The notes beneath the pieces are model-generated. The model was given only the letters and a program-made list of their open reading frames with translations, was not told the DNA's origin and searched no databases. The translations under genes were made by a program, and so were the position numbers. From Capitulum mitella (lineage: Eukaryota > Arthropoda > Thecostraca > Pollicipedomorpha > Pollicipedidae), in the NCBI GenBank assembly GCA_030062745.1, contig CP099843.1, positions 15,603,997 through 15,667,996 of the forward strand: DNA of 64,000 bases, in the 5' to 3' direction. Shown here piece by piece: positions 1 to 64,000 of the stretch (the stretch's first letter is position 1; every line of letters starts with the position of its first letter).

Positions 1-783
1 CCAAAGACGAAGTATTATTCCTGTGGTCCCGAATCGGATCGTCTTGATGTTGTAGTTAAATGTCTCTGTAAGCTAAAGAACCTAAAGCAATTAATGTTAG
101 ATAAACCCCTGGGAACGGTGCTTGTTGAGCAGAATTATGTGACATTTAAATTACTCTCAAAATGAGGAACTTGTTTCTGCTGTAATTTATATCAAACCTT
201 ACCATAGTATCTCTTATCTAGTGCATTTATAATTAGAACAAAAAAGCAAATCGGGCTTGAACATCGGAAAACTGTGCGAAATTGACGAATGAAAACGCTA
301 AATAGCAGTACTTTGGAGAGTCACTGCATATTCATGGCTGTGATTTATATGCCGAAGTACATAGCCACTGGCTTTAAATTTAATCTACTTCTCTGATGAT
401 ACTTCTGTCATTGCAGCTCAGTTGATGGTGGGAATGGGTAAGTACACACAACAACTGTTAAGTTGTTGCTTCATACATTTTTTTTTTTTGCTTGGATTAA
501 TGTAAATTCAAGTGTCATTGTGCACGTCACCCCACATTCATTTGTATGGTTCAAATTATCTGACACACGGAATGGCTTAAGTCTGCATGTCCAAACCCAT
601 TTTTTGAAGCCTTTGGGATCTCTGTGTATTCTGCTCCCAGTACCTCAGACTCATTTAAGAACAAGGGTGTCTGACATCGCTGCGAGGTGTCTCGACTTGC
701 CTTCCGGCCATGTTTCCCGACAAGGGCAGCACGTGTCTGACCTCGCAACTCACATGTGACCCGACCTCCGACCCAACCCGCAG
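1..783 (+). other. Partial CAPS intron at the window edge
   Basis: There is no recognisable coding sequence except the microexon candidate at 417-437. It is AT-rich intronic DNA ending at the acceptor before 784. The exons for the N-terminal half of CAPS must lie before position 1. Confidence 0.6.
417..437 (+). CDS. Cadps: Candidate 21-nt CAPS microexon in the PH-domain region
   Basis: A pyrimidine-rich acceptor (ACTTCTGTCATTGCAG) is followed after 21 bases by a strong GTAAGT donor. The next exon at 784 needs one base carried over, and reading with that phase gives QLMVGM then a split codon into DLEGG. The segment is open and phase 1 to phase 1. I cannot confirm it from family memory, so it may be a chance pair of splice signals. 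Confidence 0.35.
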
Positions 784-972
784 ACCTGGAGGGCGGCCGT
801 TTCTTCTTCAACGCAGTCCGCGAGGGTGACGGCATCCTCTTCGCGTGCGAGGACGAGAACGAGTGCCACCTCTGGGTGATGGCTATGTACCGGGCCACCG
901 GCCAGAGTCACAAACCCACGCCGCCAGTCATGTCGCAGGGCAAGAACACCACCCTCTCCAAGCTGCAGGGCG
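784..972 (+). CDS. Cadps: CAPS exon: C-terminal half of PH domain
   Basis: It encodes [19 protein letters not shown], then the end of the PH domain with [18 protein letters not shown]. It starts after CCCGCAG, splitting a GAC codon, and ends at G|GTGAGT in phase 1. PH domains of CAPS proteins bind PIP2 at the plasma membrane. Confidence 0.95.
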
Positions 973-3900
973 GTGAGTGGCAGACTGATGGTAGACGTCG
1001 ACGAGAGCGTGCTCCGAGCGGGCGGCGGTCAGGGAGGGTGCGAAAGTCAGCGAAGGAAACTGCAGGTTGATTGGCAACTGGCAAACTGGCAAATGTCGAC
1101 AAGTCTTGCCATTAGTTATCTCGCTGAGGACCTCACACGTGATATCATCAAAAGACTGTGACGGAGAGGGCCACTGGGTTCCCCTCTTCCTTCCTCGCCC
1201 TGCATTTATCTCCCTTTTCCTGCTATCGATGCTCTCGCGCCTGGCTCGTTTCACCCGTCCAGCCAACTGACTTGTTGTACGCCTCCGCCGGTCCGACGAA
1301 CTCTGGCCTCTGCCCGGCAGACGCCGACCGGGCGCGCAAGCACGGCATGGACGAGTTCATCTCGGCCGACCCGTGCAAGTTCGACCACGCCTCGCTGTTC
1401 CAGTTCCTGCAGGCGCTGACGCTCGAGCACCGGCTGAACGAGCCCATCGCCTCGCTGGTGAGCGCCGGCCGGCGGCGTGGCCGGGGCGGGCGTCAGACCG
1501 GCCGGCCGAACACGCTGGGGCCGCTGGAGGGTGGGGTGCTCCGGGTTCAGACCAGCTCCGGTGATGGGGGCTGGTGGGACTGCACAACGGGAGCCGTAGC
1601 AAATGGGCCTTAGGTTCACTGTACGTTTAAGAAAATGCAGTTCTGAGTCGCTGGCTGACATCGTTAGTCTTTCCTGCAATTGCAACTCCCCAACCTCTGA
1701 CATAGTAGCTGTTTACGAGAAGATACAGGCTTTTGTTACCGAACCTGACGTACGTACTGGCCATCGCTTGTCTGACTTGCTGCATACCGTATGTTTCTGT
1801 GCTAAAAGTTTGATTACTGAGCTCAAAATAGTACCGTATTTCCGCGTTGCCAGCGAGACGCACGATGGTGCGATACGTTTTGCAGTTGCACTTGATATCG
1901 AGTTATGGATCTCTGAGGCGCCGAAACAAAGCACTGCACGCTGTCGGCTGGGCGTCGCCGCGCCACGGCTAAATAATTCAGCGCAGCGAGTGTAGCGGGA
2001 CTGCCGTGCAGATTATTGCTGGACTGCTGCGTGGACAAAGGCCACGTCAGTCGGCGGCAGACTGCGTTCTTTGTTGGCATCAGCCCTCTGTCAGCTGAAA
2101 ACGACTTGCTCTTGCCGCCTGTTGATCTCTGTAACGTACAAGCGTCATCAGGTGAAGCGCTGTCAGTGAATGCCAGTGTCCGACGCGTTGGTTCATTGTT
2201 GTCACGCCAGTTACCTCAGCTATAAACTTCATAAGCTTTGTACGGTCCGCTTGTCTCACAAACACTCAACAGCGGTCCGATGGCTGGAGAGGCTCCTGCC
2301 GGCCGAGCAAGGTCTCAGGCCATCAGCCGAGGCCAGGTGCCGGTCCCGGACCACCAGCCGAGGCCAGGTGCCGGTCCCAGACCACCAGCCGAGGTTAGGT
2401 GCCGGTCCCAGACGACAAGCCGAGGCCAGGTGCCGGTCCCAGACCACCAGCCGAGGTTATGTGCCTCGGCCGACGGCCCGGGACCGGCACCTGAACCCAG
2501 ACCACCAGCCGAGGTCAGGTGCCGGTCCCAGGCCATCAGCCGAGGTACCGCTCCCGCTCCCAGACAATGAGCCGAGGTCAGTCGCCGGAGCGAGGCCGAC
2601 TCTGGCCGGCCGCCAACGCCTGTCTGACGCGTCCTCCCCCGCCACAGGGCTGGCTCAGCCCGGGCCAGGTGTTCGTGATGGACGAGTACTGCGCCCGGTA
2701 CGGCGTGCGCACCTGCTTCCGGCATCTGGCCTACCTGCGCGACCTGCTGGCGCACAGCGAGAAGGGCGTCATGATCGACCCCATGCTCATCCACTGCAGC
2801 TTCTCCTTCTGCGCCAGCCACGTGCACGGCAACAGGTAGGCGGCGCGGCGGCCGGCTGACGCCGCTTGTCCGCCCGGTCCTGGGTGTTCGCGCTCTTATT
2901 GGCTTTTTGTGTGTCGGGCGCGGCGGTCGGTGCGCTCCGAGCAGACCCGTTTTACTACGTGTACCCTTGTCACGGCCTCCACCAGCACATTGACGGCGCT
3001 GCGCCGCAGCGGGCGAGAGGCCGGCTCTTCTGACGGTCGCCGCGCCCTCTGGCTGTGGGAATAGAGCGGGAGGACTTGCGATGCTTTCGTGTCACGGGAA
3101 TGATGGCTCCCTGCTCCCTTGTGGGCCAAATTCCTCAGCATACGATAACTATCTTTGGGATCAGGCAGGTACTTTTCTGTGTTAAATGGGCTGTATGAAC
3201 TAATTAGGCATTCATCATCGTTTTTAGCCTTTCTAACGCGGGCGTCGCTTGTCCTGATCCATCAGATACGCAAAGATTTCACCCATGGGTCATTTTCCTT
3301 GCTTTGGTTTATATGTTGTCCCGTATGAAGCATGGTCAAGGACAAATTAGCGATCGTGATAATTGAATATTGACTGTAGTCGAACTGACGTTACATTTTC
3401 CATCTCTGTTCCACTGAAATAATTTTTAAACGTCATTATCACGTCCTTTGAAAATTGCGGATAATTTTATTTGAACAATACAAGTACCTTAAAAAAGAAA
3501 ACGATTTCCTTGTAATCACAGCTATGTGTTTTTGACGGAGAGTGAATCAGTCAAGTTCCGGTAGGAAAGCGAATTACACCGTGGAGCAATATTTTTTCTC
3601 TTGGAATCTTGGACAAGACATCCAAGGGAATCTGCCGTTTTGTGAGACACTGCTTCAGCTGTTTGGGGAGATGCATAGGCCATTAGCAAAAAAAACATTG
3701 TGAATTTCGTTTACGAGTGCTGTCAGCACAGTGCATGCAAACTTAAAAACGAAGAACTTATTTTGTATGAGGTAGAAATGCAGGGTTCACAGTCAACTTT
3801 TTTGACTTACTGAACTGATGTGCTCTTACGCAACTGCAACGTTGCAAATTGCTAAACCTTGCTCCTGTACCCATAGCGCTCGGGCATAGCGCATGGAAGG

Positions 3901-6900
3901 AGGGGAGCTTATTCAGCCCGACCTGAGATCTCGAGAACAACCCGCCCCAGTTCATCGCAACAGGCGTTAAGCGATTCGCCATGACGTAGCTACATTTTAA
4001 TGGAAAGAAGTTTCGAAAATATTGGAATATAGATGGCTATGGGGGCAGAAGGCCAGAAAGGGGCTATATTTTATTCGTTAAAACTGCATTGTTTATGGAC
4101 CAGTTTTGATGCAAGTGGCATGCATCATGAGCGAATCATTGGGACTTTTCTCACTTGTCCATGCTCTTGGAATTTAGAGATAATTCGTAGGCGTTTACAC
4201 CGCTTGGAAAATGGGAGGAATATGTTTTTGAAAACCGGATTAAAATGAAATGAAAAGTGTCATTTCATTTACTGATTATTTAATACTCAAGAAGCTCAGA
4301 TCGTATTACCCTTTTTGTATAATGTTGGCACAGACGGCTCCAGGGACATGAAAAAGGGAAGCTGTTGTGTTTGCATGTTCATCACGCCAGCTCACAAACC
4401 TTGACCATAAATGACCTCAATTGACTCCAGAGTCACATGGTATGCCCTCAAGCTCATTGTGTTTAAGAACGTTTCAAACCGTCTGAATTGTCTATATTTC
4501 TTAAAGTCCTGTTCATGGTCGTCTTGATATGAGGTATGTCCGCGAGCATTTTAGGTCATAGCCCCGTGACCTAACCTCATATAAACCTGAAACATGAAAC
4601 GCGAGAGGGTGGCACTGTGCTGAGTCATATCGTCCGGACTTTGCATTGAGAAAATTAGCGTCAAAAATAAGTTACATGGAACCAGATTCTGACTTGAACT
4701 TGATCTGACCTTGCAAGGTTACCTCAGATCAACAGAAATACTTTCGTTGTTTGCCCGGTCTTTTATCTGTATACCCATATGGAGGTCTAAGTTATATCTA
4801 AAAGCTTTATCATATGGCAGCCATTGTTCTTTTGTTTTCAAAGTGCCAAGGTGGCCTAAGGATTCTCGCAAAATCGTGGTCTGGCTCCGCCCCTGAGCAA
4901 AATTAACTTATGAAAACATGGCATAATATGCGCGACCAGTAGGTGGAAAAAGGAATCAGGTTTTGTGAAGCTGCTTCAAAAATCCTGGAAATGGCGAGCA
5001 ACAAAACTGGAGGCAACTTCTGAAGCCTCCCTTTACGGGAATAGGGTTAAGCAAAAGAAACAACTGGTGCTATACCAATGTCATATGCTGCAGCCGTAAT
5101 TTAATTGTCAGAGTTTCAGGTGCGAAAATCTCCAATTCATATGCGACGCTGCATTGAAGATTTAAAGTATTCATTCCCCTGCCCTTACTCTAAGCGTTTC
5201 TCCAGTCCACAAAAATGGTATGGAATAATTTGACATTTAGATTGAATTCACTGCTTTACGTTACTACCACTCATATCAGACTGCGCAGTCTCAGACAATT
5301 GTTCTGTATTGTAGCAAACAAACGTGGCTTATTCAGACAGCTCGTAAAGATGACGCGCTCCCTCTACGAGACGGTTTTATCTGCCCTCGGCGTCAATGCA
5401 ATGTTACGAACAAGCCAGCGAAGACATTTGCTGAAACTGCCTCGACGATCGAATGGCGACAGGCAGTGGTATTGGTGACTGAAGCGGGTACCTTGCCGGT
5501 AGCTCCGTCTCGTTTTAAATCGGGCTCTGGCTTATCCGTCCGTCACTGGGCTCAGCTGGGACGTGGCGCCCCGTCACAAGTGCTGTTCGGTCGCCGCCGA
5601 GCAAATGAAACCGGCCATCGCGGCGCTCTGCGCAGCCTCCCGGTCCCGTCGACGGAGCGGCGCAGTCCATATGATGAGAACCGTATGGGGCAGAGGCGAA
5701 CGTAGCGGCTTTCCCTCCCAGCGCACCTGAGACGCGACTCGAAGGGTCACGCGACGTTTTTACGGTCCTATAGGTGGCCTGTAGGTGAAGGTTTTATGTC
5801 CAACACCGACCATGGGCGTCATTACGTTAAGGGATCTCAAGGGCATACTGATATGTACGGGCGTCGTTTTCTATGCGACATCCAATACTTAACTCATTTC
5901 ATTGCTGATGGTCATCTGCGCAGGATGGTTTCGAAGTCAGTAGGGTCACATCCTTTTTGGCATGTTCTTCTCCTGCAGTGCCGTGGGTTAATTTCAAAAT
6001 TCCCCAAAGTTGGTTGGGCTGCCGCACCACCAACCAACCCAGTTGGGTGCTGCAGCCTTTCTCAGAGTACAGTGGAGTAAAACAGCGTAAACTCCGTCAT
6101 CGCAGTGCAGCGACTGCCATACACACAAAAAAAAAACACTTGTTGACTCTCGCAAACTCAGCTGGTCTCCTTGTTGCTTGATAATGTGCCGCCGTGTACA
6201 CTTATCTGGTGGAGATAAAAAAATCTTTGATCATTTTGGAGACGGTTTGGCACCACAACAAATGTCCGCTCATGAACTCTTAAGATGAATGTAGATGTAG
6301 CATCTTTGATAAATGGTTCGATTTGAAATTTGAAGATTGGAAAAAATCTTTCATTTTCACGCGACCAACGACCAGTTGCCGCAATGTCATGGTGGACGTA
6401 TGAAGGCCGATAATTTCGGAGCAGTTCTTTGTGCAAAATATTTCATGACGTTTCGATTTCAAGTACGTTAGAGCATGAACTGTTACAGAAATGGACAAGC
6501 CACCATTCGTTTTTACAAATGCATCTGTCGTGCAGGTTCAAGGTATGCTTTTGTTCGCTTTTTTATAAAAGTGCATCCCGGCCTGAATTCGTTTTTAGTA
6601 AAGCGCTCATTTCAGCCATTCTTAATTATCTCCTATGTCTAGTTGGTAAACATGGCTCACATTGAACATCGTTCTTCTTTCAAACAGTGCATGCTTCTTA
6701 CGTCTGAGTTTGTACACCCGTTTCGTATCGACAGTGAAACATTACATGCGCCTTGGCCGACCCCACACTAACATCACACTTACATTTTACCTTAGCGTAC
6801 AGGAGGACGGCAGCGTCAACATCGGGTTAGTATCGGCTCCCGGGTATTTCACGGCGTCTTGAGTTCGGACTCTGTCTTCCCATTTCTAGAACACAGAACA

Positions 6901-9900
6901 CTCACAACATCCCCGCCCTGAGCGCTTTCTCCACGTCTGTGTACCGACTGCGTGTCCACCCTGTTTTCGGTCTCCCACGGCTTCCGTAGTCTCTTCATAG
7001 GCTTGGCGTGAGCGTTCTGCCTCGTGCGACCTTCTCATCAAGACCCGTCCTCGGCCGGAGATAGGCCTCTGCATGCGGAATCTCTGTGTGGGCGACGACT
7101 GGCAGGGCTGCAGAATTCCCATGTAAATTACCACGTGCCGCTGAAAGTAGGATCTTCCGCCCCGTCGCCGGCTTTTAACACGATGTGAATACATTTTTGG
7201 GCATAGCTTCCGACCACGGAGGCTGCATGTGCTTTGTGGTGCGCGTGAAGGGCCCACGCCGTGCGCGTGAACTGCAGATGGGCAGATGGCCAGGGACCTC
7301 AACGCGAGACGTAGACATCGAGTCGACTAGATCTCGGTGTAGTAGATACTGTGTGGCATGAGTTTGGAAATGTTATAGCTGTATATAACTGTCCAAGCGT
7401 GCGAGTGTGCGTGTTCGCTTGTGACTGTAAATTCCTTGCAGCGATGATCTGTGTGACGTTTGTATAAACATTCTTGCCAACCTTCTGTGTGCGGTATCAC
7501 TCTGTACACCTGCACGCTTCAACGAGCGTGCTTTGGAGTGTCGTATGAGCAAGCCGAAGCGTCAAGGCGTCTTCTGGCTCGCCGGATGGGAGAGTCGACG
7601 TTTCGGAGCAGCGTCTGTACTGATCGTACCATGATGTTTTACGGTCGTCCTTAGTCGTCCCGCCGTGTCTGATACAATGTTCCATCTGGAGGGACCAAGC
7701 TTGAATTATCGATCGACGCTTTTCGAGCGATTATTGTGGTCTTTTGGGATGGACTCACTGACGCGCAGTATAAATATGGTACCGAGCAAGATCAACCAGA
7801 AGTCTGGAAATTCAGAAATTGTTTATATCCAAAACTTATTCAGCCCTGCTAGGAATGTCAGTCGCGTGTCCCCGAGGTTTCATAGCCATTAAGCAATGCC
7901 ACCTCCATCCGACGCATACTTAGCGACGAGCGCTAAGAGACCCTTCCTGTGATCCATTAGCTACACACATAGCTGTTAAGCGCTGGAGGCTGGAGTTGCG
8001 TCAGTAACTGTGAAATAAATCCAGTTCCTGATTGATACGAATTTTTGCCGCCATGTACGTTTGATTTAAGTTGTTTTCTCTTCCATGTCCTGGATTTTTT
8101 GTGCATGCTTTCACTTTGCGGCGTACATTTTGATGTAAAATATTTTCTGCTCATATCGTGTATAAGGCCTGAATAATATTAGGTTTGTTGCAAACGCATA
8201 TGCGTGAAGTTCATTTTTTACGACGATAAATCGCATTTGCCACGTTTCGCCAGGATTTATGTTTCTTGCTGCAGATTCCGGCGTGATTCTGCTCGTTTTC
8301 TACCAGGATTTTTGGGCGATGCATCGCAATTGAGGACTCAGCTCCGATTAGGGCGCTCCTGTTTATTGCCTGTGAAAACTGGTTGCGACAGATCCACGAA
8401 AGCTCGGGTCTCGGCTCTGCGCGGCGTGGCCATCAGCTAAATTGCCAATACCCCCAGAAGCCATTCATGGCCGGCCGGCCTGGCAGCCAACAGCGATCAG
8501 GGCTGCCGAAGCTTCCCGGGGCGGCTGCCCGTTCTCAACCCGTCTGGCGCTGACACCCTGTCCTGACCAGCGGCCTGACCCAGCGCCCACTCTTGCGACC
8601 CGCCCACGTCCTGTCCTCTGCCATGGTGCGACTCCCCCCCCCCCGCCCTCGCTCTATCTAAATCCATCGCGCGACCAAGCGCCGACAAAGGGGCCGCTTC
8701 TGGGACCCGCCCGCCCGGCCTGAGCCGATGATTTCCATGGAGACGCTCGCCCGTGGCCGGAAGGAGACGGTCTGGTTCTGGCGTGCAGCTGAACGAGACC
8801 AGTTGCTGTGTGGAGAGAGGTCGGTTTGTCTGATCGTTGTACTATTTGTTGTACTGGGTTGTCCGACGGTGGGTGTCGCTGGTCTCTGATGTGCTTTTGC
8901 CGGGATCTGGCGGCCTGTCGTGGCCGAGGTCGGTGATCTTGTCCTGTCTAGAGTAGAAGTGGGCGCTTCCTTAGGTTCTGTTGGCCACGTTTACCCTGAT
9001 AATGGCCTGGATCGCAGCAGTGCGATCTGTAGCGTTTCTCCGACATGGAGCGGTGCTGGTATGAGATGATGCTGGTTAACAGTGATTCACAGCTACTGAT
9101 CCGGTTTAAATTGACGATGATTTGGGGTGATAATACGTCGTCCTTGAGTGTTGCCGGTCTAAATTCATAAGGATTTTCTGACTTTAGTACCACCGCCCTG
9201 AGATGGTGCTAGCCTGTCTTGATAATGATACCCCGGTCTAGTCTCCGGTCCATCTATTAGAATGTACTGAAAATGAACGTTTGTGATCTATTCTGGTCTG
9301 AGGTAATAATGGTCTCGTGTGGGGGTCCTGCTGGTACGGGGTGATCTGGTCTAAGGTGCTAATATTCCAGTGTTCTGTCTTTCTATTCTGTTTCAGCACT
9401 TGTCTGGGATGACATTGGATAATAATGTTCCAGTCTGATGTGTTGTTGGTCTGCATTGATATTGTTCCGGTCTGATGTGTCGCTGGTCTGCATTGGTAAT
9501 GCCCTGCCCTGACGAGTTGCTGATCAGCGGCGATGATGGTCGTCAGTCTGAGTCCGTAAAGCATTTCCCGGACTTCTGTGTCTGCCGCCCCCCCGTCCGG
9601 TCGGCCCGGCGACGGCGGCGGCCACCGGTGCCGTGGCTCCGTTTGAACGGTTCGTGTCGGGCCGGCTCCGATCGTTGGGCCGCTCCCCGGCTCCAGCTGA
9701 CGGCCCGTCTAATCGACAACCGTCTCCGTCGCCGCGGCCTGTTCCGCCGCAGACGCCGCGTACTCGTGTTTACGCCGGCCGGGCGGCGGCGGCGCGACGT
9801 TTCAAGCAGTCGATCATATTGGCGAGGCGGGAACTCATCCCAGTCAGCGCCGACGCCACTCGTTCGCCGTCTGCCGTCGACTGTCGGCCGGACGCGGCGC

Positions 9901-11021
9901 CCCGTCGACGTCCGCAAAATGAAGAGCGGCGGCTGGCGTTTGGCTGGCGGCGCGCCGAATCGGAAGCGGTGGAAATTGAGCTAACCTTGTCGATCCTCGT
10001 GAGCCCGGACCCCAGTGCCTTTCCCGTTATATGGTGCGGCTGCCCGACGGCCCAAGTCGTTTTCCCTACAGCCTCCGACGACCTAAAACGAAGCCTTTTC
10101 GGCCCGAAGCGGAAAATCGGCGCATCCGGCCCATAGCGCCGATCGAATTACCGTTCTGTCTCGCCGATTCAGACTCCCGCGGGCCATCCCAGCAAGACGC
10201 GGCGTCTCCAGAGGGTACTGTATCTGGCCCTGTTGCCAATGAGCCGTGCGATTACCGGACCGCTCGGGGGAGGGGAGTGGAGGGGGGGAGGGGGTCGGCG
10301 ACGCGTGCCCAGCTCGCAGTGCCTGGACCCTGTCGGCTCTCTGACCGCCTCGCCGTTGCAGGCCGGACGGAGTCGGCAGCGTGCTGCACGAGGAGAAGGA
10401 GAAGTTCCAGGAGATCAAGGAGCAGCTGGACATGCTCTTGGAGAACCAGATCGCCAACTTTAGGTAGCGGTGGTCCCCGCGCCCGTCGGTGTTTTTGATA
10501 TTTGCGATTTCGTCACTGGTGTGTCTTGCGAGGGGAGAAAAACGGTGACGTAACAGTGGTAACGTTTTCGTCACGCCACTCTTTGTTTTTTTTTTCTTAG
10601 CAGCCATTTCGGCAATAGACCGAAGGTCCAGAGTGGAAGGGTTAAACTTTTCTGGAAGCCACCCAGCGTAAAGTCGGATTGGGCCGTTAAGAGGAGCTCG
10701 AGGACATCAATCTTTTGCTAACACAACTTGGACGATCGAAAACTGCACTTTGCTCTTTTTGTCGTTACGCTGTTGACTGATTATATGAGCTGGATTTCAT
10801 GGAAGCACAGGGAATTTTTCATGCGTTTTACCTTCCCTTGTGAAATGGTTTCGTGCATCATAACAGAAATGGAACGTTGGTGTTTCATAGAACATGCATT
10901 CCCGCTTAAATAGTATATTTTTGTGTTTTGGTTTGTTGTCATATGCAGATGTGGTAAATACCAGTATTTTCGCAAGTACATCGAAACACTTTCAGTGCAG
11001 AATTCAGGACCATCTGCTTGC

Positions 11022-11108
<87 letters not shown>

Positions 11109-14100
11109 CGAGGGTGTGAGGGGGAGGCGCGACAGAAGCTGGCATCGTCTGGCCTCGCTCCGCAGGGTGTACTTTCCGTTCGGCCGGCCGGAGGGTGCGC
11201 TGAAGGCAACGCTGGCCCTGCTCGAGTGCGTCCTGCACAAGGACATGGTGATGCCGCCGTCGCAGGACGAGGTGCGCGGCGTCATCAAGAAGTGCCTGGA
11301 GAACGCGGCGCTCATCAACTACACGAAACTGTCAGCCGACACCCGGATAGAAGGTCAGTGGCGACGCGCGGGCCGGCCGGAGCCGACTCGGCGATTTTTC
11401 GGCGTTGCTCGATGTGCCTGCAGCGGCAAACGTCGTCACCCATCCCCGCTCTGTTCGGCGGCGCTCACGAGCCTGGCCTGAGTGGACCGCGCAGAGGTGA
11501 CAAGCCCGTGCCAGAGCGCTTCCGTTGCTGTCCGTGAGGTGTTGTGGCGTCCGTGCGGAAGCTGTGGCTCGATTAGCTTTTTGTGCCAGTTTCTTCTCTT
11601 CGCCTCGAGTAATTTGCACTGGCTCTTGTGTGCGTCCCGAAATGTATTTTGCTTGCTGGTTATTACAAACTGACTTCGGATGCCGTCAGCGAGATCGTCT
11701 CAGTGTAAGAATGATGTTATAAGTCCAAGGATTTGGATTGTTAAACGGAAGCGTTAAAAGACCGAAAATCAAAAAGGTTTTAGCGGCAGTCGATGAGCGA
11801 GCAGTGTTTTTTCTTGCCTCGTCGGTTTGACGTGTACATCCTTCGTCTGTGTGTTAACTCCGACTTGATTTCCGTTTGCCAGACTCTGGATCTGGGGTGG
11901 CAGGTAAAGGGAGATCGACTTTTATCACCATCGATAGCATGATCGCACTGCTGAAGAGAAGAGGTTTACTTTGATCGGACTTAGTTTCGTCTTTGTTTTG
12001 TTCGTCGGGTTTTTGCAACAACCACACCTGAACAAGAAAGTTTCCTTACTGAAGTTTAGAAATAATCATTGGGAACGAGTCCTAGTTTTATAGTTTTATT
12101 GATGACACCATTTGTTTACCCTGCAGGCTTTTCAGTAGTTGTCCACGAGCACGCGTTTATTTTTTCTTTCGCATCCAGTGCAAGTTTGCGTATGTCGGAT
12201 ACTGTTGGTCGCTTTTCAAACATTGTCAGACGGCCCAAGCTCTCTCGTAGAGAACTTACGCCTGTCTCGCGACAGCACACTCCTCATCGGGAACATAAAA
12301 CACGGCAGAGTTTACATTCGGCGGCATGCATGGTATCCTCCGGAGTGTGACATGCATAGAAAGGGGTGTGTTGCAAAACTTAGCAGTCGTCACAGCCGCC
12401 GCCTGGCGCATTCCGGGAATTAAAGCCGTGACCTGTTCTGCTGGACGAGTCTTGTCTTTGTGTTTGAGGTCCCGCGGCTGCATATGGCATGTATGCTAAC
12501 TTTGCTCCGTTCCCACGTGCACCCATTTGCTAGCGCCCACACAGGGCCTCCCGGAAGGATGTTTTGCGCTCTGCGACGTCCACGCTAGCTGAAAATCATC
12601 TGTGTTTGGGTCCCTGACGGTGGTGGCCAAAGTTGGAAGCATTACTTTGCCTAGAAACATGTTCGTCGTGTCTTTGTCTTTGTCTTTGACGTGACGCTGT
12701 TACACAAAGTATTCAACAGGTCGAAATGTGATGCTATCATCACTCTTTATCCACAAAGTATTGAAGCCTGGAATGTAAAATATTCATGAATCATTCACAA
12801 ATTCGGCAATACTGGTCTAGAGCGTAGTAGGTTAAGCGTTTCTTAGCGAATCACTATCCGGGCGGTGGTCTCAGTATTTGAAGTCTGCTCCCCCGCTCAC
12901 TACACGCGGTTATTTCGGTTTCGATTGGCGTGGACCGTGCGGACGCGTGCTTTCACCGAGGCCTCGTGTATCCGATCCAGACGAGCTGACGGGGGAGGTT
13001 ACCGTGCCGCCCAGCAAGAAACTGGAAGACCTCACGCACCTGGCTGACCTCTGCGTTGACCTGCTGCAGCAGAACAATGAACAGTACTCGGAGGTAAGGT
13101 CAACTTCCCTTCACGGACTCCGAAATGGAAGTACTTGTTCAGCAAATCTGATATCACTAGGGGCGATCTCATGGTTGCAGAAATACGCAGCCAAACGCAG
13201 AACTAATAATGAATTATGTTTTTCTTTTTTTTTGCCCCGAGTTTTCACTGTCCTTGACATCAACCATCGCGAGCTCGCGCCGCCCACGTTGCATAAACTG
13301 ATCCTCCTCACAACTGTCCCCGAACAACTGTCCCCGACCGCCGGCCGGCGAAATGGAACAGGCAAAGAACGTTCACGAGCGGTCGTTTTGAACTGTCTCG
13401 CCGGGGAGCGGCCGTTGCAGCGGCGCCAGAGCGCGGCTCCGTTCGGTCCGTCTGTGTGGCTCTCGGGCCGGCGGGGCAGGGCGGGCGCCCGGGCCGCCCG
13501 CCCGCCGCCGGCCGACGCCCTGTGTAGTAGACGACTGTGTGGCTGCTCGCTGGCTCGGCGGCGGCGGTGGACGTTCACACCAGAGTGGCTTGTCCGGGCG
13601 CGCCGCCTGGTCTGTCGTGTTGTCGGGCATGCTTGTCGGGCGGTGTTCGCTCACCGGCTGTTGTCTCTCCTCCTGTGGCGTTGCTAGGCCTTTCGAACGG
13701 TGAGTGGGCACGGTGGCATTCTTCCTTCGGTCTCTCTCGCCGCGGAGAACAGCCGTCTGTTGGCGCTTGGGGCGGCGCATTTAGCGCTGCCGTCAACTTC
13801 ACGAAAGGACCTGGCCGTTGCTGCTGTTTGAATGTACATACTTGACGTACTTGCAACGAAATGGCCACATCTAGCTTACACAGTTTCGAGAGTGCAGATC
13901 GCTTTATCGAGCCGGTCCATATTGTTTCTATTGTTTTATCTGATCGGTGTGGCTACAGCATGGTTGTCCACCTTGTCTTAGACGCTGTACCTAACTGTTA
14001 TCACCTGTTCTCATCCAATGGTCAGGACAAAGTGAGTACAGTGCGTGCGTTTCCCCTTCCGCCGCTCGGCTGTGCGGGGTCCGTTGTAGTCGCCACCCCG

Positions 14101-17100
14101 GATAGCGGTCCAAGGCACTGAGCCATTGCTGCCAGCGCCTACGGCATGGTTCACGGCTCACCTAGATGCCGAAAGCTTGCAAGTTTTGTGAAGTTCCCAG
14201 CCGACCCCGTGCATGCTTACTGCCCGTTGTGCGCTGTGAAGTGCTTCGAGCAGCCTGCTGGCGCTTCGTAGGCAACCCGGTAGACATCTTTAAGCAAGTG
14301 AATTGAAAACTGGAATGCTTTGTTTCACTGCATGATATATGGCGTCATATTTCCCTGGTTGAAAAACTAAGAACACTGACAATAAATGGTGGTTTTGGCC
14401 ACTGGCCCTTTTTTCCAACACGACTACACGTCGATGCATCTGCATGATTTCAAAACTTTATCGGTCGTCAGTATGTCTACTAAATTTAAAAACTAACATA
14501 ACCGTTTTGCACGACTTAACCAAAGAAATAATATGTAACAAGTATCATGGATCACAAGCACGATTCCTTCCCGCTGCATTCCACATGGCTACGCAGCTGA
14601 GCTCGCGAAATACGCGTTACAATGAAGTGAAATGGGGTTGAAATGAAAGATATGGGGAACTTTGAAAAGTTTGGCCTCCTCCGTTTTACAGAAAAAGTGG
14701 TGGTCTTTTGCTGGCTATTTTCCTGTTTATGCCCACGCTTCCAAAAAATGTGGTAGTGTATAATAACGAGTTGATAGCCTTACCAAGTTAAAAACGAAGT
14801 AAATTGCTCCTTGTTTTGATTGCCCTGGACATCACCGGTTTCGAGATGTTTGGATTTTATAAACAATATGCAACTTACAGCAGCAAAAGCGAAAGCTAAA
14901 GACTTATTGAATACTGGCCTTGCATCTCATGCTCCGCAATATCATTTCGATTTTCGCGCGAGGGCTGAAATGTGTTTAAGATCTACCTACATTGTCGTGA
15001 ACGACATCTTTTTGATTTGGTGTCTGTGCACTTTGCAGCGATATGGTGTGCATCGGCGGTTTCCCTCATAACTACTTTAACTCAAAACTGAGCACCTTAC
15101 AACGTTTTTTTGCGAGGCAACCACAGTTTCCCCAACTTCTGATCGCCACTTCTGCCGTGTGTTCGGAATTTGCGCTCCTCGGCTGCGGCTTCTCATATCT
15201 ACCGAATTTTTCGCCCGGAGATGATCAACTGTTCCTGTCCCAGATATCTCAGCTGATCCTGACTTGTTGCCGTTTTTCGCGTTACTCGGTCTTATGTATT
15301 AATCGTATTCCAGTCTTCTGACTTGACGCACTGCTTCTATTTCAGTCGTCTTCGCCCCCTTTCCCAGACCCCTTATATGACCCGTAACATCCAATATACG
15401 ATGTTCTGACCCCTGCTATATTCTGAATCCTCTGGCCTATCACCTCGTTTCAGTCACCTGGCCGGCTCACTGATTTCAACACAACAGCCCTCTGATCAAA
15501 CCCATTGCTGCCACTGCAACCTTTTGACTTCGCGGACTTCTGCCGTTCCAGCCCTGTTACCTCACCCACTTTTGTCATTACAGTCCTGTCATCCTCCGTA
15601 GCTCTTGGGGCGTAACTTCTGGTCAAGGTTAGACTTTTGTCATTTTCTCAGTCTCGTAATCTGCCACAGTCCTGAAATTTGTCCTTAATGCAGACCCTCG
15701 CCCGGTCTCGCTTCTCTGCAGGGTCCGGACGATCAGCGTCCTCAGCCCAGCCCACTGACCTACTCCCTCCGACCTGACCAGCGTCCCCAGCCCGGCCCAC
15801 TGACCCACTCCCTTCGACCCTACCATTGTCCTCAGCCCAGCCCACTGACCCACACACTCCGACCCGACCAGCGTCCCCAGCCCGGTCCACTGACCCACTC
15901 GCTCCGACCCGACCAGCGTCCCCAGCCCTGCCCACTGACCCACCCACTCCGACCTGACTAGCGTCCCCAGCCCAGCCCACTGACTCGGCTCGACCGCCCG
16001 TAGGCGTTCGCATGGTTCAGCGACCTGCTGGTGGAGCACGCCGAGATCTTCTGGTCGCTGTTCGCGGTGGACATGGACCAGGTGCTATCGGAGCTGCCGC
16101 CCGACGCCTGGGACTCGTTTCCGCTGTTCCAGATACTCAACGACTACCTGCGCACCGACGGTGAGCCCTGCCGGCAGGCGTCCGCGGCCTCCGCCGCTCG
16201 ATTCGCGCCCGCCGCCGCCGCCACCGATGACGCAGGGTTGTGCGGGTTCGTCTGATCTCGGCGCGCTTCAATTCGCCGCCGGGATCAATACGAACTGAGG
16301 CCGATTGTGGGGAACGGGGCTCTGGTGGCAAATTGCGTGTTTTGGTGATTGCTTTGGGGTTATAGTTCTCGGGATGCTCGATGTGTTATACCAACTGTGT
16401 ATCCAGCACGAAGTAAAGGATGCCTGCTGCTAAGAAAGCATTCTTTTGGTGCTGACATACACATATTTTCATGCTGAAATTTCGGCTCGGAATTGGATCG
16501 CTGCCCCATATGAGCATCAGTAACCACATTTTGCAAAGAGCCTCGCCACCGGCTGATCATTGGATGGAAGTCTTCAGATGCGATGCAATGCAGTGCAGTC
16601 CCGTGTGCCCTCCTGTAGCGAAACCGCTGGTTGCAAAAGTAGTTTGGTTAGTTGGGTGTTATAAGTATTCTCGTGTCATCAGACTGGAAGACGGATTGAG
16701 ACGCCGAAATACTCTTGGAGATTTAAGCTCTACCTGGGAACCATTTGCAAAAAGAAGGCCGTCGGAGGCAGACACATGGACGGAGAGTTGTTTTGAAAGT
16801 TGGTGTGGCAATAGTCCTCTCGGTCATTCCCATTTACCGTTTGCCCCCCCCCCCCCAGTTTATTTTCTGAAAGGATTTCAACTATTCCATTTTCGATTTT
16901 GATGGAAATGACTCAAAAGACGTCTGTGTTTCCGCCAGTTACAGGTTTACGCCGCAGCACTGTGTACACCAGTATTGAAGAGTGCAGCGGACTAAACGGC
17001 ATACACTGCGCACCCTTCACATATTGTGCAGCGTTCAGGCGCGGGGACCGCTGTTGTTAATGTCAGTCATTGAAAGAGCTCATATTTTCGGCAACATTCC

Positions 17101-20100
17101 TGCCGTTGCAAGGAACCTCCAGTGAGGCTGGAAGTTCCTTGGGTACTATTTTAATTGAATTTTGGTTGGTAGCTGACAGCGGTAGATTGTTTTCGGCTCC
17201 ATTGTACATTTAAATTTTTTGATTATTTTTAGTTGAGACGTGGTACGTAGGTTAGGCAGGTACCTACCCCTGGTCAAGTTAGCTTGAGAGGTGACTAACA
17301 GTTTCGGGGCCTCGTTGGTTTTTAGAGGAAAAATACCCTGGAAGGCACTGATCTGGAGTGTTCTATGATGACATTGTTCCATAATCTGTATGTTTCTGCT
17401 GTGTAAAGGCTCGTAGCCAAGGGAGCAGGGGGTCATGCCCCCCCGGGGGCCAAGCTGTCTACGCCAGGCATGTAGCGATTTCGCAGGAATACGGGCTGGT
17501 GATCATATATGATGCAAAAGCAAACATCATATGTTCTTCCTGTGCGCTGAATAAGAGGTCAGCGACATAAGACTGCCGCGTTTTCCACCAATTTTGTCAT
17601 ATGCCAGTGGCATCTGCCTAATCTGACATTTGTCCCCCCCCCCCCGAGGAAAGTCCTGACTACGTGCCTGGCTGTGTAATTTATTTTGGATTTTGTGCTT
17701 AATAATTTTGCGAGAAAAGGTGAAATTTGTGGTGTGCATGGTTCCATGCCACACCCGGTTTCGGAAACACTCTCTTTCAAAAGTGGTGTGGCATTCCACG
17801 CCAACTTTTGGAGTTGTTGTGGCGAAGGCCACGCCCTCCGCATCGCTTTCTCCACCCGTGGGGACGTTCTTCTGCGTCATGTTTAATTTGCCCAACTTTG
17901 TCGTACTAGCTTGAACCAGTTCAAGGGTAATGGGAGTTGAGAATTTCTCGAAAAACAATGCATGGACGAGCGAGGCAATGTTCTCCGTGGCCGTGACAGC
18001 AACATCGTAAACTTACCCGAAGGTTCACTGGCGGGCTCTTGAGCCTCGTGACCCACCACTGTAAAGGATCTCGGAAATGACCTCTTGACCTCCGCGCTTG
18101 TACCCAAACACGCGCCTGAGCCGCTGCCGGTGGCCGTGTCGGACACATGGACTGTCCCGATTACAGGAGCCGTGTTGCGATGCATGCCTGTTTTTGTATG
18201 TTCGGTGCCTGCAGGAGATTGACTTGCCGACTTTCTGTCACCAGACAACTTGAAAAACGGCCGGTTCCATCAGCACCTGAGGGACACGTTTGCCCCCATC
18301 GTGGTGCGCTACGTGGATCTCATGGAGTCGTCAATCGCTCAGTCCATCCACAAGGGCTTCGAGAAGGAGCGCTGGGAGCTGAAGGGGTAGGCAGAGGCTT
18401 CGTCCTTTATTGCGCCGCGCCTAACGTTTGCTGAAAACAGGCCAGTAAACTTCACTATATGCACCTAAATTCTGTGACGGGCGTTTGCAGCATCTATCGA
18501 GTTATAGCGGCTGGGACATTTAATTAAAAGAACGACGAAATGAGAGGAGGTGCGTTTCACGTGAGCAGCCGCGGCGGATCATTTCCGCGAGCCGTGCGCG
18601 AAAAGTTTCCCGCTGAGCGCCAGCAGTCGTATTCAGCCCACTCCTCACTGGTCCCCTCCGACGACACCGGCTGACGACACGGCCCGGACGCGGCAGGAAC
18701 GGCTGCTCGACCTCGGAGGACCTGTTCTGGAAGCTGGACGCGCTGCAGGCGTTCATCAGGGACCTGCACTGGCCGGACGCCGAGTTCGGCTCCCACCTGG
18801 AGCAACGGCTCAAGCGGATGGCCTGCGACATGATCGAGAGCTGCATACAAAGGTCAGGGACTGGGTGCAGTATCGAGTGCTCCGCTATCGAGTGCTTTAC
18901 CTGTCATGCGCGTCGTGGGCGCTCCTCTTAGGTGGCAGATGTGCTCGGTTTCTTCGTTTTTTTTTTGTATGTGTTTGAGGTCCCGCCAGCGTTTAAAGTC
19001 CTGTAGCTTTCATTTCGTGCTCGTCGTCGACGAATGATCCTTGAGGCATACCGTGAGACCAGTGAGGGACGTATGGGTCGCTTACCTGATTTTCTTTGGC
19101 GTGAAAGTCCTTTTTCAAACCAGAGTTTTTATGTGATAATGTTGACTTTCCACGGCGTTCATCTCTATGTACTTCCAGGAATATTCCGCTTTAACATTGG
19201 CTACCACGCCTTGGTAATTGGCAGTTCTTAACAGTCTGACCTGAAGAAACCATGATCCTACTGTGAACGTCTTTCAGTGGTGCACACTGATTGTTTTTTC
19301 GTTTTGCAAATGGCTATGGCCTGGACTGTGCTCCGGTCTGTTCATGGTCAGTTCCTCTCGACTTGACTCGACTCGACTCGACTCGACTCGACTCGACTGC
19401 AGAGAGACGACCACTGTCCCGACTGACGTCTCGGGTGGCTTGCGCTCACCTTCTGCCCGCCGACAGGACGGACCAGGCGTACCAGCAGTGGCTAAAGAAG
19501 GGCGTCGGCTTCGTGTCGACCGACTACATCGTGCCCACCGACATGTGCGCCATGATCAACGTCATCCTGGATGCCAAGAACCAGTCGCTGAAGCTGTGCG
19601 CGGTGGACGGCGTCGACGTGGTGAGCCCTCCGGCCGCCTTCGCTCGGCCCCGTCCTAGTGATTTGTCTTTACTAGGCTCCGCGGTGAGAAATGGGCGCGG
19701 AATTTGACGACGGTGGTGGCTCTCGTAGTTCCTGGTAGCTGGGGGTTGCATACGGAGGCCACTCACGTTACTCAGGGAGATGTCTTCATTGGCCATGGCA
19801 GGGGGATTCTCCTTTGTAGGAATGATGCTTAAGCCCAAGGCATGTGATTTTTCATGTCTGAAATAAACGGGGCATGCCAGTGCAGCACAATGCCTGCAAA
19901 AAATGCTTCATGTTCATGCATTATGCCTTGGAAGCTTCACAGCTTCATGAGCCAGTTCTGGGTTCGAATGTATTGCAGTGTTAAAAAAGTTTGATTTGAT
20001 TAGCCCTTGCTATTTTGCTAAGGTTTCTCTATTGCTATCTTGAAAAAGTCAAAACAATGGAGTACTGACTCTGTGAATGTTTATCACAAAGAGCTCAAAG

Positions 20101-23100
20101 TGGCGTCAACAGGACACTCCCATTCGGCTGAACTGGCTGAATTGCAAGGGTCTTGGATCTTGATTTTCGTTGACCTCATGGCTGCTTAACCGAATCAGTG
20201 TAAGATCGTACGCACTGCCTTGGTTCCATTTTCTCGGGACCATTTTTCAGCCGTAACGCTGGTACTCAAACACGACGCTGTGGTGCCAGACTCAGAACCA
20301 TTTCTCCAGACCGCTTTTTGCTACTTAAGTCCATCCATATTTCATCAGGTGGCACTCATTGATCTGTCTGCAGACGCCCTGCGGCTTAAAGCCCAATCTT
20401 TGCTCTCACATCTCCCAAAGCTATTCTGGGACTGTTCTAAGTAACGGATGTCTCTGCTAGTCCGACGGTAGACATTGGAATGCTACGTTCCGTGGAAGGA
20501 CGGCCTCGCCGTTACCATGGAGCTGGATATTGTCGGCCGTGATGGAGATGCTTTTGTTCCGCCGGCTACTGCGACGTTTTGCGCTGGCCGTGGTATTCGT
20601 TAATAACGTGCAGCGGATATTCATCGTCCTATGTGACGTACAGAAACATGTTCTTACGCGACTTTTTTCGACATGCGCTACTCTTTCATGTTTTCATTTT
20701 GGTCAACGCAGACAACAAACACGTTTGCTGGTGAGGATAACATTTCGTCTTGCCCTGTGAAAAGGCAGATCATGGGAATGCAAACCGGATTTTTCTTTTT
20801 CACTTTTGTCGCTTTATTCCCGCACGCCTCCATTCAGACGACGTCATTCACACCGTATGGCGTCGGAACACTGCCGTTTACCGCTGCCGACTCGTCTCGA
20901 TTATACGGCCGACCGGTCGCGGCCGACACCTCTGACGCATTGTCCGCCCCGCAGCACCAGTACCACACCAAGATCGACGACCTGATCGAGCGCACGCTGT
21001 CCGGCATGGTGTCTGGCCTGGTGGCCAAGCTGGTCTCCGTCCTCGAGTCAGTTATCGCCAAGTTGGGCCGATACGACGAGGGCAGTCTCATCGGCAGCAT
21101 CCTCAGCTTCACGGTGCGCAGCCCGCCGCCGCGTAGCCGTGACGGCCGACGCATGCCACGCGCTGTGACGTGTCTCACGTCTCGCTTCCGTATCCGTAAC
21201 GGGTACCGCATCACGTTATATGTAGTGATGCGTCACACATTAATGGGGAGCGGCACGACAGATTTAGCAGATTGCTGTGATCTTTATGAGTGTCAAATGA
21301 ATGGTGACCAGTATCGAATCGGCATTGTTGCTATAAATCGACATCGTTGCTGATACTGTTATGCCTTATACGACATATCATATACCGTAACTTGCGAGGT
21401 GTGATCCAGAGTTTGACTGAGCTAGGTTTGACTAAGTTTGACTAAGTTTGATGGTTCTCTCGTCGGTGACATATGGGTATTAAGAAGGGAATGTGTCAGG
21501 CTTATCTTCGAAATATTTATCTGAAGCGTGTTGCCATCTGACGGAAATGGGGGAATTCTGCTTAAGCTCGCAATTCTGTACCGCTGCCTGCGCGGCGACT
21601 CCGCGAAAAACTGGCCCCCGTGGAGGTAAAACAGAGAGACGACCTTTGCCGGGCAGTATAAACAGAACGTGTCCGGCTCTGGAAGGGACCTGGGCCAGTC
21701 GTACGTCACCTTCACCCGCAACTGCATGGACCAGATCCGGCAGAAGGTCAACGACGAACTCTTCATCCTGAACGTATTCGAGGTGAGTGCAATCTAAAGG
21801 TTCTGGTTCAGCTAAGCTGAAGTCCATCTGGCTGATTAAATCAGTCACGTGGTATCGCAGTGCAAATTGGGCAAAGCTTAGATTGTCTGGAAATCGCTTA
21901 AACCCAATGTTTATGCATCAACGCCAGTAAAACAAGTTCAGGCAAGCCCACGCGCTGGTCACATTGGACCGTTGTTTATGTATCAACGCCAGTATGTTTA
22001 TGTATCAACGCCAGTAAAACAAGTTCAGGCAAGCCCACGCGCTGGTCACTGGTTACATTGGACGACCGTCTGATGTCGAGTCGTCAGACCTCGGCTCCGG
22101 CACAGACCAGGCCCAACCGAGAGATCGTGGTCACACGAGGCACAGGCAGAGGGGTGTGGCCGTGCGCCGTAACTCGTGACGCCTCCCTGGCGTGAATCGC
22201 TACCTAGTGGCGATACCGTGGCAGCCCCTGAAGATCTGGTGTGGGGCTCCAAAAAGAGCTTCAGCTCTAGAAAGAGGAAAGAGTTCGTGCATCAGAAGAG
22301 CTTGCGCGATGGCGCAGTTCGTGATGGTCGACAGGTACAGCTCACACACAGACCAAGATGTTATTCTGGTAGCAAAGGTCAAGAGAGGCGTTGATTTTTC
22401 GTTCACAACAGAATTCAGTCCTCGTCCACGTCTGCCTTTTGGTCATACAAAACAAATGACAAAAAGCAACAACAGCGGCACGAAACGCAGAGGCGTGACC
22501 GATGCTGGTTCTCATCTCCACACAGACACGTCCATCGGACTCACATTGCCCGGACGAAAAAACCTCGCAAGGCGGGGCAAGGTGGACGTCGCGCGCGTTT
22601 AGATGACCTTGGTGGCTCAAGACCGACCTTTACTGCTGATTTCAGATCTGGTACACCCAGCAGATCCAGCTGCTCTGCACGTGGCTGTCAGATCGTCTGG
22701 ACCGCTCCCTCCACCCCTATCAAGTGATGTGCCTGGCCCATATCGTCAAGGTAAGCGACGGGCCCTTCTGGCTCACCTCACCGCCGAGCCGGCACGGCAC
22801 GCCAGTCGCAGACTGCAGCCGCTCGCTTTGACGTCTTATCGTGACGCCGCATGCAAGCCAGCCTAGAAACTGCCCGCGATAAAACCTGATGATCTCGTTG
22901 CATTGGAGCGCATGATCTTTACTGAACGGCGTGAGGGCGGCGTTCGTTTCCACAGATAAAATCAAGCCTCGTTTGTCTTTGTCATGCACCGCACAGTCGT
23001 CCGTAACCGTTTCCAGTAGTTAATGCGCATGATTGCCCTTGCTCGTGCATCGTCTCTGAGGCTGCTGCAGTGGACTTTCGCGTGAATCGAGAACGTGATT

Positions 23101-25861
23101 GAATGTAATCTCCCTGGTGTTGCGTCATTTTCTCTTTAGTGTGTACATTTTCGACACCATGCGTTCACAGCACGTGAAATTATTACACCCACGAGCCCAG
23201 GGAATGCATTGTTGGACATTGGTACAAAGTCCGTGTTTTGACACTGGAAACCAGGCCCACCTTGTGGGAGTTCTCGATTGTCACTTCTGTCCGCTGCAGC
23301 TGCCTCGCTTCCGTGCTGCCGCAGCCGTATAACGCTGTTTCCCCCGCCGTCCGCCTGCGGCGCTAGTGTCTCGGGTCGGACAACAAAATGCACGGTCTGA
23401 GGGAGGATCGGGTAGAGACGCCCAACTACCGGACGTGCGTGGAGCGCCTGGAGACGGAGCGGCGGGCACTGGTCATCAGAGGCAGGATGGAGTAGAGCGA
23501 GTCCTTCGGCGGCCTCCGACTGCTGGCAACAGTCACCAGGCGCCCAGCTCAGCAGCCCGAAACGCTGCGTGCGGTCGGGACGGTCTTTCGGTCTGTGGGT
23601 CGTAAATGGCACCGTGAAGCAGTTCATCGATATTTATGCTGCCTTTCTCGGACGACGTTTTGTGATTTGATATGCCTGGCTTGTGGCGCTCTGCGCTAAC
23701 TACAGAACATTGAGACGTGCATATTACATCGTTAATTGCGCCGTTGTAGAGACGGCTTATTTTGGGGAGAAGGGTAATCACGCTACCACCAGGCGTACCA
23801 CGTGGAGGTCTCTGACAATCGACATGGTCAGTGTTATTTGGGCACGACCTCTTCATCAGCATCAGTCTATGTCATGGACTGCCCTTAGTTGTATTATTGC
23901 GTGCAGTTATTTAGGTGTTTGTTTGATGTTCTCATTTGGCATCAAGAATTGTGTCTTCCTCCTCGTTTTCTTGTTGACCAGTTCTGCATTCCGCAATGTT
24001 CCGAGCACCGGGAAATACAGATATAGTTTTGTCGCTTTTGAACGTATGTTATGCTTTAATGTAAATAAACAGTGTAGACGCATGATTGTGCATGCAGCTC
24101 GTATACTCACCAGCACGCTTTAAAAACTCATGATGTGACGATCGGCCATGAAATATCAGTCACATGCTTCTCTACACATTTGGCGTACTTTGGTAGAGCA
24201 GGTGAGTGTGACGATCGATGTATGCGGCAGATATCGACTAAAATACGCCGTCGAAACCTATGACGCTACCGTGATTTCACGCACGTCAGTAGCGTAGCCG
24301 TGACCAGAGGGCCACTTACCGCCTTGTGACGCCGTTTTCTCACTTTTGTCATCATTGGGTTGGAGTGGTAAAACAGTTTTACTCTTTTCGTTTCTTCGGC
24401 ATTTTGACTTCGTCGTGGATGAAATACACTTTGACCTGATGCATGCATCGTCACCTAAAAGCGAAAGTTAAAGCAGGCATTAACCCAAACATGTGCTCGC
24501 CTCCAGAAATTGTACAGTGACTTCGAGCTGCAGGGGGTGACGGAGGACAAAGTTAAACAGCAAAACATACCAGACCATCAGCCAGCGGATGCAGACGGAG
24601 GAGGCTACCTGCGCTCTGCTGGAGGGCAGCAGAAGGGACGAGGAGTGAGTATCAGCGACAGCTCTAGAAACGGCTGCAATCGACTGGAGCAATGAATCCA
24701 CGTAGCACTTCTGTTTTCCAGCGATGTTGATTCCTCTTTATCCCAACTGAATTCTAGCAACTTTTTTTTGTTCCGTGAGTGCTTTCCTTCGGCGACTTGA
24801 GTCCACCTTCCCTCCGGGAAGGCGGACTTTCTCCTCTCCGTCATCTCTGTTTGGTTTTACATGATTCTCCTCCAGCGTCTGCCCACCGCTTCTCATGCGA
24901 CGTCACTCTGAAAGGCCCGTCGTACCTTCGGCACTCATGCGACCATCTTTTCCCTTACTAATGATCTTTGCGCCTCGCAGCTCCTCCCACAGCCTTTCCC
25001 TGGCCTTTGATGGGGCCGGTTATCCTCACCCTCCCGCGTCGAGTCTGCCCACGCTGTCTCGGAAGGCCCCGGCAGCCGAACCCTCTGACGTCGACGACGG
25101 CGCCCCCGCGTGTCCGCCGCGCCGCGCGAGGAGCCGGCCCCCAGCCGGACGTCCTGCCGTCAGGGAGTACCAGGATGGGGCGCTGGACGAGGAGGACGGC
25201 GAGGGCCGGACGGGCGCAGCGCGTCACCGTGCGGGAGTCGCTCGGCGCCGAGGACGGCAACGTGGCCGCCAAGGTGGCCAACGTCACCTCCAACGTCGTC
25301 GGCAAGGTGGGCAATAAGGTGAGTGCGCAGCGCCGGCTGCGGCGCGGTGCCGGAGGCACGGTCAGCCGCTGCAGTATGGCGGTGGTCGGCTGTCGTCAGT
25401 GCTGCGCCTAGTACCGTCGACATGGGTGTTTAGTCCAAAAGTCATTTCAAAAACTGATTGTTACGTAAACCTTTTTAATCTATTTCTCAGTATTTTTTCA
25501 TGGCGTTCCTCCTTTGTTTTTTCATGACGACGTTCTTCCTGTGTCCCCATGTTTGTTCAATTGATTTAAAATGAAATATCGCGTAAAGTAACATCAATGT
25601 ATTCATTATATTTTTTACTCGTTAGTGATCACGACACTGGTCCCACCTGTCAGCATGTTCGTGCACATGATACTTTTTCAAAGCTTACCGCTCGTTTCCA
25701 CTGGTACACACGACGTTTTGCATCGTGCTGATGTCAGGAATTGCCACAGTGAGCCACAGAGCGTCCCTCCACAGGTGGGCGGTGTATTGGGCGGCTTCTC
25801 CAAGGGCTTAGGCGGCCTGGGCAGCCGTCTGGGCGGGGGCGGGGGCGGCGGCTTCTTTTGA
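784..25861 (+). CDS. Cadps: Calcium-dependent secretion activator (CAPS), 3' part of gene, 16 exons
   Basis: Spliced reading: 784-972, 1321-1457, 2648-2835, 10362-10463, 11166-11353, 12981-13093, 16004-16160, 18245-18386, 18697-18852, 19467-19620, 20955-21113, 21657-21782, 22646-22750, 24507-24644, about 25164-25318, 25775-25861, roughly 765 codons. Junction phases agree up to 24552. The product matches CAPS/UNC-31: end of the PH domain ([11 protein letters not shown]), the MUN/Munc13-homology region ([45 protein letters not shown]) and the C-terminal region. CAPS is a cytosolic and vesicle-associated factor that binds PIP2 and SNAREs and primes dense-core vesicles for calcium-triggered release. 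The N-terminal half (C2 domain, start of PH) is upstream of the window. Oddities are a one-base frame break in exon 24507-24644, a frame conflict in 25164-25318, candidate microexons and a duplicated terminal exon, each listed separately. Family identity is very secure; the last 60 codons are less so. Confidence 0.95.
1321..1457 (+). CDS. Cadps: CAPS exon after the PH domain
   Basis: It encodes [19 protein letters not shown] and continues through [21 protein letters not shown], a strongly conserved CAPS block. The acceptor is CCCGGCAG, the donor is CTG|GTGAGC, and it ends in phase 0. Confidence 0.95.
2324..2585. repeat. 31-bp minisatellite, about nine copies
   Basis: The unit begins AGCCGAGGCCAGGTGCCGGT and recurs every 31 bases (2324, 2355, 2386 and so on), with increasing divergence toward the 3' end. 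It creates spurious long ORFs on both strands. It lies in a CAPS intron and ends about 60 bases before the exon at 2648. Confidence 0.9.
2648..2835 (+). CDS. Cadps: CAPS exon ([17 protein letters not shown] block)
   Basis: It encodes [20 protein letters not shown] and ends in [10 protein letters not shown], with the arginine codon split by the donor (AACAG|GTAGGC). The acceptor CCGCCACAG lies about 60 bases past a 31-bp tandem array. Confidence 0.95.
3852..5050. mobile_element. Degenerate copy of a 1.2-kb TTAA-flanked MITE-like element
   Basis: The 3' end reads ACGGGAATAGGG followed by TTAA (5047-5050), the same end as the copy at 58367-59574. Internal landmarks are shared in the same order: AGATCTCGAGAAC near the 5' end, TTTGTATAATGTT in the middle, TAAATGACCTC, TTTAGGTCATAG, and CTCCGCCCCTGAGCAAAAT near the 3' end. 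The 5' terminal repeat has decayed. No transposase is encoded. It sits inside the 7.5-kb CAPS intron. Confidence 0.75.
8950..9560. repeat. Degenerate GGTCTG-rich minisatellite
   Basis: Phrases such as GGTCTGATGTGTTG, GGTCTGCATTG and GATAATGTTCC recur irregularly at roughly 30-35-base spacing, for example around 9430-9500. The array is too diverged to define one unit by eye. Confidence 0.5.
10362..10463 (+). CDS. Cadps: CAPS exon ([15 protein letters not shown] block)
   Basis: It encodes [20 protein letters not shown] then [12 protein letters not shown] and half of an arginine codon. It is preceded by a 7.5-kb intron, the longest in this gene within the window. The acceptor is GTTGCAG and the donor TAG|GTAGCG. 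Confidence 0.95.
11024..11104. repeat. (GA)n microsatellite
   Basis: About 40 perfect GA dinucleotides in a CAPS intron, ending 61 bases before the exon at 11166. It produces Arg-Glu and Ser-Leu runs in spurious ORFs. Confidence 0.98.
11166..11353 (+). CDS. Cadps: CAPS exon: start of MUN/Munc13-homology region
   Basis: It encodes [20 protein letters not shown], then [24 protein letters not shown]. It enters by completing an AG|G arginine codon and leaves in phase 1 at AAG|GTCAGT. A pure GA microsatellite ends 61 bases before it. Confidence 0.95.
11883..11903 (+). CDS. Cadps: Candidate 21-nt phase-neutral CAPS microexon
   Basis: The acceptor TTGATTTCCGTTTGCCAG is followed by 21 bases and the donor CAG|GTAAAG. 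The flanking exons end and begin in phase 1, so inclusion adds seven residues (DSGSGVA) without shifting the frame. Serine- and glycine-rich content suits an alternatively spliced surface loop. The splice signals are convincing; use is unproven. Confidence 0.5.
12981..13093 (+). CDS. Cadps: CAPS exon ([21 protein letters not shown])
   Basis: It encodes [20 protein letters not shown] and then [18 protein letters not shown]. The acceptor is TCCGATCCAG in phase 1 and the donor GAG|GTAAGG in phase 0. It corresponds to the vertebrate block around [21 protein letters not shown]. Confidence 0.93.
13094..16003 (+). other. CAPS intron with GC-rich block and pyrimidine-rich tail
   Basis: It contains a GC-rich stretch from about 13320 to 13700 that opens ORFs on both strands with no recognisable family. 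Its last 850 bases form a pyrimidine-rich degenerate repeat tract leading to the 45-bp array. An exon-like segment at 13982-14031 is 50 bases long and would break phase. Confidence 0.5.
15739..15985. repeat. 45-bp pyrimidine-rich minisatellite, about 5.5 copies
   Basis: The unit begins TCCCCAGCCCGGCCCACTGA and repeats every 45 bases from 15739. It ends 18 bases before the acceptor of the exon at 16004. Each unit carries a CCCCAG that resembles a 3' splice site. A more degenerate version appears to extend back to about 15300. Confidence 0.9.
16004..16160 (+). CDS. Cadps: CAPS exon ([20 protein letters not shown])
   Basis: It encodes [20 protein letters not shown], then [20 protein letters not shown] and NDYLRTD, a hallmark CAPS block. 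The acceptor CCGCCCGTAG sits directly after a pyrimidine-rich 45-bp minisatellite. The donor is GACG|GTGAGC, phase 1. Confidence 0.95.
17413..17671. repeat. Dispersed repeat family R2, copy A
   Basis: It shares with 42726-43010 an ordered set of blocks: GTAGCCAA, TAGCGATTTCGCAGGAATAC, GATCATATAT, TTTCGTCATA-like, a poly-C run, and then a GGAAA-TCCTG-CTAC-TGCCTGG end. It lies in a CAPS intron. It is a non-coding dispersed repeat, perhaps a SINE or MITE remnant. Confidence 0.75.
18245..18386 (+). CDS. Cadps: CAPS exon ([21 protein letters not shown])
   Basis: It encodes [20 protein letters not shown], then [28 protein letters not shown]. The acceptor is CTGTCACCAG. The donor GG|GTAGGC leaves phase 2. 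Vertebrate CAPS1 carries extra spliced sequence after this block, but here the next exon follows directly with [10 protein letters not shown]. Confidence 0.95.
18697..18852 (+). CDS. Cadps: CAPS exon ([21 protein letters not shown])
   Basis: It encodes [20 protein letters not shown] and continues to [19 protein letters not shown]. The acceptor is ACGCGGCAG, and the donor AAAG|GTCAGG splits the arginine codon. Confidence 0.95.
19361..19395. repeat. (ACTCG)n pentanucleotide array
   Basis: Seven near-perfect ACTCG units, one with a T for C, in the CAPS intron about 70 bases before the exon at 19467. Confidence 0.9.
19467..19620 (+). CDS. Cadps: CAPS exon ([21 protein letters not shown])
   Basis: It encodes a lysine-rich linker and then [30 protein letters not shown] and VDGVDV. 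The acceptor is CGCCGACAG and the donor GTG|GTGAGC, phase 0. A pentanucleotide TCGAC array ends about 70 bases upstream. Confidence 0.94.
20955..21113 (+). CDS. Cadps: CAPS exon ([20 protein letters not shown])
   Basis: It encodes [20 protein letters not shown], then [25 protein letters not shown] and ILSFT. It is phase 0 on both sides, with acceptor CCCCGCAG and donor ACG|GTGCGC. Confidence 0.95.
21657..21782 (+). CDS. Cadps: CAPS exon ([20 protein letters not shown])
   Basis: It encodes [20 protein letters not shown], then [22 protein letters not shown]. The acceptor is TTTGCCGGGCAG and the donor GAG|GTGAGT. It is phase 0 to phase 0 and matches the CAPS block around [20 protein letters not shown]. 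Confidence 0.93.
21908..22062. repeat. Tandem duplication of about 65 bp plus a partial third copy
   Basis: The segment TGTTTATGCATCAACGCCAG through GCGCTGGTCAC occurs at 21908 and again at 21994, almost identical. A short third copy of its first 20 bases lies between them. It is in a CAPS intron and looks recent. Confidence 0.85.
22646..22750 (+). CDS. Cadps: CAPS exon ([19 protein letters not shown])
   Basis: It encodes [20 protein letters not shown], then [15 protein letters not shown]. The acceptor is CTGATTTCAG and the donor AAG|GTAAGC, both phase 0. It can splice in phase to either of the two related terminal exons, at 23367 or 24507. Confidence 0.94.
23367..23495 (+). CDS. Cadps: Duplicated alternative terminal exon of CAPS with its own stop
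   Basis: After a pyrimidine-rich acceptor (TTTCCCCCGCCGTCCGCCTGCGGCGCTAG), the phase-0 frame gives 42 codons and then TAG. The first 36 residues align without gaps to the exon at 24507 once that exon's extra base is ignored. Shared positions include L2, S4, D5, G10, E13, D14, Y21, T23, R27, T30 and E31. I infer a tandem exon duplication that gives a mutually exclusive, shorter C-terminus. There is no good donor before the stop. It could also be a decayed copy that is never spliced in. Confidence 0.55.
   Translation, partial: CLGSDNKMHGLREDRVETPNYRTCVERLETERRALVIRGRME
24507..24644 (+). CDS. Cadps: CAPS exon with a one-base frame break
   Basis: The reading begins [15 protein letters not shown] in phase with the previous exon. 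From 24553 the conserved CAPS sequence continues in the next frame as [19 protein letters not shown], so G24552 is one base too many. It ends at GGA|GTGAGT, phase 2 in the corrected frame. The uncorrected frame happens to stay open to the donor, so automated annotation could keep a wrong tail here. An assembly or polishing error is the simplest cause; a real mutation is possible. Confidence 0.85.
25164..25318 (+). CDS. Cadps: CAPS penultimate exon, 5' boundary and frame uncertain
   Basis: The 3' part reads [19 protein letters not shown], then [14 protein letters not shown], and ends in phase 0 at AAG|GTGAGT, joining the last exon cleanly. The 5' part is acidic ([10 protein letters not shown]) in a different frame, the one that fits the corrected upstream exon. 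CAPS C-termini are commonly acidic at this place. Either a second one-base insertion lies near 25205-25225 or the real acceptor differs. Candidates are 25164 after CCGTCAG, 25066 after TCTCGGAAG, and 25220. Confidence 0.6.
25775..25861 (+). CDS. Cadps: CAPS last exon, glycine-rich C-terminus and stop
   Basis: It encodes [20 protein letters not shown], then a run of seven glycines and two phenylalanines before TGA at 25859-25861. The acceptor is CCCTCCACAG in phase 0. A glycine-rich end closing on aromatic residues differs from the acidic end of vertebrate CAPS. Confidence 0.75.
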   Translation: MGGVLGGFSKGLGGLGSRLGGGGGGGFF

Positions 25862-26688
25862 GGCGCCGGCCGCCCGCCGCCGACCCGTGGCTGAGGCACG
25901 CTAGTCGACCATAATACAGACAGAGACAGGACAGTGGCCGCCGTCCGTCGGCGGCGTTTGTGGCGCAGTGCGGTGTGCCGCGGCGCGAGGACGCGACCGA
26001 CGGCCGCCCGTCAGGCGCCGCTCGCTTTCCAATATTCCAAATCAAGTTTGTGATCATTTGTGGCGCGCGTGCGCGGCGGTCGTGGCGCACTAGTGGCGAT
26101 CGTGGTGCGCGGTGTCGGGCGCCGGCGTGCGCCGCTTCGGTGTGGTTTTGTACCGACACGGTCTCTGTGTCCTCGTCCGTGGCCGTGCTCTGGCGGCCGG
26201 GCGGCGGCGGCGGAGGAGGCGTCCGTCAGGCGTCGGTCCGCCGGCACCGCCGTCCAGGTCGGCGGCGCGGCGCGCCGCGGTCCCACGGGACCCGGACGGT
26301 CTCATCTGCTGCTCTGGCTTTTCTCTGCCCTCGTTAGTGATCACGGTACTGGTTTCACCTGTCGGCAATTCGTGCACATCGAAATTTGAACGACCCCTTA
26401 TTCCATTAATGGTCAAAATGCAATCGCACCTGACAGCCCGTCTTACTCTGAATCAACCGAGCTCATACCGTTCCAGTCCTACGTACTCTTTCCTAGGCAG
26501 AGGAGGCACTGTTAGTCTCAGTGCAGTGGGACGAACTAGTGGTCCTTTGCCGCACACTCGTGTCTCTTCTCATTAGATTCCGATACTAACGGAGTGATAT
26601 ACGAGAAGAATGTGAAACCGATGGTGTATGAATAGCTTTTATCGTTTTTGCGGCTTTACTTGCCGCAGCGAATCCGCCCGGTTTATTT

Positions 26689-26751
26689 GCATAATTTACC
26701 CCAAAACCTGGCTTGTAGGTAAAACAAGCCAGGTTTTGGGGTAAATTACGC
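26689..26751. repeat. Near-perfect 28-bp inverted repeat (hairpin)
   Basis: The arms 26689-26716 and 26724-26751 are reverse complements except for one position, separated by a 7-base loop. The core is ACCCCAAAACCTGGCTTGT. It lies about 830 bases after the CAPS stop, possibly in its 3' UTR, and could fold into a stable RNA stem. It could also be a palindromic transposon footprint. Confidence 0.9.
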
Positions 26752-28496
26752 AAGACTGCTTTATTTTACCGGTCTTGTTTACAACCGACGAGGCCGGCTT
26801 GCTGCACATTCCAATGTCTTTTTGTCAGTTTTCGGAGTGCTTTACTCAATTCATGATATATCATTTCCCTCTGTGCTTTCTTCATGTAATGAAGTGGACG
26901 GAATCAGACGAATCAGACGTTCGTTTAAAAAAAAAAACAAATTGCTCATGCAAATCAAACGTTTTAAATATCCCCTTTAGAGAAAAACGGAGATAACGTG
27001 CGATCTCTCCAAAAGGCACAACGTTGTTTGAACTATAGACGGCTCTGGGGAAGGGGACCATTGGTCCCATGTCCCGTTTCGCTGAAAACCCAGGAGCAGC
27101 ATTTTTCTCCCCTCCCTTTTAGGGACAGACATTTTAGATATATGTTTTTTAATGGTTACATGCATGATCATTTTCGAAATGACAAAAAAGTGGCCGAAAT
27201 CCGGGGAGAAATCAATATCTGAGGAGAGGTTGAGTTACACGGATGGAGATTTGCAGCTCTCTCCCCCTCACCTTGGCACATGGTCTGATGATCTCTTTGG
27301 GGTCCGCTAGTTGTTTCAACTTTTTTTGTAACGCCTAACGTCCCTAAAAATCAACGAGGGCAGGAATTTTATCCAAAAACGTCACGTGCTCATCTCTCCG
27401 ATTGTGATTCGTGTTCGGGCATTAAGGACATTCGCATCACTGAATGAATTAGACGCTCTGTTGTTGGGATCACGGCCCATGCTCTACCGTCATTGCATTT
27501 ACCCTAGATCTAGCATCTTTCTCGCCTCCCCCCCCTCGGGCTCAGTTGTATGACTTTCCTTGCCTACAAAATGCATGACGTGTTACGCCGTGCGCCCGGC
27601 CGGTGACGTCATAAGTTGCCTTTCACCAGCGGGTGAAGACATGCTGCTCGGCGGACGAGCGAGGCGGCCCGCTCTGTTGACGGACTGCCGATCTGGTCGG
27701 TCGTAGGTAGCGCTGTTTTAGGGCTGTTCGGACCTGCGAAGAGCCGTTGTTAAGGTCCGGGTAGCCGTCTACGAGCAGTTGAATTTGTACACAGTGTTAT
27801 GATTTGCCTTATGAGCTCTACCGATAGATCACATCCGATTGCCGTTGTCTCGTGCCGTATTGAGCCTAATATTACCGGCCCGCGATAGGCGCCTCTTCTT
27901 TCATCGTTCGCATATGACCGTGTGCTGTCATGCTTTTCAAGTGGGCCAAATTCCAAAATATACCTAATCCAACATGATACGACAACGTCCGTGTGTGACG
28001 CCGCGGTTTCGTCTCTGAACGAAAACCGAATGGAGTGGTGGCGTACTCAGTGCCCATGCAACAACGGCTCGTAAAGTTTATTGCAAGGCGTCGCCACCTG
28101 GCTTCGGCAGCATCTAGTATGCATCTCATTCCTCACATTTGTAATGCTAGGTCATAAAACATATTGTGGCTGTGTCTTGGCCAATGCCCAAGTCTGTAAA
28201 ACAATGCCACCTATACCTTTCAGGCCATGTTGATTTATTCACATTATGCATGTGCAGTTATTTATGTATTACATCATTTTTTCACATATGCAGTAATGCC
28301 ACATTGTTGAAACACTGATGATACAACAGCTTAATCACAATGGTTCACCCAGTCAGCCCGACCCGGTATTATCCAGCAGCCATTCCGTCGGCACGTAATG
28401 ACAGAATTTGGAACTCATGTACTTTAGCTGTTTTATGAAGATAGAGCGTAAATGTGGGTAATCTCCGGGTTTCTCACTGCGGCCACCATGGAGCCC

Positions 28497-28678
28497 AATA
28501 AAGCAAAACAATGTGAGCCATGTGAGTTCTAATTTAAGCCTGTCTGAGCCCTGTTCATCACAAACTAATAAAGGGTAGCTAAATGCGTTACAAAGGAGAT
28601 GCATCTTTGAGATGAGAAATAAACTTTGAAACGGAAACAACACCGTCGTTTCTAGAAGATATGCACAGTCTTAATAAA
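28497..28678 (+). terminator. Cluster of four AATAAA polyadenylation-type hexamers
   Basis: AATAAA occurs at 28497-28502, 28567-28572, 28618-28623 and 28673-28678. It is the first such cluster after the CAPS stop codon, 2.6 kb away. It may mark the end of a long CAPS 3' UTR; distance makes this tentative. Confidence 0.3.
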
Positions 28679-30021
28679 GCCAATTATGGTCATCGAAATG
28701 AAACGACCACTCCCCCGGAAACGAAAGGAAGAACATTTTGATGAATTTCCATCAAGTTAGTTGACTGTTACAAATCCTCGCAGTGTATGGAAGTACCGTA
28801 TGAATGGCTTCGCGGTTGTTTGAGGGAGGTGCAGGCCGGCCGGCGAAGAGAACTTTGCGGCTTAGAAAAACAGAATGATGTTTCACACACGTTTCGGTCT
28901 GATGTCACGATCAGCCAATGGCGACTCTCCAGACTCAATGTAGTTCCAAGGATGGTTTCCAACCCAGTCTTTCCATATTTCGCCACAAACGTATTGGTAA
29001 GTTACAGAAACATAAACGTGGCATTAGCGACGACAAAAAATACAGGCGCCCCTCTTTCTAATGGTGCATATCTCCTGCACCCCATCAAACGCGACAAAAG
29101 TCCGGGCAATCGTAAGGTTTTACCAATATCTTCAAACTCGGGACCCCAGCCCCAAGCCAAAGTTTGCTCGCGATGTCAGCAACCCAACCGTGCGTTCTCT
29201 GGAGTCTGTGCCTTTAATGTGTTTGCATATCTGAGTCTTTGCAGTGGTGTAGGCGTGGAGTCCGGCGATGACAATTTCCTGGCTCCGCCGTATCGCTTCT
29301 GCTTCATCGGAGAACATCTATGTGCGCCTGAAACGACTATAGACGATGTCGTCACGCTTCTATGTAAAAGTCTGCATCGCATCTTTTGGTTGCGATGAAC
29401 AAACTGCAGAATTTCTTAAAAATCATTAGTTCTGTAAACCAGAAATATTATAGCTTTTTTTGTTTAAAGAAGACTGTCGGCTTTGGCGGCAAGTTTTTAT
29501 CACCGTGTGTCCGACCATGAAAGAGTTCATACTTCCGGTGAAGTGATACGCATTAGGTGGCAGGGACCTTTCGTTTGTCTCCGCTGACGACCTTGAACCT
29601 AGTCGGCTTGGGGATGGTTCGTTAGCGGCACACTAATCGACATTGGCTGTCCGTGCGTGCAAGGGAGCACAGCAATTTATGCAGCCCGTTGTTCAACAAG
29701 CAGCGCTCTGGCCGAACAAGTTGTCATTCAACACATCAACGGTGGACAGTGTCGTTCACCTTCGATATGGATCTTCTTGCCCATTCTCAAGCAGCACACG
29801 GACGTGTTTTAAATCCAATGCATGCATCCAATGTCGCCACCGTCCTCCCAAATTCCAGCTAAAGCCACGTTCATCTAACGCAGAAAATCCAGTCACCGCA
29901 AGCACAAAACATGCATACAAAGCAATGGTGCAACACAAACATCACAACGCACGCGACCGAGTAGCCACCGGAACCTTCGATAGTGTCACTTGTTCATTGG
30001 CGCTTGCTAGCAGTGTCGGCC

Positions 30022-30166
30022 TCAGCTGATGTTGATCAGACAGGAGCTGGTTAGCGTGTCCGGGTCCAGGATGTCGGAGACGGCCGAGTAGGTGGAGGCA
30101 ACGCCGCAGATGATGGCGATGACCAGTATCTCCACCAGCATGATCCTCTCCCACAGCGGAATCTCG
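30022..30166 (-). CDS. Transporter exon 7 with stop codon
   Basis: It encodes EIPLWERIMLVEILVIAIIC, the last helix, and ends in LTSSCLINIS and TGA (30024-30022). The acceptor is CTCTGCTTTCAG. Confidence 0.92.
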
Positions 30167-33100
30167 CTGAAAGCAGAGACTCAAGACGTCGTTTCGCGCC
30201 ATGACGGACGGTAAGTCGCTACGCGTGCGCTCAGAAGCATAAGGATCCACATGTGTGATGTCATGCAACCACGTCAAGAGCACAAAAGTCGAACCAGTCA
30301 AGCCCATCCACGTGACCAGAAAGCCGTTGGCATCGCAATTCGCCACACGGTCCCAGTGTTGAGGCACACGTCACTCACATCCGTTTCCACTTGCCGCCCG
30401 CGGTGTTGGACGCCAGACGCAGGTAGAGGATTGGCGGCATGATGAACGTCATGAGCGTCAGGGCGCTGGCGCCAATCAGGTCCAGCACCTTGCCGAAGCT
30501 AGGCACCGTCTCTCCGATGAGCACGTTCACCGCCATCATGGCCGTGCGGAAGAGCACGCGGCGCACGCCAAACTCTGCCAAAACCCAGCCAGACGGAAGC
30601 CGTCACCAACCGAGGGTCGAGAACCGACGGTCAGAGCTTGCTAGGAGACGTCTTGGAAGACTCTGTAGAGGTTGGGATGTCAGAGGAATGTTCCTGAAAG
30701 GTTTAGCGATAACAAAGAGTGGGGACATATTTAATCATGTCTTGAAACAATGTAGTGAGTTATGCGAAATCTAAAGTAACAGATGTATGCTAGGATATAA
30801 GACGAGAAAATGGAAAACAATGTAGATTTCCGTACAACAGCAACAGGACACAATTCAAAACTTGGAAAATCCAATGAACCGTATAAGACACGACATCTGT
30901 AAATGTATGCAAGGAATCAATGTTTATTGCAATATTTAGTGACACGTCATGTTAAATCGGGAAGAATAAAAGGCAGTCTTTTCTTGTTAAAAGTGTTACT
31001 GAGTATGTCAAACAGTACAAGTAAGACGAACTGGATCAAACAGGATTTCAAAACCATCTTCGTGGACCTTTCTTAGCCGAAGACTCGGATTAGTGATGGC
31101 TTTACGCTATATACGCAAACCATTGAAACCTATGTCTTCATCTCGCCAGAGCGGCAGCTGTTTTTCGGACCACGGAGCATTCAAACTCGTGATAATCTTT
31201 GTATTTTGCGCCACGCAGCAAGAAGCAAGACTCAGGAAAATACAGAATGCATGGAGACACGCGTACATACACGAGAGACCATGACCCTGTATATGTCTTT
31301 GACTTTTGTTTTACGTGTCACAGTGCCTGCTACAAATGATTTCATCTGCTCCTACGGTTGACGAGCGCAGTATATGTCCAGCATCAATTTAGCGAGGGCC
31401 ATTTAGGAGTCCACCTTTCAGAATAATGGGAATAAACTCGCCCATGGCCGGCACCAGCAGCGGAGAACAGTTGCTCCGTGCGTCCCGCCCTGTCTCGACA
31501 CGGACTGACGTGGGGGAATGCCGATGCGGTCCTCCAGCTCCTGGTAGACGGGGCTGATGACGCTCAGCAGCGAGGCCGTCAGGTTCAGCATGAAGAGCAC
31601 CTGGGCGGCGCTCTTAAAAAAGCCGTCCGGACGCAGCGAGTTGATGAGGTTCGCCTGCAGCTGGTCGCCCAGAGCCAAGTACCCCAGGAGCGTCATCGGG
31701 AAGTACATCACGATCAGCGCTGAGAAAAAACACTCCGTCGGGTGAACGATAAAGAGGCTTAGAATGGTGTCGTCGGTACCAAGATGATGCAGTGTTTTTT
31801 TTATGGTCATGAAGACAATGGCTGGAAGAAGCTCGTTAACATTTTCCGGTACACTTATGACTTGTCATAATCATATCTGTTCATCTGGTCTGACTGATGT
31901 AAGTTCAGGTTTTGTGTGCATAACTCTTATACTCAGGTCATCTGAATTCAATTCAAGCTAATTGGTAATGCGATTGAATACAGTTCTCGGTGGGAAATAT
32001 GGAAGTGAAACTGAAATATCCACTTGCAAAAAATATCATTTTCCTGACGCGCTTAAAACGCTGGCCTTTCAAATTATCAACATCGCATTCTACTGACCTA
32101 CATAGCCGTAGAAAATGCTGCTGCCAAACTTTTTGCGGTCATTCATGTCGTTCTGGATGGTCGGAAAGGAGGAGGCGCCGCCGAAGGCGAACAGGATGCT
32201 GCCCATGCCGAGGAAGAGCGTGCCGAACGTCGGCGCCTCGTGAGTGGCATCGGCCACGGTCTCGGAGTAGTGCATGCCCAGGTGGATTAGGATGCTCATC
32301 CAGGCTAGTACTGTGGATACTAAAGCGGTGACGCCCACAAACCTGCGGAAAAAGCGGCGAGATTCATGTCGCTGCAGGTGAGCTGACCATCGAGATGCAA
32401 GGAAACGAGGCCTCTTAAGGGAGGGAAGCAGAGTTAGACGTCATACCCATTGCAGATTATAACATCCGTACGCAGTAGAGCCAAGGATTCTCAATCATTT
32501 GGGATTCGAATCATAGGGTGAGTGGATTGGGATTCGGATTCAGATTTGAGCTTAGAATAGATTTGAGAAGACTGGAATCTTTGCATCGAAATCTCAAAAT
32601 TTTTAACATTGTGTAGCTTATACTTTCAAACTGATTTAAATGGTTTCTGGCAGGCTGTTCTCATCGCCTCTGCCAGTGGCTCACTTCTAATTCGGTAAAA
32701 AAAAATGGAAAGGGGCTTTGGTACCAGTCTGTGAAGGCATGGTTGGAGATTCCCGAAAATTGTTGTGGGGTCCACATATGATTCAGACCGTTTCTTTCCA
32801 GTCATTGCCATAGACATAATGTTATCCCTGAATACTGGTGGGTCCGGACCCCCCACCCACCCCCCGGGATCTCCAGCCATGTGTGCAGGTGTCAAAGTTT
32901 TGGTTTTTGATGAGGTATGTGGAAAGTATGTCACCAGGTGGGCTTGATGCCGCGACCGTTTCCCTAAATACTTGCTGGTGCGTAGAACACATACCTGACC
33001 TATCAACAAGGTCATAATCGTGCCGAGTAAAGGCTGTCTTACTTTCGCCCCCACACCAAACCAGCGAAATATGGTGGTGGCGGAGTAAAACCAATAACCA

Positions 33101-35096
33101 TAGTAGTTGGGTCCGCCAATAACTAACACAATGTAACAAAACGCAGGACGGGAGACTCAGTCCGATGCACCACCGACATATACGTGTTACATTTGGCTTA
33201 TTTGGAGAAAATTCGAGCCTAGAGTATATTTCGGTGCATTTATTTGCATATTTAAATGATTGCTTTCAGTATTCCACTGTGGGTTTTGGGATTCGAATCC
33301 TGATTTTCAGGGTTTGAATCCTCATTTTGAGGATTCGAGGATTCGCAAGATTCAAATCTGTTCGAATTCTGCGAATCCACACCCTTAGCTCTGGTGCACA
33401 GTGGCTTTACCATCTACACATCAGCTTTTGTAGACTGCACATGAGACTGCGAACCGCGACCAGTCCACGTCCTTCATCTCTCCTGGTCTCCCCCGCGCTC
33501 GACGTCCGCCCCTCACCAGAAGTCCTTGGGCGAGCCGAGGAAGGAGCAGGGACAGAGCACGCCGGCGACGACCAGGATCCAGTAGCAGTTGGTCATGGCC
33601 GGTGCCGCCTCGGCCACCAGCCCCTCCAGCAGGTCGGCCGACAACAGCACGTACACGATGCTCGTGCCGAACTGGTTCACGAAGATGCCGAGCGTCGCCA
33701 GTAGCCTGGCAGGGAGAGACGGGGCCCGCAGGTGACGCGGGAGAGCGCACGTCAGGCTGGACGAGGCCAGGGCTTCAGTGCGCCCTGCTTTCCTTTAAAC
33801 TGCGGCATCTCACTTCCGAAAGTTTTGTCTGCACCAGTCATATCGCGGCTATTTACTCCACGCGCACCAAAGCAACATTGGTACCTGGGTGTCCTAGACG
33901 GCCGAAGCCACCATTGTCACGATTGCCTCAGTTAATGCATATGGGAACCATTTCCGGTAGATAAATCAGCTCAGATGGCGCCCGTGGCTGCTTCCCAGCC
34001 TCCGGCCTCACCTGACCTTGCTGCCGTACGCCCTGTAGGCGATCTCCGGGTAGGGCGCGCGCACCTGGCCCTGTAGTTCCGGGTAGCGGGACTCGACGAT
34101 CATCCAGCACCGGGACAGCACGTAGCCGCAGTAGGCCGAGTTGACGCCGAAGTAGACCAACATCGCCAGGCCCATGTACCCTGCCGGCCGGACAGGGGTC
34201 CAGCGAGGTCGGCACGAAGCGAGGTGAACTGACGAATGGGATTGCTTTAGCAGGCGGCCTCAACAGTGAGCGGGCTGATTCTATACAGATGCGACACGCT
34301 ACGCACAGGGTTGGCTACATTACCGTTTGTGGAGCACCCGACCCGTCACGACCACATTCGGAGCCGGATGCCTCTCCGGGGTTCTGTGCCCCTCCCCCCG
34401 CCCCGCCTGTGTGAGGAGGGGCGGGGCGGAAAGGGAGCCTCCGTGCCTCCTCTCCCTCCTGCATGAGAAGAGAGGGAGGGGCGGGGAGCGAGACTACAGG
34501 CGCATTTGGCCGAGGGGAAATCATCTAACCAATAATTTCCCGTTTGATGATTTTTCCACGAGGGTTTTTCCTTTACGTCCACCAGTGTCGGAAATTCTTC
34601 CCCGGTTTCGTATCGTATGCGCCATGAAGAGCCGCGTCGTAGCCAACGATCATGGTTATGCACGGCGACAAAAGATTCTCTGTCTGAACCATGCTCTGAA
34701 AATTTTCCGATATTCTCCGTAAGCCCCGAAAATTTTCCCGCATAATTACCGGTGGTAGCGTTGCCGAACGCGATTCCGGATAATTACCCGAGTAATAATG
34801 ACCTAGTTTATTGCTTCATTATTTTTTGTTATTATTAATCAGGTAGTTACCCAAATTACTCAATTCCTTCGGCCGAACGAACAATGCCTGACTCTTGACC
34901 CGCCTGCGTGAGGAGAGGGAGGGAGGGAAGAGGGGCCGGGGACCGCCCCCGCACCTGTCAGCCGGACGGCGTTGGCCAGGGCGAGCATGCCGCTGCCGGC
35001 CACCGTGCCAGCAATGAAAACGGCCGCCAGCAGGTGGCTGATGCCGCCCGCCGGCGCTGGCTTCTGCACGTCACTGACGCTCCCGCACTCCGACAT
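30022..35096 (-). CDS. AAAP-family amino acid transporter (SLC32/36/38/AVT-like), seven exons
   Basis: Spliced on the minus strand: 35096-34955, 34180-34012, 33705-33517, 32342-32098, 31719-31510, 30574-30379, 30166-30022. The sum is 1296 bases, 431 residues plus stop, and every junction is in phase with canonical GT-AG. The product has about ten or eleven hydrophobic segments, starting with LLAAVFIAGTVAGSGMLALA, the glycine-rich first helix typical of Aa_trans (AAAP) carriers. These carriers move neutral or small amino acids, usually with protons, across plasma, lysosomal or vesicle membranes. The length fits the family (400-500). The substrate cannot be read from sequence. The chosen Met (MSECGSVSDVQKP) leaves a short cytosolic N-terminus. 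The frame stays open upstream to an acceptor at 35214, so an upstream start or 5' UTR exon is possible. Confidence 0.92.
30379..30574 (-). CDS. Transporter exon 6
   Basis: It encodes FGVRRVLFRTAMMAVNVLIG, then TVPSFGKVLDLIGASALTLMTFIMPPILYLRL. Proline-glycine-serine helices of this kind are standard in AAAP carriers. The donor is AT|GTGAGT. Confidence 0.93.
31510..31719 (-). CDS. Transporter exon 5
   Basis: It encodes LIVMYFPMTLLGYLALGDQL, then NLINSL and the helix QVLFMLNLTASLLSVISPVY. The acceptor is TTTTTTCTCAG and the donor CCAC|GTCAGT. Confidence 0.92.
32098..32342 (-). CDS. Transporter exon 4
   Basis: It encodes FVGVTALVSTVLAWMSILIH, then APTFGTLFLGMGSILFAFGG and FPTIQNDMNDRKKFG. The FAFGG-FPTIQNDM segment is a recognisable AAAP motif. 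The donor is GTAG|GTCAGT. Confidence 0.93.
32730..32885. repeat. Dispersed repeat family R1, copy A
   Basis: It shares with 35755-35945 the ordered blocks CATGGTTGGAGAT, TCAGACCGTTTCTTT, AGTCATTGCCATAG, CTGAATACTGG, GGTCCGGACCCCC and a poly-C run, ending in CCAGCCATG. It lies in a transporter intron. A more diverged relative is at about 39400-39520. Confidence 0.8.
33517..33705 (-). CDS. Transporter exon 3
   Basis: It encodes LLATLGIFVNQFGTSIVYVL, a helix, then CYWILVVAGVLCPFLGSPKDF. The acceptor is CCTGCCAG, and the donor TG|GTGAGG splits a tryptophan codon. Confidence 0.92.
34012..34180 (-). CDS. Transporter exon 2
   Basis: It encodes YMGLAMLVYFGVNSAYCGYV, then RCWMIVESRYPELQGQVRAPYPEIAYRAYGSKV. 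The PYPEIAYRAYG loop is typical of AAAP carriers. The acceptor is CCGGCAG and the donor CAG|GTGAGG. Confidence 0.92.
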
Positions 35097-35214
35097 GGCC
35101 GTCTGACTGACGGAGCTGCCGGTCAGCTTTTTACTCTGCCGGCCCGCTGCTGACTGGCAGAACTGCTGGCCGGCTGGTGGCGGTCGGCTTCCTCTCAGCG
35201 CTATCTCTCTCAGC
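34955..35214 (-). CDS. Transporter exon 1: N-terminus and first helix
   Basis: This is the exon with acceptor CTTGACAG at 35215-35220 and donor ACAG|GTGCGG. It encodes MSECGSVSDVQKPAPAGGIS from 35096 and then the helix LLAAVFIAGTVAGSGMLALA. The stretch 35097-35214 is open but may be 5' UTR. Confidence 0.8.
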
Positions 35215-35754
35215 CTGTCAAGACACACAAATCTCCTGAATTCCCCACTTGTTAGATTTTGTCCATTATGACGGCTTCAGAATGCAGGTATCTGGTTTAA
35301 AAATTCCGCCTCGCAATGTACGGTAGCTGTCAGTAACACTGGTACTAAATCCCCAGCTGACAATACTCCTTTTGCGTAAGTATTCGTAACACTAGCGTAC
35401 TGTAAAATATGCGGCTTGTTACAATATGTTTAACGGCAAAATGCACATCAGAGGCAACTATAGGGTGGCGTCGTCCTGCATTTCACAGGGGATGACAGCA
35501 TTCTTGACCTTCTTCTGAAAGAAACAGCAGATAAGTGTGCTGGCGCATAGGGTCTACTCCCGAGATCTCGCGTTTCTGCATGGGCTGTCGCCGCAGATAT
35601 TGCGCATATCATCAGTCCTCACTCCGCTGGTCATCTGATACGCGCAACGCAACGCAAACGCGAGATAAAAAGACTTGTTCAACCTAATCTGGTCTGAAGA
35701 GCATGAACAAGCCGCACCTTAAGTACAAGGGTCTTAGGTAAAAGATGCATAGGT

Positions 35755-35945
35755 TAGCTGAACAGAAAGGAGAGGTTTTCCCAGGCATTCAAGCATGGCT
35801 GGAGATTAAAAAAAAAAATATTGGGGGTACCACAGAGGATATCAGACCGTTTCTTTACAGTCATTGCCATAGGTTGTATGTTAAAATCCCTAAATACTGG
35901 GTCCGGACCCCCAGCACCCCCCCCCCCCCGATCGCCAGCCATGCC
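35755..35945. repeat. Dispersed repeat family R1, copy B
   Basis: Second copy of the repeat at 32730-32885 in the same orientation, with a poly-A run after the first block and a longer poly-C tract near the end. It lies about 540 bases upstream of the transporter's first exon. Confidence 0.8.
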
Positions 35946-38444
35946 TTTCAGGAACATCGCGGTTTGAATACGTAGGATTATGTCCTTTAGAATGATTCCA
36001 TCTTCCATAGCGCAAAGTCTTAACGCAGAAACCCTCAGGAAAGCTTTTAATGACATTGATGAGTGTTTTAAAGTGGCTAAGCGCCGGGGGAAACTCCAAC
36101 CCAGGTACATCGAACAGCCAAAAGTTTGTTATTTTCCTCTTTGAAAGGGGGTTTAGGGCTGTTGTTCCCTCCATTTGTACGCTTATCGACAAGCCTTGAA
36201 CGGACGTCGCGGAACGGGCATGAATGAAGGGCTGCATTTGTTTACGTCCTGCGTTTTCGTTATCCCAACACAATCTTCAGACGTATTCACTAACATAGTG
36301 CATGGAGCACAGTTTTAATTCTGTATCCAGGCTGGATTAATTTGCAATTAATTGCTTAAATATGCATTGCATCGTTCACCTCTTTATTTGTTATATAATT
36401 ATGCGTATAATTTAAACTAAACTAAAACCCGAGCCAAATTTGATTTCAAGCACCTGTTGTTCATGTTTGTGACATCCGAATAAATATCACCGACAAGACA
36501 TGCACACAGTCCTGAAGGCTTACCAGGCAAGGGCTTAGCAAGACGGAAAGGAAGAAGGGGTCCTCCAACCAAACATGTGCCGAGATCCCGATGGAATGCA
36601 GGTTATCCCCTTGTTGCATTCGTGCACTCAACCCCTCTTGACCTGAGCGGGTCATTGCGTCATCTCGCAAAGGTAGTGTCTCTTCGGAGCAAACTGGTGC
36701 CCAGGTGAACACTTACCTTACCTAGCTGCAACACTTACCCTGGTCGGCTTAGAATCCAACGGAAAACGAGGATAACCTGCATTCCATCGGCATCCCGGCA
36801 AATGTCTGCCTCCAACGTGTGTGGAATGGGAACATTATTCCTAGGCCGTTACGTGGAAAACGCCGTCATGGAAAGTTGGATGAACTGAGGAAAACCTCAA
36901 CGTCCCTCCTTCCAAGCTTCGCACAGCAGGATGACCCTTGCCTACACACCAGGGGGAGGAGCATGAACCCCGCACGAGCTAGCGACAATGGCTCAGGCCA
37001 ACAGCGACATTTCGACATAGATGATAGACAGATAGATGGATAAGCTAATAGATATAAATATGTACCATGTGTATATATCTGTACTATCACTCTGTTATAC
37101 GAAATCCATGATTAATGTCTTGTTCTTTTATTCCAGCGACCTTTTTACATAAAAAATGAGGCTTAAGATTTGTTTTCTTACAGATACATTGCTAAGGCCC
37201 AGAGGAAGGAAGGAAGGCCCAGGGTTCAAATTATTATTGGTAGGCCTTTAGCACCACCGGCCTATAAAAAGCCTACACCTCTAAAAACTGCCCGTTTCAC
37301 GACAAAGTCTGTTACTATTTTGTTTTCTAAATGGTTTTGATCACTTTATGCTTTGTCCCATAGTTTCTGCCTACCACTCTTATGTATTGCGGCCGTTCTT
37401 TCCGTTATTATTGCTTATTTCCCTTGTTAAAACCGGCAAAAAACAATGGGAGGGGGGCAAACCAGCACTCGGGGGCCAGGACCCCCCAAAAGAATACGAA
37501 TCGACATCTCTGTGCAGAAAAATAGCAAAAGAATAATAATAACGGACCTTTGGCAGCAATTTGGTGGCAGCAAAGCTCTGAAAATAGACAACCGAGACAG
37601 CCGACTATATACAGAAAACCACTGGCCACATACCACTGCAGCAGACCGCTGGCAGAAAACCGATGAGAACAAGCAGCTTACGGCGGACAACCGACCGCTG
37701 GTCAATAACACCTCATCATTGCTAACCACAACGATAGGCGAAGAGCCCGAAACACGCCCACGTCAGCGGAACAATGACAGTGGATGGAACCTGTCGCCTG
37801 ACCAGCAACAGACTCGTGACAGCCACCGCCGGCAGACCGCCGGCAGAAAAATCACGGACGCGACACGATCAGACGACACCGCACGGGCCTGCCGGACGGA
37901 AGCCTGCACCTCGCACGTCCGCCGAGTGGCGGTTTGGCCGCACCCCCGGAGTCTCCAGATTGCCATAAATCCCGCCATCTTATCGGCCCGATTTGTCGGC
38001 ACTCGAGAAAGGTCGCAGGGTGGTGCCATTTATTGTCGCAAAGCGTCCCGTCAGATTTCGCAGTGGGTCGGATATCGGGCAGTCTGAGATCTGCAGGCTG
38101 CGGACACTGAGGCCGGCAATCTGCGCCCTCAGTCGACAGAAGTGTAAATTTAAGGCACGGAGTCTCGCGCGGAGTCTGTTCGTGAATTGCGAAAGGCACC
38201 TACGCAGTGCATGGGTCATGCCTCAGTGAAGTGGGAATATTCTACATTCAGCGATTTGTTCAAATTTTAGTACTCATTTAATTCCTCGGGTGTGTTAAGT
38301 GTTCTTAATGCGTCCATTTGTTTCACATCCAGGCCCGAGGATAAATGGAAAGCATAGAAGGAGAAATATCGGAACAATGTTGTTGAGTAAAATATTCTAA
38401 TCTCGAAGCGCAATTATTTTAATTCTGTCACTTACAGTCATAAC

Positions 38445-38530
38445 CTGGCACTGCCTGGGGAAGTCAAAAAGGGCACCCACCCTCTGTTTTATGTCAGGAT
38501 CTAACAGTTGGATCTGAACCAGTCTACCAC
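38445..38530. repeat. Short dispersed repeat also present near 62250-62330
   Basis: Both places carry CGCCTGGGG/TGCCTGGGG, AGGGCACCCACC, TCTGTTTT/TCCGTTTTT and TCTGAACC in order. The right-hand copy abuts the 3' end of the LINE remnant, so the block may be a LINE 3' end. Confidence 0.5.
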
Positions 38531-39651
38531 GAATCGATAGCCCTGAGTCTTGTTATTCAGGAAATACTATGTCAGCTCTGGTCACGAGGCCGATGACTTT
38601 ACAGGTCACGTAAAACGCTTAATACGAGGTCGGGAAAACTGACACCGGTTCGTACATCAGATCATCGGCAATACTGCTCTTCAAGCCTTCAAGCCTTGTG
38701 TATCAAACGAAAGGTCACGGTCTTTTGCATCAGAAGCATGCCAAAATGTTAGAAAATGACGAGTCAAGGTCAGCCTGAGTAAGGTGAAATATTGGTCTTA
38801 CTTGGCATGCCAAAGAACGATAGTTACCCGCAGCTGTTTTGATCCACACGATAAAAAGACGGAAATGAAACCTTCTGATTATCACTTTCGCATTACCTGC
38901 TTTCCATCAAGTCAAGGTCAGCTTGGGTCAGATCAGATAAAGTTGCATTACTCTTCCTGATAAACAGCAAGAATTGCTCGCTGGAATTCTTTACTGCGCA
39001 ATTAAGAAATGAAATAACGTCTCGTGATAATTAAATCCATTCTCTCTGCTCTTTACCAAGATTAAGGGTCAAGATCGAGCCAGTTCAGGACAGATAATCA
39101 TTTTACTTGTTCTGGCGAGGAATAGCAATTACTCTCTGTTGCCACTGGACGATCTTCCACAGACAATTTGGCATTTCATTTCATTCTGACATCAACCTTT
39201 GACGTGACCTGACATGATCTCGCGTTGCATTTGGTGAACCTTGCCAAGAGGCGCATGTAGATTTGCTTGTCTTGCTTGAACGATGTGGCAACCGCTTCCA
39301 TCGCCTGCAATGCAGATTAGTCCAACTATCATCACGTATGTGACTTAACATGACCTCTAATGGTGACGTGTCACGCGTGTCCTACAGGGGCACGGGAACT
39401 CCTCTTCAGTTGGGGGGCCGAGAAGCACTTTGAATCAGTTCTTTCTAGCCAACGCCCATAGGGTCAATGTTAAATTTAAAAAAGTTGGGCGGCTGAAGCC
39501 TCACTGGCCCCTTGGCTACCGCGCCTATGGTATCCTATGTAAATACAAATAATCCATGCATTATGTTCGTCAGTACTATAAAAAAAGAAGCACGATCGCG
39601 CAACGGTCTGAAGAAGCGACAACATGCATGGAAGGATTCACTTATGACTTA

Positions 39652-39653
<2 letters not shown>

Positions 39654-39691
<38 letters not shown>

Positions 39692-39697
39692 GTATAT
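39654..39697. repeat. (AT)n microsatellite
   Basis: About 15 AT repeats followed by imperfect TATG units. Confidence 0.95.
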
Positions 39698-42600
39698 TAG
39701 ATATTTATGGCACCTATCGTATGTATCGTATTTTCATGACCTGACCTAGCATGGGAATGGTTTTGATGTCAAAATACGTACAATAGACTAATGAACAGGT
39801 ACCGAAAGTTTGGTTGAGCTGGCTCTAACGGTTCAGAAGTTATTCACGAAAAACCGAAGGGATGCCCTATTTGACACCCCCAGGCGGTGCCGGGATGATA
39901 TAACTTGTGACCACTTGTACCAGTACCAGTCCATTATAACCAGTAACAACCATACCATTTTTTGTAGTTTTTTTTCTGGGCACTTTTCACATCGCCGAGT
40001 GAGGACCATTACCTGACTTTAACGTCGCAAGCCTCACAAGAATGCTCACTGGAGCATTAGTATGCATTTCGTCCCTTCTCGCTCCCGTGGTGGTTGTTGT
40101 GGTGTGGTAGTTGTTCTCAGACTTGTTTATTCCATCCATGCTCGCACCTGTCAGCAGGGCCACTTCCCGCCGTTGCAGTGTACGCCGACCCAGAGCTCAG
40201 ATTGAGCCGCTCCCGCCGTCGCAATGCTTCTCCCATGACAGGGCTGAGGAGACGACCCCGATCGCGTTTCGAGCGGGCATAGGAGACGTCATCCAGCCTG
40301 TCGGCAATAGAATGTTCAGCAGGCGGGACGCTTGTAAGCCTGGCGGCGGAGTGCAGTGACGCGGCCGGAGGAAGCGGATTTTAACTTTTGCAGCTGCCTC
40401 GTAAGGGATGGTGTTTCGGCCCCATTTCTCTCTGCAGCTCTGGCAATGCACTAGATCGCATGCACCAGAGCAGCTGCACAGAGTTAGCCCATGCCACACT
40501 TTTGAGTTATTGCCGTCTTGGGTCATGGCTGGTGACGAAGATTAAGGTCATTTCATTTGCTAAGGAATGTTCAATGGTTTCGCAGATTTCGTACAAGCCG
40601 ACGCATTGTTCGTTTACCATGAACCCAAAGACTGCATTCAGCCCGATTTGGGGTTTTTCGAAAGCTCCATGGTCTCTAGAGATCTTTAATGGCATTTTAG
40701 GGGATTCTGATCATTTCAGTCATGATATAGACGATAAAAGCATTAGATACCGCCTGAGCGGCCTTCCAGACCGCGAAAAAGTCATATGACGTCAAGGCGC
40801 ATCGCTTTAGAACAAAGATGGTGATGCTTGAACAATTTTCTATCAGTGTGCCACTTAATGGAACGTTGATTCGAAATGTAGCCAACACACCCATTTGGCA
40901 TGACGTAGGGTCGTCACACCCGTCGGAATAAGGGCTGCTATGACAGAAGCACAATAAAGGCATTCAACGATGTTCACACGTGAACGACAATCCAATTTAG
41001 TGTTAAGAACGTAGGCCGTGATGCCCCCAACGATCCGTTCGTAACTACCACGTCACAGAGTAAGTTCTTGGCGTATTCTTTTCAGCAGCGCATGTTAAAC
41101 GACCAGACATAAACTGTTCAGCAATCACGTGCAAAATAACCCTCAATGCCAGCACCTACGACTGCATCACTCCGTGATAGAGACATTTACAAATCACCAG
41201 GCGATATGCCCGCGGGCGAGGGCAGCAGCTGCTGAGTCCAAGTGGCTGAAGGAAAAGGTTTCTAGGTACCCTGCCGTTAAGACCAATCGGGTAGAGGAGA
41301 CAAAGAAGGGGGCTCGTTACAATCAAGAACGGGAGAGAAAGAGGAGCGTACTCGTTATAATCCAGCACAGGGGAGAAAGGGGAGCGTGTTCGTCATAATT
41401 AAACACGTAGGAAAAAGGAGGCCCAGAGAACAGCCCTGGGACCGTTGCGTAAGTTATTGCAATCAACTCGCGACGGGAGAGGCAGGGGTGAAGTGGACAG
41501 AAGCGTGTCTTCCCTGACAGAGTCTCGGCCTGGACTGCCCTGCCGCCCTGAGCCGTCCTGACCTCTCCTCGATCGCAAACCACCAGCCAATGAAACAGTG
41601 GCACGCACGCCATGCGCCCACACACGCAGAAATCTACCATCCGCAATATTCCACCTCGGCCGAGGTCATAAAGATTTCCCCTGAGATGGCCTCGATCCTA
41701 CAACTTCTACGCGACAATCATGCTGTGCAGGGCGTTAGCCCACCAGGCCACCGTATCAATGAGACGCGGACGTGAAACGCACCGCAGATGCCGCCACAGT
41801 TCAGCACGGCCGCAACATTAGTCAACTTATCCGAGAAGCGAAAAACGACCTTTTTGTTCGTGCCGACCTAGCATGACCTGCACTAAAGGGTGAACGGAAA
41901 TTAAGACTTCGCTTTTTATAGAACGAAGCACGAGCTATCACCGGGCGCACATCCGACTGCTCTATAGTTCTTAGTTTTTGAGAGTCCGTAGGCCGTCGAC
42001 CAATATGGCCTCCCGGAGCTGTGCTGTGTTCATGTGTAAACCTGACCAATGTGACCAAGTGCTTATGCTCTTGTAATATGTTCCTAGGTGTGTTTTCGTA
42101 ACCGCCGCATTTTCGTTTTTATTGCGTAACATGTAACCCGCAGGCTCGAATTAAACATTAAGTCATATACAGTGGCGGCCCCTCCACTGAGGCACATCAG
42201 GCACTGCCTGACCTGTAGAGTTGTGTTTCGCCAATATTTTTTGCGTTTGACTATTTTTATCAACATTTCTGATCGAAATGGTAGATTATAATTCTTAAGA
42301 AAGCAGAACATCGGTGGTAGCCCAACCTGCACATTATCTTGAGCAAATTAAAGCGTATTTCTTTGGCGAACAGTACCAGTTCTCATTCGAAGGCCACTGG
42401 GAAAAACTTCAGGAAAACCTCACATGGCCACCATACCATACTGGCAGCGCTGTATTTGATACTGGTGTTGGCGCGTTAGGCAAACTGATTATTGGGTACC
42501 ATTTCAGTGCCTGAACTGTGTGTGGGACGCAGTGTTTGCGTGCGGTGTCAACGCGTCTGTTCCGGGTAGATCCGTACCGTGAATTTGTTGCAGGTTTATT

Positions 42601-42725
42601 AATTTCATTTTTTGCCTGCAGTAGCAGTAGTAGCAGCAGCGTGTCAACCGACCTGAGAGTGAGAGCTGGAATAGGTAAGAGCTATAATTTTAGTTAGCTA
42701 CGAGCATAGAATAAGCATGTCGTGG

Positions 42726-43010
42726 TAGCCAACAGTGACATAGCCGGGTGAGGATGGCCCTCCCCCCAAGCCAAGTGGTCGACACTAGATATATAGCGAT
42801 TTCGCAGGAATACTTAAGTAATATAATATAATACGTAAGATCATATATATGTAGCAAATGCAAACATGTTTTCCTGTGCATCAAATATGAGGTAAATTAC
42901 GCAAAATCGCTGTTGTTTCTTATAAATTTCGTCATACGCCCGTGGCATAAGAAACAATTTAGCATTTGCCCCCCCCCCCTTCCTGCGGAAAATCCTGGCT
43001 ACCTGCCTGG
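42726..43010. repeat. Dispersed repeat family R2, copy B
   Basis: Second copy of the repeat at 17413-17671 in the same orientation, with the shared block TAGCGATTTCGCAGGAATAC and the poly-C run before a GGAAAATCCTGGCTACCTGCC end. It is intergenic. Confidence 0.75.
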
Positions 43011-46000
43011 TTACCAGGCACACCATGCCATGGTTGTGCCCAGAGAGGAAGTTAGGATTTTGGTAAGAGGGGATCAAAGTTAAAATCAAAAGGCTTGACA
43101 ATGCTCAAGATACGCAAGACGTGAGTTGAGGCCATGTTGTGCTCTTCTACTATGCACGACAAATGTTTTATGACCTGTCGTAAAAACTGCACTTTTGCTT
43201 CTGATTGGCGTCCAACGCATGTATAATCTGGCAAACACGAGAAAAGAGGCATTTCATAAGAGCCCCAAGTTAAAACCCAAATGTTTTGGAAGTGGTGCCT
43301 GTCCCAGTAATACTGAAACTGACACTTTCGGGCGACGGACGGAAACGAAATATACACATGTCAATGATAACAGTAAAGGTCAGAGTCCCCTCCAAAATAA
43401 ACAGTTCAGTACCGTTTCAGACTGGTCAGCCATTATTTCCATTCCCGTTCCAAAACATTACAGCTATGATGGCGCCTAACCCGTTGCGGAGCTCTACCGC
43501 CGCCACTGGGTATATACATGGAATGATTGGTAGTAAAAGCATAAACATGAATAAAGACCAAACTGGAGCCGTCTAATAAGCCGCTTTAATGAAAAAGTTG
43601 CGAGGCGCCAACGTTCAATTGGTAAACAAGGAGTGGAGTGGGCGATGAGTCATCATCGAACCGATGACCAAGGGTGGACTGAGAAGGCACGGAAATCGAA
43701 CAATGCTCAATCGATCTGGGATTTTCCCCGCTGTAACGATGTCGGGTTTATCGGATCTTCTCGGGAGCATTAGCGGAATAAGTGGCCATTAAAGGCAAGA
43801 GGCTGGTTTCGAAGTGCAAGTAAACATCATGGTCACGCCTGTGTCCGCGTCAAGCGGGAAATTCCCTGCTGTTGATATCACTGCAACATCTTGCTTGGTC
43901 CGGAGTGCGGTCAAAATCAATCGACGGACAAAACTACGTCGTACCGACACAAACTGAACAGCACGGTTAGACGGGACGACGCATTACGTTGAAGTTATGG
44001 CGACTGCTCGCGTGGTAAATATCTAATAATACCGCGTCAACCTTATTTCCTTGTCAATAACGCTGGAGCACGATCCCGTGTGTGGGGAAGACTTATCAGC
44101 TAGGTGAGATTTCGAAAACTATCCGTCCAATTGCAAAACTCGATCATCGCAACAAAGGACGATGATTCGCACAACGTTAACCTGCCTCGTGCCAGTGGTT
44201 ACATCCACATTTCCCGTACCAGAAGGATGTTTGAACAATCCTCCTTTCTAACTAGCGAACCATGTATTGGAGGGAAATGAAAGATACATTATTGAAACTT
44301 GACGACTGGAGCTATTACCCAAGGTTTTAAGGAAATATATGCAAACATCAAGGTTCGTTATTTTTTGTTTCTTAATTAAAAACTCAGCAAGTAATCCATA
44401 GTTTGACCAAATTATGCCTTACACGATAGCTAACAACATGCCAAACAATCGTTTTTAAGTAAATCTATCTCTCTTTGACCTTCAGCTCGAGTTAAGTCAG
44501 GTTACGTCATCGTTCCCAAATGATACATCTGTAAAATGTATGTCCTTTTTTTCTTCTTACTGATGAGCATGTTTTTACGGCTTACTTGCATTGAAGAGGG
44601 TGCTAATCAGATGCACAAGCACGCAATAGATACACAAACACGCTTTCAGGTTGAAGCAAAGGTCAGCTGAGGTCAACTAAGGTCAAGTTTTGAAATGATA
44701 GGAGTAAAAAATTAAAAGTTTTGCCGGGTCTACGTGGCAAATGGAATATTTTCAGAGCTCAGGAAGGGTCAATGGAGGCCAACAGTGGTCACTTGAGGTC
44801 AATAGCCGGCGGCCTCCGATGCCACTTGAAGCGCCTGCCGTGGGGAGGAAAAAGTAAAGTTTACATGGACATGCAAGAACTTTCTTTAAATGGAACCTTC
44901 CTGTCTCAGTTCATCTCTAGCATTGTTTTAACACATTGCAGTGATCCATTCAAGGTCACAACAAACTCTTCAGTGCATTGCTCAGGCGAAAAAGAGTCAC
45001 TGACCTCGGATGATCTCTAGTAATCCCATTTTTTCCTACAGTGCGAGATAAGATTATTTTGGGCCATGAATTTGAATTCAACATCTATTTTAGCCCTATC
45101 GAGCTACAAATTACAAAATTCTGGGAAAAAATTGGGTTAATTACACGCACCCATATTGGCGGGTCATGACCTGAGGCAAGCTCGCCGTTGCCCTGGTGAC
45201 ATGATGTGAGGGGTCATACTGGTGATGATATTTGAGCATGGGAATCCCGTAAAAACCGCTCAAATTTAGACAGTGTCTTAAAAAAGGTATAAAACTGACC
45301 TGAACCCAAGTCACTGGCCTGCAATTTTTTTAGGAATCTGAAATACACAAATTGTACTTTCTGTCTCATGCTATAACTCCTACGAGTTTTAGCAAACTCG
45401 GTCCAACCACGAAAAAGTTATAGGGGATTAAATTTTTTTGGAGGTTGACACCTTTTACCTGACCTAGGTCGAAAAAAAGATTGCAAATTTGGCGGCCCTG
45501 TGTTTTCCCGTTTTTTCGCTATGGCGAAAAAAGTCTGAGAAGGTTTTCAAACACCCCCCGCTGGTGCGAGGAGGGTTAACCACATTTTTACAATAAGAAG
45601 TTTTAAAAATCCTGAAATCCATGGGCGCCCAAGCGAAGAAGCTTTATGGAAGGCTCCACATCCTCCATATCCTGGTTCCGTGACCTATCCTTTATCGTGA
45701 CGTACAGGATGCCGTTACACTGCTTTCTCGGTACGTACATCCTGCATGTATATAGCTATGAACGGACTGAGTCTTATTTTGAGATACACCTTTGAAATCA
45801 ATTCATTCTTTACCGTATTCAATCATTGACTGACAAATACAAAACCTTGGCCACATAGGTATCTTCCACGTTCATAAGCACGTGAGTTATGACTAATAAC
45901 CGAAAGCAGTTGCAATATTCCATCTTGGTCAAGATGCTCTCATCAGATCAAAAAGCTTAGCTCGTTTTCCGTGGTGATCACTTCTGTCTTCCCCGTTGGC

Positions 46001-46492
46001 ATCCCGTACTTGCCTTCAGCCGAAGCTCCCGGTGCCGCCTAAGCCAACCCTCAACCCCCAACGCTACCACCAAACCACAGACCTTCCGGTGGCACTCCTG
46101 TGCCGACAACCCATCCCCAAGCCCCGCCCGAGGCGCCGTTCAAGGTGCCCGCAGCGTGCCCCGTGGCTATTTCAGCCAAGCCGCCGCGGCCGCCCCGCTC
46201 GCTGAGGCAAGAGGTTGCCTGACCTCTGGTAACCGGGCTCGCAGTGCCTGGCGACTCGCCACCATTTCTGGCACGCGGACCGCGGGCGAAACGAGGCCCC
46301 GCCGGCGACGCAGCCGCATTGCCAGTTCCCGTCAAGGACGTCGCAACTTGCGGAGCTTTGCAGTGTCGAATTCTTTCTGCGTCTCCACACAGGTCACGTA
46401 GCACGTGGGCTTGGGGTTTTTTGTTTATTGCAAAACACCTCTGCAGTGAATGGGAAAAGTTACAGGAGACCGGCACGCTCAGATCACCAGGG

Positions 46493-46531
46493 GATACAAG
46501 ATACAAGATACAAGATACAAGGGGATACAAG
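46493..46531. repeat. Short GATACAA tandem repeat
   Basis: GATACAAGATACAAGATACAA-type units, four to five copies with one GGGATACAA variant, just downstream of the spectrin-like gene's stop on its minus strand. Confidence 0.85.
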
Positions 46532-46573
46532 AATGCACCTGCTACATGGATCAGCGTGAGATGGACAACCATC

Positions 46574-46579
46574 TTTATT
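46574..46579 (-). terminator. AATAAA polyadenylation-type signal for the spectrin-like gene
   Basis: TTTATT on the plus strand, AATAAA on the minus strand, 328 bases beyond the stop codon of the spectrin-like gene. A second one lies at 46424-46429. Confidence 0.4.
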
Positions 46580-46906
46580 CCTCTAATCAGGACACAGGAA
46601 CGCAGCCAAAGTTAGTTGGGATTTCACTAGCACGTACGACGGTCGGGATCGCAGGTTGCATGTTTTCATCATGACGATCACAATGACGCTCTCCCTTTAG
46701 TCTCCCTTTAATCGAGTAGTTTTTTTTTTACTTAAGCTGAAGGAACAGACGAACGTAATTAGCTGATAAGGCGCGCTGCCATTGTCTGCTCAACAGCTAC
46801 GAATCGTTACAAACAAGCCGATTGGCATCTTTCGGTTTTTTTAAGCCTAAACGGGCCCTCGAGAAAAGTCATCCATGCTGCCCATATCATCATCTACATC
46901 TCGGCT

Positions 46907-47041
46907 TTAAAGTGCCTGCACTAGCTTCTGCTTCTCAGCGAAGTACGTCTTCAGCCTGTTGAGCGTCCCGTCTACCACGTCCTCCTCTGGATCATCGGAC
47001 ACCTTCTCAGCCGCCGCCACCCAGCCCTGAACCTCCGTCAC
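46907..47041 (-). CDS. Spectrin-like gene last exon with stop
   Basis: It encodes VTEVQGWVAAAEKVSDDPEE, then DVVDGTLNRLKTYFAEKQKLVQAL and TAA (46909-46907). The acceptor is GTGTTCCGGCAG. It starts a helix with a spectrin-type tryptophan but stops after about 45 residues, so the final repeat is incomplete. Confidence 0.85.
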   Translation of the reverse strand: MTEVQGWVAAAEKVSDDPEEDVVDGTLNRLKTYFAEKQKLVQAL

Positions 47042-50000
47042 CTGCCGGAACACGGCGAACACTTTAACGTGCTGGTGGCCATCGTTTTACTGAAGAGATG
47101 ACGTGACAGAAGACATTTTATGAAAAAAACTTTTACATCATATCCAGTCACTTTGCCCTGGGTCAACCGACTGTTGCGATACACGAAAAGAAGAACTGAA
47201 AAGGAACACAAGTTTTCTTCTGAAGACCAAACCCAGTTCACTGCTATGTTCGATTTATGCTCTCCAGAACAACGTAATGCCACGTCCTTTACCGCCCGCC
47301 GGCTGCCAACAGAAAGGACCGTCGCGTTGCTGACCGTGTTGTTCAGCTGCTCCCACTGCTCGACCAGCTTGACCATGCGTTCGACCCACTCGCTGGAGAC
47401 CTTCTCTGCGGCCAGACGGCGCTCACGGCACACGCTGATCTCGCGGTCCGCCTTGTCGTGCTGCGTCATCTTCGACACCGTGTCCGTCATCTTGTCCAGG
47501 CTGCTCAGTCGCGACTTGATGTCCTCGTCGAATTCCTGTCGGCGAGCGGCCATCGAAATATGGCAGAGTCTCAGAAAAGGTTCAGACCAGTTGGAGCTGT
47601 CGTCAGAGCTCCCAAAATAGACGCCGAGATAGTGCTGACCAGTTGGAGGCCATATCTTCATAGGCGATACTTTGCATCGAAATGAATGGCACAGCGTACA
47701 CTTGTCCATCATCCGTGAGCCCTAAGGCAATAGACGCATATTCAAATTGTAAATCTTTTATAGAAAACTAGCACCAAGCCCACAAAAGGGGCTGGTGTTC
47801 AAGGCCACCTGTCCCAGTAAAACAGAGGTCGTTTTTAAGATTTAAAATCACCTGAACCGATTTCTGCATCTCCTGCGCCATAATCAAACTGGTCGGCTTC
47901 TTGAGGCCACCCTTAATTCTCTCCTCGGCCTGATCCATCCACGGCAGAAACACCTTAAGCTCCGCCTGTAACATGCAGGAGATCCAGCTGACATCCGTAG
48001 GAAGGTCGGACGACAAAAATTCGACTTCTTATCATAAACGGCATTCATTCTATTCCAGTTACGATACTGTCGTTTCATCAATGAAGAAATAAAAAAGATG
48101 AGGCAGCCAGTCAACAAAGAAAAGTAAAGCAACTTTGAAGCGTAAAAAACCTGAAGTTTTATGCCAGTATTGTTCATGACATTCCTATAAGTGTCTCATC
48201 TTAAGCATGAGCGCATAACTCGGAATGGGTAACATACTATGTTTTCGAGCTTCTGGAAAATGTTCTTCTGGTCTCAAAGGTTTAATTTGTACTCCTCCAC
48301 TCATGTCCATCTATGATGGCATTCCTTCTACACGCTTCGCTTGCCGAAATCATCTTAAAGATGTTCGTTCTGAACGGCCTTTATCGTCAAAAATAAGTTT
48401 TGTTGTATTTTTGTCAATGTAACAGTAGCATGGAAGCCATAAGCCGTAGAAGCAAATTGTTATACGCAGACCTAAAACATCTCTCCCTCACGGTCTACAG
48501 AAGACCCGATTTTGTGGAAAACCGGTTGCAGTAGTGGTGTAGGAACGCCAGGTTGAAGGGTGTCTCACCTGGTAGTCAGCCCAGTGGTGCAAATCTTCTG
48601 AGATTTCTCCAGATACGTCCTTCAGCTTTTGGTTGAGCTCCTCCAATTTGTTCTTAATCTTTTCAACATCCAGCAGGTGCGCTTCCGCAATAGAATTGGC
48701 CTTTCCTGGAAGCCAAGGACGCCCAATATTGCAAAAAACAAAACAAAAAGAAACGAAAAACGGAGAACAGATAAGGGATATGGGTGCTGCAACTTCAGTC
48801 AGTCGAAACCAGGTACGGTATTGGACGTGCTGAGCTTATCAGGTGGCATTTCAAGTGTGGATCTCGCCAACAATCACGGGAAACGGCACCTAAGTCTGGA
48901 GTGGGGAAAATGGCGGGGTCTTCACCATAAACTTCCTAAATGACGCACGAGCTACTTGCTCGAGCTACCTGATCTGTTACATCCCTCGCAGTCGTGATTT
49001 TTGATAACATTTTTATTTGCGTAAGGAACAGGAGATGCCATGTGGAGAGTAGACAGGCCATACCAATAAATAACAGCATTTTTATACGGCATGTTGAATT
49101 ACGACACATTCGGGACAGAGAACGTAGCCGGAGACGGGCAGATCTCGGCAGCTGCCATCCGACGTGAAATCCTCTGCACGGCTGCGGGTTACCTTCTTAG
49201 TAATTGGAGAGTCGCGGCCACAGTCGAGCACATCACCAGATACTGACAGCACATTACGAGACATTATACGCCGTAGTTTCAGGGGCCATACTGACGGCGT
49301 TTTGATCAAAACGCATTCCATTGTCAGTCTTCCAGCATTTGGACCATATCAGGCATTTTGGCCCTAAGTTTGGTTAGTTTTGCCCCCTCTCCAGAGTCCG
49401 CAGGGTTGATATATTCAAGAAGCCCCTGAACACAGCACACTAGACCCGTCCCGCTACAACGCGTGGTCTTTTCACCGCGCATCAGACGACTCCTGGAGGG
49501 CTAATAGCGAAATTTCGCCTTTTCCAGAGCGCAACGTTAAGGTTTGTGAAAAGAAATGACCGTGGTAATGAAGTGTTAACAAAGAACCCAATACCAACCA
49601 ATGTCCACTACCAGCCAACCGCTCAGACGACGAAGACAGTAACATCACCTCCGAGAAGGCGCGTTGACTCAGCCACCAGCTCGGCCAAGGTGTTCAGCTG
49701 CGTTTCCATGTTCTTCTGCATCTTGACGGTCATCAGCAGCTTCTCGTCTGACTTGTCCTCGCCAGGGAACTTGAGGAGCTCAGAGAGCAGGTTTTCACCC
49801 TCTGTGAGCCACGCCATAGACGCCTCCTTCTTGTCGACAAACGTCTACAAACGGCCGAATAGTTACCCGATGGAGCATCATCAGGTTAGAACTTCTGGAC
49901 GTCAGCTGAGCTGAAGTGATGAAGCTCGAAATCAACCTTAAAATGGCTGGAGCGCATTAGGGTAATGTATGTCATCTCACTGTCATATCTGCCACATGGT

Positions 50001-50598
50001 CGTTCTCGTTACTGATCATTATGCGCAAAACCTTACGACCTGGCTTTTTATGGGAAATAATATGAGCCAACCTTAGCAGCAGCATTAAATATCAGTGATA
50101 ACTGACGAGACAACACAGCAACTGGCAACGGCATCAGAGACACGTCGGTCTCTAAATAGTACAACATACCAGAATGAAGGGGTTGTAGGTCCTGGAAAAT
50201 GCGTGCAGCTTGCCAGCTGCCCCTCACAGTCCGAAGTAAAATACTACTTATTACAGTCGGCCTGATGCGGTACTTTCCTGTGTCCCGTGCGCAGAATTTG
50301 GTTTACTGTGCTGTTTCCTGGACACATCTCCATTACTCCAAAAATGTGTCAAACCCAGGGGTGTCAATTGGCATTCTTCTGAGAGGGTCATAGCCCACTA
50401 AATGTTGAATGGGGGGCCCCAATATTGGTTTGGACCGCGCCAATATTTTCTGGCAATTTTAAAGGGAAATGAATAATCATAACGAAAAGAACGGTCGCCA
50501 TGGATGAGATAGGCAGAAAGTACAGAATAAAGTCCAAAGTGATGCATCTACCTATCCTTCTATCTTCTCTCTCTCAACCTCTCCCTCTCTCTCTCTGT

Positions 50599-50653
<55 letters not shown>

Positions 50654-53600
50654 TTATACATGGTACATGGGAAAACGCAATTTTTATTTGACCAGTAGTC
50701 ACAAAAAAACACTTCTAGATTTCCGGTAGTCAAAACAAAGTGGGCTACATCCGTTCAGAAACCCACATTTAGGGGAGGTTAGGTTGTCACGCCTTCGCCA
50801 ATCATTTACAAAAATAGACGTCCCTGGTCATAACCAAAGCGTCATACCTTTTTTCATCACCAATCACCAATCAGCGACGCGGGAACGTCGGCCCTGTGTC
50901 AGGGGTCAGCTCGCACGATGGGTGGTTTCCAGGTTTTGTCGCGTGGGACCTGAAGCCGTCAAGAGCGTGCAAAGGGTATCCGGAATGAAATTCTGGAACC
51001 CGTCTTCGTGCAGAGAGCGTGGGCGATCGGATTAGTCAGCCGTCTAGGTTTTCAATCGTGTAGAGAGGAGGCGCGGCGGTGGCGCATATTGCTGAAGACT
51101 GAGTCAAAACGCAGAGAACGAATGCGTGCTGCGCAAAGAAGACCTGTTTTATTTTTACCGGAGAACAGTTGTGTTCACAGAATAATTTTTTGTATTAAAG
51201 ATTGAAGAGGCCGAAACAAAACAAGAGCTTTAAAGGCAATGATGAAAGAACCGACGCCTGTAGACAGCCAATAATTCAGGGCAGTGTTGTGCAATACGAG
51301 CCAGTGGGCCACATGACGACATCTGACTGTATGTTTTCTTACATGACAACGCAGCACTGAAAGTGAGTGAATGGCGTCTGCGTTCAGAAGATTTTTGGTA
51401 CTGGTCAACGTTCCGTAAATACGTTCCAGAGAAAGAAATGTGTAAATCTTAAGTCCAGCTTTTTCAAAGTACCTGTAAATCTTCGGTGTACGTTTTCAGC
51501 TTCTGGATCCGTTCGTCCGTTTTGTCGAGCACCTTGTTGCGCTCCTCAAATCCTGCCATCTGCAAAAACAGGTCGACACATCACGATCTGAAAGACAAAG
51601 GGGTCTTACAATGGGTCGTACGGCCTTAAACCTAGCATGCCTTTGACATAAATGCTAGATATGTGTGACGTTCGCCAGCAACACCGCAGACATGTAAAGG
51701 AAAAATGGTGCAAAAAACGCATTTTTTTCGACACCATGCTCGCTCGTCGCATGGATCCATGGCATAAAAAAGGTCAAACTGAATGACTATGGAAACAACG
51801 CAATGTATGGCACGACCCGGATCGTCGCCTGGATCCACAATGCGCCCCTCCCCACCCCTCCCCGCCGACGGTTACGGACCGTTTTCTGGATCTCCTCCTT
51901 CTTGTCGGGCGAGCAGATGCCGCAGATGATCTCGACGTTGGCCTTCAGCTTCTTGATGCAGGCCTCGTTGGCCTCGCGCGTCTTGGCGGCGATCTCCAGC
52001 CGGCTGGCCACGTCCTCGGCGCCAGCCTTCGGGTCGAACAGCTTGCGGATGTTGCGCAGCTTCTCATCGGCCTGGTCCAGCAAATTGACGATGCTCACCT
52101 TGCCGTCTTCATACTCTTGCCAGGCCTTCTCGTTGCCTGTGGGTGCGGTCAAAGGGCCAGATTGACGAGGTCCGAGCACTTGGCTGATCCCTGACACCCG
52201 GCGTGTCGTGGTTGTCAGGCCACAGAACCGTCGGCGTAGGACCGGGGTGGGGGCGGGCTCGCCCTCGGTTTTCGGAACTTTTCACGACAGGTGTGTGACA
52301 ATGCAAGGAAAAATCGTTTCCAAAACTTGCCACCGGCCACTATCACATAAAATTTTTTTCTTCCGTTTCTACGAATGTGCGCAGAACGAATCGCATCGGA
52401 ATGTTTTTCTCTTAATTCATTACCTTTACGAACAAGAGGCGCTGAAATCCCAGCCCACTCGGCTCAATCGATAGCATTTTCGTCAAGCGGGAATGCAGAT
52501 TTATTGTGCAATCCCCGTCCCAATTCTCGACATCTCGCCCATTCCGCCCAAGGCGCAGCCGTCTCCCACCTTTGAGCGTCTCCAGCTTCAGTCTGGCCTT
52601 CTTCTCGGTATCCTGGAAGAGGTTGCTGAGGCCGGACACCTGTTCCTTGAGGAAGTCCGGGCAGTCGGCCTGGCCCTCCAGCTTCTGGCCGCGCTTGATC
52701 AGCTGCGCGAACTCGCCGCGCTTCTCCTCGATCTTGGCGATGTTGGCCTCCTGGTTCTCGATGAAGGTGGTGACCTGTTCCGTGCTGTCCGGGTGGATCT
52801 GTCCCAGCGCGAGGCGGACACATTACAGCGCGAACTAGATCTGTTGGCAATGACATCATCACGGCCAAACAGAATGGGTAAGCGTAGTTAACGCTTGGGT
52901 GGGATTCAGTAGTTCGAAGAGAAATGAACGAAAATAAAAATTGGGCAGAACGATTCCCTTAAGAAATGTCAAAATGCGATACTCTGCCTGTCGTCACAGC
53001 CATATTTACACTTGCCGAAGCAGCCCAAAGAAAATGAAATTCATCCTGTCACCCTCGCAAGTAATGTGCCCATTAAACCATGCGAGGTAAAGTCTTACGA
53101 CATTAAGCCGACGTTCAATATTCTCACGCCTATGTCAGCGTGTCAGTACAAGTTTCGAAATACACCATTTTTACGACAGTATGTTATGTTACCCACGTGC
53201 TAACCGATGCATTCAAGATGCCTACCTGCTTAGGCGAGTGAGCGGGATCAGAACATTGCGGGAGTCAGAGGCCTGTGCCAGGCACGAAGGCTCCCTTTGA
53301 CATGGTACGTAGACTTCCAGTTCCGCAGACATTCCGCACCGCCAGAGGCGTTCTGCTTTCTACGCTGAACAGATAAGCACACAGTAGTAGTTCCATATAC
53401 CCATAGTCTACCTGCAAAACTTGAAGCTCAACTGACACGCTGTTCCTTGCCAAACTGACTGCAGTGACTATGTCATCGTCACTGTAATGTCAGCACAAAC
53501 AGCGTTCTCATTCCCACGTCTATAATCAAAACACTCCAGCAAATTTTCCTGCTTAACAGCAAAAGTAGCAATATACCAGAACAGCCTGCAGCACAACTGG

Positions 53601-56600
53601 ACATTACATGCAACCGCGTTGTAGCGGGTGGCTGCAGGACATACCAGCAAACTCCACATCGCAGTCGTAAGCGTCTAAAGCCCCATCGAAACGGCTACCG
53701 GCATATCTGGCTGCATCTCTCTATGGGATTCTGCATCGGTGCTATGGCAACGAACAGGAGTGGAACCACGTCAAAATTATTGGCGTAGAAATTTAAGGTC
53801 CGTGTCTCTATGCACTGTCATAAGCGCAATGTAACACCAGAATAACACCAGAAGTACGAGTGGTTCCACCCCTGGTAACGAGGCCTGTCGTTTCGCAACG
53901 GAACCAAGCTTGACTGGAGGGGAGCCTGGTATCCGATACGGCAGGGAATACTGAGCTGGCCTAGAGATCGGAAAAATCCTACCTTCGGTCCTCCAACGGC
54001 GCCCTTCTTCTGCTCCCCCTGTGCGTGACAAGACGTTCGTTAATGTCTGCTGGCTAATAACGGCGAATGGCAATTTTGTAGAGTGGCGAACGAAAATTTC
54101 GGCTGTTGGCAGACTCTGCCTCTAAAATACCCGAATAAACAGTGCCGTTTCATACGAGGTAAGCTGAAACCCTGATTCGATGCTTGCCAATGTCGCTTTT
54201 GCCTAGAAACATGCGATGTTTGTTTTCGTATCAGCCGCTCAAGGTCAGCAGCTAAAACTCACGTCTTCCGTGGACTTCCTCCGAAGTTCCTCCAGCAGCT
54301 TCTCTAGCGGGGTAATGTCGTCCACGTACTGGTAACAGCGCGAGTACACGTCCACCTGCGATGACACAGTAACAGCTGTCAGCGTAACGGAACAAGCCAT
54401 CAATTACCAGATACAAGGATACGCTAAAACCAAAACTGATATCCATGTAAGTTTGTTTACCCATCCATGGCGGCGCTCTTATCCTGACTACCTGGCCAGA
54501 ATATAACTGGACAAGAAATGTGACGACCGTCTGTCGGTGTGACAGGTTGCAAAACTTTGCTTTCATTTTATTTACATAGGATAAGGCGCCCTCTGGCGTT
54601 CAAAGGCTTGCACAATTCCCCGATGTAACTCGGCGCATTCGTTTCTCAACAGGTTCAGCATCCTTTCCTGACTTCGGTGTCCCTCTGTCTCTGTGGATAG
54701 TTTTTGGTATTGATTTGTTGACCTCGTCCCCACCTTTCGCATGTTCTCCTCGATGCCGGGGAGCATTTCGCCGTGCCGCTGGATCAGGGCCTCCAGGCGC
54801 TTCTTCTCCGACTCCAAGTTCTGGTCCGACTTCTGGTTCAGCAGCTTCAGCATGTCGTGCAGCCACGCCTTCAGCTCCTCCCGCTTCAGGTTCTTACATT
54901 GGTACTGCGTCCGGGAAGTCAGTGTAATGTGTCATTGAGCACGATAATTGATTTCGAAAACAACCGTGGACTGGGAAAGCGTGACACAGTAAAAGTACAC
55001 TATTTACGTTTCTCAGAATGAACGCCTGACAAATGGCAAAACGGCAGTATTTAACGATGTCTTCAAAACGTTCAAAATGCGTTTCAGACGTGTTACGGAG
55101 GGTAATATGAGACATAAAATATGTACGGTTGGCCTCCCTTCAGGTTCGCCCCTTCAGGTCCGCTCCCCGCTTCTCCCGATCGAGGGTGGCGCGGTATCCC
55201 AACTTGGAACAACGCCGATTTCGATGAGTCAAAACTTCGTGCCAAGACGGCCACCGGCAAGTCCTCGGGCGAAGTGATAGGCTTCCGGCTATAAATATCA
55301 GTCGTGACCGTCACCACAGAACAATAAATGTCAGTAAGGAGACGCCACGAGCCGGCTTCGTTGTTTATCTGTCGGCAATAAATACAACAAATATTCCTGC
55401 AACGACTGAAGCGCTCCAACTACGCCGATGGCAGCCAAGACTCGCGCCCTTCCTCGACTGCTCCAGAGGCCTAAATACCAGAGCTAGTGGCCTGAAGTGC
55501 AGGGATAGTGGGTCACGTGTGCGGCCGCGCTGCCAATGACCCATTTTAAACCTGGCGGCGGGCACGCTCCGAAGCTGAGCTGCGGTCACCAAATGCAGCC
55601 GAAAAGGGTTCAGAAAACTGTAACTGCAGCCCTGCAAATTTCAGGGGAAACGCCTTCATATGTTGCATTTATTCCGATATGATCCGACACAGCTATCAGT
55701 GTGGATGCACATCACCGACATAGTCGGCCATGGCGTTGATGATGATGCAAATGAATGGTCTTTATGGCGAGCCTGTTTACTTCTTGTGTTTTTTTTCTCG
55801 CCCATTTACGAGGTGACAAATGGCTCAGATAATGTCAGAGTTGAACCACAAGAGAAACCATTCAAGATTCAGGAAAACAACCAACAATGCCGAGATTACA
55901 CGCTCCTGATTTCTGGTTTGTCGTGTTCAGCGGCAGCCAAACGACCCGTTCCGCGTCTGATTATTATCTGTCTTCTTTATCGACGCATCAGACTATTAGC
56001 GACGTATTCTTGTATCAAATCGTGTGTCTCGTCAAATGTCAGTCAGTCGTCTACAGGGGCGGATTCCAGGATTTCGCCAAGGGGGACCGAATAGCCAACT
56101 CGGCGCCCCCATCCCGGCCGCTCCCCCCATCTTTTGCTCTTCAGATGTTAAAAAACGTTGATTTGCTTGGGTTCAGGGAAGCATTTGATGTCATTTTGCG
56201 TTCTTTTTTTGCCATATAAAGTAACCGACAAAATTCAAACGCTTCACCCTATTTGAGAAAATTTCGCGTTTTGTTCCCCTACAAAAAAAGGCCGAAATAT
56301 GACACATATGGCGGGATATCAGGTCGGGGCCGGGAGCCCCTCTGTCTCTCGTAGTTTCTGGAGACATCTTTGCTAGCTTAGGTTAGGTTCCCTCTTGCAT
56401 TTACAGGGGCACTTTTGGTAGTCTCAGGCCGTCTACCGTGTCAGGGCCCTCTTCTAGTGGTCTCAGGTTCCTTTTACAGTTTCACGTATCCCTCGGGATG
56501 TCCCAGGTGCTCCTTTGGCGGTTTCAGGGACACCTCGGGCAATTTCACGGACCCATCTGGCAGTTCCAGGAATACTTCAGCCATCGTGGATCCCCTCCCG

Positions 56601-59600
56601 TCGTCCCTGGAGAATTTTTGTCGTCTAAGGAGCCCCTCAGGCAGTAACAATTGGGCCCACTGTAAATCTCTCTCTGCCATGACACAGGCGCCTCTGACGA
56701 TGCTTTCAGGTCCTTTGGCCGTTTCAGAAACTGTCTAGACGTCTAAAGGTTTAGAAGGTTCATGGCCCCTCTACTCGTCTCAGGGGCCCCTATTGCTAGA
56801 GACTGCTAATTGGCAGCCTCAAACGCCCGTCTCTAGCAGTCCCAGGTAACCCCCTGTTGTCTAAGGTGCCCTTCTTGTTGTTTCTGAGGAAGATTTTTGC
56901 CATCTTAGGGGTCCTCTGGCAGTTACAAAAGACCTTTTGGTGGTTTCAGGACCCCTGTGCAGTGTTATGGGCCCTCTGAATCTCTCCGGTTGTCTCTATG
57001 GCTGTATCAGGGGTCTTCCTCTGTTACATGGGTATATCTGGCAGTCTAAGGGCCCCTCTAGCCGCATCAGGGGCCTTTCTTGGCGCTTCTGGGTCCTTAC
57101 TGGTAGTCTCAGGGGATCTTTTCCGTGTCAGTAGTGCGTCTAAGCACACTCGTGGGCCCTCTGGCCGTCCAGGGCCCCCATACCGTCTCAGAGGCCTTCT
57201 TATCGTCTTTTCCTCGCAAGGGCCTTCCGATCTTCTTGACGGCCTCAGGGGTGATCTGCCGTGTATGGACCAATCTTGCCGTCCCAAGACCCGCCGACCT
57301 TCCCGGCACTTCATGACTGTATCGAGAACCCCTTAGGTTTTCAGAAAGACCAGTGTAGCCCCATTTGGGGTCTCCCGAAGCCGAGAAAGTCGTAGGAATC
57401 CCTGTTCAGAGTACCCTCTGGTGAGGTCTCCGTATGTCGTGCTAACCACTCTTCTTGCCGTCTCAGGGGCCTCTGGCACTTTTAGCGGTCTTATGAGCCC
57501 TTTACCGTGTTGGGACCCTCCTGCGGTCCCAGGCACCCTTTCATTTATCTTAGGCACGATCTTGCCGTCCCAGGGTCTCATTAACCCTTCCACAGGCCCT
57601 CTGACTGCATCAGGAACCTTCAACTTTTCACATGGCCCGTGAAGTCCATTGGGGGCCCCCGATGACATTCCAGGGGCCAATATGCCGTTCTAGGGACTCA
57701 GTCCTTATCTTGCCCGTCTCAGGGGCCCTGTGACCCTTCCGGCGGTCACAGGCTTAATTTGCCGTGTTGAAGCCCTGCTGTGGTCCCGGGGCCCTTCAGG
57801 TGCTTCAGAGGCCATTCTAAGGGTCTCAGGGGTCATCTAACCCTCCCAGAGGCCCCCTGACTGCATGAAGAACTCGTGTTTCCACAGAAAGCCCCCTGAA
57901 GCTCATACGAGGCTCCTTCGGAGCCCCTTTTGAGTCTGACAGAGGCCCCCTCGGGGTAGGCCCGAGAGGGCCCCTTTCTCAGGCCCCGGAGGGGCGATCG
58001 CCCCCATGCTCCCCTGGATACACGGCTGGTCGTCAACCGTTCCGCGTCGAATACTTCACTCCATTGGAACACTCCAGAATCACTCGACGGAGCCGCGTGG
58101 CGGCTTGGTCCGGTCACGCCACGCACAAGGACTAATCAGCGGCTCGTATACAGCGCGGCCGCCGGGCGAGTCCATGCAACGTTCGGTACACAGCGCGGCC
58201 GCCAGGCGGATCAGGCCGGTCAAGGTCGGACGGTCGCCGTTACCTGTTCAATATGGCCAACTATTGATGACCTTATTGAACTATACATTGGCCACATATA
58301 TTTTATCACAGACGTTTTAACGTTATGACGTTGAGACGTTTTCAAAGAATCCATGTCGAATGGGTCTTAACCCTATTCCCGGAGGGCTAGACCGTATGGT
58401 CGATTCCCGGCGGGGGGGGCGGATTCGGCCCCCCCTAAGATCTCGAGAACTACTCGTCCGATTTCATTGCAACAAAAGGCAATCGATTTGCCGTGACGTG
58501 AACTACATTTTTATAAAAAGAAATTTTCAAAATTTTGAAATGTGTGGATACAGGGGGCAAAAACGTCAAAATGGGGGGTACTTTTGGACTTCTTATAACT
58601 CCCTTATTTATCGACCGGTTTCAATGAAACTGGCATGAATCGAGAGATTATGTATAGGACTTTTACCATGGGTACACAAATCTGAAATTTCGAGAAAATT
58701 CATGGGCGTTCACAGGGTTTCAAAAATAGGAGGATTAATTTCTAACAACTGAATGAACAAAAGAGGCAAAAACACTTTTTTGGCTTCTACTAGTCATGTT
58801 ATGCTAAAGAAGTACAAATCGCATTACCATGTTTGTATAATGTTAGCATAGGCGGTGGCATGGACATGAAACAAGGGAAAACTGTCATGGTTACACGTTC
58901 TTCAGATCAACTTGTGGCCTTTCACCTTAAATGACCTCCAGTGACCTTGGATTCACTTGGAATGATGTCGTGTACATTCAGTATCATCTGTAAACATTTT
59001 TAATCGTTTAAATTCACTCTATTTAAAAAAATTCATTCTATGGCTATTGTGATATAGGGCACGCCCACTGACATTTTAGGTCATAGCTCCGTGACCCGAC
59101 CTGATATCAAGCTGAACCTTGGTACACAAGTAGAAGGCACCCTTCTACGTCATATATATTCCGGGTTTGGCATTTGAAAAGACGACGCCGAAAGTATTGC
59201 AAAAAAAATTTTGACTTTTGACCTTGACCTGACCTGGTAAAGTGACCTCAGACAAACAAAATCACGTCTGCACATTGCCCAACTATTTAGCTATACATCC
59301 AGATAAAGTTTTAAGTTCTATCTTAAAAACTGTTTTTTGCAGGCATTTTCCTTTTACCCTCATCATGGCCAAAAATTGCCTGAGGTGCCTCCCAAAAATG
59401 TTGCCTGGCTCCGCCCCTGAGCAAAATAAAATTTTGAAATTTTGTCACAGCGCGAAGAAAGAATAGCTAGGAAAAGTCGCCAAGTTTCGTGAAGCTACGT
59501 TAAAAAGCCTGGAATTGGCAAGCAAAAAACCCGAGGGGGGCGGATTCAGCCCCCCCTGCCGGGAATAGGGTTAAAGACACGACCCACAGATTGATAACGC

Positions 59601-62600
59601 CACGTGAAAAAAAACAGTCCACCCATTTTTGAAAAAGCAACTGTGTCTCGGTGGCATATCCATCGCATATAGGTAACGTCGGTAACAAACAGTTCCTTAT
59701 GGGGTTTGACAGGCATTCATATAAACAGGAAGACTTTAAGGACAAAATTCATGTAAAACCTGCAAGGATCGGACAGACCTGGAGCATAAAGCACCGTAAC
59801 CGAGGTCACCGCATATTTCGAACGTATTTCGCTATTGATACGTGTTGCGTTAAAAACTGGATACTTTTGGCTAGTATTCAGGAGCTGACAGTGATCACTT
59901 CCAGCCAAACGACGGCTAATGTCTCAACGTGCAAGGGCGTGCGAGAAATTTATTGATAGATGCATTCGCAGATATCAGCTGATGTCCTGACTACATATCG
60001 ACCCATGAGCTTTCTTCCATTGATGCCAAAAATGTTGGGAAAGCCATTTATAGATGGCTTATATCGCATATGCAGCTTAACCCGCGCACGACCGTCGGTC
60101 CTTTTCCAACATGGGCGACTGGGGGGGGGGGGCAGTTGGCCGCCCCCCATTAACTCACGAACGGTTGGTTGTACGATAAAAATAAACTCACCGTTGGAAA
60201 GCTTGGGACGAGTAGAGCTCGAAATAGGTCTCATTTTTAGTTTTAGATAATATGTAAGCCAATTTACGCCCTATATATGTTTTCTCATAGCCGACTGCAT
60301 GACACCGAGAAATGGCCTGAATCTCAAGGGCTGTCACTAATAACGCATAGGGTAAAGGCACGAGCGCACAAGTAAAGGTCCGCGGATGCCGATACACGTC
60401 TAATTTCCCAGATTTGTTCAATATATGTACACGCCGAAACGTTGAGTTAAAGACACGGCAATTCGCGCTAGCTGTAGGCGTGCGCCGCTGCCGTATGCAT
60501 TAACAAATTGACGAGAACTAATTTTAGCGGCCCTTTATTTTTGCGAAAAAAGACGATCTATGTAAATTTTATTGATCTTTGTGGTTCTTGTCATGGTTTC
60601 TCATGTTGAAATTTTGGAAAAATTCGTTAGTTACCAATCTACACAATTGGTGGAGCTTTATTCGCGAGAGCCTGTTTATTTCCAAAATATGCTACTTTTT
60701 CAAACTTTTTGAGGTTCCTGGTATTACTTACGTTTGTGCAAGCTAGTTCTGACATTTTCTACCCATTCTGAGTAATTCATCGTCGATTTTGACGGTGGTG
60801 CATTTTGGCTCACTTTTCACAGCAATTCGTGACCTGACCTCAGGTCATTGCCTGGAAGTCATTGATACTTTGCCCAATGACGGTAACTAGATGTCTGCTT
60901 CACTCCACACTAAAAATGTTATTGACATATTCCGTCAATTTCCGAAAAAACGGCGACATGTCTTAAAAATGGGCTTGACCTTAGATCAATGACCCGGAAA
61001 ATTCCGAAAAATCTGAGATAGCAGATTTGTTGCATCTATTACGGTCACTAATCTCTGAAAGTATTATTGAGATATTTTGCTTTGCGAAAAAGTTAGAGGG
61101 CGCTAAACGTTTTTGGACATAGGTGTGTTTGACCTGACCTAGGTCAGACACCTGACCTGACCTGAGGTCGAAATTTTGACATGAGATGTAAAATTGATGA
61201 AGCAAAAGATACACCAAGTTTCGTGACTCTGTGTTTGTTGGTTTTCTCGCAATCCCTCAAAAACCTCAGTCGGGGACGGGTTAACAGCGTAATCCACGAC
61301 CATCAGTTCGGTTTTCAAATTAGCCGATGTAATCTACATGCCAATACTACGTCAAAGATGAAATTACCACAGTGTTGGACATAGTAAGCAGACGGTCGGG
61401 ATATATCTTGGTCTATAGAAAGCTTTTGGTACCGTAAATACGGACATTCTTTTGGAAAAATTGGTACTACATGGTCTAAAAGCATGGGACACGATATTTT
61501 ACAATCATATCTTTCAGATAGGAAGTATTGCGTATAAATTAGAGATAAATTATCTGGCTTCGTTGAGATTAACATGGGTGTACCACAGGGGTCTGGCCTA
61601 GGCCCCATTTCTTCATCTTGTACGCTTCTCTTCCTAAGAGAAGTCCGGAAATGAAATGTCTCTTGCATGCCGATGATACGGCAATGCAAGAGAATATGTT
61701 GCATTGCCGTATCTTTAATCATAATCTTTAAAGATCGAGATAATGGTGAGCTTCAAATCCTTGTGAACGAAGCATTTCTTTTGATGACTGAGTATCTCCG
61801 TCACAGCTTTCTTTCACTCAACGTTATGAAAACTTTTCCTCAACCTTATCCCAGTTCTTGAGATTTCAAGTTTGACAACGTGATGCTTTATTAATGAAAA
61901 ACACGAAGTACCTCGGTCTCATTGATAAGCATCTAAAGTTTACGGCACATTTGACCTACATATCCAGCATTCTGTCTAGAAACAGCAGGAAGATGTGTTT
62001 CATTCGGCGATACACTGGCAGACTATTTTCTACTCTACAAGATATTAATTCTTTCCCACGTTAACTATCGCTCTCTCGTCTGGGGAGTCCGCTATCCTAG
62101 TGGGCTTGAAAAGATTTGCATCCTCCAAAAAAGAGCCGTATGCCTAAGTTTGTTTCTCCTCAAAGCTCTGAGGCGGTCGTTAAATGTTGCAGCATACTAA
62201 AGTTTGTAGAACTCCCCAAATCGCAGTTGCGTATATTAAGCCGCCACCGCCTGGGGCGTGTCAGATAGGGCACCCACCTCCGTTTTTCGTGAATAATTTC
62301 TGAACCGTTACAGCCAGCCCAACCACACTTTCAGTACCTCTTCATCAATCAATTCTACATATTTTGGCATAAAGGCCATTTCCATGCTAGGTCAGGTCAT
62401 GGAGATGTGACGTCATAAATGAATCCTTTCATGCATGTTTTCGCCGCTTCGGACGGTGGAGAAGAATATGCTTTGTTTTTGGATAATATTCGCGAATATA
62501 GTCCATGGATTATTTGGATTTCCATAGGACACGGTCCCGAACAACAGTACACGGCGAATGTAGTGGGTGATGTGATCGGTGGTTCAGATTGCTTCCGATG

Positions 62601-63564
62601 CACACTGTCACGTCGATTCAGATTACTTTTCGAGCTGGAAAATCGAGCTTTTACAGTACCCCAATAACTTCGAAGGTCATACGACCTCATGAGTTAAAGA
62701 TAACTCATAAAGTGATGACAGTGATGATAACTCTGTCATTATTGAATGAAAGGAGCAATTCGTTGGTTTGTCTGTGGGCATGACGTCTCCATTAAAATAC
62801 GGCAGTGCAATCCAAGGAAGGAATTTACTTTTCCCGCATGCTCTGTCTCTAACATAAACCAATGCCAGTCGGTTTTCATATACCGGAGACAATAGCTCAT
62901 TTCTCACGATTTTTTTTTTAAGTGTGATGAGAACACATACCGAACAGACTGTCGTTCAGGACCTGATCCCTCTTTCCAAGAAGATACAAATCTGACCGCC
63001 GGCTCCGGAACGGATTGTCCTGATGGGTTTGTTACACACGTGAAGGCTACGACACGGTCTACGTAGCCCAAATGACCATTTCTTCTCAAACAGCGCTGGA
63101 TCCTTGGGAGTCCCAAACCCCATGTCACACATCGGATAAAAGCCGAATATTTTACGAGATGGTCACAAAGACGACTTACATAGCGTGATGTTCCGGGCAG
63201 AAGACGTTAAAAGATAGGTACGAAAGGCATAGAGATGTGCTACACGACGAACCTGAAATGAGTCGCCGAAACGAATGCAGCAGTGATCCCCGCAAGGAGT
63301 AAGTAATACTACGTCCGGAATTAAGGCGGCGCAAACCGTCTGTCAAACACGAGCTTCATTTCAAGTGGATCACATCCTGTCCACCGTTGGTGTACTCACC
63401 CGGAACTGGTCGCGCATGCGCCGGAACTCGCGGGACGTGTACACCTTGTTGGTGATGAGCTTCTTGCTGCTCTCTTCCAGAGCGTCCATCCACTTGTTCA
63501 TCTCCTCCACCCGGAAGTCGTACACCTCCTTGATGAAGTGGTAGTTCTCGGACCAGCAGGACAT
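46907..63564 (-). CDS. Spectrin-repeat-like coiled-coil protein, 606 residues, twelve exons
   Basis: Spliced on the minus strand: 63564-63400, 54904-54734, 54355-54263, 54018-53983, 52798-52570, 52136-51880, 51559-51473, 49844-49649, 48705-48569, 47965-47852, 47535-47335, 47041-46907. The sum is 1821 bases. All phases match, most junctions are phase 0, and there is one ATG and one TAA. The protein is helical and highly charged from end to end, with tryptophans opening helices at intervals typical of spectrin repeats (MNKWMDALEE, LKAWLHDMLK, SMAWLTEGENLL, FLPWMDQAEERI, VQGWVAAAEKV). I see no calponin-homology, KASH, SH3 or membrane segment. The nearest family feel is the nesprin/Msp300 type of spectrin repeat, but this is a short stand-alone protein. 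A role in cytoskeletal spacing or anchoring is inference only. Confidence 0.88.
47335..47535 (-). CDS. Spectrin-like gene exon 11
   Basis: It encodes EFDEDIKSRLSSLDKMTDTV, then DREISVCRERRLAAEKVSSEWVERMVKLVEQWEQLNNT. The acceptor is CGCCGACAG and the donor ACG|GTCAGC. Confidence 0.9.
47852..47965 (-). CDS. Spectrin-like gene exon 10
   Basis: It encodes AELKVFLPWMDQAEERIKGG, then LKKPTSLIMAQEMQKSVQ. The acceptor is ATGTTACAG and the donor CAG|GTGATT, phase 0. Confidence 0.9.
48569..48705 (-). CDS. Spectrin-like gene exon 9
   Basis: It completes a GGA glycine codon and encodes KANSIAEAHLLDVEKIKNKL, then EELNQKLKDVSGEISEDLHHWADYQ. The acceptor is TTGGCTTCCAG and the donor CAG|GTGAGA. Confidence 0.9.
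49649..49844 (-). CDS. Spectrin-like gene exon 8
   Basis: It encodes TFVDKKEASMAWLTEGENLL, then SELLKFPGEDKSDEKLLMTVKMQKNMETQLNTLAELV. The acceptor is GTTTGTAG and the donor GGAG|GTGATG, phase 1. Confidence 0.9.
50600..50652. repeat. (TA)n microsatellite with adjacent (CT)n tract
   Basis: About 26 TA dinucleotides preceded by CT-rich sequence from 50560. It lies in an intron of the spectrin-like gene. Confidence 0.95.
51473..51559 (-). CDS. Spectrin-like gene exon 7
   Basis: It encodes MAGFEERNKVLDKTDERIQK, then LKTYTEDLQ. The acceptor is CTGTTTTTGCAG and the donor CAG|GTACTT, phase 0 both sides. Confidence 0.9.
51880..52136 (-). CDS. Spectrin-like gene exon 6
   Basis: It encodes NEKAWQEYEDGKVSIVNLLD, then QADEKLRNIRKLFDPKAGAEDVASRLEIAAK and LKANVEIICGICSPDKKEEIQKT. 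The acceptor CACCCACAG completes the GGC codon carried from exon 5. The donor ACG|GTCCGT is weak but keeps phase. Confidence 0.88.
52570..52798 (-). CDS. Spectrin-like gene exon 5
   Basis: It encodes IHPDSTEQVTTFIENQEANI, then KIEEKRGEFAQLIKRGQKLEGQADCPDFLKEQV and the helix SGLSNLFQDTEKKARLKLETLK. This pattern fits a full spectrin-like repeat. The donor is AAAG|GTGGGA, phase 1. Confidence 0.92.
53983..54018 (-). CDS. Spectrin-like gene 36-nt microexon
   Basis: Twelve residues, GEQKKGAVGGPK, between TTGTCACGCACAG and AAG|GTAGGA, phase 0 on both sides. It would place a flexible basic, glycine-rich linker between two helical blocks. Inclusion keeps the frame, so it may be optional. Confidence 0.6.
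54263..54355 (-). CDS. Spectrin-like gene exon 3
   Basis: It encodes VDVYSRCYQYVDDITPLEKL, then LEELRRKSTED. The acceptor is GTCATCGCAG and the donor GAC|GTGAGT, phase 0 both sides. Confidence 0.9.
54734..54904 (-). CDS. Spectrin-like gene exon 2
   Basis: It encodes YQCKNLKREELKAWLHDMLK, then LLNQKSDQNLESEKKRLEALIQRHGEML and a helix end. The acceptor is CCGGACGCAG and the donor AAG|GTGGGG. It is separated from exon 1 by an 8.5-kb repeat-filled intron; no exon between them was found. Confidence 0.9.
56410..57960. repeat. Degenerate minisatellite, unit about 20-30 bp, 1.5 kb long
   Basis: Variants of GTCTCAGGGGCCCCTCTGGC recur dozens of times at 20-30 base intervals (for example TTTCAGGGACACCTCGGGC, GTCTCAGGGGCCTCTGGCA). 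It opens several meaningless ORFs on both strands. It lies in intron 1 of the spectrin-like gene. Confidence 0.8.
58367..59574. mobile_element. 1208-bp TTAA-flanked piggyBac-like MITE
   Basis: Ends are TTAA-CCCTATTCCCGG (58367) and CCGGGAATAGGG-TTAA (59574), a perfect 12-bp terminal inverted repeat between TTAA target sites, the arrangement known from piggyBac transposons. Near both ends lies a GC palindrome around GGCGGATTCGGCC. There is no transposase ORF, so it is a non-autonomous element. It is the best-preserved copy in the window. Confidence 0.85.
59966..60076 (+). pseudogene. LINE reverse transcriptase fragment, 5' part
   Basis: The plus strand encodes TYRPMSFLPLMPKMLGKPFI, the block that opens the fingers region of LINE reverse transcriptases (YRPISLLP type). 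It breaks off where the element at 60077 begins and resumes at 61285. Confidence 0.75.
60077..61284. mobile_element. TTAA-flanked element inserted in a LINE
   Basis: It begins TTAACCCG (60077) and ends ACGGGTTAA (61284), 1208 bases, the same length as the copy at 58367. Its terminal repeats have decayed. It keeps a GC palindrome near the 5' end (60120-60147) and a 3' segment with AAGTTTCGTGA like the other copies, plus a dense TGACCT/AGGTCA cluster at 61125-61175. It separates two parts of one reverse transcriptase. Confidence 0.65.
61285..62235 (+). pseudogene. LINE reverse transcriptase remnant, 3' part
   Basis: Fragments in several plus-strand frames appear in the right order: DHQFGF, KAFGTVNTDILLEKLVLHGL, YLSDRKY, GVPQGSGLGPIS, LHADDTA, LSLNVMKT, KYLGLIDKHLKF and VNYRSLVWGVRYP. 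These are motifs of Jockey/CR1-type non-LTR reverse transcriptases, including the catalytic ADD. Stops and frameshifts throughout show it is dead. Confidence 0.85.
61675..61713. repeat. 15-bp perfect inverted repeat inside the LINE remnant
   Basis: GATACGGCAATGCAA (61675-61689) and its reverse complement (61699-61713) flank a 9-base loop, exactly after the ADD motif. It looks like a local templated inversion. Confidence 0.85.
63400..63564 (-). CDS. Spectrin-like gene exon 1 with start codon
   Basis: The ATG at 63564-63562 sits in a good Kozak context (GCCGCCATG). It encodes MSCWSENYHFIKEVYDFRVE, then EMNKWMDALEESSKKLI, and ends FRRMRDQFR at CGG|GTGAGT. GC-rich 5' UTR lies upstream to about 63780. 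Confidence 0.92.
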
Positions 63565-63803
63565 GGCGGCGGCTCGGCGGGACCGTTAAGAGCTCCGGCG
63601 GCGGACTGGCGAGGTACCCGCAGCCGGCGGCCAGGCGCCGCTCCTGGCCGGCTGCCAGACGCAGGGTGCCGCTGACGACGGGGGGGGGAGGGGGTAAGGG
63701 GTGTTGCAGGTCGGCTGTTTGTAGCAGGGGCCAGACAGGTCCTCGCACCAGCTTCGGGGCATCAAAGTCCCAGGCTCGGCGCCATTTAAAGTCGTTGTTA
63801 CTG

Positions 63804-63809
63804 TATATA
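63804..63809 (-). promoter_or_regulatory. Possible TATA box of the spectrin-like gene
   Basis: TATATA lies about 240 bases upstream of the start codon on the minus strand, before a GC-rich leader. Without transcript ends this is only a candidate. Confidence 0.25.
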
Positions 63810-63978
63810 CATGAGATTAACTGAAGGCAGTTTTTCTATTTATTTTTTTTTGTCGACAAGCCCGTGAGTCCGCACACCTGCTGGTCCGATGATGCTGATA
63901 TACATGAATTATAATACAGTGTGACAGAATCGTGGTTACACCCCCGTAAGGTAATGTTTTAGCTGCGATGATACGTCC

Positions 63979-64000
63979 TTAACCTTATTCCCGGAGAGCT
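63979..64000. mobile_element. Start of another TTAA element, cut by the window end
   Basis: TTAACCTTATTCCCGGAGAGCT matches the 5' end of the element at 58367 with three differences. The rest is outside the window. Confidence 0.6.

What the first reader, a model, noticed from the sequence alone, without database searches (positions are those of the whole stretch)
23367..24644. Duplicated, possibly mutually exclusive CAPS C-terminal exons
The segment at 23367-23495 and the exon at 24507-24644 both accept phase-0 splicing from the exon ending HIVK at 22750. Their translations align without gaps over 36 residues with about a dozen identities (pattern L-SD----G--ED------Y-T---R--TE). The upstream copy has no frame break and ends in TAG. 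This predicts two CAPS isoforms: a long one with an acidic and glycine-rich tail, and a short one lacking it. The CAPS C-terminus is implicated in dense-core vesicle association, so the switch could change targeting.
Basis: partly seen in the sequence, partly recalled or inferred. Interest (0 to 1): 0.8.

Follow-up and report, generated by a model that had tools for sequence, protein, structure and literature searches.

The report
Duplicated CAPS C-terminal exon, partly diverged
In an animal gene for CAPS, a protein that helps release hormone-filled vesicles, one exon near the end exists in two related copies, so the gene can probably make two forms with different tails, though this still needs RNA evidence.

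Summary
The exon pair is real. The segment 23367-23492 is a diverged copy of the exon at 24507-24644: it scores 59 against that exon's peptide, and among 127,810 six-frame positions of the window the best unrelated one scores 27. Its codon score (9.03) is near the canonical exon's (10.96); 0 of 2,049 overlapping intron windows reach it. The gene is CAPS.

Three corrections. (2) The tail exon also switches frame. (3) 'Mutually exclusive' is unproven: the copy has no usable donor at its end, so an alternative last exon ending at TAG 23493-23495 fits best. That stop overlaps a phase-2 GT, possibly the relic of a lost donor.

Against: the copy's acceptor is weaker than 13 of the 14 scored in this gene, and neither transcripts nor other animal genomes could be examined. 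It is a new member of a known kind: tandem-duplicated exons that swap C-termini.

The parts
784..929 (+). exon for the end of the CAPS PH domain (right boundary approximate)
   Evidence: phmmer of a query that begins with this exon: residues 1-49 match 1wi1_A (E 2.4e-17) and 1-48 match 7vs3_A (E 1.1e-16), both named as CAPS; acceptor
22646..22750 (+). shared upstream exon IWYTQQIQ...HIVK, end of the MUN domain, donor AAG|GTAAGC, phase 0
   Evidence: Pfam PF06292 match
23367..23495 (+). upstream exon copy, 42 codons plus TAG; proposed alternative 3'-terminal coding region
23492..23493 (+). phase-2 GT (GGA|GTAGAG) overlapping the TAG stop; possible relic of a donor, probably too weak to be used
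   Evidence: score -0.5, below all 13 donors of this gene (0.27 to 11.15, leave-one-out); 36.8% of 786 GTs score as high
24064..24069 (+). AATAAA, 568 bases after the TAG; possible polyadenylation signal of the short form
   Evidence: at least one is expected by chance in this interval with probability 0.24, so weak
24507..24644 (+). canonical exon copy, phase 0 to phase 2 in the conserved reading, with a one-base frame slip as assembled
   Evidence: its first part carries the MUN match to the end of the model
24981..25318 (+). tail exon (acidic part) with a frame switch near 25200; left boundary rests on the acceptor alone
   Evidence: codon-usage frame switch; the first 60 bases show no coding signal in any + frame; boundaries
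25775..25861 (+). last exon of the long form, [28 protein letters not shown] then TGA

Best explanation
A CAPS exon encoding the end of the MUN domain and the start of the C-terminal tail was duplicated in tandem long ago. The downstream copy (24507-24644) kept the ancestral role and leads into the acidic, glycine-rich tail. The upstream copy (23367-23492) stayed under protein-level selection but has no working donor at its end. When HIVK (22750) is spliced to 23367, the reading frame ends at TAG 23493-23495 and the transcript ends downstream, perhaps after AATAAA 24064, giving a short CAPS that lacks the tail. When 23367 is skipped, HIVK is joined to 24507 and the long form results. Shown: gene identity, exon homology, register of the acceptors, an in-frame coding signal that falls away at the TAG, no good donor there. 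Inferred: that the junction 22750-23367 is used, that transcription ends there, that a donor was lost, and any effect on dense-core vesicle binding.
For: Homology of the copies. Protein-level constraint (observed BLOSUM 59, neutral mean 11.2, sd 12.3). Codon score 9.03 in frame against -33.7 and -25.3 in the other forward frames and -14.7 to -42.4 in the reverse ones, 10.96 for the canonical exon read across its slip, and -12.65 in frame just after the TAG. In 60-base windows the in-frame score peaks at 9.5, above the highest of 2,961 intron windows (8.27). The GT at 23492 scores -0.5 as a donor. The DNA and the peptide each match one place in the 477-Mb assembly, so the copy is not a recent retrocopy or scattered repeat. 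Homologous C-terminal swaps are an enriched class in human genes, 77 of 236 events against about 15 expected (passages of PMC9741552).
Against: No transcript evidence. The acceptor at 23367 scores 1.02, below 13 of the 14 acceptors scored (range -4.33 to 11.74), and 27.8% of 618 AGs score as high. The first 60 bases of the copy have only a weak codon score (-1.0; intron 95% point -4.4, 99% point 0.34), and another frame reaches 1.6 just after the TAG (window from 23516). Since neighbouring exons hold frame switches, the TAG itself could be an assembly artefact. AATAAA in the interval is expected by chance with probability 0.24, and an open frame of 42 codons here with probability 0.35. Better donors lie beyond the TAG (23574: 6.06; 23827: 7.66; 24202: 10.16), which would fit an internal exon carrying a stop. 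The last 11 residues of the copy do not resemble the other exon beyond chance.
Confidence: 0.52

Rival explanations
1. Strict mutually exclusive internal exons: the copy uses the phase-2 GT at 23492 (125 nt, 2 mod 3, the same end phase as the other copy in its conserved reading) and is joined to 24981, so both isoforms keep the tail. Including both copies would break the frame.
For: End phase matches; both GTs are preceded by GGA, and GTAG occurs in 3 of the 13 donors of this gene. The conserved frame of the canonical exon also reads a stop (TGA) across its donor, so a stop at the junction is expected for a phase-2 exon.
Against: The site scores -0.5, below all 13 donors (0.27 to 11.15); 36.8% of 786 GTs do as well. 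The start of the next exon at 24981 is itself uncertain (no coding signal in its first 60 bases).
Confidence: 0.18
2. Poison exon: the copy is included with a donor past the stop (for example 23574), so the transcript is degraded and CAPS output is lowered.
For: Donor-like sites at 23574 (6.06), 23827 (7.66) and 24202 (10.16) after the TAG.
Against: Protein-level conservation and codon usage of the copy are not needed for a poison exon.
Confidence: 0.1
3. Decaying relic: the copy was once a used exon, lost its donor and is now dead but not yet scrambled.
For: Weak acceptor and no donor; the last 11 residues are no longer alignable.
Against: No stop in 42 codons, in-frame codon score near that of the canonical exon, conservative replacements.
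Confidence: 0.17
4. The upstream copy has taken over, and the downstream exon and tail are truly frame-broken in this animal.
For: Two frame switches in the long path, in the exons at 24507 and 24981; none shown in the copy up to its TAG.
Against: Coding signal remains strong on both sides of each switch, including the stretch [32 protein letters not shown]; base-level assembly errors, or for the tail an unrecognised short intron, are simpler causes.
Confidence: 0.03

Closest known systems
Tandem-duplicated 3' exons giving homologous C-termini (tropomyosin TPM1, fly Tm1, worm lev-11; passages of PMC9741552)
   Same: Neighbouring homologous exons, each able to supply a different end of the protein.
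   Different: Other gene; here one copy would end the protein and the other leads to further tail exons; no transcripts seen.
Mouse CAPS2 short forms CAPS2d-f, each with a unique 3' exon (passages of PMC1853102)
   Same: CAPS family; alternative 3' exon giving a shorter protein without the C-terminal tail.
   Different: Those forms are truncated from exon 14, 12 or 5 and lack the whole Munc13-homology domain; here truncation lies at the end of the MUN domain. The passages seen do not describe the unique exons as duplicates.
Mammalian CAPS1 glutamate-to-glycine A-to-I editing, E1250G or position 1252 (passages of PMC5192505 and PMC9049930)
   Same: Diversifies the C-terminal (DCV) region of CAPS after transcription.
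   Different: One residue by RNA editing, not an exon. Whether that residue falls within this exon was not determined.
MUN-family microexons and unc-31 exon 3 (passages of PMC12287369 and PMC12084633)
   Same: Neuron-type-specific splicing of CAPS genes.
   Different: Microexons or a cassette exon upstream of the main domains; the passages seen mention no duplicated exon.

Membership tests
CAPS/CADPS gene | PH domain close to solved CAPS PH domains | tested here: met
   E 2.4e-17 to 1wi1_A and 1.1e-16 to 7vs3_A; only the end of the PH domain lies in the window
CAPS/CADPS gene | MUN domain after the PH domain | tested here: met
   PF06292 E 1.4e-112 over the joined exons
Tandem-duplicated exon pair | neighbouring exons with significant sequence similarity in the same register and phase at the acceptor | tested here: met
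Tandem-duplicated exon pair | both copies coding | tested here: met
   codon scores 9.03 and 10.96 against an intron mean of -35.7; the downstream copy only when read across its one-base slip
Mutually exclusive internal exons | both copies have a usable donor of the same phase | tested here: not met
   the copy's GT at 23492 scores -0.5, below all 13 donors of the gene
Mutually exclusive internal exons | transcripts contain one copy or the other, never both | not testable with these tools
   no RNA reads available
Alternative last exon | stop codon, then polyadenylation before the next exon | tested here: inconclusive
   TAG at 23493 and AATAAA at 24064, but the latter has a chance probability of 0.24
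Conserved exon pair | same pair in related species | not testable with these tools
   the tools offer no animal genome but the window's own; prokaryote and viral scans gave no relative

The most novel reading that the evidence does not exclude
The TAG of the short form is the fossil of a splice donor. A phase-2 exon followed by GTRAGT reads a stop codon (TAA or TGA) straight across its own donor. Losing the donor of one duplicate would then turn it at once into a last exon with a clean stop, giving a homologous alternative C-terminus. This could be a general route behind the enrichment of C-terminal exon swaps, and here it would yield a CAPS switch that keeps the MUN domain but drops the vesicle-binding tail.
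Probability: 0.22. Interest if true: 0.6.

Novelty: new member of a known kind. Interest (0 to 1): 0.42.

Why it matters
If used, the pair would give a natural CAPS that keeps its priming domain but lacks the tail linked to dense-core vesicle association in mammals. That would allow priming and vesicle targeting to be separated in a living nervous system. It would also add CAPS to the genes that swap homologous C-termini, and would offer a simple test (end phase of duplicated last exons) of how such swaps arise.

Tried and rejected
Relatives elsewhere: one genome-contig scan (208 pattern matches, 0 relatives) and three viral-contig scans gave no CAPS relative. The only locus, L001, matched 15 residues; the 500 bases around it looked unrelated to CAPS by eye, so it was dropped. 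A PDB search with the HIVK exon joined to the start of the canonical exon gave only two weak, unrelated matches. Further copies of the exon: none stands out in the window. In the assembly, searches returned only the known places, but these searches are not sensitive enough for copies this diverged: one search did not return the exon at 24507, nor the copy at 23367. A second CAPS gene: the 15 MUN matches lie at two loci only, and the one on C3 is closest to Unc-13. RNA pairing between the introns: imperfect repeats only, not pursued. Rfam: 0 matches at the gathering threshold. The source may be a barnacle (16 contigs, 477 Mb), but that is a guess: Capitulum mitella has 16 chromosomes, while its published assemblies are 463 and 512 Mb (passages of PMC8416341 and PMC11331182). 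Literature: of the papers listed (20 of 63; 15 of 14,242; 20 of 1,788; 15 of 15; 12 of 64; 10 of 251), seen as titles and starts of abstracts, none names a duplicated CAPS C-terminal exon; a search for the exon's peptide string gave 0 papers. Supplements and exon databases were not searched. A look in PMC4341531 for C-terminal terms gave 0 places.

Dropped rows: one of the 14 donor entries was a typing error not found in the window and gave a junk score; one search repeats the scores with 13. The exon at 10362 was left out of the codon table and included. Donor and acceptor lists were chosen by eye from the translations and do not cover every exon (19467 has no donor in them; 12980 and 18700 have no acceptor).
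Full report
What is there. The window lies on contig C5 of an unnamed 477-Mb assembly of 16 contigs. On its + strand, exons from about 784 to 25861 encode the PH end, the MUN domain and the C-terminal tail of CAPS. The PH-end exon matches the CAPS chains 1wi1_A (E 2.4e-17) and 7vs3_A (E 1.1e-16), and the joined exons match Pfam MUN (E 1.4e-112). The 15 MUN matches found in the assembly lie at two loci, this one and one on C3. The C3 gene matches six chain sequences of Unc-13 homolog A and no CAPS chain. CAPS therefore appears single-copy, as far as that search shows.

The observation. After the exon ending HIVK at 22750 come two candidate continuations. The upstream one, 23367-23495, is open for 42 codons and ends in TAG. 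The downstream one, 24507-24644, is the canonical exon: its first part joined to HIVK carries the MUN match to the end of the model (35.7 bits, model 434-473), while the upstream copy gives 27 bits (model 434-469). The two peptides are related. The shuffle test, read across the slip described next, gives a score of 64 against a mean of 19.9 and sd 3.9, with 0 of 5,000 as high. Against 127,810 six-frame positions of the window, the copy scores 59 and the best unrelated position 27. Both acceptors are in phase 0 and the similarity begins at the same residue.

A correction to the alignment. Read as assembled, 24507-24644 matches the copy for 19 residues (8 identities; 1 of 5,000 shuffles as high). 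The rest of the similarity lies in the next frame. Codon usage independently switches frame inside this exon and again inside the tail exon near 25200, and the genome search with the slip-read peptide returns the exon in two frames. The first switch lies inside a run of homologous codons and is a one-base slip; the second could be a slip or an unrecognised short intron. Assembly error is the simplest cause; reads were not available.

Is the copy coding? Probably yes. Its codon score in frame is 9.03, close to 10.96 for the canonical exon read across its slip; 2,049 overlapping intron windows average -35.7 and none reaches 9.03, nor does any of the 424 open ones. In 60-base windows the in-frame score peaks at 9.5, above the highest of 2,961 intron windows (8.27), and falls to -3.3 at the TAG. 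The first 60 bases are weaker (-1.0), and another frame reaches 1.6 in the window from 23516, a little above the intron 99% point of 0.34. With frame switches in neighbouring exons, this leaves a small chance that the TAG is itself an assembly artefact. Under neutral divergence to the same DNA identity (49 of 93 bases), a BLOSUM score as high as observed arises in a fraction 6e-5 of 50,000 runs, and an open frame with at least 11 identities in 0.6% of 200,000. That simulation is simple (uniform changes, one copy taken as ancestor). The open frame alone means little (chance 0.35).

Does it end or splice on? In the conserved frame the canonical exon ends in phase 2 with GA|GTGAGT, so its frame reads TGA across the donor. 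The copy reads GA|GTAGAG at 23492, also phase 2 (125 nt), giving TAG. So the stop could be part of a donor or the relic of one. With a matrix from 13 donors of the gene, the site scores -0.5, below all 13 (0.27 to 11.15), and 36.8% of 786 GTs do as well. By this measure it is not a usable donor. The acceptor at 23367 is weak too: 1.02, below 13 of 14. AATAAA at 24064 could end a short transcript, but its chance probability is 0.24. Stronger donor-like sites lie past the stop (23574, 23827, 24202) and leave a poison exon possible. That the two exon ends are homologous is inferred from phase alone: the last 11 residues do not align beyond chance.

Interpretation. The best reading is an alternative last exon made from an old tandem duplicate, giving a short CAPS without the acidic, glycine-rich tail. 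In mouse CAPS-1, residues 1220-1355 are called the DCV domain, and the paper cites work in which removing 135 residues of it impaired vesicle interaction in PC12 cells (passages of PMC5589909). The same passages recall an earlier study of mouse neurons with no evidence that CAPS-1 travels with dense-core vesicles, and say that no CAPS-1 isoforms like those of CAPS-2 had been described. A change of targeting is therefore only a possibility. Mouse CAPS2 has shorter forms with unique 3' exons, but these lose the whole Munc13-homology region (passages of PMC1853102).

Known kinds. Swaps of homologous C-termini by tandem-duplicated exons are known and enriched in human genes, 77 of 236 events against about 15 expected, with tropomyosins as examples (passages of PMC9741552; CADPS does not occur in its main text). 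The present case is a new member of that kind in CAPS. The listings, of which only the top rows were shown except, named no duplicated C-terminal CAPS exon, and one search found no paper with the peptide string; supplements were not searched.

Limits. No RNA reads and no other animal genome could be examined. Prokaryote and virus scans found no relative. Age, conservation and use of the pair therefore remain open.

Noticed in passing
window 24981-25318: Frame switch in the CAPS tail exon: coding signal passes from one frame to another near 25200, so the long C-terminus is not readable straight through as assembled; its first 60 bases show no coding signal.
   Followed up: partly
window 2311-2588 and 15730-15984: GC-rich minisatellites with units of 31 and 45 bases between CAPS exons; also a GA array of 40.5 copies at 11024-11104 and a TA array of 26 copies at 50601-50652.
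   Followed up: no
window 23058-23094 and 23270-23306: Imperfect inverted repeat (37 nt, 76% complementary) in the intron just before the copy; a second pair (24 nt, 75%) joins 22756-22779, right after the HIVK donor, to 24899-24922, shortly before the tail exon. Both could be chance.
   Followed up: no
window 24202: A near-perfect donor-like CAG|GTGAGT lies between the two exon copies, 138 bases beyond the start of the AATAAA; no matching exon was identified.
   Followed up: no
window about 21910-22040: A short stretch of the intron before the HIVK exon appears twice in a row (seen by eye).
   Followed up: no
window 1457-25318: The 13 donors listed for this gene are varied: GTAG begins 3, GTCAG begins 2, GTGCGC occurs once.
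   Followed up: partly
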